Shown piece by piece: positions 1 to 44,919 of a stretch of 44,919 nucleotides of DNA (the first letter of the stretch is position 1; each line of letters opens with the position of its first letter). The notes under the pieces were generated by a model. The model was not told the origin of the DNA. It searched no databases and saw only the letters and a list, made by a program, of their open reading frames with translations. Source of the DNA: Rhodobiaceae bacterium (GTDB lineage Bacteria > Pseudomonadota > Alphaproteobacteria > Parvibaculales > Parvibaculaceae); contig PAZY01000037.1 in assembly GCA_002715765.1 (NCBI GenBank), forward strand, positions 74,405 to 119,323, given 5' to 3'. A program made the translations under genes and the position numbers.

Positions 1-2
1 GG

Positions 3-476
3 GCGGACAAAACCGCCTTGGCCTCAACTTTTGCCTCAGACGACAATGACCCGCCCGACAGCGTCGACCGCTGGACACTGATCCGGGACGTCGTCGCATT
101 TCAGGGCAAGCTTGTCCTCGATGGGCTGCGCGATCTTCTGCTCAGCCCCCTTTCCATTGCCGCCGCCATTCTGGCCCTTGCAACCGGGGGCGATAAGCCA
201 GGACGCCAGTTTTATGACCTGCTCTATCTGGGGCGACGCTCGGAACACTGGATCAACCTGTTTGGTGCGACCCGGCATGTAAAACCACCTGCCTTTCACA
301 CCGATGAGGGCAACAACATCGATGCCCTCATCGACCGGCTGGACGAGGTTGCCCGCACAAAATACGAACAAGGCGGCCTGACCCAAAACGCCAAAGATGC
401 CGTGGACAAGGCGTTGGACGCTGTCAATCGCGGCCTCAAAAACCGGGGACCGGACGAGCCCACCAAACCACAATAA
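3..476 (+). CDS. Hypothetical protein, 5' end cut by window edge
   Basis: The reading frame is open from base 3 to a TAA at 474-476 and has no convincing start inside the window (only a TTG at 18), so the N-terminus is probably missing. The visible part has a hydrophobic stretch near the middle (LLLSPLSIAAAILALATGG) that could be one membrane segment, followed by a charged, helical C-terminal tail rich in Asp, Lys and Ala. I do not recognise the family. It is followed by a 72-base gap and then a dehydrogenase on the same strand. Nothing indicates function. Confidence 0.55.
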   Translation, partial: ADKTALASTFASDDNDPPDSVDRWTLIRDVVAFQGKLVLDGLRDLLLSPLSIAAAILALATGGDKPGRQFYDLLYLGRRSEHWINLFGATRHVKPPAFHTDEGNNIDALIDRLDEVARTKYEQGGLTQNAKDAVDKALDAVNRGLKNRGPDEPTKPQ

Positions 477-548
477 TATATTTTATTGCAGAAGCCGCCC
501 CCGCGTGCCTCAATGGGTAAAACCACTGAAACGTGAGGGAGTCGCGCA

Positions 549-1505
549 ATGACAGGGAAATTTGGTGCCGGAACACAGGCAGACGAAGTCATCGAAGGGG
601 TTAACCTTTCGGGCAAAACGGCCATCGTGACAGGAGCAGCATCGGGTCTGGGAACCGAGACCGCACGCGCCCTTCTCAAGGCCGGGGCAGCCCTCACCCT
701 GCCTGTGCGGAACCTCGCCAAAGCGAAAGAAGTCGCAAACGACCTTGCCAGCAGCACCGGGAACAACCAGATCCACCTGGAAGAGATGGACCTGATCGAC
801 TACGCCAGCGTGCGCCGGTTCGCCGCCAGTTTCCTGAAGCGCGAGCAAAAGCTCGACATATTGATCAACAATGCAGGCATCATGGCCTGCCCGCTCCGAC
901 GCTCACCGGAAGGATACGAGAGCCAGTTCGCCACCAACCACCTGGGCCACATGCTGCTCACAAATCTGCTGGTCCCGGCTTTGCTAAAAGGCGCGCCCGC
1001 CCGTGTCGTCTGCTTGTCATCTATCGGACACCGCCTGTCCCCAATCCGCTTTGACGATATCAATTTCGATACAACCCCTTATGACAAATGGATTGCCTAC
1101 GGTCAGGCGAAAACAGCCAACGCCCTTTTTGCACTGGAGTTGAACGAACGGCTTGCCACAAAAGGTGTGACAGCTTTCTCCGTTCATCCAGGTGGGATCA
1201 TGACAAATCTCCAGCGCGACATGCCCGACGAGGAAATTCGTGCCATGGGCTGGGTCGATGAAAACGGCAAGGTGCGCGAAGGCTTCAAAACACCGGCGGG
1301 GGGTGCGGCCACTGCCGTCTGGGCAGCCACCGCTGCCAGCCTGAACGGCCATGGCGGCGCGTATTGCGAAGATTGCCACATTGCCGAACCCGCGCGAAAG
1401 GACGTGCCCTTCGCAGGTGTGCAGGCACACGCACAGGACAAGGAAGCAGCAAAACAGCTTTGGGCCGTATCAGAAAAAATGCTCGGCGAAGCCTTCAATT
1501 TCTAA
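549..1505 (+). CDS. Short-chain dehydrogenase/reductase (SDR), retinol dehydrogenase-like
   Basis: This 318-residue protein is a cytoplasmic NAD(P)-dependent oxidoreductase of the SDR superfamily. The cofactor-binding glycine motif TGAASGLG is at about residues 28-35, NNAG at 107-110, and the catalytic serine (Ser157 or 158), Tyr184 and Lys188 (YGQAK) are all present. The length of about 320 residues and the motif order fit the WW-oxidoreductase/retinol-dehydrogenase-like branch of SDRs rather than the shorter classical 250-residue enzymes. The substrate cannot be read from sequence. A GAGGGA Shine-Dalgarno at 533-538 supports the ATG at 549. It stands alone between an unknown gene and a convergent exoD-like gene. 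Confidence 0.9.
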   Translation: MTGKFGAGTQADEVIEGVNLSGKTAIVTGAASGLGTETARALLKAGAALTLPVRNLAKAKEVANDLASSTGNNQIHLEEMDLIDYASVRRFAASFLKREQKLDILINNAGIMACPLRRSPEGYESQFATNHLGHMLLTNLLVPALLKGAPARVVCLSSIGHRLSPIRFDDINFDTTPYDKWIAYGQAKTANALFALELNERLATKGVTAFSVHPGGIMTNLQRDMPDEEIRAMGWVDENGKVREGFKTPAGGAATAVWAATAASLNGHGGAYCEDCHIAEPARKDVPFAGVQAHAQDKEAAKQLWAVSEKMLGEAFNF

Positions 1506-1521
1506 AGGCCCCATACAGGAC

Positions 1522-2133
1522 TTATCCCGCAAAAAAACTAACGCCGAAATAAAACGCCGCCACCATGGCGATGGAGATAAGAATGGAGCCTGTCGCAAGC
1601 CCGCCGCCCAACGCGACTATGGCACCATCATGCTCCACCAGACCGATCCCGATCACCGCAAAGGAAATTGCGGGCAACCAGGCCGACAAAGGGATCGGTA
1701 AGCAGAGATTGACCGCCGATGCGACGAGGAGAATACCAAGCACACGCTCTGCCCGTCCGGTGAAAAGAGAGGTCAGCCGAACCTTGGTCAGGCGCGCCAA
1801 AGGGCGGGCAATAGGCAGAGCCTTCAATGCGGCCCGGCGCCACGTCTCACGCTCAATATGGCGTTTGAGAATAAACGCAGGCAACCAGAGTGTTCTTTTT
1901 CCAAGCACCATTTGGATGGAAATGAAGAGCGATGGCAACCCGAAAACCATGTTGGAGCCATATGGCAAAGGCAGCATGTTAAGGAGACCAACGAAAAGCA
2001 GCGCCCAGCCGAAACTCCGGTCTCCCAAACCATCAAGCACAGCACCAACACTGTTCCCGTCCGGCACCCGGCGCGTTCCGACGCGAGCAAGGCCACGAAT
2101 GGCACCACTTCGCCCTTTTTTCTTCTTTTTCAA
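1522..2133 (-). CDS. exoD: ExoD-family exopolysaccharide synthesis protein
   Basis: A 203-residue polytopic membrane protein of the ExoD family, which is common in alphaproteobacteria and was linked to exopolysaccharide production and alkali tolerance in rhizobia; the biochemical role is not settled. The protein has a basic N-terminus, the family-typical hydrophobic block with LLNMLPLPYGSN near residue 55, a central basic cytoplasmic segment, and two to three C-terminal hydrophobic segments (SAWLPAISFAVIGIGL and a Gly/Ala-rich one). The start codon appears to be TTG at 2131-2133, followed by a run of lysine codons. It converges with the dehydrogenase upstream, with only 16 bases between stops. 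Confidence 0.8.
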   Translation of the reverse strand: MKKKKKGRSGAIRGLARVGTRRVPDGNSVGAVLDGLGDRSFGWALLFVGLLNMLPLPYGSNMVFGLPSLFISIQMVLGKRTLWLPAFILKRHIERETWRRAALKALPIARPLARLTKVRLTSLFTGRAERVLGILLVASAVNLCLPIPLSAWLPAISFAVIGIGLVEHDGAIVALGGGLATGSILISIAMVAAFYFGVSFFAG

Positions 2134-2277
2134 ACGCCCCTACTCCGTCGGTACCGCCTGTGGCTGTCTGGGGAATAGCATATTGCGAAAGACCGGACCA
2201 GACGCGACAATTCCATTCCCATGGTAAAAACCGGCTGCAAATTTCCAGTTTTTCCCGCAATACGCTAGAACCGACAC

Positions 2278-2583
2278 ATGGCACGCAAGACAGGCTCCCG
2301 GCTTTCGGGCAAAGAAAACACACACCGTCGCTGGCACATGTATGTGCTGGAATGTGAAGGAGCACGCCTGTATACCGGCATTACAACAGACATTGAAAGA
2401 CGGCTGAAAGCCCATCAAACCGGCAAAGGAGCCAAATTCACGCGCAGTTTTGCCCCCAGAGCATGCCTGCTTAACCTTGAATTTGAGGACCGCACAAAAG
2501 CCGCCCGCGCTGAATATGACTTTAAACAACTCAGCGCCGCGGAGAAACGCCGCTTTGTTGCAACCCACCAACAACCGGACTGA
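2278..2583 (+). CDS. GIY-YIG domain protein, YhbQ/UPF0213-like
   Basis: A 101-residue single-domain GIY-YIG protein. The signature is MYVLECEGARLYTGIT (residues about 21-36), followed by the conserved arginine helix (DIERRLKAH) and KGAKFTR. The family contains the UvrC/homing-nuclease fold; small stand-alone members such as YhbQ are proposed DNA-repair nucleases, but the substrate is unclear. The ATG at 2278 gives a 20-residue basic lead; the internal ATG at 2338, right before the GIY motif, is an alternative start that would give the more usual length of about 80 residues. The slyX-like gene follows after 9 bases, suggesting co-transcription. Confidence 0.85.
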   Translation: MARKTGSRLSGKENTHRRWHMYVLECEGARLYTGITTDIERRLKAHQTGKGAKFTRSFAPRACLLNLEFEDRTKAARAEYDFKQLSAAEKRRFVATHQQPD

Positions 2584-2592
2584 GACACTTCC

Positions 2593-2817
2593 ATGACAAG
2601 CCCCTCATCAACTGAAGATCGGATTGCCGACCTTGAAGTGCAACTCGCCCATCACGCTCACATCATCGACGAGCTGCACGAGATGGTAAAAAAACAATGG
2701 GCAGAGATAGACAAGCTCACCCGGACAGCAACGTTTCTGGCAGACCGCCTGCACACAGTGGAAGACGGCGCGCGCAAGACAAGCCCCGGTGACGAACCAC
2801 CGCCTCCCCATTATTAA
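2593..2817 (+). CDS. slyX: SlyX family protein
   Basis: A 74-residue protein that begins with a heptad-rich coiled-coil segment (DRIADLEVQLAHHAHIIDEL, with further leucine/isoleucine heptads) and ends in a proline-rich tail PPPPHY. This combination, with the terminal PPHY-type motif, is the hallmark of SlyX. SlyX is a small cytoplasmic protein of unknown biochemical function. It lies 9 bases behind the GIY-YIG gene and 26 bases ahead of the pseudouridine synthase start, so the three genes likely form one transcript. Confidence 0.85.
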   Translation: MTSPSSTEDRIADLEVQLAHHAHIIDELHEMVKKQWAEIDKLTRTATFLADRLHTVEDGARKTSPGDEPPPPHY

Positions 2818-2843
2818 CCCTTCCACCGTGCCCCAGAGTGCAA

Positions 2844-3563
2844 ATGTCTGACACCCCCCCTCAAAACAATACCCCCATGGACAATGGCCCCATCCCCACA
2901 GACGTGGCAGAGCGCCCCTTTGTCTATGCACCTCCCGCTACACCAGTCCGGGTCATCCACAAAGATGATCATCTTCTTGTGCTGGCAAAGCCGAGCGGCC
3001 TGTTGAGCGTACCCGGACGACCGGAAGAACATTTCGACAGTCTGAAGACCAGGGTCCTGAAGGACTACCCCGACGCAACGATCGTTCATAGACTCGACAT
3101 GGATACGTCCGGCGTCATCGTCATGGCGTGTACACGTGCAGCCCATCGTCATCTGGGGCTACAGTTTGAAAAGCGCAAACTTCGCAAGTCCTATATTGCC
3201 CGCGTCTGGGGGACACCGGCAGAGGACGAAGGCCGCATCATCGCGCCCATGCGCTTTGACTGGCCCAACCGCCCCAAACAAATGATCGATTTTGAAGAAG
3301 GTCGGGAAGCCATTACCGACTGGGAGATAATGGAACGGGAAGAAGGCATCACACGCCTGCGCCTCAAACCCCACACCGGTCGTTCTCACCAGCTAAGAGT
3401 TCATTTAATGAGCATCGGTCACCCTATCCTGGGCGACACGCTCTACGCCCATGATGATGCACTGCATGCAGCCAACCGCTTGCAACTCCACTCCGAAACA
3501 CTGCGCCTGCGTCACCCGAAAGACGGCAGCTGGGTAACGTTCACGGACCCTTGCCCGTTTTGA
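2844..3563 (+). CDS. rluA: RluA-family pseudouridine synthase
   Basis: A 239-residue RNA-modifying enzyme converting uridine to pseudouridine. The catalytic motif HRLDMDTSG is clear at about residues 91-99, with Asp as the nucleophile. The preceding segment (HLLVLAKPSGLLSVPG) and the downstream KSYIARVWG and GRSHQLRVHL motifs are those of the RluA branch that acts on 23S rRNA U746 and/or tRNA U32; the compact length without an S4 domain fits RluA rather than RluC/D. An in-frame GTG lies at 2838, but the ATG at 2844 is the better start. The gene symbol is by family; substrate position is inferred. Confidence 0.85.
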   Translation: MSDTPPQNNTPMDNGPIPTDVAERPFVYAPPATPVRVIHKDDHLLVLAKPSGLLSVPGRPEEHFDSLKTRVLKDYPDATIVHRLDMDTSGVIVMACTRAAHRHLGLQFEKRKLRKSYIARVWGTPAEDEGRIIAPMRFDWPNRPKQMIDFEEGREAITDWEIMEREEGITRLRLKPHTGRSHQLRVHLMSIGHPILGDTLYAHDDALHAANRLQLHSETLRLRHPKDGSWVTFTDPCPF

Positions 3564-3574
3564 AGCTGTCGCCC

Positions 3575-4720
3575 CTAGTGAACACCGTCAGGCCTGATAA
3601 TCAGGCGAACAACCATCGCGCTTGCTACCAATGCGAAAACGGATAACAGACAAAAAGCCGACTGCGCCCCGGCGGCAAAAGCCAGGCCCGAAAGCAGGCC
3701 CGGCCCCGCAATTCCCCCCAGCATACCTGCACAGATCACCAGCGCTGAGAGAGGTGGCTCTTTAACGATGCGCGGCGCTGCCCATGCAAACAGATTGGGA
3801 AAGAGCGGGACAACGGCGAATCCGAGCGAGGCAAACGCATAACCCGCCATGCCCCCGCCGTCGTTCACAATCACAAGCAATATGGCAGACGCCGAAAAAC
3901 CACCCAGCACGAAAAGCGCCGGACGCACATGAAACGACAGTCCGACAGCCATCAGGCGCGCACACGTAAAACTGACATAGAAGAAAGACGTGAAAGTGCG
4001 GGCCTCATCCAAAGGCATGACCGCCCCGCTCAACACCGTGACGCCCCAACCGACAATCGCAACCTCAAGCCCGACGGCCACTCCCATCAGCATAAGAAAA
4101 AGGCGATGACGAACAGCCGTCCGTACCAGCGATGAAAGGCTATTGTTTATTTCCGTGTCGGCCTCAACGTTCACGGCACGATCATCCAGCAGCAACGCTA
4201 GCGGCAACAACAGTCCAAAGCCAATCGCCAGACCACGAAAAACATGCTCAACATGTCCATCGAAACTGACCAGCACGATCGGCGCAATCACCGCCCCGAC
4301 CCCGAACATGGCGTTGAGCAGATTAAGAAGGACCGGGGCTCGCTGCCCGAATGCAGAGGCAAAAAAACCGTTCAACCCGACTGTCAACAAACCATGTCCC
4401 GCCCCCATGCCGAAAGCCCCCAGAAGAACACCGGGCCAAACACCACTATCACTGATCGCAAAACAACCAAGCGCCAGCACAGCAGCCGCAAAGCCTGTCC
4501 GCCATCGCATAAAGAGGGCGAAGCGCGGCACAAGAGCGACAAGAACGGCCGACAGCCCCCCTGCCCAATAGCAAGTCAGGATCAAACCGGCTGAAGGCAC
4601 CGAGAGCCCGTAAAGAGCCTGAAAAGTCGGCAACGACGGACCGAACAATGCCTGCCCACCACCCAGCAATGTAAAGAGTGCAAGCCCGGTCACCGCCGCT
4701 CGCTCCGGATGGTGTTGCAT
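3575..4720 (-). CDS. Major facilitator superfamily (MFS) transporter
   Basis: A 381-residue protein almost entirely made of hydrophobic segments, about 12 by inspection, with a short cytoplasmic central loop (around LLLDDRAVNVEADTEINN) dividing two six-helix halves. Glycine-rich motifs such as GAFGMGAGHG in helix 4-5 fit MFS carriers. It is similar in layout to small sugar/drug MFS proteins; the substrate cannot be deduced. It is convergent with the rluA-like gene, with 11 bases between stops. No neighbour suggests a pathway. Confidence 0.8.
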   Translation of the reverse strand: MQHHPERAAVTGLALFTLLGGGQALFGPSLPTFQALYGLSVPSAGLILTCYWAGGLSAVLVALVPRFALFMRWRTGFAAAVLALGCFAISDSGVWPGVLLGAFGMGAGHGLLTVGLNGFFASAFGQRAPVLLNLLNAMFGVGAVIAPIVLVSFDGHVEHVFRGLAIGFGLLLPLALLLDDRAVNVEADTEINNSLSSLVRTAVRHRLFLMLMGVAVGLEVAIVGWGVTVLSGAVMPLDEARTFTSFFYVSFTCARLMAVGLSFHVRPALFVLGGFSASAILLVIVNDGGGMAGYAFASLGFAVVPLFPNLFAWAAPRIVKEPPLSALVICAGMLGGIAGPGLLSGLAFAAGAQSAFCLLSVFALVASAMVVRLIIRPDGVH

Positions 4721-4833
4721 TCTGCCCCGTCTCCCTCAATCCCTCTCGCCAGGGTCACTTTCCCGCCCGCATGGCCGCAAACGCCCCCGATATCCAAGCA
4801 TACAAGCGGTTGCCGAATACGCGTAGCGCACAC

Positions 4834-4865
4834 AAAAAAGAGCCCCGCAACGGGGCCCTTTTCTT
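4834..4865 (-). terminator. Intrinsic terminator for the yghU-like gene
   Basis: Read on the minus strand this is a GC-rich hairpin (GGGCCCCG, loop TTG, CGGGGCTC) followed by a run of T. It begins 31 bases after the stop of the leftward yghU-like gene. The reverse strand also ends in TTTTCTTC, so it could work weakly in both directions. Confidence 0.85.
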
Positions 4866-4896
4866 CACCATAACGCTGACATAAATGCCAGGCGGC

Positions 4897-5763
4897 TTAT
4901 GCCTTGGCAGCGAGCTTGTCCCCTGTCTTCGTGTCGAAGTCGCTTGCGTCATGACGCTCCATCAATTGCGTGTCAGGTTCTCCCCACACACGATTGACCA
5001 TACGTCCGCGCTGCACCGCTTTACGCTCACCCAGCTGATCTGCCCAGCGGATCACGTTTTTGTAGGTGTGTGCTTCGATAAACTCGCCAGCCTCATAAAG
5101 CACCCCTTTCACAAGCCCGCCATACCAGGGCCAGATCGCCATATCAGCAATCGTGTACTCATCACCACAGAAGTACTGATTGTCCGCCAGATGACGATCC
5201 AGCACATCAAGTTGACGCTTTACCTCCATCGTGAAGCGGTCAATCGCATACTCGATCTTGAACGGCGCATAGGCATAAAAATGGCCGAAACCACCACCAA
5301 GATAAGGTGCACTCCCCATCTGCCACATCAGCCAGGACATGCACTCCGCACGCACGCTGGGGTCCTTCGGCAGGAAGGCATCAAACTTCTCAGCGAGATA
5401 GACAAGAATAGCGCCGGACTCAAACACGCGCGTGGGCTTCGGTGTGCTGTGGTCCACCAGTGCCGGAATTTTGGAATTGGGGTTGGCACTTACAAAGCCC
5501 GAGGAAAACTGATCGCCCTCGCTGATATTGATAATGAACGCGTCATACTCCGCGCCCTTGTGACCGAGCGCCAGAAGCTCTTCCAGCATCACGGTAACTT
5601 TCACCCCGTTAGGCGTGGCAAGCGAATAAAGCTGGAGAGGATGTTTGCCAACGGGCAGATCTTTCTCATGTGTCGGGCCTGAAATCGGCCGGTTGATGGA
5701 GGCAAACCGCCCACCATTCTCCTTGTTCCACTGCCAGACTTTCGGCGGCGTATAGTCAGTCAT
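4897..5763 (-). CDS. yghU: Glutathione S-transferase, YghU-type disulfide-bond oxidoreductase
   Basis: A 288-residue cytoplasmic GST-fold protein, the same length as E. coli YghU. It has an N-terminal thioredoxin-like domain preceded by an extended arm (about 45 residues), with NPNSKIPALVD and the ESGAILVYLAEK glutathione-binding motif, then an all-helical C-terminal domain with YTIADMAIWPWYGG. YghU-type GSTs bind two glutathiones and show disulfide reductase activity toward small disulfides. The start at 5761-5763 (MTDYTPPKVWQW) has an AGGGAAC Shine-Dalgarno on the minus strand; the frame stays open further upstream but without homology-like sequence. Confidence 0.9.
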   Translation of the reverse strand: MTDYTPPKVWQWNKENGGRFASINRPISGPTHEKDLPVGKHPLQLYSLATPNGVKVTVMLEELLALGHKGAEYDAFIINISEGDQFSSGFVSANPNSKIPALVDHSTPKPTRVFESGAILVYLAEKFDAFLPKDPSVRAECMSWLMWQMGSAPYLGGGFGHFYAYAPFKIEYAIDRFTMEVKRQLDVLDRHLADNQYFCGDEYTIADMAIWPWYGGLVKGVLYEAGEFIEAHTYKNVIRWADQLGERKAVQRGRMVNRVWGEPDTQLMERHDASDFDTKTGDKLAAKA

Positions 5764-5945
5764 TCCAGGTTCCCTTTTCTCAAAAGCACGTAAAGCCCGC
5801 CCAGCGGGCCCACCCATATCTAATGGCAATGACTATGCCATATGGGCATCGCTGGACCAAAACACAAGAAGATGTATGGACAGGGCAAAACCGTCCGGAG
5901 CAAAGCATTTCACAGACAAAACGGGGAATTAGGTGATGCCGAACC

Positions 5946-6494
5946 TCAGGCGGACGGAAGCACCTTCGCACGCAACGACACGGTCACACCCCGTGTGTCC
6001 ATATCGCCAACCTCGCTGAAGCCCTGGGCTTCGTGAAAACGCAGAGAGGGCACGTTAGGCGGCACCTTGTTAATCTCACAGACAAGCTGACCAACAGAGC
6101 GCGCATGGGCAAATTGCGCCAGATCGCGGTAGAAAGCGGCCGCCAATCCCTGGCCTCGCCAATCCGGCGTGACCGCGATTTGGTCAATGTAGAGAAATGC
6201 CGACGCAACGTGCTGACAGAACCACTGAAACTCCTCGCCATCATAGGAAGTGGCCGCCCTGTCCATAGCAAACAGATAGCCGACAATCTCACCGTCGATT
6301 TCGCCAACCCGGAAATAGCAGCACAGCTTACACAGCACCTGAAATTCAGCCGGGTCGAGCCAAGAAACACCGGGAAGCGACAACCGGTTGATCCGCTCCA
6401 CCGCGAGGTAATCCCCCTCAACGCCCCACCTGAAACGGAGCTGAGAACCATGTCTCAAATTCATCATATCATCCGCTGCCATATCCGCTCCCAT
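5946..6494 (-). CDS. GNAT-family N-acetyltransferase
   Basis: A 182-residue protein with a GNAT fold: the core strand and acetyl-CoA loop are at YIDQIAVTPDWRGQGLAAAFYRDL (here described; the key residues are R-G-Q-G-L-A), preceded by GEIDGEIVGYLFAMD and followed by the C-terminal SLRFHEAQGFSEVG motif. It transfers an acetyl group to an unknown amine. The start chosen is the ATG at 6492-6494 (MGADMAADD); the frame stays open further upstream to 6599, so a longer form with a hydrophobic leader is possible but less likely. It is 118 bases from the DUF3604 gene on the same strand. Confidence 0.8.
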   Translation of the reverse strand: MGADMAADDMMNLRHGSQLRFRWGVEGDYLAVERINRLSLPGVSWLDPAEFQVLCKLCCYFRVGEIDGEIVGYLFAMDRAATSYDGEEFQWFCQHVASAFLYIDQIAVTPDWRGQGLAAAFYRDLAQFAHARSVGQLVCEINKVPPNVPSLRFHEAQGFSEVGDMDTRGVTVSLRAKVLPSA

Positions 6495-6611
6495 GGCACA
6501 CCGATACCGTTGGAAAGTAAAAGTATAAACCTGCGCGAAATGCACAGCAGCACCCTCGCGCGAAGGGAGCCTAGCTTTCCAAAGCATATTGCGGAACACA
6601 CATACGGGTGA

Positions 6612-8534
6612 TCAATGCGCGCCCAACCAAATCGGCGATGACCAGGCCATTTCAGTGATCGTAGCCGGCAGATCATCAGGTGGTGCAAGTCCCAGACGCA
6701 GAGCATCATACGTCGACCATCGGCAGCTAGGCACCTCGACGGCCCGCACATAATAAAAAGCCCGCTGGCCTGACTGGTAATCAGGATCATGCCAAACACT
6801 CGCCAACGCCGGTGCGCCTTCTTCCTGATCAAGGGAACAATCAGTCAGATCAACCGAATGCGTCACCGCAGGGCATCGCCGCGTAGCAGGATCAACGGAT
6901 CGTCCGCCGCTACAGACAACGTCATGAACGATCTCCTTGACCTCACCATTGTCCACCCACCCCTTTACAATCTGCACCCGGTCAAGCGGCGCACTTAAAG
7001 GATCGCGCAAAGCAGAAATGTAGAAGCCTGGTGCTTCACCTTCACCAAGGCTCAGCGAACCTCCCATAGGAACGCCGAGCTTATAGGCTCTCTCGACAGG
7101 GTTATCAGCATTCAACAGGCTTTCATCGTAGGCAGGTCCCGCAAAAAAGCGCAGCCGAATACGCGTTCCGCTGGTGGCATAAACTTCCTTGCGCTCCATC
7201 GCATCGAACAAGGCATCTCGCGTATTCTCCGGCGCCCAGACAACAGCAAGCCCGCCTGGGTTTTGGAAGGCCGCCATGCGCCCGCCCCGGGATCCATTTA
7301 TACGTTGATTGGCGGTCCCGGTGAAAAGTGCGGACGCCCCGCGAAAATCATATTCATTGGTATCGCCCGGGTTGGAATTATGCGTATCCGTGCTGCCAAT
7401 CATGCCAAAATCCAGAGGATTCAAGCCGATATCTTCTTCCAGCGCCAAACCAATTTTCAAACCATCTCGCACCATGGACGTGGGAAAAATACAGCCTGTC
7501 GTCTGCCCTTCTTCACAATCCGGCAGGAATTGCTCAAAACCACATTCCTCATCCGTTGCCCCATATCCCAAACTGCATTCCGAATTCCCCTTGATCTGGA
7601 ACACCTCCACCAAAGGCTCGACAGCATCGCGCATCTTCCAATCGTCCGCGGTATAGACATCGCCATCAATCGTATGACCGGCAAAGGCAAGTCCCCAAGT
7701 CTTGTTGGGATTGTGCGGAATGGTGATGAAGTCGCAAGGAGCGACACACGTTTCAGACAACATGCGCCACAAGTCCAGCTCCGTGCGTGCATCAAACGCG
7801 GAAACAGCGTGCGAAGGCACCGTCCCGTTCCGGAAGATAATATTGCGGTGAATTTTTCCCCGGTTGGGCAAAACGGGAGAATATTCATAAGCCGCAAAAG
7901 CAGTGAATTCACCAGGCACATTGTGACGGTTTGCAACCTCAACGATCTTCTCCCAGGTGGAACGCGCCTGGCTGGCACTCACGCCCTCCTCACCATCCCA
8001 AGAATAGGGTTTGGGCGGACGTGCCTCACCCGCGCCGCGTAATTCAAGAAAGAAACTGGCGCTTGGTGATTCAAAACGGGTGCAAAAATCTTTGAGTCCG
8101 GCTGAGGCTGTTTCGGTGTCGCAAGCCTCAAACAGGCCAAACCCTTCCGCATGGTCAGTCACCGCCGCAAAGTCGAGCGGCTGGGAAAGCTGGATCCGCT
8201 CACCCCAGGCGCTTTCAACAGCCTTGCCCCGGGCGATCTGGTAGGCCTCATCAAGCGAGATACGGTTGCCAAAAATATAGGAGTCGAAAGAAAGGTTGGA
8301 GTGGCTGTGCAGATCACCAAAATAGGCGTTGTGAAGCGGATTGGGAGGCGGAAACGCACCCGCCTGGGGCGCGGGCTGCACAAACGCATCTTCTCTTTGT
8401 GCCAAGGCATTTTCCTGCATCTCTGCCAGGGCTTCATCGGAATACATAGGTGCCGTCAAAAGGGACTGCACATACCAATAGCCACCCCCGGCAACCACCA
8501 ATGCCAGAACGCCAATGCCGTAAATCCAACGCAT
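6612..8534 (-). CDS. DUF3604 domain protein, membrane-anchored PHP/metallophosphoesterase-like
   Basis: A 640-residue protein with one N-terminal hydrophobic segment (YGIGVLALVVAGGGYWYVQS), so it is an exported or membrane-anchored protein. The rest is a DUF3604 domain with histidine/aspartate metal motifs: GDLHSHSNLSFDS near residue 73, VTDHAEGFG, TIPHNPNKTWG, and GSTDTHNSNPGD. These resemble the PHP metal-dependent phosphoesterase fold, but no substrate is established for the family. Several cysteines (CDTETAS, CVAPCDF, CSLGYGATDEECG) suggest disulfides in the periplasm. The ATG at 8532-8534 follows an AAGGGG Shine-Dalgarno; a TTG nine codons upstream is the alternative. Confidence 0.8.
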   Translation of the reverse strand: MRWIYGIGVLALVVAGGGYWYVQSLLTAPMYSDEALAEMQENALAQREDAFVQPAPQAGAFPPPNPLHNAYFGDLHSHSNLSFDSYIFGNRISLDEAYQIARGKAVESAWGERIQLSQPLDFAAVTDHAEGFGLFEACDTETASAGLKDFCTRFESPSASFFLELRGAGEARPPKPYSWDGEEGVSASQARSTWEKIVEVANRHNVPGEFTAFAAYEYSPVLPNRGKIHRNIIFRNGTVPSHAVSAFDARTELDLWRMLSETCVAPCDFITIPHNPNKTWGLAFAGHTIDGDVYTADDWKMRDAVEPLVEVFQIKGNSECSLGYGATDEECGFEQFLPDCEEGQTTGCIFPTSMVRDGLKIGLALEEDIGLNPLDFGMIGSTDTHNSNPGDTNEYDFRGASALFTGTANQRINGSRGGRMAAFQNPGGLAVVWAPENTRDALFDAMERKEVYATSGTRIRLRFFAGPAYDESLLNADNPVERAYKLGVPMGGSLSLGEGEAPGFYISALRDPLSAPLDRVQIVKGWVDNGEVKEIVHDVVCSGGRSVDPATRRCPAVTHSVDLTDCSLDQEEGAPALASVWHDPDYQSGQRAFYYVRAVEVPSCRWSTYDALRLGLAPPDDLPATITEMAWSSPIWLGAH

Positions 8535-9208
8535 GCCCCACCCCTTTTTGCTTTCGGACAAGTGCCTGCGCGCCTCGGACAGCAGACCCCGCCATGAGCC
8601 TCATCCTAACGGAACCATCTCCATTGGCTATGGCAAAAACCATACGCGCGGGCGCCGATTGAGACCAAAGGCACAGCAAAACCCGACGCGATGCCACAAC
8701 AGGCGAGAGACTGGATTGAAGGGACGATCTGCAACACCAATTATACAGGTCAATCTCCAAGACAGAAATGGTCCACATATAGTTGTACACCGGCCACCTC
8801 CCATCCCGCGCCATTCAAGACTCCGCCCGCACCGTTGACCTGCCGGGACAAGGGAAGCGTCCATGCCGCTCCTGTGTGTACCGCAGCGGCCCTGCCTGCG
8901 CCCGTGCTGGATCAGCGCCTAGATTGGACTGCACCGGCATCGGCACCGTAAGCGACCTGCTGCACCACATCTCGCACCACGTTCCCGAGAACCGATGGGA
9001 CACGCGCCGGACCCTTGCTGTGAGCATCGCTTCGCCGTCGCAGTCGATTTCCGCCGCCCTTGCTGCCGAAGGGCTGGCCGTAAAACTCGCCGAAACCACC
9101 GCGCGGGCCGTGCCCGCGTTCGTGAAATCTGCCGCCGCACCTACGCCGTGGCCGCTTAGTCGGGCTTGCTCCGCTACGACCCCGACGCATTCCAGTAAGT
9201 GCCCAACT
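8535..9208. other. Intergenic block with no recognised gene; host-accessory junction
   Basis: Between the DUF3604 gene and the terminator at 9209 no reading frame shows a recognisable family. From about 8850 to 9205 the DNA is GC-rich and open in more than one frame, and it is followed by a rho-independent terminator on the plus strand, so it is probably transcribed rightward, as a decayed gene or a structured RNA. I tested it by eye against tRNA, tmRNA and RNase P RNA landmarks and found none. The prophage or island left boundary may lie in or near this stretch. Confidence 0.4.
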
Positions 9209-9232
9209 AGCCCGCTTCGGCGGGGCTTTTTG
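9209..9232 (+). terminator. Intrinsic terminator
   Basis: Stem AGCCCGC, loop TTCG, GCGGGGCT with one bulged G, followed by TTTTT. It ends whatever is transcribed through 8850-9205 on the plus strand. Confidence 0.85.
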
Positions 9233-9272
9233 GATGTTCCTATTTTATTATTAAAACATCCTATAGATGGTG

Positions 9273-9300
9273 TTGACTTTTCCATATTTTGTTCTAGACT
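9273..9300 (+). promoter_or_regulatory. Sigma-70-like promoter for the orphan gene at 9334
   Basis: TTGACT at 9273-9278 and TAGACT at 9295-9300 are separated by 16 bases in a markedly AT-rich stretch directly upstream of the gene. TTCTA and TAGAA half-sites (9292-9309) overlapping the -10 region could be an operator. Prediction by eye only. Confidence 0.5.
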
Positions 9301-9333
9301 ATTTTTAGAATAAATACGGAAAGAAAAATTTTG

Positions 9334-9981
9334 ATGGCAAATGTTTTTGGAACGCCGAAAAAAGCAACCAACCGCCGTAGACTATTCGAGTTAGGGGAAG
9401 CCGCGCTTGAGAAGGCGGGGTGGCGCGTCGAGCGCATTCAGGGCATCGGCAAGTCGAGCGTCCGCAGGATCATCAAGGGCGACGAACGACATACCGTGTC
9501 GATTCGCACCACGCAGGACACATGGATCGCTTTTCCTCGCAACAACGACGATAGCGGATGGGTCACGCTAGACGACGTAGATTACGTCGTTGCCGTCACT
9601 GTTGACAACAAGGATGAACCAAAAGAAGGGCAGGTCTATATGGTTGGCGGCGATGAAATGCGAAAACGATTTGACCGCGCTTATCGCGCCAGACTGGGTG
9701 CGGGCCATACAATCCCGGTCGGGCGCGGTGTATGGGTGTCAATGTTTCTCGCCGAAGACCCGGACGCACCCTCTTCAGTTGGCGGGGGTATTGCTCTTGA
9801 CAAGAAGCCCCTGCTTTCGATGAAGCTTGATGCGCCGTTCGACGAAGGATCGCCCGAAGTTTCCGCGCCGGTTCCGGGGCGCGGCGAAGAAGCGCCGCTG
9901 ACCATCGCAGAAGCAAAAAGGCGCCTGGCGCAATCGCTTGGTGTTGCCCCCGAAAAGGTCAAGATCGTGATTGAGGCATGA
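9334..9981 (+). CDS. Hypothetical protein of an accessory region
   Basis: A 215-residue soluble protein I do not recognise. The first 100 residues are mixed alpha/beta with a basic N-terminus (TPKKATNRRR), then SVRRIIKGDERHTVSIRTTQD and a strand-rich core with DDVDYVVAVTVD; this strand-charged pattern is loosely reminiscent of PD-(D/E)XK folds but the catalytic set is not convincing. The C-terminal third is Pro/Gly-rich (SAPVPGRGEEAP) and ends in a short helical/strand module (LTIAEAKRRLAQSLGVAPEK) like a small nucleic-acid or substrate-binding tail. A TTG directly precedes the ATG. It has its own promoter and sits alone between the terminator at 9209 and a 1.2-kb noncoding region. Confidence 0.6.
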   Translation: MANVFGTPKKATNRRRLFELGEAALEKAGWRVERIQGIGKSSVRRIIKGDERHTVSIRTTQDTWIAFPRNNDDSGWVTLDDVDYVVAVTVDNKDEPKEGQVYMVGGDEMRKRFDRAYRARLGAGHTIPVGRGVWVSMFLAEDPDAPSSVGGGIALDKKPLLSMKLDAPFDEGSPEVSAPVPGRGEEAPLTIAEAKRRLAQSLGVAPEKVKIVIEA

Positions 9982-10406
9982 TCTACGCATTGGCCGGTTC
10001 GCGGCGACGAAAGCGCGAAGCGGCGCGTGCGGAGCGATATGTGATCACATTTCCGTGATAGGTCAGCAGTGCTTTAGGGCCAGCTTAAGGGCAGTTCAGC
10101 ACTAGGTAATTCTTAGGCAGAGAAATTTGCCGCGAAATTTTCCTAGTAATTTAAATATGTTACAAGATGAATTGGTAGCGGAGGTCCGTAGCAGCCTGGA
10201 CTGCATTCCGCCCATCGTCGTCGCTTGCTGACCAAGCCAATCAGTCAACACCGCTATTCCCTGTAATCAGGCCAGGTTGCGCATAATGCGGCGCGGCACC
10301 AAGCCATAGATCCATACCGTCATCGCTCACAGCTGATGCTGCTGGCGCTGCGCTTTTGCCGTCATAACGACGAGGTACTCGAAAATTATTTTGGCCATCG
10401 GAAAAG

Positions 10407-10651
10407 GGTAACTTTGGTGACAGCGGTCACCTCATTGTTTTTAAAAGGTTTTTTAGAACCACAAAAGGTAACCAAAAGGTCACCGGTTACCTTTTTGGAC
10501 GGTCACCGGCCCAAATATTTTTCCTAATCTTTTCAACAACTTAGAAGCGGTTACCTTTTCGGTTACCCTTGGTGACCTTTTAAGGGTCACCGCAGACCTT
10601 ATTAATATCAATGACTTACACCCTATTTTCGGGCAGGTGACCCCGGTTACC
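10407..10651. repeat. Array of GGTNACC palindromes (iteron- or operator-like)
   Basis: Eleven exact copies of the 7-base palindrome GGTNACC start at 10425, 10467, 10478, 10485, 10501, 10549, 10561, 10571, 10585, 10636 and 10645, and two near copies (GGTAACT, GGTGACA) at 10407 and 10416. About 0.06 copies would be expected by chance in 230 bases. Copies fall in four clusters separated by AT-rich gaps of about 40 bases; many are flanked by AAAA or TTTT on one side. This is the layout of a protein-binding array such as an origin, partition site or packaging site. Confidence 0.8.
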
Positions 10652-10844
10652 CTTTTCCGGAGAGGCCGCCATTTTTTACGGCCACCCCATAGCCGAGGCA
10701 TTATTGGAACGTCCCTGGCAGTCGCAACTACACCGACGAATTCCGCAGAGATTACCCAAGCCTTGAGACTGCCAATTAGGTTCAGCGGACCCTGAGAAAG
10801 TCCCACTTCCGCATGTGCAGAAAAACCAGCCCGCAAAGCTCGCG

Positions 10845-10863
10845 GGCGAGGAGGGGAGATGAG
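10845..10863 (+). other. Candidate cos (cohesive end) site, P2-like
   Basis: The 19 bases here match the P2 cohesive-end sequence, as I remember it, at 14 of 19 positions, including the first seven (GGCGAGG) and GGGGA. It lies on the expected side of the portal gene: in P2 the order is cos, Q, P. Here the restriction enzyme gene would lie between cos and Q. The match was made from memory and is not proof. Confidence 0.35.
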
Positions 10864-10873
10864 CGCGCAGCCA

Positions 10874-10906
10874 GGGGCCGCGCGAAGCCGGGGGCCGCGC
10901 GAAGCC
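10874..10906. repeat. Direct repeat of 16 bases, 17-base period
   Basis: GGGGCCGCGCGAAGCC occurs at 10874-10889 and again at 10891-10906. It directly follows the cos-like sequence. Confidence 0.8.
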
Positions 10907-11228
10907 AAGGCCTGCACACAGCTGGGGCGTGTACAAAGCCAGAGCGCGCGCAAAATCGACGACCAAGAGGGATGGTGTGCCTGTGCAATGAGAATGGGCA
11001 GGAGAAAAACCGCACCCAAATACGCACCCACTCAGATAGAGTAAGCTCCGATTCTCGAAAGGCGATCCTGGGTTCTACCGCGCGAAGACAGCCAGAGAGC
11101 AATTGATCGACAATGATGAGCCGCCAGTTGGCAGGCCCGGGCAAAAAGAGTGATAAAACACCGAAGTCCTGAGCTGCAGGCGTGAGCTGTGTGGCGCTCG
11201 ATGTAAGGTCTAAGGGGGGCGTTAAGGA

Positions 11229-14200
11229 ATGAAACTGCAAGAATTGTTGGAAGCCTATCGCTCCACGGCCAGAGACGAGACCGAAAAAGGTCAATATTTT
11301 GAACGCCTGGTCCGTGTTTTTCTAAGTCATGATGACCTTCAAAAGCAGTTCTATTCGGAAGTCATACCCTTTTCTGACTGGGCAAAGGCCCATGGGTGGA
11401 AGAGCAATGACACAGGCATCGACCTGGTTGCCACACTTGCCGATGGTTCCGGCTACGCTGCCATTCAATGCAAATTTTATGCGCCCAGCCACACCATTCA
11501 GAAGCCGGATATAGACAGCTTCATTTCCGCAGCTTCAAACGATGCTTTCGCACGCCTGGTCATCGTCGATACAACGCAAAAAGATTTCGGTCGGAATGCA
11601 ACAGAGACGCTCGATAAGCTTTCCAAAGACTGGAACCGGATTGGCACGACTGAACTGGAAGCCAGCCGTATCGACTGGTCACAGTTCATGCGTACCGGAA
11701 ATGTCAGCCTTGCACCCAAAAAGGAACTACGCGACCACCAGAAGGATGCACTACAGGCGGTTGTAGAAGGTCTGCAAAAGGCAGATCGCGGCAAAATGAT
11801 TATGGCCTGTGGCACCGGCAAAACCTTCACCGGGCTTCGAATTGCAGAAACGATTGCCGGCAAAGGAAAACACGTCCTGTTTATGGTGCCATCGCTCGCC
11901 CTGATGTCTCAAACGGTGCGCGAATGGAAAAATGACTGCCAGGAGGAGTTTACAGCGTTTTCGGCCTGTTCTGATGTCAAGGTCGGCAGAAATGCCGATG
12001 CGGACAGCCTGGACCTGAATATGCATGAACTCGCCTTCCCCGCGACAACCGATCCGGAAAAGATTTCCCGCCAAGTTGCCATCGCCACCCCGGACAAGAT
12101 GACGGTGGTTTTTTCCACCTATCATTCAATTGATGTGCTGACACGCGCCCAGAAGAACCACGGGCTTCCTGCGTTTGATCTTGTCATCTGTGATGAAGCC
12201 CACCGGACAACCGGTGTCACACTCAAAAGCGAAGACGACAGCAATTTTGTACGTATTCACAATGACGATTATGTAAGCGCCAAGAAGCGGCTCTACATGA
12301 CGGCCACGCCACGCATTTTCGGCGATGCAGCCAAGCGCAAAGCTGATGATTACGACGCTGAGCTGGCTTCGATGGATGATGAAACCAAGTTCGGTGAAAA
12401 TCTGTTCCATCGTGGCTTTGGCTGGGCCGTCGAGAACGACCTGTTGACTGACTACAAGGTGGTCGTCCTCGCAGTGGATGAAGGGCTTGTCTCCACCTCG
12501 ATCCAGCATCGGTTGAAAAGCGGTGCTGAACTTACCCTGGATGACGCTACAAAGATTATCGGTTGCTACAAGGCACTGACCAAAGCCAACCTGGCATCAG
12601 ATCTTGATTTTGATCCGCGCCCCATGAAGCGGGCCCTGGCTTTTTGCCAGAGCATTGCGAAATCGAAAATCATTGAGGATGAGTTTGCCAAGGTAGTGGA
12701 GGAATACACCAGCAACGAGCTGATCGAAGATGATGGTCAGCTGGAAATTGAGGTTCAGCACGTAGACGGCAGTTACAATGCCAATGCCCGTGAGCAACTG
12801 CTCAACTGGCTCAAGGCCGATGCCGGCGACGGCGCTTGCCGTATCTTGACCAATGCAAAAGTCTTGTCAGAGGGTGTGGACGTCCCCGCCCTCGACGCCA
12901 TTATGTTTATGCACCCGCGCAAGAGCCAGATTGACGTGGTGCAGTCCGTCGGGCGCGTCATGCGCCGCGCCGAGGGAAAGAAACTGGGCTATGTCATCCT
13001 GCCCGTTGCTATTCCACCCAATACAAAGCCCGAGGATGCTCTGAACGACAATGAGCGCTACAAGGTCGTCTGGCAAATTCTGAACGCACTACGCGCTCAC
13101 GATGAACGGCTGGACGCACGGATCAACCAGGCCAAGATTGGTGAAGATATCAGCGACATGATTGAGCTGGTGAATATTTCGTCAGAAACAGAACTGAAAG
13201 AACTGACGAGCGTTGTTGATGACTTCTCCACAACAAAGAAGAAAGCCGCAAAAGCGAATGCGGAGATTGGGCAGGAAGGTCGTTCGTCCCGGCAGTCAAA
13301 TGATGAAACATCGCAAGGTGAAATGGTTTTTGACGAATTCACCCGTGCCATCATGGCCAAGATCGTCGAAAAATGCGGCACCCGGGAATATTGGGACACA
13401 TGGGCAAAAGACATTGCCAAAATCGCCCAGACCCACATCACCCGCATCACCACCATCGTGGGCAAGGACGGGCCGGAACGCACGTCTTTCCTCGCCTTCC
13501 TGGAAGAGCTTCAGGATGATCTCAATCCGGAAATTTCCGAGGCCGAAGCGATCGAGATGCTGGCACAGCATCTCATCACCAAACCAGTCTTTGACGCGCT
13601 CTTTAAAGGAAGCCGGTTTACCAAGGAAAACCCTGTTTCCCGAGCAATGGAGATCGTGCTGGGGCAATTGCACGAACACAATCTGGCTAAAGAATCTGAC
13701 AGCCTGGCGAAATTTTATGACAGTGTGGAACGCCGGGCAACGGACGTAAAAACCGCGCACGGCCGCCAGAGCCTGATCACTGAACTTTATGACAAATTCT
13801 TCCGAACGGCCTTCCCTGTGCTGACCGCGAGGCTTGGTATCGTCTATACCCCGGTTGAGGTGGTGGATTTTATCATCCATTCCGTCAATGACGTGCTGAA
13901 AGCCCAGTTCGGCCAGACACTCGGCTCCAAGGGTGTTCATATCCTTGATCCCTTTACCGGCACCGGCACCTTCATCACCCGCCTTTTGCAATCGGGCTTG
14001 ATCGCGCCCAATGAGCTGGAGCATAAATACAAACACGAAATCCATGCCAACGAGATCGTGTTGCTGGCTTATTACATTGCCGCCATCAACATCGAAACCG
14101 TCTATCACGAGATGATGCATGGAGATCTGACCAGTGACGCACCCTATGACCCATTCGAGGGCATTCTGCTGACAGACACATTCCAGATGTATGAGCAGGA

Positions 14201-16118
14201 CCGCGGCATGATTGCCAAACTCCTGCCTGACAATTCAGAACGTCGCACCAAGCAGAAGGAACTGGATATCCGTGTGATTATCGGCAACCCGCCCTACTCG
14301 GCCGGCCAAGGTAACACAAACGACAATGCAGCGAACATCACCTATCCGGCGCTGGATATGGCAATCCGCAATAGCTATGCCGCGCATTCTTCAGCTACCA
14401 ACAAAAATGCTCTCTACGATAGTTACATCAGGGCAATCCGATGGGCGAGTGACCGGATCGGTGATGCGGGCGTCATGGCCTATGTGACCAACGCTGGATG
14501 GGTGGATGGCAATGCAACGGATGGGCTACGCAAGTGCCTTGCCGAAGAGTTTAGTGATCTTTACGTGTTTCATCTTCGTGGCAACCAACGCACCTCGGGT
14601 GAGCTCTCTCGCAAGGAAGGCGGCAAAATTTTTGGCTCGGGCAGTCGGGCACCAATTGCGATTTCTGTCCTCGTGAAGAATCCCGACGCCATCGCACACG
14701 GGTGCATCCATTTTCACGACATTGGTGACTATCTCGACCAGAAGCAAAAACTGACGATCATTCGGGAATTTGGCTCGATTGATGGCATCTCGAAAGCCAA
14801 AGGCTGGAAAAATGTTACCCCCGACGAAAACAATGATTGGCTGGATCAGGTGGATCGCAGCTTTGAAAAGTTTCCAATCCTCGGAGCCAAACGCGGGCAA
14901 GACAAAGGATTGTTTGAAGACTATTCGAGGGGCGCTGAAACGGGTCGTGATGCTTGGTGTTATCAATCTTCGAAATCCGCATTGCAGACTAACATAGTTC
15001 GCTTTATCGAATTTTATAATCGCCAGAATGCTCAATTCGGTGGCGGAAAAATATCTAAGGTCGAGGATGTTATTGACTACAATTCAAGGAAGGTAAGCTG
15101 GACAAGTAGTCTTATTTCTTCACTGAAGAGAGGGAAGTCTATTCTATTCGACGAAGCCTGTCTGGCACCTTCCATCTACCGGCCATTTCAGAAACAGCAT
15201 CTATATTTTTCTAACGACTTAACACATCGTATTGGAAAAATGCGGGGCATTTTTCCAAACGCGGATACAGAAAACCTCGTGATCCAAATTTCTGGTGTAG
15301 GATCAAAGAATTTCACTGCTCTTATGTCCAAGCATCTGCCATGCCTCGACAACGTTGAAAAAGGTCAATGCTTCCCCCTCTATCTCTACGAAGAAACCCA
15401 ACCCGATGACGGCCTCTTCGCTACGGATGGTACGCCAACCAGCCTCACCCGTCGTGATGCGATCACTGATGAAGGCCTTGCGCATTTTCAGGCCGCCTAT
15501 CCGGGGGAGGAGATCAGCAAGGAAGATCTGTTCTATTACATCTACGGCCTGTTGCACTCGCCTGAGTATCGTGAGCGGTTTAAAAACAACCTAGCGAAAC
15601 AACTCCCCCGCATACCGGCGGTCAAGAGTTTTGCTGACTTCGCCGCCTTCCGTGATGCGGGCCGGGCGCTCGGGCATTTGCATGTGAATTTTGAAGACGT
15701 AGAGCCCTACATGGTCACCTTTAAAGAGGGGGATCACAGCCTGATAAACGAGGCTGAGGCAGATCCGGTCAAGTTCTACCGCGTCAAGAAAATGAAATTT
15801 GGCGGCAAGGGCAGAGAGAAAGACAAGACCACAATCATCTATAACGACCACATCACCATGCAGAACGTGCCACTGGAAGCGTATGACTATGTCGTCAACG
15901 GCAAGCCGGCACTCGAATGGGTGATGGAACGCCAGGTGGTCAAAACCGACAAAGCAAGCGGCATCATCAATGACGCCAATGATTATGCGAACGAAACAGT
16001 AGGCAACCCGAAATACCCGCTGGAACTCTTCCAGCGCGTAATCACCGTGAGCCTGGAAACAATGAAAATCGTAAACAGCTTGCCGAAACTGGATATCCCG
16101 GAAACAAAGCCAAAATAA
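11229..16118 (+). CDS. Type ISP restriction-modification enzyme (nuclease-helicase-methyltransferase)
   Basis: A 1629-residue single-chain enzyme that both methylates adenine at an asymmetric site and cuts unmodified DNA after ATP-driven translocation, as in LlaBIII/LlaGI. Domains in order: N-terminal Mrr-like PD-(D/E)XK nuclease (Asp65, Gln80-Cys-Lys82), a superfamily 2 helicase/translocase with Walker A ACGTGKT near residue 193-199 and DEAH at 322-325, a helicase C-terminal lobe with QSVGRVMRR, a helical coupler, a gamma-class N6-adenine methyltransferase with DPFTGTGTF near 907 and NPPY near 1020, and a C-terminal target-recognition region. Length matches the family and all motifs look intact. 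AAGGA lies 5 bases before the ATG. Its stop is 12 bases from the convergent portal gene. Confidence 0.92.
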   Translation: MKLQELLEAYRSTARDETEKGQYFERLVRVFLSHDDLQKQFYSEVIPFSDWAKAHGWKSNDTGIDLVATLADGSGYAAIQCKFYAPSHTIQKPDIDSFISAASNDAFARLVIVDTTQKDFGRNATETLDKLSKDWNRIGTTELEASRIDWSQFMRTGNVSLAPKKELRDHQKDALQAVVEGLQKADRGKMIMACGTGKTFTGLRIAETIAGKGKHVLFMVPSLALMSQTVREWKNDCQEEFTAFSACSDVKVGRNADADSLDLNMHELAFPATTDPEKISRQVAIATPDKMTVVFSTYHSIDVLTRAQKNHGLPAFDLVICDEAHRTTGVTLKSEDDSNFVRIHNDDYVSAKKRLYMTATPRIFGDAAKRKADDYDAELASMDDETKFGENLFHRGFGWAVENDLLTDYKVVVLAVDEGLVSTSIQHRLKSGAELTLDDATKIIGCYKALTKANLASDLDFDPRPMKRALAFCQSIAKSKIIEDEFAKVVEEYTSNELIEDDGQLEIEVQHVDGSYNANAREQLLNWLKADAGDGACRILTNAKVLSEGVDVPALDAIMFMHPRKSQIDVVQSVGRVMRRAEGKKLGYVILPVAIPPNTKPEDALNDNERYKVVWQILNALRAHDERLDARINQAKIGEDISDMIELVNISSETELKELTSVVDDFSTTKKKAAKANAEIGQEGRSSRQSNDETSQGEMVFDEFTRAIMAKIVEKCGTREYWDTWAKDIAKIAQTHITRITTIVGKDGPERTSFLAFLEELQDDLNPEISEAEAIEMLAQHLITKPVFDALFKGSRFTKENPVSRAMEIVLGQLHEHNLAKESDSLAKFYDSVERRATDVKTAHGRQSLITELYDKFFRTAFPVLTARLGIVYTPVEVVDFIIHSVNDVLKAQFGQTLGSKGVHILDPFTGTGTFITRLLQSGLIAPNELEHKYKHEIHANEIVLLAYYIAAINIETVYHEMMHGDLTSDAPYDPFEGILLTDTFQMYEQDRGMIAKLLPDNSERRTKQKELDIRVIIGNPPYSAGQGNTNDNAANITYPALDMAIRNSYAAHSSATNKNALYDSYIRAIRWASDRIGDAGVMAYVTNAGWVDGNATDGLRKCLAEEFSDLYVFHLRGNQRTSGELSRKEGGKIFGSGSRAPIAISVLVKNPDAIAHGCIHFHDIGDYLDQKQKLTIIREFGSIDGISKAKGWKNVTPDENNDWLDQVDRSFEKFPILGAKRGQDKGLFEDYSRGAETGRDAWCYQSSKSALQTNIVRFIEFYNRQNAQFGGGKISKVEDVIDYNSRKVSWTSSLISSLKRGKSILFDEACLAPSIYRPFQKQHLYFSNDLTHRIGKMRGIFPNADTENLVIQISGVGSKNFTALMSKHLPCLDNVEKGQCFPLYLYEETQPDDGLFATDGTPTSLTRRDAITDEGLAHFQAAYPGEEISKEDLFYYIYGLLHSPEYRERFKNNLAKQLPRIPAVKSFADFAAFRDAGRALGHLHVNFEDVEPYMVTFKEGDHSLINEAEADPVKFYRVKKMKFGGKGREKDKTTIIYNDHITMQNVPLEAYDYVVNGKPALEWVMERQVVKTDKASGIINDANDYANETVGNPKYPLELFQRVITVSLETMKIVNSLPKLDIPETKPK

Positions 16119-16130
16119 CGCTGATCGGGT

Positions 16131-17189
16131 TTACCCCTCCCCCAACCCATATGCGTCAAACGCGATCACCTCTTCCCCCACCCACTCGTTCAGCTCTTTG
16201 AAGCGCTGTTGCAGCGGCATAAGTTCATTGAGTACGAAGACCTTGCTTGCCGCCTCAACTGATCCGAAGCCGCCTGTATTGTTGGGCACCAGCCCCATGA
16301 GCGGCGGTGGCACACGGTGCGCGGCGAGAACATCGTCGCGCGTCACATTCTTGATGTTGAAAAACTCATCCTTGGCTGTGACCTCCGATATCGGGATCAC
16401 CTGAAGACCGTCCTTCTTGCCGTCCGGCGCGTAGACCAGAAGGTTTTTGAAATTGCCGACGCCCTTTGATTTTTTGAGTTGCTCTCGCACCATATCCACA
16501 TCGGCAGTGCTCATCAGCGCGTCAGACATATAAAGGATGAAGCCGGCATGACTACCATTCTCAAAATACTTCCGGCGAAAGAGCGTGGCACTTTCATTCA
16601 GCCAGGCTGAATTAAGCGCCGCCAGATATTCAGGCGTGCCATAAATCTCCTGCGCCGGGTCTGGCTCCTGCAGGTGGAAAATGGCCCCTTCCCCAAACTC
16701 ATGGATCTCTGACCAGTTTTTCACCCACACATAGCAGTCATGACGTTTGGCGCGCCGCGTGCCAAGCGCGGGAGATGGCTTCAGTTCCAGCGCATCGCCG
16801 GTGCGACTTGTGATCCGCTCAAGATAGCCATTGCCAAACAAAAGATAATCAAGCGCCCAACGGCTGAAGGCCTGCCGGGACAAAAGTCGGTGTGGACGGA
16901 AAGTCGATACGAGAATATTGCGCTTGAGATAGATGGCACTTGCGTGATGCGCATTGGCGCGGAAAGACTTGGCAAGACCGCTGAGCGAAACCGGGGGCTC
17001 AAAATAGCGGCCATTGTGAGTGACCTCCAGATAGTCCTGAATGTCACGCCCCTCCAGCACCGGCACAGGCTCCCCAAAGGTGAAAACGTCAAAACCTGCC
17101 TTCTGCTCTGTCACTGTGCCCGTTTTTGTATCCGTGTCTGTGTCCGCGCTTGTGTCTGTGCTTTTCTTCGCGTTCTTCACGTCTTCCAT
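16131..17189 (-). CDS. Phage portal protein (P2 gpQ/PBSX family)
   Basis: A 352-residue portal subunit that forms the dodecameric ring at one capsid vertex through which DNA is packaged and to which the tail attaches. After a Thr/Asp-rich low-complexity N-terminus (residues 10-28) come the typical gpQ segments: FEPPVSLSGLAKSFRANAHH, LDYLLFGNGYLE and the C-terminal AAHRVPPPLMGLVPNNTGGF block. The ATG overlaps the terminase stop by one base (ATGA type), so the two leftward genes are translationally coupled as in P2 (P then Q). Confidence 0.93.
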   Translation of the reverse strand: MEDVKNAKKSTDTSADTDTDTKTGTVTEQKAGFDVFTFGEPVPVLEGRDIQDYLEVTHNGRYFEPPVSLSGLAKSFRANAHHASAIYLKRNILVSTFRPHRLLSRQAFSRWALDYLLFGNGYLERITSRTGDALELKPSPALGTRRAKRHDCYVWVKNWSEIHEFGEGAIFHLQEPDPAQEIYGTPEYLAALNSAWLNESATLFRRKYFENGSHAGFILYMSDALMSTADVDMVREQLKKSKGVGNFKNLLVYAPDGKKDGLQVIPISEVTAKDEFFNIKNVTRDDVLAAHRVPPPLMGLVPNNTGGFGSVEAASKVFVLNELMPLQQRFKELNEWVGEEVIAFDAYGLGEG

Positions 17190-18955
17190 CAGAATGTCTC
17201 CACAATGCCAGGCGACCCATGCCCCGCCAGCTCAAGAGGTACAATCGCTTCCTTGTCGAGGGCGTGCATGAGTGCCCAGGCAAGGTCTGCATGGCCGCTT
17301 TCTTCTGTCCGGCTTGACTGATAGGTGATCTGTTTGCCGCTGGGTGTCATGGAGCGGTGAATAGACATCATCGCGTGAGCAAGGTCCGTCCAGCCTGCAT
17401 CAAACTCAAACCGGCGATGCTCGATAATCTGTTTGGCTTTGGCGACAAGCCGGTTTTTCACTTCCACCGAATAGTTGATCTTCGCCGCATGGGGGAAGAA
17501 TTTACGTACCAGCTCATAAACACCAATGCCCATGCCGCTCGTATCAATGGCAATATGCGTGACATTGTATCGCCGGGTCATAGCCTCAATCTCTTTCGCC
17601 TGGCCATCAAAATCCATATTGTTGAAGCGCTTCTTTTCCAACGCACGGAACTTGCCACCGGGCACGCCAGGCGGGGCCAGCACAATCATGCTGGCATCAT
17701 CGCGGGTGCGGCTTGGGTCATAGCCGATCCAGACTTCACGCTCTCCAAAAGGTCTTGTACGCACGGGCACAAAGTCTGCCCATGCGTCCCAGGCATCCAC
17801 CATGCAGCCTTGCAACTGTGCCAGCGTGAAGACGGATGCCGCATCGTCCACAAAGGCACACATGAACAGATTGTTGAAATCACCCGGCGCATATTCAAGC
17901 CGGAGCTGTTTCACATCAAAAAGGTCACAGCCGGAGGCGACGGCATCCTCCACCGTCACGATCTGCCGCCATTGCCCATCGCCGCACAAGAGCCCCTCTC
18001 TCAGCGCACCATGGGTCACATCAATCTCGACCCGCTCGTCCTTCGCCCGTCCCTTGTTGAACGCCTTGCCAGACCAGAAAGGATAGGCTTCATGCCCCAG
18101 TGTGGAGGGCGTTGAAAAATAGGTCTGACGCCATTTCTTGTGGGCGGCCATGCCGCTAGCGACCTTGCGGAGTTCCTGAAAACGCGGGATCCAGAAATAC
18201 TCATCAACATAAAGATGCCCGTGATAGGACTGGGCCGTGCGCGAATTGGTGGAGAGGAAATAGAGAACAGCCCCGTTCTCCAGCTCAATCGGGTTTCCTT
18301 TAAGTTCCTTGCCCGTGATCTCCCTCACGAACTCGACAATATAGCCACGAAAAACCTCCGCCTGGGCGCGAGACGCCGACAGGAAGATCTGATTGTCCCC
18401 ACTTTCCAGCGCGTCCATGAAGGCTTCGCGCGCGAAATACCAGGTTGCGCCAATCTGGCGTGATTTCAGGATGTTGCGGATCCGCTGATCACGGTTCTCC
18501 CACCATTTGCGCTGATAGTTGAAAAGGCTCTCATCCCAGGCGGAGCGGAGCGCCTCTATGTCGTCTTCATCGAGCGCGTTCTTGTGGCGTCGCTGTTTCT
18601 TTCCCTTGTTCCGGTTTTTCACTTTCGGATTGAGGTCAGCCTCATTCCCGCCTGCCTCAAACCGGCGAATGCGCGCCATGCGCTCCAGCTGGCGGGAGAG
18701 TGCTTCAATCTCTTTCAGGTCTCCCTCTGTCTTGACAGTTTTTTCCACCAGAAGACACAGTCGCCGGTCAAGCGTGGCGCCCACCCGGGCATGCACTGGA
18801 GCTTCACGCCATTTGTCGCGGCGCTTCCAGCTGTCGATACTGGCATAAGGCCTGTCCAGCATGCGGGCAATTTCGGCCACAGTGTGCCCCTGCCAAAACA
18901 ATTGGGCAGCGCGCAGGCGCGGCAGCGTTTCGACAATGTTTCCGGTGTCATTCAT
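17189..18955 (-). CDS. Terminase large subunit/ATPase (P2 gpP family)
   Basis: A 588-residue packaging motor. The N-terminus carries a helix-turn-helix typical of gpP (QGHTVAEIARMLDRPYASID), then the ATPase with the adenine/Walker A-like KSRQIGATWYF near residue 185-195 and Walker B HLYVDEYFW, then the RNase H-like nuclease with GYDPSRTRDDAS and DTSGMG. It cuts at cos and pumps DNA into the procapsid with gpM. It is transcribed leftward, divergent from the scaffold gene, the same arrangement as the P/O divergent late promoters of P2. Confidence 0.93.
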   Translation of the reverse strand: MNDTGNIVETLPRLRAAQLFWQGHTVAEIARMLDRPYASIDSWKRRDKWREAPVHARVGATLDRRLCLLVEKTVKTEGDLKEIEALSRQLERMARIRRFEAGGNEADLNPKVKNRNKGKKQRRHKNALDEDDIEALRSAWDESLFNYQRKWWENRDQRIRNILKSRQIGATWYFAREAFMDALESGDNQIFLSASRAQAEVFRGYIVEFVREITGKELKGNPIELENGAVLYFLSTNSRTAQSYHGHLYVDEYFWIPRFQELRKVASGMAAHKKWRQTYFSTPSTLGHEAYPFWSGKAFNKGRAKDERVEIDVTHGALREGLLCGDGQWRQIVTVEDAVASGCDLFDVKQLRLEYAPGDFNNLFMCAFVDDAASVFTLAQLQGCMVDAWDAWADFVPVRTRPFGEREVWIGYDPSRTRDDASMIVLAPPGVPGGKFRALEKKRFNNMDFDGQAKEIEAMTRRYNVTHIAIDTSGMGIGVYELVRKFFPHAAKINYSVEVKNRLVAKAKQIIEHRRFEFDAGWTDLAHAMMSIHRSMTPSGKQITYQSSRTEESGHADLAWALMHALDKEAIVPLELAGHGSPGIVETF

Positions 18956-19014
18956 GCGCAGACATTATCTGTCTCCACTCTTTCTACATGTCCGTTCGGG
19001 TTGGTTTATCGACT

Positions 19015-19035
19015 TGTAACCCTCTTCCGGTTGCA
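19015..19035. promoter_or_regulatory. Inverted repeat in the divergent P/O late promoter region
   Basis: TGTAACC, seven bases, GGTTGCA: one mismatch from a perfect dyad, in the 154-base gap between the divergent terminase and scaffold genes. P2-family late activators (Ogr) bind dyad elements of TGT...ACA type upstream of these promoters, so this is a candidate site; the -10/-35 elements are not clear. Confidence 0.4.
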
Positions 19036-19109
19036 GCCTTGCACCAACGTGGTGACGGTGTGGTCAACGCCTGACACCTGTTTCCACGCTTCGCAAAGGT
19101 CGCGCACCC

Positions 19110-19943
19110 ATGAAAAAGTTCATCTCCAAATTCATTCGCATCGCATCCGAAGGCGCAACCATTGACGGGCGCGAAATCACCGCCGACCAGATCACCAAAA
19201 TGGCGGCAAACTACAACCCCGCGACCTATGGTGCCCGCATCTGGATTGAACATTTCCGGGGCCTGTTGCCCGACAGCATGTTTCCCGCGCTGGGGGACGT
19301 GGTCTCGCTCAAGGCTGAAAAAGGCAGCGACGGCAAGCTCGCCCTCTTTGCCCAGCTTCGCCCCAACGCGAAATTCCTTGAGATCAACAAGGAAGGTCAG
19401 AAGGTCTTTACCTCCATCGAAATGGACCCCAATTTCTCCGGCACGGGCGAGCCTTATCTTGTCGGTCTCGCCGTCACAGACAGCCCGGCATCGCTGGGCA
19501 CGGAAATGCTGGCTTTCTCCCGCCAGCATTTGCAAGACCTGCCGGCAGCACTAGCCGCGAAACTCCCCCAGCACCCGGTCACCGCGCCCATCGAGGCAGG
19601 TCCGCTGGAGTTTTCAGAAGAACAGCCCCCCGCCGATGCGCCCTCGCTTCTGTCACGCATCACCGACATTCTTGGCCGGACAGACAAAAAAGCCGATGGC
19701 CGCTTTGCAGACCTCACCCAAAGCGTGGTTGCACTCGCAGAAAGTGTCGAAACCATTCAGGCCGACATGGAAAAACTGTCTGCATCCCCCACCACACCCG
19801 ACACGCCGCTTGCAACACAGGTGGATGCGATCGCGAAAGACCTTGCCTTGCTCACCCGGAAACTTGGCCAGGAGCCGGATCCCGCAACGCCTGTCCGCCC
19901 CCTGTCCACCGGGTTCAGCACCGCCGAACAGACGGATTGCTAA
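19110..19943 (+). CDS. Capsid scaffolding protein/prohead protease (P2 gpO)
   Basis: A 277-residue internal scaffold with an N-terminal serine protease domain. In P2 gpO the catalytic residues are Asp19, His48 and Ser107; here Asp19 (ATIDG) and His48 (WIEHFRG) are at the same numbers and Ser102 (FTSIE) is the likely serine. The protease matures the capsid and cleaves itself. A Pro/Asp linker and a helical C-terminal region (SVVALAESVETIQADMEKL) form the scaffolding part. It begins the rightward head operon O-N-M-L. Confidence 0.9.
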   Translation: MKKFISKFIRIASEGATIDGREITADQITKMAANYNPATYGARIWIEHFRGLLPDSMFPALGDVVSLKAEKGSDGKLALFAQLRPNAKFLEINKEGQKVFTSIEMDPNFSGTGEPYLVGLAVTDSPASLGTEMLAFSRQHLQDLPAALAAKLPQHPVTAPIEAGPLEFSEEQPPADAPSLLSRITDILGRTDKKADGRFADLTQSVVALAESVETIQADMEKLSASPTTPDTPLATQVDAIAKDLALLTRKLGQEPDPATPVRPLSTGFSTAEQTDC

Positions 19944-19991
19944 GACCGCCCTCCCTTTATCTGTCTTTGCTCCCAGAAAGAGACCCCAGAC

Positions 19992-21005
19992 ATGCGCAAC
20001 GAAACCCGCCAAGCCTTCAACACCTATCTGGACCGCCAGGCCGAACTGAACCATGTCGCCTCCGCCCGTGACAAATTCAGTGTGGAGCCGTCCGTCCAAC
20101 AGAAACTGGAAGACCGGATCCGCGAGGCATCCGGCTTCCTGCAGGACATCAACATCGTGACCGTGCCGGAACAGAAGGGCCAGAAGATCGGCCTGGATGT
20201 CGGCACGCCAATTGCGTCCACAACCAACACAAGTGTTGAAGGTCGCACACCGAAAGACCCGTCTGCGCTGGATGAAACAGGCTACGAGGCCACACAGACC
20301 AATTTCGATACGTTTCTCACGTATCGAAAACTCGACATGTGGGCAAAGTTTCCAGACTTCCAGACCCGCATTCGCAACCTGATTGTCAAACAACAGGCCC
20401 GGGACCGGATCATGATCGGCTTCAACGGCACGTCCCGCGCCGCCACGTCCGATCTTGCCACCAATCCCAAACTGCAGGATGTGAATGTTGGCTGGCTTGA
20501 GAAAATCCGGGTGGATGCACCGGAACGCGCGGTCACCGGCTGGAAAGTGGGCGACCAGGCCGGTGCCGACTACAAGAATATCGACGCCGCCGTCATGGAC
20601 GCCGCAAACGAGCTGATTGATGAATGGTTCCAGGAAGACACAGATCTTGTCTGCATCATGGGTCGCCAGCTTCTGTCCGACAAATATCTGGGCCTGGTGG
20701 ATGATTACAACGCCCCGACAGAACGCGCCGCGCTTGAGACGCTGCTTTCCAACAAGCAGGTAGGTGGCCTGCGCACGGCCCGCGTGCCCTTCTTTTTGCC
20801 GCGCGGTTTCCTGATCACCAAATTCTCAAACCTGTCCATCTATGCGCAGGAAGGCACCCGCCGTCGCCACATCAAGGACGATCCGGAGTTTGACCGCATT
20901 GTCGATTATCAGTCCGACAATGAAGCCTATGTGATCGAGAATTACGGGGCTTGTGCCTTTGTCGAAAACATTCTCGTGCCCGATGGCGGGGGCGGCTGGG
21001 CCTGA
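19992..21005 (+). CDS. Major capsid protein (P2 gpN)
   Basis: A 337-residue HK97-fold capsid subunit. Typical gpN sequences are visible: the N-terminal MRNETRQAFNTYLDRQAELN, the DTFLTYRKLDMWAKFPDF segment, NGTSRAATSD and the C-terminal DYQSDNEAYVIENYG. The N-terminal region is normally removed by the gpO protease. It follows the scaffold gene by 48 bases. Length and motifs agree with the family. Confidence 0.95.
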   Translation: MRNETRQAFNTYLDRQAELNHVASARDKFSVEPSVQQKLEDRIREASGFLQDINIVTVPEQKGQKIGLDVGTPIASTTNTSVEGRTPKDPSALDETGYEATQTNFDTFLTYRKLDMWAKFPDFQTRIRNLIVKQQARDRIMIGFNGTSRAATSDLATNPKLQDVNVGWLEKIRVDAPERAVTGWKVGDQAGADYKNIDAAVMDAANELIDEWFQEDTDLVCIMGRQLLSDKYLGLVDDYNAPTERAALETLLSNKQVGGLRTARVPFFLPRGFLITKFSNLSIYAQEGTRRRHIKDDPEFDRIVDYQSDNEAYVIENYGACAFVENILVPDGGGGWA

Positions 21006-21034
21006 GCCACAGCCTGCCCGCACCGCACGCCCCC

Positions 21035-21074
21035 CCAAGCCCATGACGCCAAGCCCATGACGCCAAGGGCATGA
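21035..21074. repeat. Short tandem repeat, 14-base unit
   Basis: CCAAGCCCATGACG at 21035-21048 and 21049-21062, with a third partial copy at 21063-21074, in the gap between capsid and small terminase genes. Likely a replication-slippage product. Confidence 0.8.
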
Positions 21075-21092
21075 AAGAAACAACGGAGTGAC

Positions 21093-21803
21093 ATGATGAG
21101 CCTTGCCCGAAAACATTTTCAGCGCGTCATGGCGGAAAAAGCCGCAAATGACGCCACAAGCAACGCCGCTGAAACCATGGAAGGTCTCACCGCTTACGAA
21201 CAGATGCTCTCCCAGCTTCAGGTGCACACCGCACAACTGAAATCACTCCAGAGCCGGGAAGCCAAGATCGCGCTCAAGAAGGAGTTTGCACCACTCTATG
21301 ACGGGTATGTTGACGGCATTCTGGCAGGTGACAGCAGCGCACAGGATGATGTGCTGATCACCCAGATGATCTGGCGGATCGACACAGGTGACTATGACCG
21401 CGCCTATGAAATTGCGCTCCACGCGCTCACGTACAAGCTCGTGTTGCCGGAACGGTTTTCCCGCGATCTGGCAACCTATCTGGCGGAAGATTTTGCCGAA
21501 GCCGCCCTCCAGGCGGGAACCGATGCAGACATTCATGCCCCCTCAGCCCGCCTGCTCGTCGCGGTAGCGCAGGATCTGGGCGAACAGGACATGCCGGACG
21601 AAGTGCGCGCCAAGCTCCACAAGGCCATTGCCTTCCGGCTGCAGGCAGAGGCAAGCCCGGACACAAACGCCCAGGCGCTGGAGAACGCACTTGAGCATGT
21701 GGACCGCGCCCTGAAACTGGATGCCCGGTGCGGCCTTAAAAAACACAAAGAACAGCTCATCCGCGAACTCAAAAAGCAAGAGGAGCCGCCCACCACCGAC
21801 TGA
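21093..21803 (+). CDS. Terminase small subunit (P2 gpM)
   Basis: A 236-residue protein that recognises cos DNA and directs the large subunit. The family's N-terminal S-P-A-x-x-H pattern is represented by SLARKHFQRV, followed by YEQMLSQLQVHTAQLKSLQS and the DGYVDGILAG, YDRAYEIALHAL blocks typical of gpM. The C-terminus is highly charged and ends with EELK-type repeats. GGAG lies 6-9 bases before the double ATG at 21093/21096. Confidence 0.88.
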   Translation: MMSLARKHFQRVMAEKAANDATSNAAETMEGLTAYEQMLSQLQVHTAQLKSLQSREAKIALKKEFAPLYDGYVDGILAGDSSAQDDVLITQMIWRIDTGDYDRAYEIALHALTYKLVLPERFSRDLATYLAEDFAEAALQAGTDADIHAPSARLLVAVAQDLGEQDMPDEVRAKLHKAIAFRLQAEASPDTNAQALENALEHVDRALKLDARCGLKKHKEQLIRELKKQEEPPTTD

Positions 21804-21840
21804 GCAGCTTCTTTCACCTTCTCTCTGGCCCCGCGCCAGC

Positions 21841-21897
21841 AAGGCCCATCCCGCAGACAGTCTTTCTTCCTCGGGACACGTCAAAAGGATGGGCCTT
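21841..21897. promoter_or_regulatory. Perfect 11-base inverted repeat between head genes M and L
   Basis: AAGGCCCATCC (21841-21851) is the exact reverse complement of GGATGGGCCTT (21887-21897); inside it CCCG and CGGG can pair further. In the transcript this gives a large hairpin, without a following T-run, so not a standard terminator. It may cap or stabilise an mRNA end or modulate gpL expression. Confidence 0.65.
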
Positions 21898-21957
21898 CGC
21901 CTTCTACCCCAAGATGGCCCGACAAGGACCTGACCTCGCCCCGGACGGAGATCTGAC

Positions 21958-22425
21958 ATGAGTGCATTCATTCCCCATGACGGCCCGGCAGCTGACCTGA
22001 CAGAGATCGGGAATATTGATTTCTTTCCCGATATTCGCGTTGCCGACTTTCGGGCAGCGCTGAAAGTGGTTGATGCCATTCCCGCACCCCGTGTGGTTTG
22101 GGAACTGAAGCGCGCCATGCTTGCCACCAACAGGGAACTTCATACCTGGCGCGTCGCACAGGCAGCGGCCGGCATCGCCCGCCTGGCAGACATGGATACA
22201 GACATGTATGGCGACGAAGGTGCGCTCACACTTCACTATCTCTCTGCCGTCTACAACCGGGCCAAAGCCTTTCTGATCGAGAAAGGGCGCGATATTGATG
22301 TCACCAATGACGGGGCAGACCATGCAGCCTTTGCCGAAAAAACGGTTGAGGAGCATTTTCGCGCTGTACGCGAAGCCCTTGCCGCCATTCTGGGCCGCCC
22401 CGACGCCATGGTGGAGCTGGTCTGA
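21958..22425 (+). CDS. Head completion/stabilisation protein (P2 gpL)
   Basis: A 155-residue protein of the gpL family, which attaches at the portal after packaging and prepares the head for the tail. Recognisable features are the DFFPDIRVADFRAALKV start of the domain and LTLHYLSAVYNRAKAFLIE. Its stop overlaps the ATG of the tail X gene (ATGA arrangement). Confidence 0.88.
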   Translation: MSAFIPHDGPAADLTEIGNIDFFPDIRVADFRAALKVVDAIPAPRVVWELKRAMLATNRELHTWRVAQAAAGIARLADMDTDMYGDEGALTLHYLSAVYNRAKAFLIEKGRDIDVTNDGADHAAFAEKTVEEHFRAVREALAAILGRPDAMVELV

Positions 22426-22670
22426 TGAGCCTTCCCCGCGCACCCTACCCTGAAAACGGCATCGCCTACGCCCACCAGGGCGACACGGTAGACCTAATCT
22501 GCCAGCGCTATTTTGGCAGAACGAAAGACCTGGCTGAACAGACGCTCGACCTGAACGAGGGTCTCGCCGCACTGGGTCCCGTTCTGCCCCATGGCACGCG
22601 GGTCATTCTTCCCGCCCCGGCGGCCATCCGCCTGTCGCCCGTGCGTCGCACGATCAACCTGTGGGACTGA
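22425..22670 (+). CDS. Tail protein X (P2 gpX)
   Basis: An 81-residue protein with a LysM-like fold: GDTVDLICQRYFGRTKDLAEQ, LDLNEGLAALGPVLPHGTRV and the terminal INLWD are characteristic of gpX, an essential tail protein. Overlaps gpL by one base. Confidence 0.9.
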   Translation: MSLPRAPYPENGIAYAHQGDTVDLICQRYFGRTKDLAEQTLDLNEGLAALGPVLPHGTRVILPAPAAIRLSPVRRTINLWD

Positions 22671-22672
22671 AC

Positions 22673-22888
22673 ATGGATATGAATACCAGTATGGAGCGAA
22701 CCGTCTCGACCGCAAGCTACGCCGTCTCCGGCAGTGCGGGGGTATGGGGCTATCTCACCTTGAATGACTGGCTGGCACTTGGCGGCTTCTCGCTTGCGGT
22801 GCTCACCTTCCTTGTCAACATCTGGTACCGCGAGCGCCATTACCGGCTGGAGCGTCGCAAGATGGAGCGGACAGAGCATAAATCATGA
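22673..22888 (+). CDS. Holin-like protein (P2 gpY/HP1 family)
   Basis: A 71-residue protein with one to two hydrophobic segments (VWGYLTLNDWLALGGFSLAV, and VLTFLVNIWYRERHY) and a strongly basic, charged C-terminus (RLERRKMERTEHKS), the pattern of small phage holins of the HP1/P2-Y type. It lies where gene Y lies in P2, directly after X, and overlaps the next gene by 4 bases. It would form the membrane lesion for lysis. Confidence 0.75.
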   Translation: MDMNTSMERTVSTASYAVSGSAGVWGYLTLNDWLALGGFSLAVLTFLVNIWYRERHYRLERRKMERTEHKS

Positions 22889-23316
22889 ACCTTCTCTCAG
22901 ACACAATCGGTGCCACGGTTGGCAAGGTTGCGGACACAATCAGCGATCTTTTCACCACCGATCAGGAGCGGCTTCAGGCACGCAACGAACTGAAAGCGCT
23001 GGAAGGCACGCTCATCAGCCAGGCCCTTGCCTATGAAGCCCGTCTTTTTGCCGCACAGTCAGATGTGATCCAGGCCGAAGCCCGGGGCGAAAGCTGGCTT
23101 CAGCGCAACTGGCGACCCGTGACCATGCTCACATTCATGAGCCTTATCGCCGCCCGCTGGATGGGGTGGACAGCACCGGGCATGAGCGAGAGTGAATATC
23201 TTTCCCTTTATGACCTGATGAAGATCGGACTGGGTGGATATGTGGTCGGTCGCTCGGCAGAGAAAATTGCACCCGCTCTCCTGCGCGGTTGGCAGACACG
23301 CCAGGGGGGCTCATGA
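22885..23316 (+). CDS. 3TM-type holin-like membrane protein
   Basis: A 143-residue protein with an N-terminal amphipathic/charged helix (DQERLQARNELKALEG, AQSDVIQAEARGESWLQRNWRP) followed by two hydrophobic segments (MLTFMSLIAARWMGW and DLMKIGLGGYVVGRSAEKI). ESWLQRNWRPxTML is the signature of the gene-transfer-agent/3TM holin family. Two holin-like genes side by side may form a holin/antiholin pair. The stop overlaps the next start. Confidence 0.8.
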   Translation: MNLLSDTIGATVGKVADTISDLFTTDQERLQARNELKALEGTLISQALAYEARLFAAQSDVIQAEARGESWLQRNWRPVTMLTFMSLIAARWMGWTAPGMSESEYLSLYDLMKIGLGGYVVGRSAEKIAPALLRGWQTRQGGS

Positions 23317-23735
23317 AAAAACTTCTGGCGCTGCGCACCCACCTGCTTTCACGCCGCTTCGGGCTCAAGAAAGATCAGCTGATCTGCTTTGCCGAAAATG
23401 GTCGCGTCGTGTCCGTCAGGGGTGAAAGAAACCGGAATTTCCGCCTGACCTATGAAGCAAATATCATCGCGCAGGATTATGAGCGCGGCCCCCTTGAACT
23501 CGCCTATGCCATTCTGGAATGGTTGCATGCACATGAGCCTGAACTTTCGCCCGACAGTTTGCGCTTTGAAGCAGAGCTTCTGGACACAGAAAAAACCGAT
23601 CTGGGTTTTCAGGTGGAGCTGAGTGAAGACATTGCCGTCACGGTGGAAGATGAAGGCATTCGCCTGGAGGTAATGTCAGAACCTGTGCCGGACCCTGACG
23701 CGCTTTCCGGTTTCTCACCCCATCACATTGATTGA
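23313..23735 (+). CDS. Tail completion protein (P2 gpR)
   Basis: A 140-residue gpR-type protein: it starts MKKLLALRTHLL, and has the family's EANIIAQDYERGPLELAYAI and FEAELLDTEKTDL segments (P2 gpR carries similar WVxxxQPEL and pattern of acidic C-terminus). It is needed to finish the tail before head joining. It overlaps the holin gene by 4 bases and is followed by gpS after 4 bases. Confidence 0.85.
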   Translation: MKKLLALRTHLLSRRFGLKKDQLICFAENGRVVSVRGERNRNFRLTYEANIIAQDYERGPLELAYAILEWLHAHEPELSPDSLRFEAELLDTEKTDLGFQVELSEDIAVTVEDEGIRLEVMSEPVPDPDALSGFSPHHID

Positions 23736-23739
23736 CGCC

Positions 23740-24243
23740 ATGGCAGACAATCCCAAACAGGAGTTTGCAAGGCTTGATGAGTGGGCGCGTTCCCTGTTGC
23801 AAAGCTTTTCACCCAGGGAACGAAAAAACCTTCTGGCACGGATGGGGCGCGAATTGCGCCGCACCAACAAGAAACGCCTGACAAGGCAGACAGCGCCCGA
23901 CGGTACGCCCTGGCCAGAGCGCAAACCCCAACCGTCCCCCAAGGGTGAAAAACGCAAGCGGGCCAAAATGTTTCTGGGCTTGCGTAAAAACAGACACATG
24001 CAGTTGCGCGTGACCACCAACACGCTGGAACTCGGGTTCTCCGGCCGTACCGGACAGATTGCCCGCATCCATCACCAGGGCCTGAGAGAGCGACTGAAAA
24101 CCAGGCAGCGCGGCAAGCCCGGCCCACTGGTCAAATTTGCCGCACGACAACTGATCGGCCTGTCAGAGAACGACCGGCACATGCTGAACGATCTTCTGAT
24201 CGATCATGTGGAGGCTGCAGGCAACAAGGGAACATCTACATGA
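23740..24243 (+). CDS. Virion morphogenesis/tail completion protein (P2 gpS)
   Basis: A 167-residue protein of the gpS virion-morphogenesis family. Key segments are the basic RRTNKKRLTRQTAPDGTPW motif followed by a PR-K-rich stretch and LELGFSGRTGQIARIHHQG. The ATG at 23740 is preferred to a TTG at 23728 because the latter overlaps gpR. The stop overlaps the following endolysin gene. Confidence 0.88.
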   Translation: MADNPKQEFARLDEWARSLLQSFSPRERKNLLARMGRELRRTNKKRLTRQTAPDGTPWPERKPQPSPKGEKRKRAKMFLGLRKNRHMQLRVTTNTLELGFSGRTGQIARIHHQGLRERLKTRQRGKPGPLVKFAARQLIGLSENDRHMLNDLLIDHVEAAGNKGTST

Positions 24244-24791
24244 GACTGTCTGAATTTTTCACCTTTGATGAGGCCGGTCACAGCCAGACAGCACGCCGCT
24301 TGGGGATCGACAATACACCACCCAAACAGCTCCATCCCTCACTCGCCCATGTAGCAACAGGCCTGCTGGATCCTGTTCGACGCAAGGTCGGGCACCCTGT
24401 CACCGTGAGCAGCTGGTACAGATCCCCTGCGCTGGAACGTGTTTTGTGTGGGTCTTCCTTTCTGAAGCGGTGCAAACGCCTGAACATCCAGCCGGACGAA
24501 ACAGCCTGGGGTGATTATCTCGCACGCAAGCAGCATCCAAAGGGAGAGGCATTCGATCTGGAGATCCCGGGCATTCCCAATTACGAGCTGGCACTCTGGA
24601 TCCAGCAGAACTTGCGCTTTGACCAATTGATCCTCGAATTTCATGAGCGCGGCAAGCCGGGCTCCGGCTGGGTGCATGCCTCACTCTCGCGGGGGCGCAA
24701 CCGCAATCAGGTGCTGACCATCGGCAAGGGCTTTGCGCACCAGGGCTTGCCGGACTATGGCCCGCTCACCCATCCCAAACTCTTGACCTGA
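24240..24791 (+). CDS. Peptidase M15-type endolysin
   Basis: A 183-residue zinc peptidase expected to cleave peptidoglycan cross-links during lysis. The M15/DUF882 metal and catalytic pattern is present: VSSWYRSPALER, then QHPKGEAFDLE (His and Asp ligands plus the active-site acid region) and the C-terminal GWVHASLS with the third histidine. In P2 the endolysin K follows X-Y; here the lysis peptidase is placed after S and next to V. No signal peptide is seen, so it would depend on the holins. Confidence 0.85.
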   Translation: MRLSEFFTFDEAGHSQTARRLGIDNTPPKQLHPSLAHVATGLLDPVRRKVGHPVTVSSWYRSPALERVLCGSSFLKRCKRLNIQPDETAWGDYLARKQHPKGEAFDLEIPGIPNYELALWIQQNLRFDQLILEFHERGKPGSGWVHASLSRGRNRNQVLTIGKGFAHQGLPDYGPLTHPKLLT

Positions 24792-24808
24792 AACGGCATG
24801 GGGTTGAT

Positions 24809-24829
24809 GGCCGGGCTTGTAACCCGGCC
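24809..24829 (+). promoter_or_regulatory. Perfect 7-bp hairpin before the baseplate operon
   Basis: GGCCGGG, loop CTTGTAA, CCCGGCC, 17 bases after the endolysin stop and 40 bases before the V start. There is no T-run, so it may be a weak terminator, a processing site, or part of the PV-like promoter region. It contains TGTAACCC, also found upstream of the scaffold gene. Confidence 0.5.
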
Positions 24830-24868
24830 TTGCGTGACAGAAACATGTGTGCCGCACACCATGCGGCC

Positions 24869-25345
24869 ATGGATGAACCAGCATACAAATTTTCAGAGCT
24901 GCTGCGACGGATTGAAAACATTGTCCGGCGCGGTGTGATTGTCGCGGTCGATACCGGGGCCGCGCGCGTGCGTGTGGCGCTGGGCGCAAACGAGACAGAC
25001 TGGCTCCCCTGGCTGACTTTGCGGGCAGGCACAGACCGCACCTGGTGGGCACCGGATGAAGGTGAACAGGTGATCGTTTTTTCCGAAAGTGGTGATTTCA
25101 ACAATGGCTTTGTTTTGCCGGCAAGCTATAGCGATGCGCACCCCGCCCCGGAAAATGACCCGCATGTTGCTGAAATCCTGTTTGGGGACGGCGCGATCCT
25201 GACCTATGACAAGGGCTCACACACACTTGACATCACACTGCCCGACGCCGGGGAAATTTCGCTCAATGTGGGGCGCAGCACACTTTCCCTGACCGACGCA
25301 GGCACCTTGTTGAAGACACCCTCTTTTGAGGGGATGAAAGCATGA
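24869..25345 (+). CDS. Baseplate spike protein V (P2 gpV)
   Basis: A 158-residue gpV-type protein: N-terminal helix ELLRRIENIVRRGVI, OB-fold (AVDTGAARVRVALG, WLPWLTLRAG, DEGEQVIVFSESGDF), then a short beta-helix. P2 gpV is about 211 residues and ends in a metal-binding apex; here the C-terminus is shorter and lacks an obvious apex. The start at 24869 matches the family start better than ATG 24845 or TTG 24830. A PAAR-like gene overlaps its end by 4 bases. Confidence 0.88.
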   Translation: MDEPAYKFSELLRRIENIVRRGVIVAVDTGAARVRVALGANETDWLPWLTLRAGTDRTWWAPDEGEQVIVFSESGDFNNGFVLPASYSDAHPAPENDPHVAEILFGDGAILTYDKGSHTLDITLPDAGEISLNVGRSTLSLTDAGTLLKTPSFEGMKA

Positions 25346-25620
25346 GTGCGGGCATTACGGTTCGCGCGCGCGACCATGCAGGCGGTGCACAACGCGCAGG
25401 CCAGCAGGATTTTTTCCTGGTCGAGGGAGAGCCCGTAGTGTTGCGCGGTGATCCCGTCATGGGGCACGGCCTGTCGCCCCACGCAAACCCCGTCATGGCT
25501 GAAGGCTCCGACTGGATGTGCCTTGACGGCATTCCCGTTTGCCGTGCCGGCCACCAGGCCACATGTGGGCATGCAACAAGCGGGCGTCCCTGGTTCCGAT
25601 TGCCGGGAGACAATGCATGA
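25342..25620 (+). CDS. PAAR-like spike-tip protein
   Basis: A 92-residue cysteine/histidine-containing protein with repeated PAAR-like turns (VVLRGDPVMGHG, SPHANPVMAEGS, LDGIPVCRAGHQATCGHATSG). PAAR proteins form metal-bound cones at the tip of contractile-injection spikes. It lies between V and W, where it could cap the shortened gpV trimer. It overlaps both neighbours by 4 bases. Confidence 0.75.
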   Translation: MSAGITVRARDHAGGAQRAGQQDFFLVEGEPVVLRGDPVMGHGLSPHANPVMAEGSDWMCLDGIPVCRAGHQATCGHATSGRPWFRLPGDNA

Positions 25621-25970
25621 AGGGCATGAACATCATCACCGGCAAGGAGCTCGATGGCGTTGCCCATCTTCGCCAGTCCATTGCCGACATTCTGACAACG
25701 CCGCTGGGTGCGCGTGTGATGCGACGGGACTATGGGTCTCTTGCATTTGAGCTGGTGGACCGTGCAGCCAATGCCACGGGCGAAATGCTGTTGAAAGCTG
25801 TCTGTGCAGATGCGCTTGCCAAGTGGGAGCCCCGGCTGCGGCTGACACGCATTGCGCTTTCAGGCGTGACAAGTGACGGGCGCATCACCATCGACATTGA
25901 AGGGGATTATCTGGAAAACGGTCACCGGCTTCCCCCTCATCATCTGACATTTGAGGGGTTGGTTTTGTGA
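25617..25970 (+). CDS. Baseplate wedge protein W (P2 gpW/T4 gp25-like)
   Basis: A 117-residue gp25-like baseplate protein with the family motif SIADILTTPLGARVMRRDYGS. It shares the sheath-like handshake fold and nucleates sheath assembly on the baseplate. ATG 25617 overlaps the PAAR gene stop; its own stop overlaps the GTG start of J. Confidence 0.92.
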   Translation: MKGMNIITGKELDGVAHLRQSIADILTTPLGARVMRRDYGSLAFELVDRAANATGEMLLKAVCADALAKWEPRLRLTRIALSGVTSDGRITIDIEGDYLENGHRLPPHHLTFEGLVL

Positions 25971-26950
25971 GCCGCTTTGATGTCATTGACCTGGCCTCGC
26001 TGCCCAAACCGGAAGTTATTGAAGAGCTTTCCTTCGAGGCCATTCTGGAAGAATTGAAGGTCACTTTCCTCAATCTCAACCCGACTTACGAGGCGGATAT
26101 TCTGGAGAGCGATCCAGCCATGAAGCTGCTGGAGACAGCGGCCTTCCGCGAGCTTCACTATCGGCAGCGCGAGAACGAGAAAGCGCGGGCCGTAATGCTG
26201 GCGTTCGCAAGCGGCAACAATCTGGAGCATATCGCCGCAAACTATTCTGTGGCACGTCGCCTGCTTTCCCCCGGCAACCCGGACGCGGTGCCCCCCGTCC
26301 CCCCTGTCTACGAGGAAGATGGCCCGCTGAAACGCCGTGTCCAACTGTCCCCCGAGGCCATGTCAGTTGCCGGGCCACGCGGTGGCTACATCTTCAACGC
26401 CTTGTCCGCCGGCGAAACGCCCACCGACATCCAGGTGGAGACACCCGCACCCGGCATTGTGACAATGGTATATGCGTTTTCGGCGGACGGAATTGCCGCC
26501 AATGTCAAAGACGCGGATGCATTCAGGTCCGCCCCCGGCGACATAACCGTCATTGTCATGTCCCGCAACGGGTCCGGCATTCCAGATGCCGCCACACTGG
26601 CCGCGGTGGAAGCACACCTGTCCGACGAAACCGTGCGGCCCTTGAACGACACTGTCTTTGTGCTGCCGGTCGATATCATCCACTACACAATTGATGCCGT
26701 CCTGGAGATTACAGACGGGCCGGAAGGACCTGTCATTCTGGATGCTGCACGCAAAGCCCTGCAGGCCTATGTGGAGGCCCAACACCGGATCGGCGCACGG
26801 GTGACCGATAGCGGCCTGAAGGCTGCCGCCACTGTTGCCGGTGTTGAAAAAGTCCGCATCAACACACCAGCAGGAGACATTGTGCCGACACGCTATCAGG
26901 CAGCCTGGTGTACCGGCATCACCCTGACGGTGGAGGTGGTCGATGATTGA
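25967..26950 (+). CDS. Baseplate protein J (P2 gpJ)
   Basis: A 327-residue baseplate J family protein, starting with GTG. The sequences FDVIDLASLPKPEVIEELSFE and LLETAAFRELHYRQRENEKARAVML are typical of the N-terminal domain, and the central and C-terminal parts have the expected AGETPTDIQVETPAPG and VTDSGLKAAATVAGVEKV segments. It joins W and I in the wedge. It overlaps gene I by 8 bases. Confidence 0.92.
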   Translation: MSRFDVIDLASLPKPEVIEELSFEAILEELKVTFLNLNPTYEADILESDPAMKLLETAAFRELHYRQRENEKARAVMLAFASGNNLEHIAANYSVARRLLSPGNPDAVPPVPPVYEEDGPLKRRVQLSPEAMSVAGPRGGYIFNALSAGETPTDIQVETPAPGIVTMVYAFSADGIAANVKDADAFRSAPGDITVIVMSRNGSGIPDAATLAAVEAHLSDETVRPLNDTVFVLPVDIIHYTIDAVLEITDGPEGPVILDAARKALQAYVEAQHRIGARVTDSGLKAAATVAGVEKVRINTPAGDIVPTRYQAAWCTGITLTVEVVDD

Positions 26951-27533
26951 TACCCCACCACCTGCCCTCCTGCCACCCAATGCGAGCCCGCTTGAGCGGG
27001 ACCTGGACACGGCCATGGCGAAAGCCACTTCCCTGCCGGTCCTGATTGCACAGGTCTGGGACCCTGAAACCTGTCCCATTGCCGTGTTGCCCTGGCTGGC
27101 CTGGGCCTGGTCGGTCGATCTGTGGGACGAAAACTGGGCGGAGGAAGACCGGCGCCGGGTCACCGCCATGAGCCTTGCCATTCATCGCCGCAAGGGCACA
27201 CCCGGTGCCATGCGTGATGCCTTGCGCGCGGCAGGCTATGGCGAGGTAACAATCACAGAACGGCTGGATGCCCGTCGCTATGATGCAAGGGCCCTGCATA
27301 ACGGTATCCACTTCTATAGCGAGAGCCTGCACTGGGCCTGGTACAATGTGACGCTCCAGCGCCCCGTCTCCATTGCGCAGGCAGCACAGATCCGCACCAT
27401 TCTTGACCGCGTCCAGCCCGAACGCTCCTACCTGCATGAGCTTCGCTACGACCAGGCACTCAATCTCTACAACCATGCCATTCAATATGATGGCACCTTC
27501 ACGCATGGAGTCGTCGATGGCCAATCTGCCTGA
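26943..27533 (+). CDS. Tail protein I (P2 gpI)
   Basis: A 196-residue baseplate wedge protein: LLPPNASPLERDLDTAM, PWLAWAWSVDLWDENWAEE and AIHRRKGTPGAMRDALRAAGYG are the diagnostic gpI segments. It connects baseplate and tail fibres. Tail-fibre gene H starts inside its last 17 bases. Confidence 0.92.
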   Translation: MIDTPPPALLPPNASPLERDLDTAMAKATSLPVLIAQVWDPETCPIAVLPWLAWAWSVDLWDENWAEEDRRRVTAMSLAIHRRKGTPGAMRDALRAAGYGEVTITERLDARRYDARALHNGIHFYSESLHWAWYNVTLQRPVSIAQAAQIRTILDRVQPERSYLHELRYDQALNLYNHAIQYDGTFTHGVVDGQSA

Positions 27534-28443
27534 AGCCAACACCTGGGAACCCGGCATTTATCAGATCGAGAAAACCGATCCGGTGGACGGCGGGCCAGAC
27601 GGGCTCTCCAACACTCAAGGAAAACAGCTGGCAAACCGCACGACATATCTCAAGCAAGAGGTAGAGCTTCGTGCGCCGCTCGCTTCGCCCGCCTTCACGG
27701 GCAACCCGACCGCGCCCACGCAAGCACCAGGCAACAGCTCAACACGGCTTGCCAACACAGCCTTTGTGCAACAGACCGTCCAGGCATTGGTGGATGCGGC
27801 CCCCGGTGCACTCGACACGCTGAACGAGCTTGCGGCCGCGTTGGGCGATGATCCGAATTTTGCCACCACGATCATGACAGCACTGGCGGACAAAGCAGAC
27901 ATTCTGCGCGGTGTGCCAACCGGTACCATATCGGTCTTCACCGGCACAGCCGCCCCGGCCGGGTGGGTAAAAGGCAATGGCGCTCTTCTGTCACGGGCAA
28001 CATATGCAGATCTTTACGCCCATGCGGCCGCAAGCGGCATGATCGTCACAGACGCCGCCTGGCTTGCAGGGGAGACCGGTAAATATAGCGAAGGTGATGG
28101 CAGCGGGACCTTTCGTGTGCCGCTCCTGCATGCAGAATTTCCACGGTTCTGGGACGATGGCCGTGGTGTGGATGCAGGCCGCGCCCTGGGCAGCTGGCAA
28201 AAGGCAAGCGGAGTGTCGGTGGATGACAATGGCACCTCTTCGGCCTATGTGACGCAGCTTTCTGGCACCGCAGATACGGGGACACAGGCTGTCGCCCTTC
28301 AGCGTCTCGGCCTCGATGCCGTGAACCCGGCTGACTATGCCGGAACGGAACCAACCTGGACAGATGCGAGCGGTACCGGGGGCTTCAGCACGGCGGGCAT
28401 GCGGCCCCGCAACCTCGCCTATCTCGGCATCATCAAATATTAG
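27517..28443 (+). CDS. Tail fibre protein H with tail-collar domain
   Basis: A 308-residue receptor-binding fibre. The N-terminal baseplate-binding segment (TWEPGIYQIEKTDPVDGG) is followed by an Ala/Pro/Thr-rich region (ASPAFTGNPTAPTQA), a helical coil, and a tail-collar domain (PTGTISVFTGTAAPAGWVKGN...GTFRVPLLHAEFPRFWDDGRG). P2 gpH is far longer (about 670 residues), so this fibre is short. GGAG at 27507-27510 gives a good ribosome-binding site for ATG 27517. Fibre sequence sets host range. Confidence 0.85.
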   Translation: MANLPEANTWEPGIYQIEKTDPVDGGPDGLSNTQGKQLANRTTYLKQEVELRAPLASPAFTGNPTAPTQAPGNSSTRLANTAFVQQTVQALVDAAPGALDTLNELAAALGDDPNFATTIMTALADKADILRGVPTGTISVFTGTAAPAGWVKGNGALLSRATYADLYAHAAASGMIVTDAAWLAGETGKYSEGDGSGTFRVPLLHAEFPRFWDDGRGVDAGRALGSWQKASGVSVDDNGTSSAYVTQLSGTADTGTQAVALQRLGLDAVNPADYAGTEPTWTDASGTGGFSTAGMRPRNLAYLGIIKY

Positions 28444-28452
28444 GAGCCGTTC

Positions 28453-29112
28453 ATGCCTGCCCCGACTGTCTATTTCTTTGATCAATCCACCGGCCTGCTG
28501 TCCGGCACCGCCCTGGCGGACGCTAACCCGCTTTCCGATGGTGATTATCTTCTGCCTGCTTTTTCAACGCTTGTTGCCCCCCCTGCTGCAGGCACACATG
28601 AAACCGCCCGCTGGACCGGCAACGCCTGGGAACTTGTGCCGGACTTTCGCGGGCAGACCTATTGGCTGGATGACGGAAGTCAGCACATGGTGCTCGATGC
28701 CGGTGAACCACTTCCCCCCGGCGCGCTCCCTGAGCCTCCATTGTCCCGGCTGAAAGCCGACGCCTGTCTGAAAATTGATATTGCTGCCGAAGCTGCACGT
28801 ATGCAGTTCATCACGCCCGGCGAAGGCCAGGCCTGGACGTATCAGCGCAAAGAACGGGAGGCAGAAGCCTTCATCGCAGCCAGCAATCCAGATGCTGCCG
28901 ACTATCCGGTTCTTGCCGCCTGCATTCCCGGCGACGGTTCAGACCTTGCAACCGTCGCCCAGACCGTGCTCACCGCCCGTGATGCCTGGCTACAGGTCGG
29001 TGCGGCTATTGAGGGCATTCGGCGCGCAGCCAAGACCCAAGTTGAGGCGGCCGTCGATGCCGCTGCCATTCAAACCATTCTGGACGGGCTTAACTGGCCT
29101 GCCCCCCAATAG
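28453..29112 (+). CDS. Tail fibre assembly/accessory protein (gpG position)
   Basis: A 219-residue protein in the P2 gpG position, directly after the fibre gene. The N-terminal half (YFFDQSTGLLSGTALADANP, LVAPPAAGTHETARW, WELVPDFRGQTYW) resembles fibre-assembly/chaperone proteins; the C-terminal half is Ala-rich and helical (KADACLKIDIAAEAARMQF, DAWLQVGAAIEGIRRAAKT). It probably helps fold or attach the fibre. Family assignment is partly by position. Confidence 0.7.
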   Translation: MPAPTVYFFDQSTGLLSGTALADANPLSDGDYLLPAFSTLVAPPAAGTHETARWTGNAWELVPDFRGQTYWLDDGSQHMVLDAGEPLPPGALPEPPLSRLKADACLKIDIAAEAARMQFITPGEGQAWTYQRKEREAEAFIAASNPDAADYPVLAACIPGDGSDLATVAQTVLTARDAWLQVGAAIEGIRRAAKTQVEAAVDAAAIQTILDGLNWPAPQ

Positions 29113-29123
29113 GAGCAAAGCTC

Positions 29124-30299
29124 ATGCCGCAAGATTATCACCATGGTGTCCGCGTTATCGAGATCAATGAGGGCACACGCCCCATTCGCACCATTGCGAC
29201 ATCCATCATAGGACTGGTGGTCACGGGGCCGGACGCAGATGCTGCTTTCTTCCCCGAGAACACACCTGTTCTCGTCTCAAACGTCTATACCGGCATCGCC
29301 CATGCCGGGACCACGGGCACCCTGCCTTTTGCGCTTGACGCGATCAAGGACCAGGCAAACCCTGTCATGATCATCGTGCGGGTGGCCGAAGGCGCGGACG
29401 AGGCGGAGACAACAGCCAATATTATCGGCACCGTGTTGCCAGACGGCACACGCACCGGCCTTCAGGCCCTGACCGTGGCCCGCGCGGTGACAGGCGTGCA
29501 GCCCCGCATTCTGGCTGTACCGGGCCTTGATACACAGGCCGTTGCCACGGAAATGATCTCCATCGCACAGAAACTTCGCGCCTTTGCCTACGTTTCCGCC
29601 CATGGAGCAACCAATGTGACGGAAGCTCTTGCCTACCGAGATCATTTTGGCGCGCGCGAAGCCATGGTCATCTGGCCGGACTTTCAGCGTTTTGACGCCG
29701 AAGGCGGCAATGTCACAGCCTTTGCGACCGCCCGTTCGGCGGGATTGCGGGCAAAGATCGATAATGAAATTGGCTGGCACAAAACGCTTTCCAATGTGGC
29801 TGTCAACGGTGTGACCGGTATTTCCACCCAGGTTGACTGGGATCTGCAGAGCCCGGCCAATGATGCAGGGCTGTTGAATGCCGGCGAGGTGACAACCCTC
29901 ATTCGCAATCAGGGGTTTCGTTTCTGGGGCTCGCGGACATGCAGCGCAGATCCGCTTTTTGCGTTCGAAAACTACACCCGCACGGCACAGGTGCTCGCCG
30001 ACACGATTGCGGAAGCGCATTTTTATGTGGTGGACGGGGTCATGAGCCCGCGCAATGTGCGCGACATTCTTGAAAGTGTGAATGCGAAGTTCCGCACGCT
30101 CAAGACACAAGGCTACATCCTGGGCGGCGAGGCCTGGTTTGATGAGGAGATCAACTCCCCCACCGAGCTGAAGGCCGGCAAGCTGTGGATCGATTATGAC
30201 TACACGCCTGTCCCGCCGATTGAAAACCTGCAATTCCGCCAGCGTATCACCGACCGCTACTTGCTGGACTTTGCCGCCGCTGTTGCTGAAGCCGTCTAG
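29124..30299 (+). CDS. Contractile tail sheath protein (P2 gpFI)
   Basis: A 391-residue sheath subunit. Typical sequences: YHHGVRVIEINEGTRPI at the N-terminus, IGLVVTGPDADA, NVYTGIAHAG, and the C-terminal LDFAAAVAEAV. Sheath subunits stack around the tube and contract to drive it through the cell envelope. In P2 the Z/fun cargo gene sits between G and FI; here only 11 bases separate the two, so there is no cargo at that site. Confidence 0.95.
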   Translation: MPQDYHHGVRVIEINEGTRPIRTIATSIIGLVVTGPDADAAFFPENTPVLVSNVYTGIAHAGTTGTLPFALDAIKDQANPVMIIVRVAEGADEAETTANIIGTVLPDGTRTGLQALTVARAVTGVQPRILAVPGLDTQAVATEMISIAQKLRAFAYVSAHGATNVTEALAYRDHFGAREAMVIWPDFQRFDAEGGNVTAFATARSAGLRAKIDNEIGWHKTLSNVAVNGVTGISTQVDWDLQSPANDAGLLNAGEVTTLIRNQGFRFWGSRTCSADPLFAFENYTRTAQVLADTIAEAHFYVVDGVMSPRNVRDILESVNAKFRTLKTQGYILGGEAWFDEEINSPTELKAGKLWIDYDYTPVPPIENLQFRQRITDRYLLDFAAAVAEAV

Positions 30300-30343
30300 A
30301 GACCGGCTCCACCCTCCCCTTTGCTCATTCACAGGAGACAGAC

Positions 30344-30853
30344 ATGCTCCCCTCCACACTGAAACGTTTCAACATTCACGTTGCCGAAGGATCCTTTATC
30401 GGCATCGCCGAAGAGATCACCTTGCCGGTGATCGAGAAAAGCCAGACCGACTATCGCGGCGCTGGCATGCCCGGCCCGGTCAAGATTGATCAGGGCTACA
30501 ATGAACTGATGATGAGCCTGAAGCTGCGCGAATATACGCCGCTCATGATCCGCCAATTGCAACAGGTGGATATTGAAGGCACAGGCTTGCGCTTTGCCGG
30601 TGCCTATCGCAGCGACGAGGCAGGTTCAAAGACAGTCGCTGTTGAGGTTATTGCGCGGGGTCGGGTGTCAAAGCTCGACTTTGGCAACACCAAGGAAGGA
30701 GAGCTGACCGAATTCAACACAGACTTTCCGCTCACCTATTTCAAATATGTCCACAATGGCGAGACGCTGGTGGAACTCGATTTTGTAAACGGGATCGAGA
30801 TGATCGGGGGCGTTGATCTTCTGGCCGATACCCGCCGCATTCTGAACCTCTGA
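30344..30853 (+). CDS. Major tail tube protein (P2 gpFII)
   Basis: A 169-residue tube subunit: LPSTLKRFNIHVAEGSFIG at the start, then LPVIEKSQTDYRGAGMPGPV and the end FVNGIEMIGGVDLLADTRRI. It forms the inner tube along which DNA passes. Follows the sheath gene by 44 bases. Confidence 0.95.
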   Translation: MLPSTLKRFNIHVAEGSFIGIAEEITLPVIEKSQTDYRGAGMPGPVKIDQGYNELMMSLKLREYTPLMIRQLQQVDIEGTGLRFAGAYRSDEAGSKTVAVEVIARGRVSKLDFGNTKEGELTEFNTDFPLTYFKYVHNGETLVELDFVNGIEMIGGVDLLADTRRILNL

Positions 30854-30894
30854 CCTGCCCCCCAAAAACCCAAACGTCCAAAAGGATTGCTGCC

Positions 30895-31173
30895 ATGAGT
30901 ACAAAAACAAAGACCCGCAAAATTGAGCTGAAAGAACCTTTCAAAATTGGCGAAACGGAAATCAGGGAACTTGTCCTGCGTCGCCCCACACCGGGTGATT
31001 TGCGCGGCCTTGCCGTCTCCCAGCTTGCCAATATGGACGCAGATACGTTCTACGAATTCCTACCACGCATCATCTCGCCCGCCATGACGGAAGATCAGGT
31101 GATTGAACATCTGGACCTTGCCGACCTGGTGAAAACGATGGCGGCGGTATCGGAGTTCCTGCAGGGAAAATAA
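30895..31173 (+). CDS. Tail assembly chaperone E (P2 gpE)
   Basis: A 92-residue protein in frame 0 of the overlapping E/E' pair. KIELKEPFKIGETEIRELVLRRP and GDLRGL are typical of the gpE family. It acts with the frameshifted gpE+E' as a chaperone for the tape measure. The frame ends at TAA 31171-31173, directly after the slippery heptamer. Confidence 0.9.
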   Translation: MSTKTKTRKIELKEPFKIGETEIRELVLRRPTPGDLRGLAVSQLANMDADTFYEFLPRIISPAMTEDQVIEHLDLADLVKTMAAVSEFLQGK

Positions 31174-31334
31174 TCCCCGCCGATATTCTGGAAGGCTGGG
31201 GGTTTATTAACCTCGTATTCGGCGGGGGGTGGCCTCCCAACCTTCTCGACACGATGGACCTGGACGAATATTGCCGATGGTACGAGATCGCCTCAGCCCG
31301 CAATGAGGCCATGAAAAAGGCGCACCGCGCTTAA
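30895..31334 (+). CDS. Frameshift product E+E' (P2 gpE+E')
   Basis: A -1 shift at G GGA AAA (31164-31170) lets ribosomes pass the TAA and read on in frame -1 to a TAA at 31332-31334. The extension reads IIPADILEGWGF...NLVFGGGWPPNLLDTMDL... and ends in AMKKAHRA, matching the P2 E' type with its conserved W-P-P and a Trp-Tyr pair. It has no start codon of its own, so it is expected only as a fusion. P2 and many tailed phages make the tape-measure chaperone this way. Confidence 0.85.
31164..31170 (+). other. Programmed -1 ribosomal slippery site
   Basis: GGGAAAA read as CAG GGA AAA TAA, the X-XXY-YYZ heptamer, with the stop codon directly after it. Simultaneous slippage of both tRNAs by one base yields GGG AAA ATA ATC and opens E'. 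Confidence 0.85.
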
Positions 31335-31355
31335 GCAAACGAAAGTGGCTTGCCG

Positions 31356-33881
31356 ATGAAAGACCTCAAACTCTCCATTCTGGTTGAAGGCTTCGACAAG
31401 GCGACAAAGCCGTTCAAAAATATTTTGAAAAGTTCCGGCAACCTTCAGACCTCGCTTGGCAAGACCGCCGGGGAACTGAAGGCACTCAACGTCACACAGT
31501 CAAAACTGACAGGCTTTAAAACCTTAAAGCGTGAAACCGGGGAGACCACCCGCGCCCTTGCCCAGGCGCAGCGGCAAGCACAACAATTGGGCCAGGCCTT
31601 CGCAAAAGCAGACAAGCCCACACGCGCCATGACGAAAGCCGCACGCGATGCCGCCAAACAGGTGCAATCCCTGAAGGTGAAACAGCTTGAACAGCGTCGT
31701 GAACTGCAATCTTCGCGCAACGAGATGAAACGCTCCGGCATCAACACCCGCAAGCTCGGGCTTGAGCAAGGCAAGGTCGCGCGCAAAATCAACGAGACAA
31801 ACCGGCAGCTGGAAAACCAGCAACGCGCCTTGAAACGCTCGGCACAGCTTCAAAACCGCCTGCGGCAGGCAGGCGAGCGCTACCGGAAAACACTTCAAAC
31901 CCAGTCCAATGTCGGTCTGGTGGGCGCGGCCGGCCTTGCGACGGGCGGCACCGCACTTCGCGGCCTCACAGGCGCCCTCGTGCCGGGGATCGGCTTTGAT
32001 GAACAGATGAGCGCGGTCGGCGGCATTGCCCGAATCGGCAAGGACAGCGAGGCCTTTGCAAACTTGCGCAACCAGGCGCTGGAGCTTGGCGCGACAACAT
32101 CCTTCTCCGCGTCGGAAGCTGCCGGCGGCATGGAATTTCTGGCCATGGCGGGCTTCAAACCGGAGGAAATTACCGGCACGATGCCGGGCCTTCTTGACCT
32201 TGCCAAGGCCGGGCGCACAGACCTTGCAGAGACGGCCGACATCGCCTCCAACATCCTCACCACCTTCGACCTTGCCCCAAGCCAGATGGGGGAGCTGGGC
32301 GACGCCCTCGTCGGGACATTCACACGCTCCAATGTGGATCTGCGCATGCTGGGTGAGACAATGAAATATGTGGGGCCCATTGCCAATGAGGCGGGCGCGA
32401 GCTTTCAGGAGGCAGCAGCCATGGCGGGGCTTCTGGGAAATGCGGGCATTCAGGCAAGTGATGCGGGCACGGCCATGCGCTCTGTCTACACACGCCTTCC
32501 CGCGCCTCCCAAGACAGCAGCGGATGCACTTCACAAACTCGGTATTGATGCCAGAGACACATCAGGCAATCTTCGTGCGGTGCCGGAGATCTTGGCGGAC
32601 GTCGCAAAAGCAACCGAGGGGCTTGGCACAGCGGAGCGGCTTGGCCTGTTTAAGGCAATTGCAGGTGAACGTGCAGGCGGTGCCTTTGCCAAACTGGTGG
32701 GAGCAAGCGGGGCCGGCACAATCACCAAATTTATCGAGGTTCTGGGCCTTGCCGAAGGGGAAGCCCGTGCCCTCGCCCTTGCCATGGGCGACAATGCCGC
32801 CGGCGACCTGAAAAACCTCACCAGTGCCTGGGAGGGGCTTAACATCGCCATCAGTGACACCCAGACCGGGCCCTTGCGCTCGCTCATTCAGGGGGCAACA
32901 TCTGTCCTGCGCACCATCACCAGCTGGGCACGGGAAAACCCGAAGCTCGCAGGCACGCTCTTCACGGTCGCAACAGCGCTGGCAACCGTTTGGGCGGGCG
33001 TGGGCGCGCTCGCCCTGCTGGTGGCGGGCATCCTTGGCCCCTTTGCGGTGATGAATTTTGCCCTCACCGCCATTGGCCTTAAAGGCCTTGCCCTGTTGCC
33101 GATTTTCGTAAAGCTCGGTACGGCAATCCTCGCCGTCGGTAAACTGATCCTGCTGGGCATCGGGGCCGTCAGCCTGCCGGTGCTTGGTCTTGTTGCTGCG
33201 TTTGCCGGTGTCGCCGCTCTCATCTGGTATTATTGGGAGCCGCTCAGCGGCTATTTCTCAAAGCTCTGGACAGAGCTCACCAGCGGCTGGGGATCGGCAC
33301 TCCGGGCCATCGCAAAGCTGTTTGCTGACTTCTCTCCCATTGGCATTCTCTACACAATCTTTGCAGAAGTGTTGAACTGGTTTGGGGCGGACCTCCCTCG
33401 TTCTTTCTTTGATGCCGGGCAGGCGCTCATGACCGGCCTGGTTGAGGGGATCAAGTCATACTTGCCGGACGTAACAGCTGCCATCTCATCCCTCGCCAAC
33501 GTGCTTCCCGGCAACTTTAGCGCCATGCTGGGGATCCAGAGCCCAAGCCGTGTGTTTGCCACGCTTGGCGGCTTTGTCACGCAAGGTCTAACACAGGGCA
33601 TCAAAGGCGGGCAGAACAAGGCTGTGGAAGCTGTCTCGCAGCTGGGGCGTGCCCTGCCGCGCGCGGCAGCGGCCGGCGCCCTGGGGGCGACCATTGTCAC
33701 TGTCCCCGCCTATGCGGGGACGGCAAGCGGCACCGCACCCACCGGGGGAGACCGGATCGAGATCCATGTGCACGGCCATCCCGGCATGGATGAGCACGCT
33801 TTGGCACGGGCGGTCGCGCGGGAACTTGAGGCCCGTGAGCGGGAGCAAGCGGCCCGCCGCCGTTCCAGACTGATCGACTAA
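31356..33881 (+). CDS. Tail tape measure protein (P2 gpT)
   Basis: An 841-residue protein that sets tail length and is ejected ahead of the DNA. The N-terminal 200 residues are coiled-coil and rich in Lys, Arg and Gln (QQLGQAFAKADKPTRAMTKA); the domain FDEQMSAVGGIARIGKDSEAFA with TTSFSASEAAGGMEFLAMAG and GTAMRSVYTRL is the conserved TP901/gpT region; then come several hydrophobic helices (ALATVWAGVGALALLVAGIL etc.). The C-terminus includes the SPSRVFATLGGFVTQGL motif. The ATG at 31356 is preferred to the TTG at 31350. Confidence 0.93.
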   Translation: MKDLKLSILVEGFDKATKPFKNILKSSGNLQTSLGKTAGELKALNVTQSKLTGFKTLKRETGETTRALAQAQRQAQQLGQAFAKADKPTRAMTKAARDAAKQVQSLKVKQLEQRRELQSSRNEMKRSGINTRKLGLEQGKVARKINETNRQLENQQRALKRSAQLQNRLRQAGERYRKTLQTQSNVGLVGAAGLATGGTALRGLTGALVPGIGFDEQMSAVGGIARIGKDSEAFANLRNQALELGATTSFSASEAAGGMEFLAMAGFKPEEITGTMPGLLDLAKAGRTDLAETADIASNILTTFDLAPSQMGELGDALVGTFTRSNVDLRMLGETMKYVGPIANEAGASFQEAAAMAGLLGNAGIQASDAGTAMRSVYTRLPAPPKTAADALHKLGIDARDTSGNLRAVPEILADVAKATEGLGTAERLGLFKAIAGERAGGAFAKLVGASGAGTITKFIEVLGLAEGEARALALAMGDNAAGDLKNLTSAWEGLNIAISDTQTGPLRSLIQGATSVLRTITSWARENPKLAGTLFTVATALATVWAGVGALALLVAGILGPFAVMNFALTAIGLKGLALLPIFVKLGTAILAVGKLILLGIGAVSLPVLGLVAAFAGVAALIWYYWEPLSGYFSKLWTELTSGWGSALRAIAKLFADFSPIGILYTIFAEVLNWFGADLPRSFFDAGQALMTGLVEGIKSYLPDVTAAISSLANVLPGNFSAMLGIQSPSRVFATLGGFVTQGLTQGIKGGQNKAVEAVSQLGRALPRAAAAGALGATIVTVPAYAGTASGTAPTGGDRIEIHVHGHPGMDEHALARAVARELEAREREQAARRRSRLID

Positions 33882-33894
33882 GGGAGCTAAAGAC

Positions 33895-34341
33895 ATGATG
33901 ATGAGCCTTGGCCTTTTCATCTTCTCAATCGAGACTGCTGCCTATCAACAGCTCCAGCGCTCAACCGCTGTGGACTGGGCAGCGAACAAACGCATTGGCC
34001 AACGCGCGGCTTCCCAGTTTATCGGGCCGGGGGACGACACAATCACGCTTTCCGGGGTGCTGTTGCCAGCATTTACGGGCGGGGCAAGCAATCTTGACCA
34101 GCTTCGCGCGATGATGAACCGTGGCAAGGCCTCTACCCTTATGGACGGGCGCGGACATGTGCTGGGCTTCTGGTCCATCCGCTCGGTTCAGGAAACCCAT
34201 TCCGTTTTCTATCGCGACGGCACGGCACGCCGGATTGAGTTTGATATGACCCTCCATCACGAGGCAGATGACATTGCCGAACTGGCGGAATTGTCGATTT
34301 CAGATATTCCGCTTTCCGGCCGCCCGGCGGGGTTTGCATGA
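33895..34341 (+). CDS. Tail terminator protein U (P2 gpU)
   Basis: A 148-residue gpU protein, which caps the tail tube. Typical segments are LGLFIFSIETAAYQQLQRS, RIGQRAASQFIGPGDD and FDMTLHHEADD. The stop overlaps the ATG of D by 4 bases. Confidence 0.93.
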   Translation: MMMSLGLFIFSIETAAYQQLQRSTAVDWAANKRIGQRAASQFIGPGDDTITLSGVLLPAFTGGASNLDQLRAMMNRGKASTLMDGRGHVLGFWSIRSVQETHSVFYRDGTARRIEFDMTLHHEADDIAELAELSISDIPLSGRPAGFA

Positions 34342-35327
34342 CGCCTGATTTTTCTCTCGTGGTGAATGGGCGCACCATAACGCGGCTGATGGCTGCACGC
34401 CTGATCGACCTTACCATCACCGACAAGCGCGGCTTTGAGGCCGATGAATTGTCGATCACCCTGTCAGACGCGGACGTGAGCCTTGCACTTCCGCCCCGCG
34501 GTGCGGAAATAAGAGTTGCCATCGGCTTTCGGGAAACGGGCCTCACCGACAAGGGCGTCTTCATTGTGGATGAGATGACCCATACCGGGCCACCGGACCG
34601 GCTGACCATTCGCGGCCGGTCTGCCAACTTCCACCAGTCCCTTAATGAGCAAAAGCGCCGCTCTTTCCGCAACCGGCCCCTTGGCGAAGTGTTGCGCACC
34701 ATTGCAAGTGACCATGGTCTAGAGATTGCGATTGAGGAAGCCCTTGCCTGGCAGAATGCCGGCCATATCAACCAGACCGGTGAAAGCGATGGTCACCTGC
34801 TCACCCGGTTGGGCCGGCAGTTTGACGCGATTGCGGCGGTGAAGGCAGGTCGCCTTCTGTTTATGCCTGTGGGCAATGGCCGCACCGCAGGCGGCACTGG
34901 ATTGCCAGGTGTGACGATTGAGCGCCACGACGGAGATACCCATACATTTCAGGTGCTGGAGGGAAGCTCTGATTATTCAGGTGTTCGCGCCCACTGGTAT
35001 GACGTGGCAGCCGCTGCCGCCAAAAGTGTGCTCGCGCAAGAGGTGAGCGACTTCACAAAGATCAAACCCCTGCTTGAGACTTTCGCCACCGAGGCGGAAG
35101 CCGAAGCCGCTGCCCAGGCAGAATGGAACCGCATCCAGCGCGGACGCTTCACCATGAGTGTCGAGCTGGCCATTGGCCGCCCGGACCTCATCCCCGAAAC
35201 GCCTGTCACCCTCACCAGGTGGAAAGATGAGATTACCGCCCACAGGTGGATCTGTGGCGACGTTGAGCATTCATTGAGTGGAGGTGGGCTGGTGTCGAAG
35301 GTGGAGCTGGAGAGAAATTCTAACTAG
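34338..35327 (+). CDS. Late control protein D (P2 gpD, baseplate hub)
   Basis: A 329-residue gpD, which forms the central hub of the baseplate and links spike and tube. Family segments include TPDFSLVVNGRTIT, LIDLTITDKRGFEADELSITL, and the C-terminal DVEHSLSGGGLVSKVELE. Last gene of the structural operon; 272 bases of low-GC DNA follow, without a clear terminator, before the Gabija-like genes. Confidence 0.93.
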   Translation: MTPDFSLVVNGRTITRLMAARLIDLTITDKRGFEADELSITLSDADVSLALPPRGAEIRVAIGFRETGLTDKGVFIVDEMTHTGPPDRLTIRGRSANFHQSLNEQKRRSFRNRPLGEVLRTIASDHGLEIAIEEALAWQNAGHINQTGESDGHLLTRLGRQFDAIAAVKAGRLLFMPVGNGRTAGGTGLPGVTIERHDGDTHTFQVLEGSSDYSGVRAHWYDVAAAAAKSVLAQEVSDFTKIKPLLETFATEAEAEAAAQAEWNRIQRGRFTMSVELAIGRPDLIPETPVTLTRWKDEITAHRWICGDVEHSLSGGGLVSKVELERNSN

Positions 35328-35599
35328 CGCATGTACTTTTTAATGAGCACTCCTCAATAGCCTATTCGGCGAGCCCCCCGACGACAATAAGTTAACTGCG
35401 TTAGTCAGTATGTCGGACCGCTAAAGCTTTCGTCTATGGGCCTCGAACTAGCAAGTCGCGCAAGAAATAAGAATTCACACGTTAGCGACTTCCTTGCCCA
35501 TAAACGACAAAGCCCACATTCGTTATGACGCCTTTTAAACACTGCGCTAGGATGGCGAAGCACGCCTAGGGTGCCGCAGCAAGTTGAGGAAGATAGCTT

Positions 35600-37384
35600 A
35601 TGCCGATCACAGTCGATAGAGTTCGAATTTCTGGATTCAGAGGCATCCGAAACTTCGAAATTTCATTGCCACGTGTCGCTGTTCTTATTGGGCCGAACAA
35701 CTGTGGGAAAACCTCGGTCTTGAAAGCCATGCAACTCGCTCTAGGCGACTATGGGCGGTACTTATCAGATGAAGACTTCCACATTGATAGCAACGACGTC
35801 CGTTCGGAGAAGATTGTTGTAGATATCCGAATCGTTCCTACCGACGACAAAGGTTGCCGCGAGCGCACTTTTTCGAGGGAATGGGTCAACGAGTTTGGAG
35901 ATAAAATTCAAGCCGACCTAGAGGGTGCGCAGTTTTTTGCGTTTCGAACTGCTGCGGAACCACAAGCCGCAAAAACAGGTTTCCTAATTGAACGACACAC
36001 CCTCCGTGAATGGGGTGAATTCGCGCATTGGCTTTCGATTGTACCCGTGCCAGGCCAAAAGTTTTCAAGACGCTCAGAGTACGTTCCCTTCGTGGCGATT
36101 GATGCCCAACGGGACATACACCATGAATTAAATGAAAGATCATCTTTTGTCGGAAGAGTGCTCTCGCAGGTTAAGTATGACGAAGCGGACGTGGATGCTC
36201 TTGAAAGAATGATCGCTAAAGTAAACGATGCAGCAGTCACAAAAAGCACTCCCTTGAAGCAACTAAAGGAGCATCTAAGTGCTTTAAACGAGTCGTTCGG
36301 CGGAAACGGAAATGCTGAAGTAACCCCGTTTCCAAAAAAGCTACGAGATCTATCAAAAAATTTCAGCATTCATTTTGGAAACCCTGGTGCAAGCTCATTT
36401 TCGATGGAGTATCACGGCATGGGCACGCGAAGCTGGGCATCAATGTTGGCGGTGAAAGCCCTTATCAAACTGATGGACGAAATGCATAAAAAGGAGTCTC
36501 ACCCCTACCACCCTTTGATTGCCGCCGAGGAACCTGAAGCACATCTGCATCCGAATGCACAGCGGTCCCTTTTCTCGCAGCTACTCTCCGCCGGAGGACA
36601 GGCTATCATCAGCACGCATTCGCCATATCTTGCTGCGATGTGCCCGCTCCCCAATCTCAGGTCCTTGGCGACACGAGCAGGGCACACTCAATGCTTTAGT
36701 CTAATGGACGGGTTGCTGCCTGAGGAACTGCAATCCCTTGGCCGGGAGGTAATGCGCAATAAGGGTGAAATACTGTTCGCGAAAGCGCTGATTTTGTTCG
36801 AAGGGCAGACGGAGGAACAGGTGGTTCCGGCGCTCTTCGAACGATGGTTCCAAGCGACTGCTTTTTCGAAGGGAGTTACGCTGGTCTCTGTAAATGGGAG
36901 AAACTATGGGCCATACGTCAAACTCGCACTGAGTCTCGGGATTCCCGTCGCGATTGTAAGCGACAACGATACAACCGAAGGAGTATCTACAAAGACCATA
37001 GTGGACAACCAAATCGCCAATCTAAAATCAAAAAGTGGACTGGACTTTTCCGAAGAGTGGTTTTCCCTGGATTACCTCTCAAACACGAACGATTTTGAAG
37101 CCGAGATCATCAAGTCATGTAAGCTGCGAGAGGAAGTTGTCGATGCTCTCGTAGAGAGAGCTAAGGGAGTTAACCCAACTGCCGAGTATGCGGAGGCGAA
37201 AAGAAAGGAGTTAGAAGCCTCCAGCGACGAACAATTAATTCAACAAATGCGCAGTGCGAAAACCAGCTACTCTGGCTTTTTAGCAGATGTACTCTTGAAT
37301 AACACTCGCAAGAAGCCTCGTGATACGTTAGTGCCGTCAGCGTTTCAAAGCGCATTTTTGAAAGTGGAGAAATGGGCAACGTGA
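35600..37384 (+). CDS. gajA: OLD-family ATP-dependent nuclease, Gabija GajA-like
   Basis: A 594-residue OLD-family protein. The N-terminal ABC-type ATPase has Walker A GPNNCGKTSV (31-40) and Walker B/D-loop AAEEPEAHLHPNAQ near 308-321, with STHSPY (His switch). The C-terminal TOPRIM nuclease domain carries LFEGQTEEQVVP near 398 (Glu ligand) and VSDNDTTE near 453 (DxD ligands). GajA of Gabija is 578 residues and has this layout; it nicks DNA when nucleotides are depleted during infection. A GAGGAAG Shine-Dalgarno precedes the ATG. GC is visibly lower than in neighbours. Followed by a UvrD-like helicase, 13-base overlap. Confidence 0.85.
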   Translation: MPITVDRVRISGFRGIRNFEISLPRVAVLIGPNNCGKTSVLKAMQLALGDYGRYLSDEDFHIDSNDVRSEKIVVDIRIVPTDDKGCRERTFSREWVNEFGDKIQADLEGAQFFAFRTAAEPQAAKTGFLIERHTLREWGEFAHWLSIVPVPGQKFSRRSEYVPFVAIDAQRDIHHELNERSSFVGRVLSQVKYDEADVDALERMIAKVNDAAVTKSTPLKQLKEHLSALNESFGGNGNAEVTPFPKKLRDLSKNFSIHFGNPGASSFSMEYHGMGTRSWASMLAVKALIKLMDEMHKKESHPYHPLIAAEEPEAHLHPNAQRSLFSQLLSAGGQAIISTHSPYLAAMCPLPNLRSLATRAGHTQCFSLMDGLLPEELQSLGREVMRNKGEILFAKALILFEGQTEEQVVPALFERWFQATAFSKGVTLVSVNGRNYGPYVKLALSLGIPVAIVSDNDTTEGVSTKTIVDNQIANLKSKSGLDFSEEWFSLDYLSNTNDFEAEIIKSCKLREEVVDALVERAKGVNPTAEYAEAKRKELEASSDEQLIQQMRSAKTSYSGFLADVLLNNTRKKPRDTLVPSAFQSAFLKVEKWAT

Positions 37385-39288
37385 GCGTACAACTGTCCGA
37401 AAAACAACGCGAGATCGTTGAACAGCCTCTTAATGGCTCCATCCAGATATTGGCGTCGGCGGGCTCAGGAAAGACGCGCGTGTTAACTGAGCGAATCCGG
37501 TTTATTCTTGGAAAAGTGAAAAAGGATGGAGTGATCGCTCTAACCTTCACCAACAAGGCCGCTGCTGAAATGAAAGAGCGATTGACTTCCGGTACGTATG
37601 ACGAGAATCGGATATGGGTCGGTACAATTCACTCCGTAGCTCAGCGTATCCTTGAACAATATGGTCATACCATTGGTCTACCCTCGAACGTTCAAATTTT
37701 CGAACGTGACAAGGATCGCATGGAGGTGTTTCTCGAGGCATTGAGGGCCGATGGTGTCGACATCGATGATTATCTCAATGTAGACGATCCGAAAGAGAAG
37801 AAATCCAGAGAACGCAACCTTCAGAATTACATGGATGGTTTCTCTACCATTAAGAGAGAAATGCTGTCCGAAGAGGAAGCCTCGGAAAGGTTCTCAGAAA
37901 ATCCGGATGTCTGGCGCATCTACAATGACTACCAGAACGCACTTCTGAACAGCCGAGGAATAGACTACGATGATATCCTTCGATACGCGCATCGGATTCT
38001 TCTCACTCAAACATGGGTTGGGGACCTTTATCGAGCCAAATACAGCCACATTTGCGTGGATGAGGCTCAAGACCTAAATCGGCTTCAGTACGAGTTTGTG
38101 AGAGCGTTGGCAGGCAGCGAAGACAGCAATATCATGATGGTCGGGGATCCCGATCAGATGATTTACGGCTTCAACGGGTCATCGTCCCTGTACCTGTGTG
38201 AAAGCTTTGTCGCTGATTATACACCGAAAACCTTTCTCTTGACCGAGAACTACCGTAGCTCGAGAGCTGTGATTCGGGCAGCAAATCGCCTTCGTCCTGG
38301 CACACAGAAAGAGACCGAATTTGCTCTCGAAGGTTCCGTCCAACTTGCCCATTTTCCTTCGGAAGAAGAAGAAGCAAATTGGGTTTTGTTCCACATTCAA
38401 AGACTGACAGAACTGAAAGAACACCCGGAAATTGAGGGTTACATTTCCGTTGACAACATGGTCGTTATAGCTCGGAATCGGTTTGTGTTTTCCAAGCTTG
38501 AAACGGCTCTCAAAGAACAGGGCACCGAGTATACTGTTAAGGTCGGCGAACGAGAGAAGCTTCCTGAGTCACTATTTGGGCAAGTGTTGGATTGCGCAAT
38601 AAGAGTGAAGCTCAACCCAAACGATTGGGTGATTGGAAAAAAGCTATGCCAACTTCTAGGCATTCCAACCCCACCGGTTTGGGGTGGTTCGGAGCTTCTA
38701 AGCCAGTTTCAAAAAGGTTACTGCTCAAACTCAAATGGTTCCATGGTCAATTTGATCGGTGACCTTTTGAGTGCAGTAGAAAATATGGCCCTCGAGAATC
38801 CAAACATCTTACATTTCGAGAAACAATTCGCAGAGAAGCTAGGTAAGCTAGCCACCGCTGGGCCGGACGAAGAAAGCAAGCTTGAATATGGCCGAAGCCT
38901 GATTGAACTTCAGGAATTTTCGGATAGGTGGACTAGGTTCCGGAAACTGGGTCTCGGCAACTCACTAAGTTCTTTCAGGAATGCGATAGCATTGGGGAAG
39001 CTGAACTTAGATGTGTCAGAGACTGGGTTGACGCTGAGCACCGTCCACGCAATGAAAGGGCTTGAGAAAGATATAGTGTTTTTGATTGGGTTTTGCGACG
39101 GCACATTTCCAGACTATCGCGCCGATACGATTGCGAAATTAAATGAAGAACGAAATGCTGCATTTGTTGCCGTACCCCGGGCCCGCCGCTGGCTCTTTAT
39201 TTCTTACCCGTTGTCCCGGATGATGCCTTGGGGATCATCTCGACCTCAACAGCCATCTCGGTTCATACAGGAAATGGATCTGTCCTAA
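37372..39288 (+). CDS. gajB: UvrD/Rep-type helicase, Gabija GajB-like (long form)
   Basis: A 638-residue superfamily 1 helicase. Motifs in order: Walker A SAGSGKT (29-35), FTNKAAAEM, GTIHS, DEAQD (motif II), GDPDQMIYGF (III), ENYRSS (IV), HAMKGLEKD (V) and VPRARRWL (VI). Typical GajB is about 494 residues, so this protein carries roughly 140 extra residues, mainly in the region from about residue 300 to 520. It overlaps GajA by 13 bases and so is translationally coupled. In Gabija, GajA and GajB form one complex. An unrelated OLD-UvrD pair cannot be excluded. Confidence 0.78.
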   Translation: MGNVSVQLSEKQREIVEQPLNGSIQILASAGSGKTRVLTERIRFILGKVKKDGVIALTFTNKAAAEMKERLTSGTYDENRIWVGTIHSVAQRILEQYGHTIGLPSNVQIFERDKDRMEVFLEALRADGVDIDDYLNVDDPKEKKSRERNLQNYMDGFSTIKREMLSEEEASERFSENPDVWRIYNDYQNALLNSRGIDYDDILRYAHRILLTQTWVGDLYRAKYSHICVDEAQDLNRLQYEFVRALAGSEDSNIMMVGDPDQMIYGFNGSSSLYLCESFVADYTPKTFLLTENYRSSRAVIRAANRLRPGTQKETEFALEGSVQLAHFPSEEEEANWVLFHIQRLTELKEHPEIEGYISVDNMVVIARNRFVFSKLETALKEQGTEYTVKVGEREKLPESLFGQVLDCAIRVKLNPNDWVIGKKLCQLLGIPTPPVWGGSELLSQFQKGYCSNSNGSMVNLIGDLLSAVENMALENPNILHFEKQFAEKLGKLATAGPDEESKLEYGRSLIELQEFSDRWTRFRKLGLGNSLSSFRNAIALGKLNLDVSETGLTLSTVHAMKGLEKDIVFLIGFCDGTFPDYRADTIAKLNEERNAAFVAVPRARRWLFISYPLSRMMPWGSSRPQQPSRFIQEMDLS

Positions 39289-39544
39289 GCGTTCATTGTT
39301 CGCTTTAACGAGTTGCGCTGAAACAAGCGCGAGTCACGGTCAATTGCAATCTAGTTCTAAATCCCTATCCCCAATACAACTGGGAGTGCCCCGGTAGAGC
39401 TCGAAACAGACCTATCGAGCACTACCAGAATTTGTAAACGAACTCTTCTCTTTAAACCAATCCATCAACTCGACCTCGACAGCAGCAAATTGTTTCACTG
39501 GTTGAAGGATTCAGATACCGGTAGCAAAGATACAATCGGTTTCC

Positions 39545-40408
39545 TTACCTCGGCTTGCCGGAGAAGATGACAGTGCCAAGGATGGATGCATTGCCGTTGA
39601 CGCGGATGATGCGGTCTGGCCAGTCCGGGTTGAGCGCTTCGAGGAACTTTCGGTCCCCCTCCAGCACGAGTTTCTTGAAGGTTGCTTCCTTCGCATTGTC
39701 GAGCATGACGACAACATGGGAGCCATTTTCGGTTGGGCCTTCAGGGTCCACAAAGATCCAGTCTCCATCGCGGTACTCAGGTTCCATGGACGCCCCGCGA
39801 ACGCGCAGGACAAACGTCTTCTCACTGTGGGGCACTGGACACAAAACCCATTCATCACTCTGGTGCGCTTCAACCGCACTCTCAACACTGGTCCATTCCC
39901 CTGCTTGAACCCAACTCAACAGCGGCACGCGCCCCGCGCCCCGCACATCGACCGGCTCTGTGTTTCCAACACCTGAGTCGACCGTTTTTATAAAGTGAAT
40001 ATTTTCGTTCAGCTGGTCAACTGCAACCCTGTAGAGCGCTGCATAATCAGCCAGGGCCGGTTTCAGTTCCCAGCTTGCCCCCGCCTCCGTTTTCTCAAGC
40101 TCATCAGCACTGATGCCCAACTGACGCGAAGCCCGCTCCACGGTGAGGTCAGCCTTCTTTCGTGCCGCGGCAAGCCTCGCCCCAAAAGCGGCCATCCGCA
40201 TGTTGATCGGCCCCTCCCCCTCACCTAACCATTGTGGATATAAATCCAGAACGCCGGCCACATCAAAGAGTTTGCGTTTTGACACACCACCGCGGGCGAG
40301 CCAGTGCGCGACATTCTGCGGGGGAACGTCACAACGCCTGGCAAGTTCGGCTTTGGTCATGCCCCGTTCTTTCAGGGCTGTTTCCAATCTCATCGAAAAA
40401 TCTTTCAT
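39545..40408 (-). CDS. Phage C repressor, S24/LexA-like, with two tandem HTH segments
   Basis: A 287-residue repressor. It has an N-terminal HTH (MTKAELARRCDVPPQNVAHW, about residues 17-36), a second HTH-like segment (LTVERASRQLGISADELEK, 88-106), then an S24 peptidase domain with cleavage site Ala158-Gly159, the serine in GASMEP (Ser207) and a lysine at 245 or 246 (ATFKKL). Such repressors cut themselves when RecA is activated, inducing the prophage. Divergent from the Cro-like gene with the operator region between. The stretch 39289-39544 between GajB and this gene shows nothing recognisable. Confidence 0.88.
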   Translation of the reverse strand: MKDFSMRLETALKERGMTKAELARRCDVPPQNVAHWLARGGVSKRKLFDVAGVLDLYPQWLGEGEGPINMRMAAFGARLAAARKKADLTVERASRQLGISADELEKTEAGASWELKPALADYAALYRVAVDQLNENIHFIKTVDSGVGNTEPVDVRGAGRVPLLSWVQAGEWTSVESAVEAHQSDEWVLCPVPHSEKTFVLRVRGASMEPEYRDGDWIFVDPEGPTENGSHVVVMLDNAKEATFKKLVLEGDRKFLEALNPDWPDRIIRVNGNASILGTVIFSGKPR

Positions 40409-40434
40409 GGCATCACGATAAATACTTGCAAAAC

Positions 40435-40475
40435 GGTTATAGATAACCATTATGGGTCTATATATAACCAATATG
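40435..40475. promoter_or_regulatory. Operator region between repressor and Cro-like gene
   Basis: A near-perfect dyad GGTTAT-AG-ATAACC at 40435-40448 and a related one, GGTCTATATATAACC, at 40455-40469. The 13-mer ATAACCAWTATGG appears at 40443 and again at 40463, exactly 20 bases (two helical turns) apart. The AT-rich DNA also contains TATATA boxes, so operators overlap promoters in both directions. Confidence 0.65.
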
Positions 40476-40486
40476 GTGATAGAAAG

Positions 40487-40714
40487 ATGAAGAGCACCGA
40501 TCCGCTTCGACGGGCCATTTTTCTCATTGGGCGAGACAAGATCGCAGAACTGACGGGCGTTGCCGCCCCGGAAAGCGTGAGCCGCTGGCACCAGCGCGGT
40601 GTCCCGGCCAAACACTGCCTCACCATCCAGGATGCAACCGATGGGCTGGTAACGGCTTACGAACTGCGCCCGGACATTTTTCCAAAGCCCGAAAACACTC
40701 GCGTGAGGGCCTGA
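40487..40714 (+). CDS. Cro-like DNA-binding protein
   Basis: A 75-residue protein with a YdaS/Cro-type HTH (GRDKIAELTGVAAPESVSRWHQRG VPAKHC, the break here is mine), including the invariant Trp-His-x-Arg-Gly-Val-Pro that follows the recognition helix. It is the first gene of the rightward early operon and divergent from the repressor, as Cro or Apl/Cox-type regulators are. The ATG at 40487 follows the AGAAAG Shine-Dalgarno and begins right after the operator half-sites. Confidence 0.8.
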   Translation: MKSTDPLRRAIFLIGRDKIAELTGVAAPESVSRWHQRGVPAKHCLTIQDATDGLVTAYELRPDIFPKPENTRVRA

Positions 40715-40716
40715 CC

Positions 40717-40992
40717 ATGGCGGCTGTTCTTTCTGTCCGGCGCGTGGCGTGCCCTCATTGCGGCTCGCAAACGCGGATTGCAAAAACAAAGCAGCTCGCC
40801 AAGACCTGCCGCGAGATCACCTGCCATTGCGAGAATGATCAATGCGGCTGTGTGTTTGTGGCGGAAATCACGCCGGTGCGGATCCTCAGCCCCAGTGCCA
40901 TTCCTGATCCGGACATTTTCATTCCCCTTTCACGCCACATCGACCTGAAGCGCCTGCAGGGTGAGCTGTTTAACCCCGTCGCCCGTGCCTGA
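40717..40992 (+). CDS. ogr: Ogr/Delta-type zinc-finger late transcription activator
   Basis: A 91-residue small protein with the exact Ogr zinc pattern C12-x2-C15-x22-C38-x4-C43 (CPHC ... CENDQC), followed by GCVFVAEITPVRIL. In P2, Ogr binds dyad elements upstream of late promoters and recruits RNA polymerase through the alpha subunit. It lies two bases after the Cro-like gene, in the early operon, not after D as in P2. Confidence 0.85.
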   Translation: MAAVLSVRRVACPHCGSQTRIAKTKQLAKTCREITCHCENDQCGCVFVAEITPVRILSPSAIPDPDIFIPLSRHIDLKRLQGELFNPVARA

Positions 40993-41028
40993 CGCGGGCC
41001 AAACGAGACCCAACAAGGGAGATATCCG

Positions 41029-41352
41029 ATGAACCCGGATCATCAGAATTTGATTGAAGAACGCGCCCTCACCCATGTTGCCCGGCTTGCCGCCAAAGGC
41101 TGTGCAGACAGGGACGCCATACACCGCGCCACCGTGCGCCACCTGATTGACAAGTTTGGCTGCACACTTCTCAACGCACGGCTTGTCGCTGCACGCGCCA
41201 TTGCAGACCATGCCTCAAAGGGCCTCACCGCACGGGTGGACATCACCAAAAGCACATCAACCTGCATTTTCGTGAATGTGGATGGGGAGCTTCGCGCCCT
41301 CGCCCTGCCGGACCTTGTGCACGCGCTTGAGCATCCAAGCCAAGCGCACTGA
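41029..41352 (+). CDS. Hypothetical early protein
   Basis: A 107-residue protein I do not recognise. It has a helical N-terminus with a TVRHLIDKFGCTLLNARLVAAR segment that resembles an HTH helix pair, and a C-terminal strand region with DITKSTSTCIFVNVDGE. A GGGAG ribosome-binding site precedes it. It lies 36 bases after ogr and is probably in the same operon. Confidence 0.6.
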   Translation: MNPDHQNLIEERALTHVARLAAKGCADRDAIHRATVRHLIDKFGCTLLNARLVAARAIADHASKGLTARVDITKSTSTCIFVNVDGELRALALPDLVHALEHPSQAH

Positions 41353-41390
41353 CCGGCATACCCACGCCACAAACCAGAGAGGAAGAACGA

Positions 41391-42029
41391 ATGACCAATC
41401 TCATTGACTTGCAAATCGCTGTTTTGGATGAAGACATTGACGAAACCCAATCCCTCATTCGCGAAATAGATCGTCGCACAGAGTCTGACGTCTATTCAAA
41501 AGCGGCTGCCCATTTCGGTTTCAAGACCATTGAACATCTTGGACGCCAGTTCGCGATGAGGGCGGAGGTCGCCCGTATATTTGGGTACATAGACGAATCC
41601 GGGTTGCGGAAGTTATGCCAAAGATACCAGATTGAGACCGTATCACTGGGGTCATTCGGACAGAATGTCCGAATCAAAATCCGGGAAGAGCTCAAACTTC
41701 CTGAAAAAGACGGAAAGACCGTCTTCATTGGGTGGGATGCCTTCCTGCTCGCGGCGATGGAATCCAAAACACCCCAAGCTAAAGCGGTGAAGTCCTATCT
41801 TCTCAAGATGGAACGGGCTGGCCGTGTGGCCGCCGGAGCCCTCGACTTCGCGAAAGAGCGAAACGACCGCATTAAACAGACAAGGGTCATTGTTCAGCTG
41901 ATCGGCGAAGTCGACCGCATCAAGGACCAGCGGTTTCGCCAGGTCGCCGCAGAACATGTCGATGACCTTCTGGACGGCGCACTGGGCGTGACCAAGCAGC
42001 CAGACCTCTTCGCACCAACATCAAACTGA
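41391..42029 (+). CDS. Hypothetical phage protein, possible antirepressor-like
   Basis: A 212-residue protein, mainly helical. A helix of Leu/Ile heptads opens it (DLQIAVLDEDIDETQSLI). The segment IGWDAFLLAAMESKTPQAKAVKSYLLKMERAGR has the shape of the BRO-N/ANT segments of antirepressors (a conserved Ala-Lys followed by a Tyr-Leu-x-Lys helix), but no full family match can be made by eye. AGAGAGGAA precedes the ATG. Last gene of the rightward early set before the leftward brnTA module. Confidence 0.5.
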   Translation: MTNLIDLQIAVLDEDIDETQSLIREIDRRTESDVYSKAAAHFGFKTIEHLGRQFAMRAEVARIFGYIDESGLRKLCQRYQIETVSLGSFGQNVRIKIREELKLPEKDGKTVFIGWDAFLLAAMESKTPQAKAVKSYLLKMERAGRVAAGALDFAKERNDRIKQTRVIVQLIGEVDRIKDQRFRQVAAEHVDDLLDGALGVTKQPDLFAPTSN

Positions 42030-42094
42030 AACGACCTGACGGGGGAAGCGGCAGTGCCAACAAACGCACATATATCGTTGCGCAGCGGCTGGGG

Positions 42095-42352
42095 TCATTT
42101 GTCCAGCCCTGCGGCCTCCCGCAAGGCTTCGTTGATACGGCTTTGCCAGCCCTTCTCGCCGCCCTTCTTGAAGAAGGCAATCACATCCGGGTCCAGCCGG
42201 ATCGTCGTTGATTGTTTGGGCAGAGCGACCTTCGGCCGGCCACGCGCGACCGGCGCACTGTCCAGCTTCCTTTTCCATTCCTTGCTGCTCAGGTCCGGCG
42301 CGTCGTCAGGGTCTTTCCAGGCGCGGCGCGTAGGCTTTTTGCTCGCGGGCAT
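42095..42352 (-). CDS. brnA: BrnA-family antitoxin
   Basis: An 85-residue antitoxin. The C-terminal ribbon-helix-helix (TIRLDPDVIAFFKKGGEKGWQSRINEALREA) is diagnostic of BrnA. It binds BrnT and represses the operon promoter. Its start lies 47 bases inside the brnT frame, so the two are translationally coupled. Confidence 0.92.
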   Translation of the reverse strand: MPASKKPTRRAWKDPDDAPDLSSKEWKRKLDSAPVARGRPKVALPKQSTTIRLDPDVIAFFKKGGEKGWQSRINEALREAAGLDK

Positions 42353-42587
42353 TTGCTTTCCTCATAGATATGATGCGGCAGGCCTTGCCGCGTGGTGTCC
42401 AAACCAGAACAACCATCCGGTCTTCCAGCAGGCCAATGGTGATGAAGCGAGGCTCGCCATAATCTTCCCGGTCGTCCTCGACCGTCAGCGTGGCACCCTC
42501 GAAAATCTCCCCCGCCTTGCCCATATCCAGCCCTCTTTCTTCAAGAGTTTTGAGGCGTTTAGCGGGGTCAAATTCAATCTTCATCAT
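42306..42587 (-). CDS. brnT: BrnT-family toxin (ribonuclease)
   Basis: A 93-residue RNase of the RelE-like fold: KIEFDPAKRLKTLEERGLDM at the start, then FEGATLTVEDDREDYGEPRF, IGLLEDRMVVLVWTPRG and CRIISMRKANAREQKAY. These are the family's usual motifs, and the gene is intact. Two start codons, at 42587 and 42584, give MM or M. Toxin gene precedes antitoxin, as in other brnTA operons. Confidence 0.93.
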   Translation of the reverse strand: MMKIEFDPAKRLKTLEERGLDMGKAGEIFEGATLTVEDDREDYGEPRFITIGLLEDRMVVLVWTPRGKACRIISMRKANAREQKAYAPRLERP

Positions 42588-42593
42588 GAATTA

Positions 42594-42640
42594 TTGTTAC
42601 TACAATTATTCATAACTGTCAATGTTTTTTGTTACTACAA
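42594..42640. promoter_or_regulatory. Repeated dyad upstream of brnTA
   Basis: TTGTTACTACAA at 42594-42605 and 42629-42640, 35 bases apart, in AT-rich DNA upstream of brnT. The element is a near-palindrome and is a likely BrnA operator overlapping the promoter. Confidence 0.6.
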
Positions 42641-42785
42641 AAATATGCATCGTAAGGTGGCAGCTTTCTCGTTCGCCCCCCGCTCCATCCTCTCCTCTGC
42701 CTCCAGCAACCCCGCAAAGCCAGACGTGGCTGTGTTGGCAACAGCACATACAAGATTGCGTGACCAAGGCGTATTTACAGCACCA

Positions 42786-43073
42786 TCAGGCTGTTACAGA
42801 CATCCGCACACCCAGCGCATCCATCACCTTCATGACGGTGGCAAATTCCGGATGCCCTTCAGCGGAGAGCGCCTTGTAAAGGCTGGCACGGCCAAGCCCC
42901 GTTTCCCGCGCAAGCTCGGTCATGCCACGGGCACGCGCCACCACACCCAGCGCATGGGTCAACAAGGCCGGGTCATTCTCTGCCAGCACGGCATCCAGAT
43001 AGGCCGCAATATCCTCGTTGGTTTCAAGGTGTTCGGCACTGTCCCAGGCACGCGTTTTGGTTTTCTTTGCCAT
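42786..43073 (-). CDS. Addiction-module antidote protein (HigA-like)
   Basis: A 95-residue antitoxin. It has the family layout: ETNEDIAAYLDAVLAENDPALLTHALGVVARARG, then a Cro/C1-type HTH (MTELARETGLGRASLYKALSAEG) and the ending FATVMKVMDALGVRMSVTA. It would bind the RelE-type toxin encoded just upstream and repress the operon. It follows the toxin by 9 bases. Confidence 0.9.
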   Translation of the reverse strand: MAKKTKTRAWDSAEHLETNEDIAAYLDAVLAENDPALLTHALGVVARARGMTELARETGLGRASLYKALSAEGHPEFATVMKVMDALGVRMSVTA

Positions 43074-43082
43074 CTCTCTCTC

Positions 43083-43373
43083 CTACAGGTTCTCCGCCAA
43101 TCGCTGGGCAACCTGAATATCCTTGCTCTGTGTTCGCTTGGCGCCACCCGCCAACAAAATGACCAGTGTTTCGCCACGCTGAACAAAATAGACCCGGTAA
43201 CCGGGACCATAGTGAACACGCATTTCAGACACGCCGCTGCCGACAGGCTTACAATCGCCAAACCCGCCCAATGTCATGCGGTCAATCCGCGCCTGAATGC
43301 GCGCACGGGCCTGACGGTCCTTCAATTGCTTGAACTATTTGGCAAAATCTTCCGTCTGGCGAATTTCGATCAT
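43083..43373 (-). pseudogene. RelE/HigB-family toxin with in-frame amber codon 13
   Basis: Read from ATG 43371-43373, the frame gives MIEIRQTEDFAK, then TAG (43335-43337), then FKQLKDRQARARIQARID... and the intact remainder (GVSEMRVHYGPGYRVYFVQRGE, LAGGAKRTQSKDI) to 43083. In this family codon 13 is normally Trp (FAKW), and TGG to TAG is a single change. So the toxin is probably inactive, apart from read-through or a restart at TTG 43325 that would drop the first strand. AGGAGA precedes the ATG. The antitoxin downstream remains intact. Confidence 0.85.
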
Positions 43374-43378
43374 GACCC

Positions 43379-43402
43379 GATTGTCTCCTACAGAAGACAA
43401 TC
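43379..43402. promoter_or_regulatory. Perfect 8-bp inverted repeat upstream of the HigBA-like module
   Basis: GATTGTCT (43379-43386), eight bases, AGACAATC (43395-43402), starting 6 bases before the toxin start. Likely antitoxin operator. It may also lie in the promoter region of the rightward C4-like leader. Confidence 0.6.
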
Positions 43403-43510
43403 AGTCAAGCCTATTGCAGCCGCATATGGCGGATTGACGTTTGGGGCAAATCAGCGCAACTTGGGTTTGCACGTCGAAAAAGGGCGTGCCGGGTTTGGAA
43501 GCCCGACCAT

Positions 43511-43691
43511 CCAACGGCGCTCAAACCGCGCCACACCTGTCACCAGGTCAACGCGGTTTTCTCATTCTTATGGGGTGGGCGTTATGGGGCACCTTCGGGT
43601 GCGCCGGTTACCGTTGGGCCGGTCTTCCAACCTGTTTCGTCTGCCCCACCACCCTTTTGGAAGGGGGTGTCTGGGGCTGCTCAACCAACGG
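43511..43691 (+). promoter_or_regulatory. Leader with P4-CI-like seqA/seqB/seqC pairing sites
   Basis: CCAACGG occurs at 43511-43517 (seqA-like) and at 43685-43691 (seqC-like), and its complement CCGTTGG lies in the antisense RNA at 43611-43617 (seqB-like). The right copy overlaps the ribosome-binding site GGAG (43690-43693) of the next gene. This is the arrangement by which the P4 CI RNA and P1 C4 RNA control downstream genes. Confidence 0.7.
43570..43670 (+). ncRNA. C4/CI-type phage antisense RNA
   Basis: A short GC-rich RNA with hairpins typical of C4: an outer helix GGTGGG (43574-43579) with CCCACC (43645-43650), a tetraloop hairpin GGGCACC-TTCG-GGTGCGCC (43587-43605), and GTTGG (43613-43617) with CCAAC (43627-43631). 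The next hairpin CACCC/GGGTG (43650-43669) closes it. The order 'GGTGGGCGTTATGGGGC' then a TTCG hairpin, then CCGGTT, is what I remember from C4 RNAs. In P1 and P4 it is cut out of the leader transcript and blocks expression of downstream antirepressor or replication genes. RNA ends are not fixed by sequence. Confidence 0.75.
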
Positions 43692-43700
43692 AGACGGCCC

Positions 43701-44009
43701 ATGCCAAACCACACCCAAATTACGCCTGAAGACCGTCCGCACAGTGCGAATGCACGCGCACTCATTGCAGATGCAGAAAATCTCCTCACCCATTTTTACG
43801 CCACATGTGAGCGGCGCTGCACGCCTCTTGCGCTCAACTTCCTCGCGCAGAGCACGGGAGAGCTTCTCACCCGCTATCTCGCACTGACAGACGCCATTGA
43901 AGACCTGGAAGAGAGTGAGCATCGCTGGCTCAGCTTCTGGCTCGCGGCCCTCGCCGCGCACTTGCGCATCTTGTCAGACGCCCTCCGCGATGCGGGAGAT
44001 GAGCAATGA
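43701..44009 (+). CDS. Small protein downstream of the C4-like RNA
   Basis: A 102-residue, mostly helical acidic protein (ARALIADAENLLTHFYATCE, LTRYLALTDAIEDLEESEHR) that I do not recognise. It is the first gene after the C4-like leader, the position of icd/ant in P1. GGAG, 7 bases before the ATG, overlaps the seqC-like site, so translation may be blocked by the RNA. The frame is open far upstream (to 42054) but that part is antisense to real genes. It overlaps the next gene (ATGA). Confidence 0.65.
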   Translation: MPNHTQITPEDRPHSANARALIADAENLLTHFYATCERRCTPLALNFLAQSTGELLTRYLALTDAIEDLEESEHRWLSFWLAALAAHLRILSDALRDAGDEQ

Positions 44010-44185
44010 CCACATTCCAGATCTATCTCAATGATGATGGGGAGACGGTGCGCGTGCGCGCCTTCTGCGATGGCGACGCGATTGCGGATCTGCAGGTCGC
44101 CAATTGGGACAGCGCATTCGATGAGTGCATCCACGCCCTCAAAAACGGCCAAGCGAAGGCGCGTGATGAGGAGGTCCAAGAATGA
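44006..44185 (+). CDS. Small hypothetical protein coupled to the previous gene
   Basis: A 59-residue protein (MTTFQIYLNDDGETVRVRAF ... DAFDECIHALKNGQ) of strand-then-helix type, unrecognised. Its ATG overlaps the previous stop by 4 bases. Its stop is 8 bases from the convergent edge gene. Confidence 0.6.
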   Translation: MTTFQIYLNDDGETVRVRAFCDGDAIADLQVANWDSAFDECIHALKNGQAKARDEEVQE

Positions 44186-44193
44186 GCTGTGAC

Positions 44194-44919
44194 TTACAAA
44201 TGGCCAGGTGGTCGAGGTCCAAGTTGGTACTCTGCTATCAAACTGGGGCCCATCATTTCGACGCCCTGATAAAGTTGACCAATTGTTTCGATGGGTACGC
44301 TCAGCCAGTTTTCCACTTCCTCGTCTGTCGGCATTCGGCCGCTCTCATGTATAGCCTTTTCATACTTCTCGAGCAGAAACACTGTTCGCATAGCGTAACG
44401 TTCCATTTGCTCAAATGCCCACACTTCAACTTCAAACAAACTAGAAAATGCTTCCGCCCGTGCATTCGGGTCTTTCCATTCTGCGATCCACTTTCGTGCC
44501 ATGAATTCTGTTTGGGAAACAATATTCCTGACCTCTGGATGTATGTTCCTTTGCGGCATCGAAGGAAAATCAGGCGGCGCCATACCCTCGAACTCCAAGA
44601 TCAATGCTTCCCTTGTCTCAGTATCGTTCACAATATTTTTGCCGCCGCGCAGTTCAAATGCCATCATCGCTCGATGCATGAGTTGTCTTATGTCGACGAC
44701 AAATGTCGCAGTACCAATGTGGCATTCCCGGAGATCGCCGCCGAAATCAAGAGCATTCCGCCTCTCCTGCGCCGCCCTGTTTTCATCAACTTGTGCTTGC
44801 GTAGCATCAATCTGTTCTTGCATCTTAGAAACTGTCATCCAAGCACCAAAAAGAGCCACTACGCCGGCGACAATTGCCCCCCAATCACGAGCGATATCGG
44901 ACCATGTATAATCTGGTGG
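44194..44919 (-). CDS. Membrane-anchored hypothetical protein, N-terminus beyond the window
   Basis: The minus-strand frame is open from the window edge to a stop at 44194 (at least 241 residues). Near the edge is a hydrophobic segment (WGAIVAGVVALFGAWMTV), likely one membrane anchor, followed by a coiled-coil-prone stretch (SKMQEQIDATQAQVDENRAAQERR) and a helical soluble domain ending LIAEYQLGPRPPGHL. I do not recognise the family. The GC content is lower and it is oriented against the early genes, which fits a moron carried by the prophage, such as a superinfection-exclusion protein, but no function can be proven. Internal ATGs (44859 region) are alternatives if it starts inside the window. 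Confidence 0.55.
   Translation of the reverse strand, partial: PPDYTWSDIARDWGAIVAGVVALFGAWMTVSKMQEQIDATQAQVDENRAAQERRNALDFGGDLRECHIGTATFVVDIRQLMHRAMMAFELRGGKNIVNDTETREALILEFEGMAPPDFPSMPQRNIHPEVRNIVSQTEFMARKWIAEWKDPNARAEAFSSLFEVEVWAFEQMERYAMRTVFLLEKYEKAIHESGRMPTDEEVENWLSVPIETIGQLYQGVEMMGPSLIAEYQLGPRPPGHL

Follow-up and report, generated by a model that had tools for sequence, protein, structure and literature searches.

The window, by which we mean the whole stretch of 44,919 nucleotides analyzed here, contains a P2-like prophage with what is very probably an antisense RNA locus of the C4/IsrK type, the type of the immI region of phage P1, acting by the mechanism proposed below. Weinberg and colleagues (PMC2864571) compiled a catalogue of C4 RNAs and a1b1 sites from Proteobacteria and phages, and the locus in the window is a further C4 RNA of this type, the notable feature of which is its position. 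In the literature searched, no account was found of a C4 RNA at the head of the replication genes in P2-like prophages.

The C4 RNA, its target words and its leader

The C4 antisense RNA lies on the forward strand at 43566-43653, where the Rfam C4 model (RF01695) is matched over its full length (model positions 1-87 of 87) with 62.7 bits and an E-value of 6.2e-10, above the gathering score of 45 bits. RNA folding gave a closed, self-contained structure for the C4 RNA, both alone and within the whole leader. Two antisense words lie in this fold, a' (CCGTTGG, 43611-43617, forward strand) in a hairpin loop and b' (CTTCCAA, 43624-43630, forward strand) in a single-stranded linker. The corresponding targets, also on the forward strand, are b1 (TTGGAAG, 43495-43501) and a1 (CCAACGG, 43511-43517) upstream of the C4 RNA, and b2 (TTGGAAG, 43657-43663) and a2 (CCAACGG, 43685-43691) in the mRNA leader downstream of it. 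All four are exact 7-nt complements of a' or b', and the order known from P1 is complete, with b1-a1, then a'-b' within the C4 RNA, then b2-a2. The word a2 overlaps the Shine-Dalgarno sequence GGAG of the putative controlled gene, which encodes a protein of 102 aa (43701-44009, forward strand) and whose stop codon overlaps the start of a second ORF of 59 aa (44006-44185, forward strand) in the sequence ATGA.

These results bear directly on the earlier note, which had described a C4-type RNA with CCAACGG at 43511 and 43685 and the complementary word in a loop at 43611-43617, had placed the downstream copy on the ribosome-binding site of the gene at 43701, and had proposed a covariance-model scan and a folding of the region with and without the leader. 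The copies are exact and the downstream one does cover the ribosome-binding site; the scan returned the full-length match given above, and the C4 domain was closed in both foldings. The scheme of one matching word in three places stands for the a word, and it is to be revised in that each target consists of two contact words, a and b, instead of one.

It should be noted that CCAACGG is not rare by itself, with 7 matches in the window against about 8.7 expected, so the evidence lies in position and structure. When the leader and the start of the mRNA were shuffled, the a triad as placed (CCAACGG, CCGTTGG, CCAACGG) was reached in 21 of 20,000 shuffles and the b triad (TTGGAAG, CTTCCAA, TTGGAAG) in 6 of 20,000, while both triads jointly were reached in none of the 20,000. 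Calculated energies are not decisive. Among the 8,976 stretches into which the window was divided for comparison, 20 equal or beat the bare duplex with a1-b1 (-30.6 kcal/mol) and 387 that with a2-b2 (-24.0 kcal/mol), which is not exceptional; a2-b2 is not singled out by duplex energy alone. Co-folding of the full-length C4 RNA with either target gave a gain of only about 2 kcal/mol, in a method whose model does not include loop contacts.

Upstream of the C4 RNA, a putative leader RNA of the IsrK or c4-a1b1 type extends over 43469-43563 on the forward strand, with matches to both Rfam models below threshold. The isrK model (RF01394) scored 40.6 bits (E 2.6e-7 for 631 bases; gathering score 50), and the c4-a1b1 model (RF03163) scored 20 bits at 43460-43509 (E 0.014; gathering score 46.7). 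Judged by its sequence, the leader is IsrK-like and not a curated member of the IsrK family. It ends in a terminator-like hairpin between leader and C4 RNA (43523-43563, forward strand), with the stem AACCGCG...CGCGGTT and a T/C-rich tail after it, and similar hairpins are found in the alignment of L001-L007, the seven C4 loci compared in the next section. A putative promoter, TTGACG-17-CAACTT, lies at 43434-43462 on the forward strand and predicts a start near 43469. The first box TTGAC, the spacing of 17 and a second box CANNTT occur at the same place in L001-L005 and in the degraded locus L251, and are absent from L006 and L007. A sigma-70 consensus scan reported no promoter on the right strand at the leader, and the consensus terminator scan did not flag the hairpin at 43523-43563, so we infer both elements; the putative promoter is weak by consensus.

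Covariation of the words and diversity of the downstream genes

C4 RNAs above the cut-off occur in the genome of the window and in three related genomes, of its genus or family, and a genome from a different order (G155) contains three of them. Each of the seven loci has a and b words that agree between the upstream site, the C4 RNA and the downstream site, and most loci differ from one another in the words they use; examples of a words are CCAACGG, CCTATGG, CTCAAGG, CCGTAGG and TCACAGG. Within a locus, the a word is matched at both flanks over 6-8 nt and the b word over 7, including all four target words of the window, whereas a words swapped between loci reached a match of at least 6 in only 2 of 42 pairings. 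The earlier note had held that homologous leaders whose three sites fail to covary would speak against it; the sites covary in every one of the seven. Within G155, the three loci (L005, L006, L007) have different a words, and L005 and L006 have the b word in common. A degraded C4 RNA in a genome of the same genus (L251, G001:C21:56252-56340, 42.7 bits) has kept its upstream a1 and b1 matches, and no downstream target sites were found for it.

Further C4 loci came from pattern scans of collections of viral sequences and of genomes, and the whole set comprises 196 distinct loci. Here, a match of at least 6 nt on both flanks was present in 62% of the loci for a, against 6.7% with the loops of other loci, and in 92% for b, against 16%. 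All four sites could be located in 108 of the 196 loci, and in each of these 108 the order was b-a before and b-a after the C4 RNA; a Shine-Dalgarno-like motif lay at a2 in 88 of them. A nucleotide search of phages with the locus of the window gave no match.

The first gene after the C4 RNA is mostly a small, fast-changing ORF, for example DUF3077 or Icd-like. A primase lies within 6 kb in at least 32 of the 196 loci, and an antirepressor match within 6 kb in at least 37. Both are lower bounds because some loci are short; less than 3 kb of sequence was available for 49 of those in which no antirepressor was matched. Antirepressors are therefore a minority among the downstream genes found at C4 loci. 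This bears on one remark in the earlier note, in which the genes at 43701 and 44006 were said not to be known antirepressors. The description is borne out, as neither ORF matched an antirepressor family in PHROGs or Pfam, unlike the P1 immI operon with ant under C4 control; a target other than an antirepressor is, however, the usual case. In the same class, G155 carries a C4 RNA ahead of a true AntA/KilAC antirepressor. In a cluster of 9 loci (including L063), the first gene after the C4 RNA matches the Pfam model for Tad2-like proteins (Thoeris anti-defence), and a link between C4 control and anti-defence genes is possible through this cluster.

The protein of 102 aa had no match above the cut-off in Pfam, PHROG or NCBIfam and no Icd-like match, and the protein of 59 aa had none in Pfam or PHROG. 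The GC content by codon position of the longer ORF is coding-like. Its predicted structure is mostly helical, with three helices and moderate confidence (mean pLDDT 71), and comparison with viral folds gave none at E 0.001 (best E 0.15). One relative, weak and short, was found in viral contigs; a search of 39 further genomes of its family gave none. Compared as profiles with other C4 target clusters, the match was limited to the first 11 residues and to those of L002/L003. The first residues MPNxTQ are common to the target ORFs of the window and of the relatives G003 and G004, and the proteins differ beyond them, which suggests that the leader has recombined before different genes.

Prophage context and the primase

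Portal, terminase, scaffold, capsid, sheath, tape measure and D genes occur in the P2 order, as in Peduoviridae, and the best matches of the terminase are P2-like phages, so that structural genes and terminase agree with the P2-like prophage of the earlier note. A 16S search of the same genome gave none, and the apparent alphaproteobacterial nature of the host is based on plasmid matches of a neighbouring host gene. Two further systems border the structural module. A Gabija defence pair (35600-39288, forward strand; GajA 35600-37384, GajB 37372-39288) directly follows the tail gene D, and a very large type IIG restriction enzyme-methyltransferase (11229-16118, forward strand) adjoins the portal gene at the other end.

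A CI-like repressor with Peptidase_S24 and HTH domains is encoded at 39545-40450 on the reverse strand and is 68-69% identical to the syntenic repressors in G003 and G004; its start was set by the length of these relatives in an ORF open to 40789. A Cro-like transcription regulator (phrog_603, E 2.6e-20) is encoded at 40717-40992 on the forward strand. Similar Cro-like genes are found next to the repressors of G003 and G004, and G009 has one as well. The earlier suggestion of two immunity layers is retained in so far as the prophage has a repressor elsewhere, and corrected as to the kind of this repressor, since it is an S24/HTH CI-like repressor with Cro and not the P2 C repressor. Between the early genes and the C4 locus lies a BrnT-type toxin gene (42306-42587, reverse strand). 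The C4 locus is adjoined by a Gp49/HigB-type toxin gene (43083-43373, reverse strand) with an in-frame TAG at 43335-43337 (codon 13), the antitoxin-type partner of which (42786-43073, HI1420 family) is intact.

In G003 and G004 the gene order is tail genes, repressor, cro, C4 RNA, a small ORF of about 110 aa and a primase with a Toprim domain, followed in G003 by an HTH gene and an integrase; G009 shows the order C4 RNA, small ORF, primase. The question of which gene follows the leader in relatives, raised in the earlier note, is thereby answered for these syntenic prophages, in which the primase recurs downstream. The window ends at a contig end. On a different contig of this genome, a primase with 79% identity to the G003 primase starts 149 bases from the contig's end, as predicted by the syntenic order. 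Both the gap between the contigs and a gene on the opposite strand stand in the way of this link, and co-transcription of the C4 operon and the primase is conjectural. The opposite-strand gene (44194-44919, reverse strand) lies near the contig end and has no family assigned. At the end of contig C46 a membrane protein appears to begin, in the same orientation as this gene, and the contig of the window and C46 may join inside it.

The same arrangement was met further afield, in unrelated viral contigs and in prophages of other proteobacteria. In L070, L102, L118 and L143, the C4 RNA and one or more small ORFs lie 0.6-1.2 kb upstream of a primase 46-52% identical, and in three of these (L070, L102 and L143, two viral contigs and a Dyella genome) isrK, c4-a1b1 and C4 are all above threshold. 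Fifteen further C4 loci are situated close upstream of another primase cluster, P4-like in appearance. Among six phages with the same primase (Dobby, Smp131, 4908, ZY1, ESSI2 and phi3), no C4 RNA at the gathering score was found in the scanned stretches. In Stenotrophomonas phage Smp131, sRNA-Xcc1 (RF02221; L255:4950-5037) lies upstream of the same primase type, at the place held elsewhere by the C4 RNA.

Proposed mechanism and relation to known systems

A single transcript is proposed to start near 43469. Part of the transcripts would stop at the hairpin at 43523-43563, giving a short leader RNA with b1-a1, and read-through would give the C4 RNA, freed by processing, together with the mRNA of the 102-aa and 59-aa genes. 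Such a scheme of short and long transcripts has been shown experimentally for IsrK (PMC4825925). In the lysogen, a' and b' of the C4 RNA would pair with b2-a2 and mask the Shine-Dalgarno sequence, leaving the small operon silent, and the C4 RNA of a resident prophage would also silence an incoming phage bearing the same words. The b1-a1 leader could act as a counter-element that titrates the C4 RNA, as in IsrK-like activation, or as a premature termination site, as in P4. In the syntenic prophages the C4 locus has the repressor/cro switch on one side and the primase on the other, so its role is likely the gating of an early, replication-side operon, which would form a second layer beneath the S24 repressor. 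C4 of P1 represses Ant synthesis (PMC8546580; review PMC12197685), and by analogy a translation block is expected in the window; a P4 CI-like termination effect may coexist.

Such an effect might also be the principal one. The RNA would then mainly stop transcription in the leader by pairing with b1-a1 and b2-a2, thereby shutting the downstream replication genes. We regard this as unlikely, and still as the strongest of the rival explanations. It gains from the position ahead of a replication primase, like that of P4 CI RNA in the P4 scheme (PMC4825925), from the hairpin between leader and C4 RNA kept in relatives, and from the 15 further loci near the P4-like-looking primase cluster. The position of a2 on the Shine-Dalgarno sequence, together with the similar motif in most four-site loci (88 of 108), fits a translation block, and the consensus scan found no strong intrinsic terminator downstream of a2. 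It is improbable that the C4 RNA is never released and that the three copies are merely alternative structures of one mRNA, even if all elements lie on one transcript and the IsrK mRNA itself alternates between two structures (PMC4825925). The closed C4 domain, alone and inside the whole leader, argues for a separate RNA, as do the trans action of IsrK (PMC4825925) and the description of P1 C4 as a processed, trans-acting RNA of 77 nt in a paper cited in PMC8546580.

Slightly more improbable again is a decayed, non-functional locus in this prophage. Decay is visible in the vicinity, as the stop in the neighbouring toxin gene, and in a related genome, as the degraded C4 RNA without downstream sites (L251, 42.7 bits); in the window, by contrast, the four words match exactly, both ORFs are intact and overlap at ATGA, and the primase on the other contig is open. 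Chance repeats in G+C-rich sequence, for which the ordinary frequency of CCAACGG might speak, were considered and rejected on the covariation in seven loci, and their probability is negligible in view of the Rfam match, the shuffles, the flank matches in 196 loci and the order of the four sites.

The preferred reading, a C4/IsrK-type RNA acting on the small operon, would extend RNA immunity of the P1 C4 kind to P2-like prophages of an apparent alphaproteobacterium. The words diverge in step in the RNA and its targets, which is what an immunity specificity private to each prophage would lead one to expect, and the recurring replication primase as a neighbour connects the pictures of P1 C4 and P4 CI. 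A broader proposal is offered tentatively and could well prove wrong: among alphaproteobacteria and certain other proteobacteria, P2-like prophages might use a C4 RNA unaccompanied by any antirepressor to gate a replication operon of small ORF and primase, as a P4 CI-like replication-immunity RNA instead of an antirepressor switch, with the leader a portable cassette before ever-changing small targets, each with its private word pair.

Compared with known systems, the locus in the window shares with C4 of P1 and P7 (immI; RF01695) the fold, the a' and b' words, the targets before and after the RNA and the second target on a ribosome-binding site. In P1 and P7 it is icd or ant that is controlled, whereas in the window it would be the 102-aa protein, of unassigned family, in a P2-like prophage of an apparently alphaproteobacterial host, with a primase as the recurring next gene in relatives. 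The arrangement is also like that of Gifsy-1, IsrK - STnc1160 - orf45 - anrP (RF01394), in which a short leader RNA with its own terminator is followed by a C4-like RNA and then by a small ORF with coupling to the gene after it (PMC4825925); in the window, an anrP-like gene is absent, the 59-aa ORF stands instead, and the leader match is below the gathering score. The layout of C4 RNA, small ORF and primase is the same as in L070, L102, L118 and L143, although the sequences of the target ORFs are unrelated. Finally, CI RNA of the phage-plasmid P4 (seqA/seqC) acts on transcription termination (summary in PMC4825925), whereas the site in the window, as far as can be read from its sequence, sits on a ribosome-binding site; both RNAs lie upstream of replication genes and are flanked by complementary sites.
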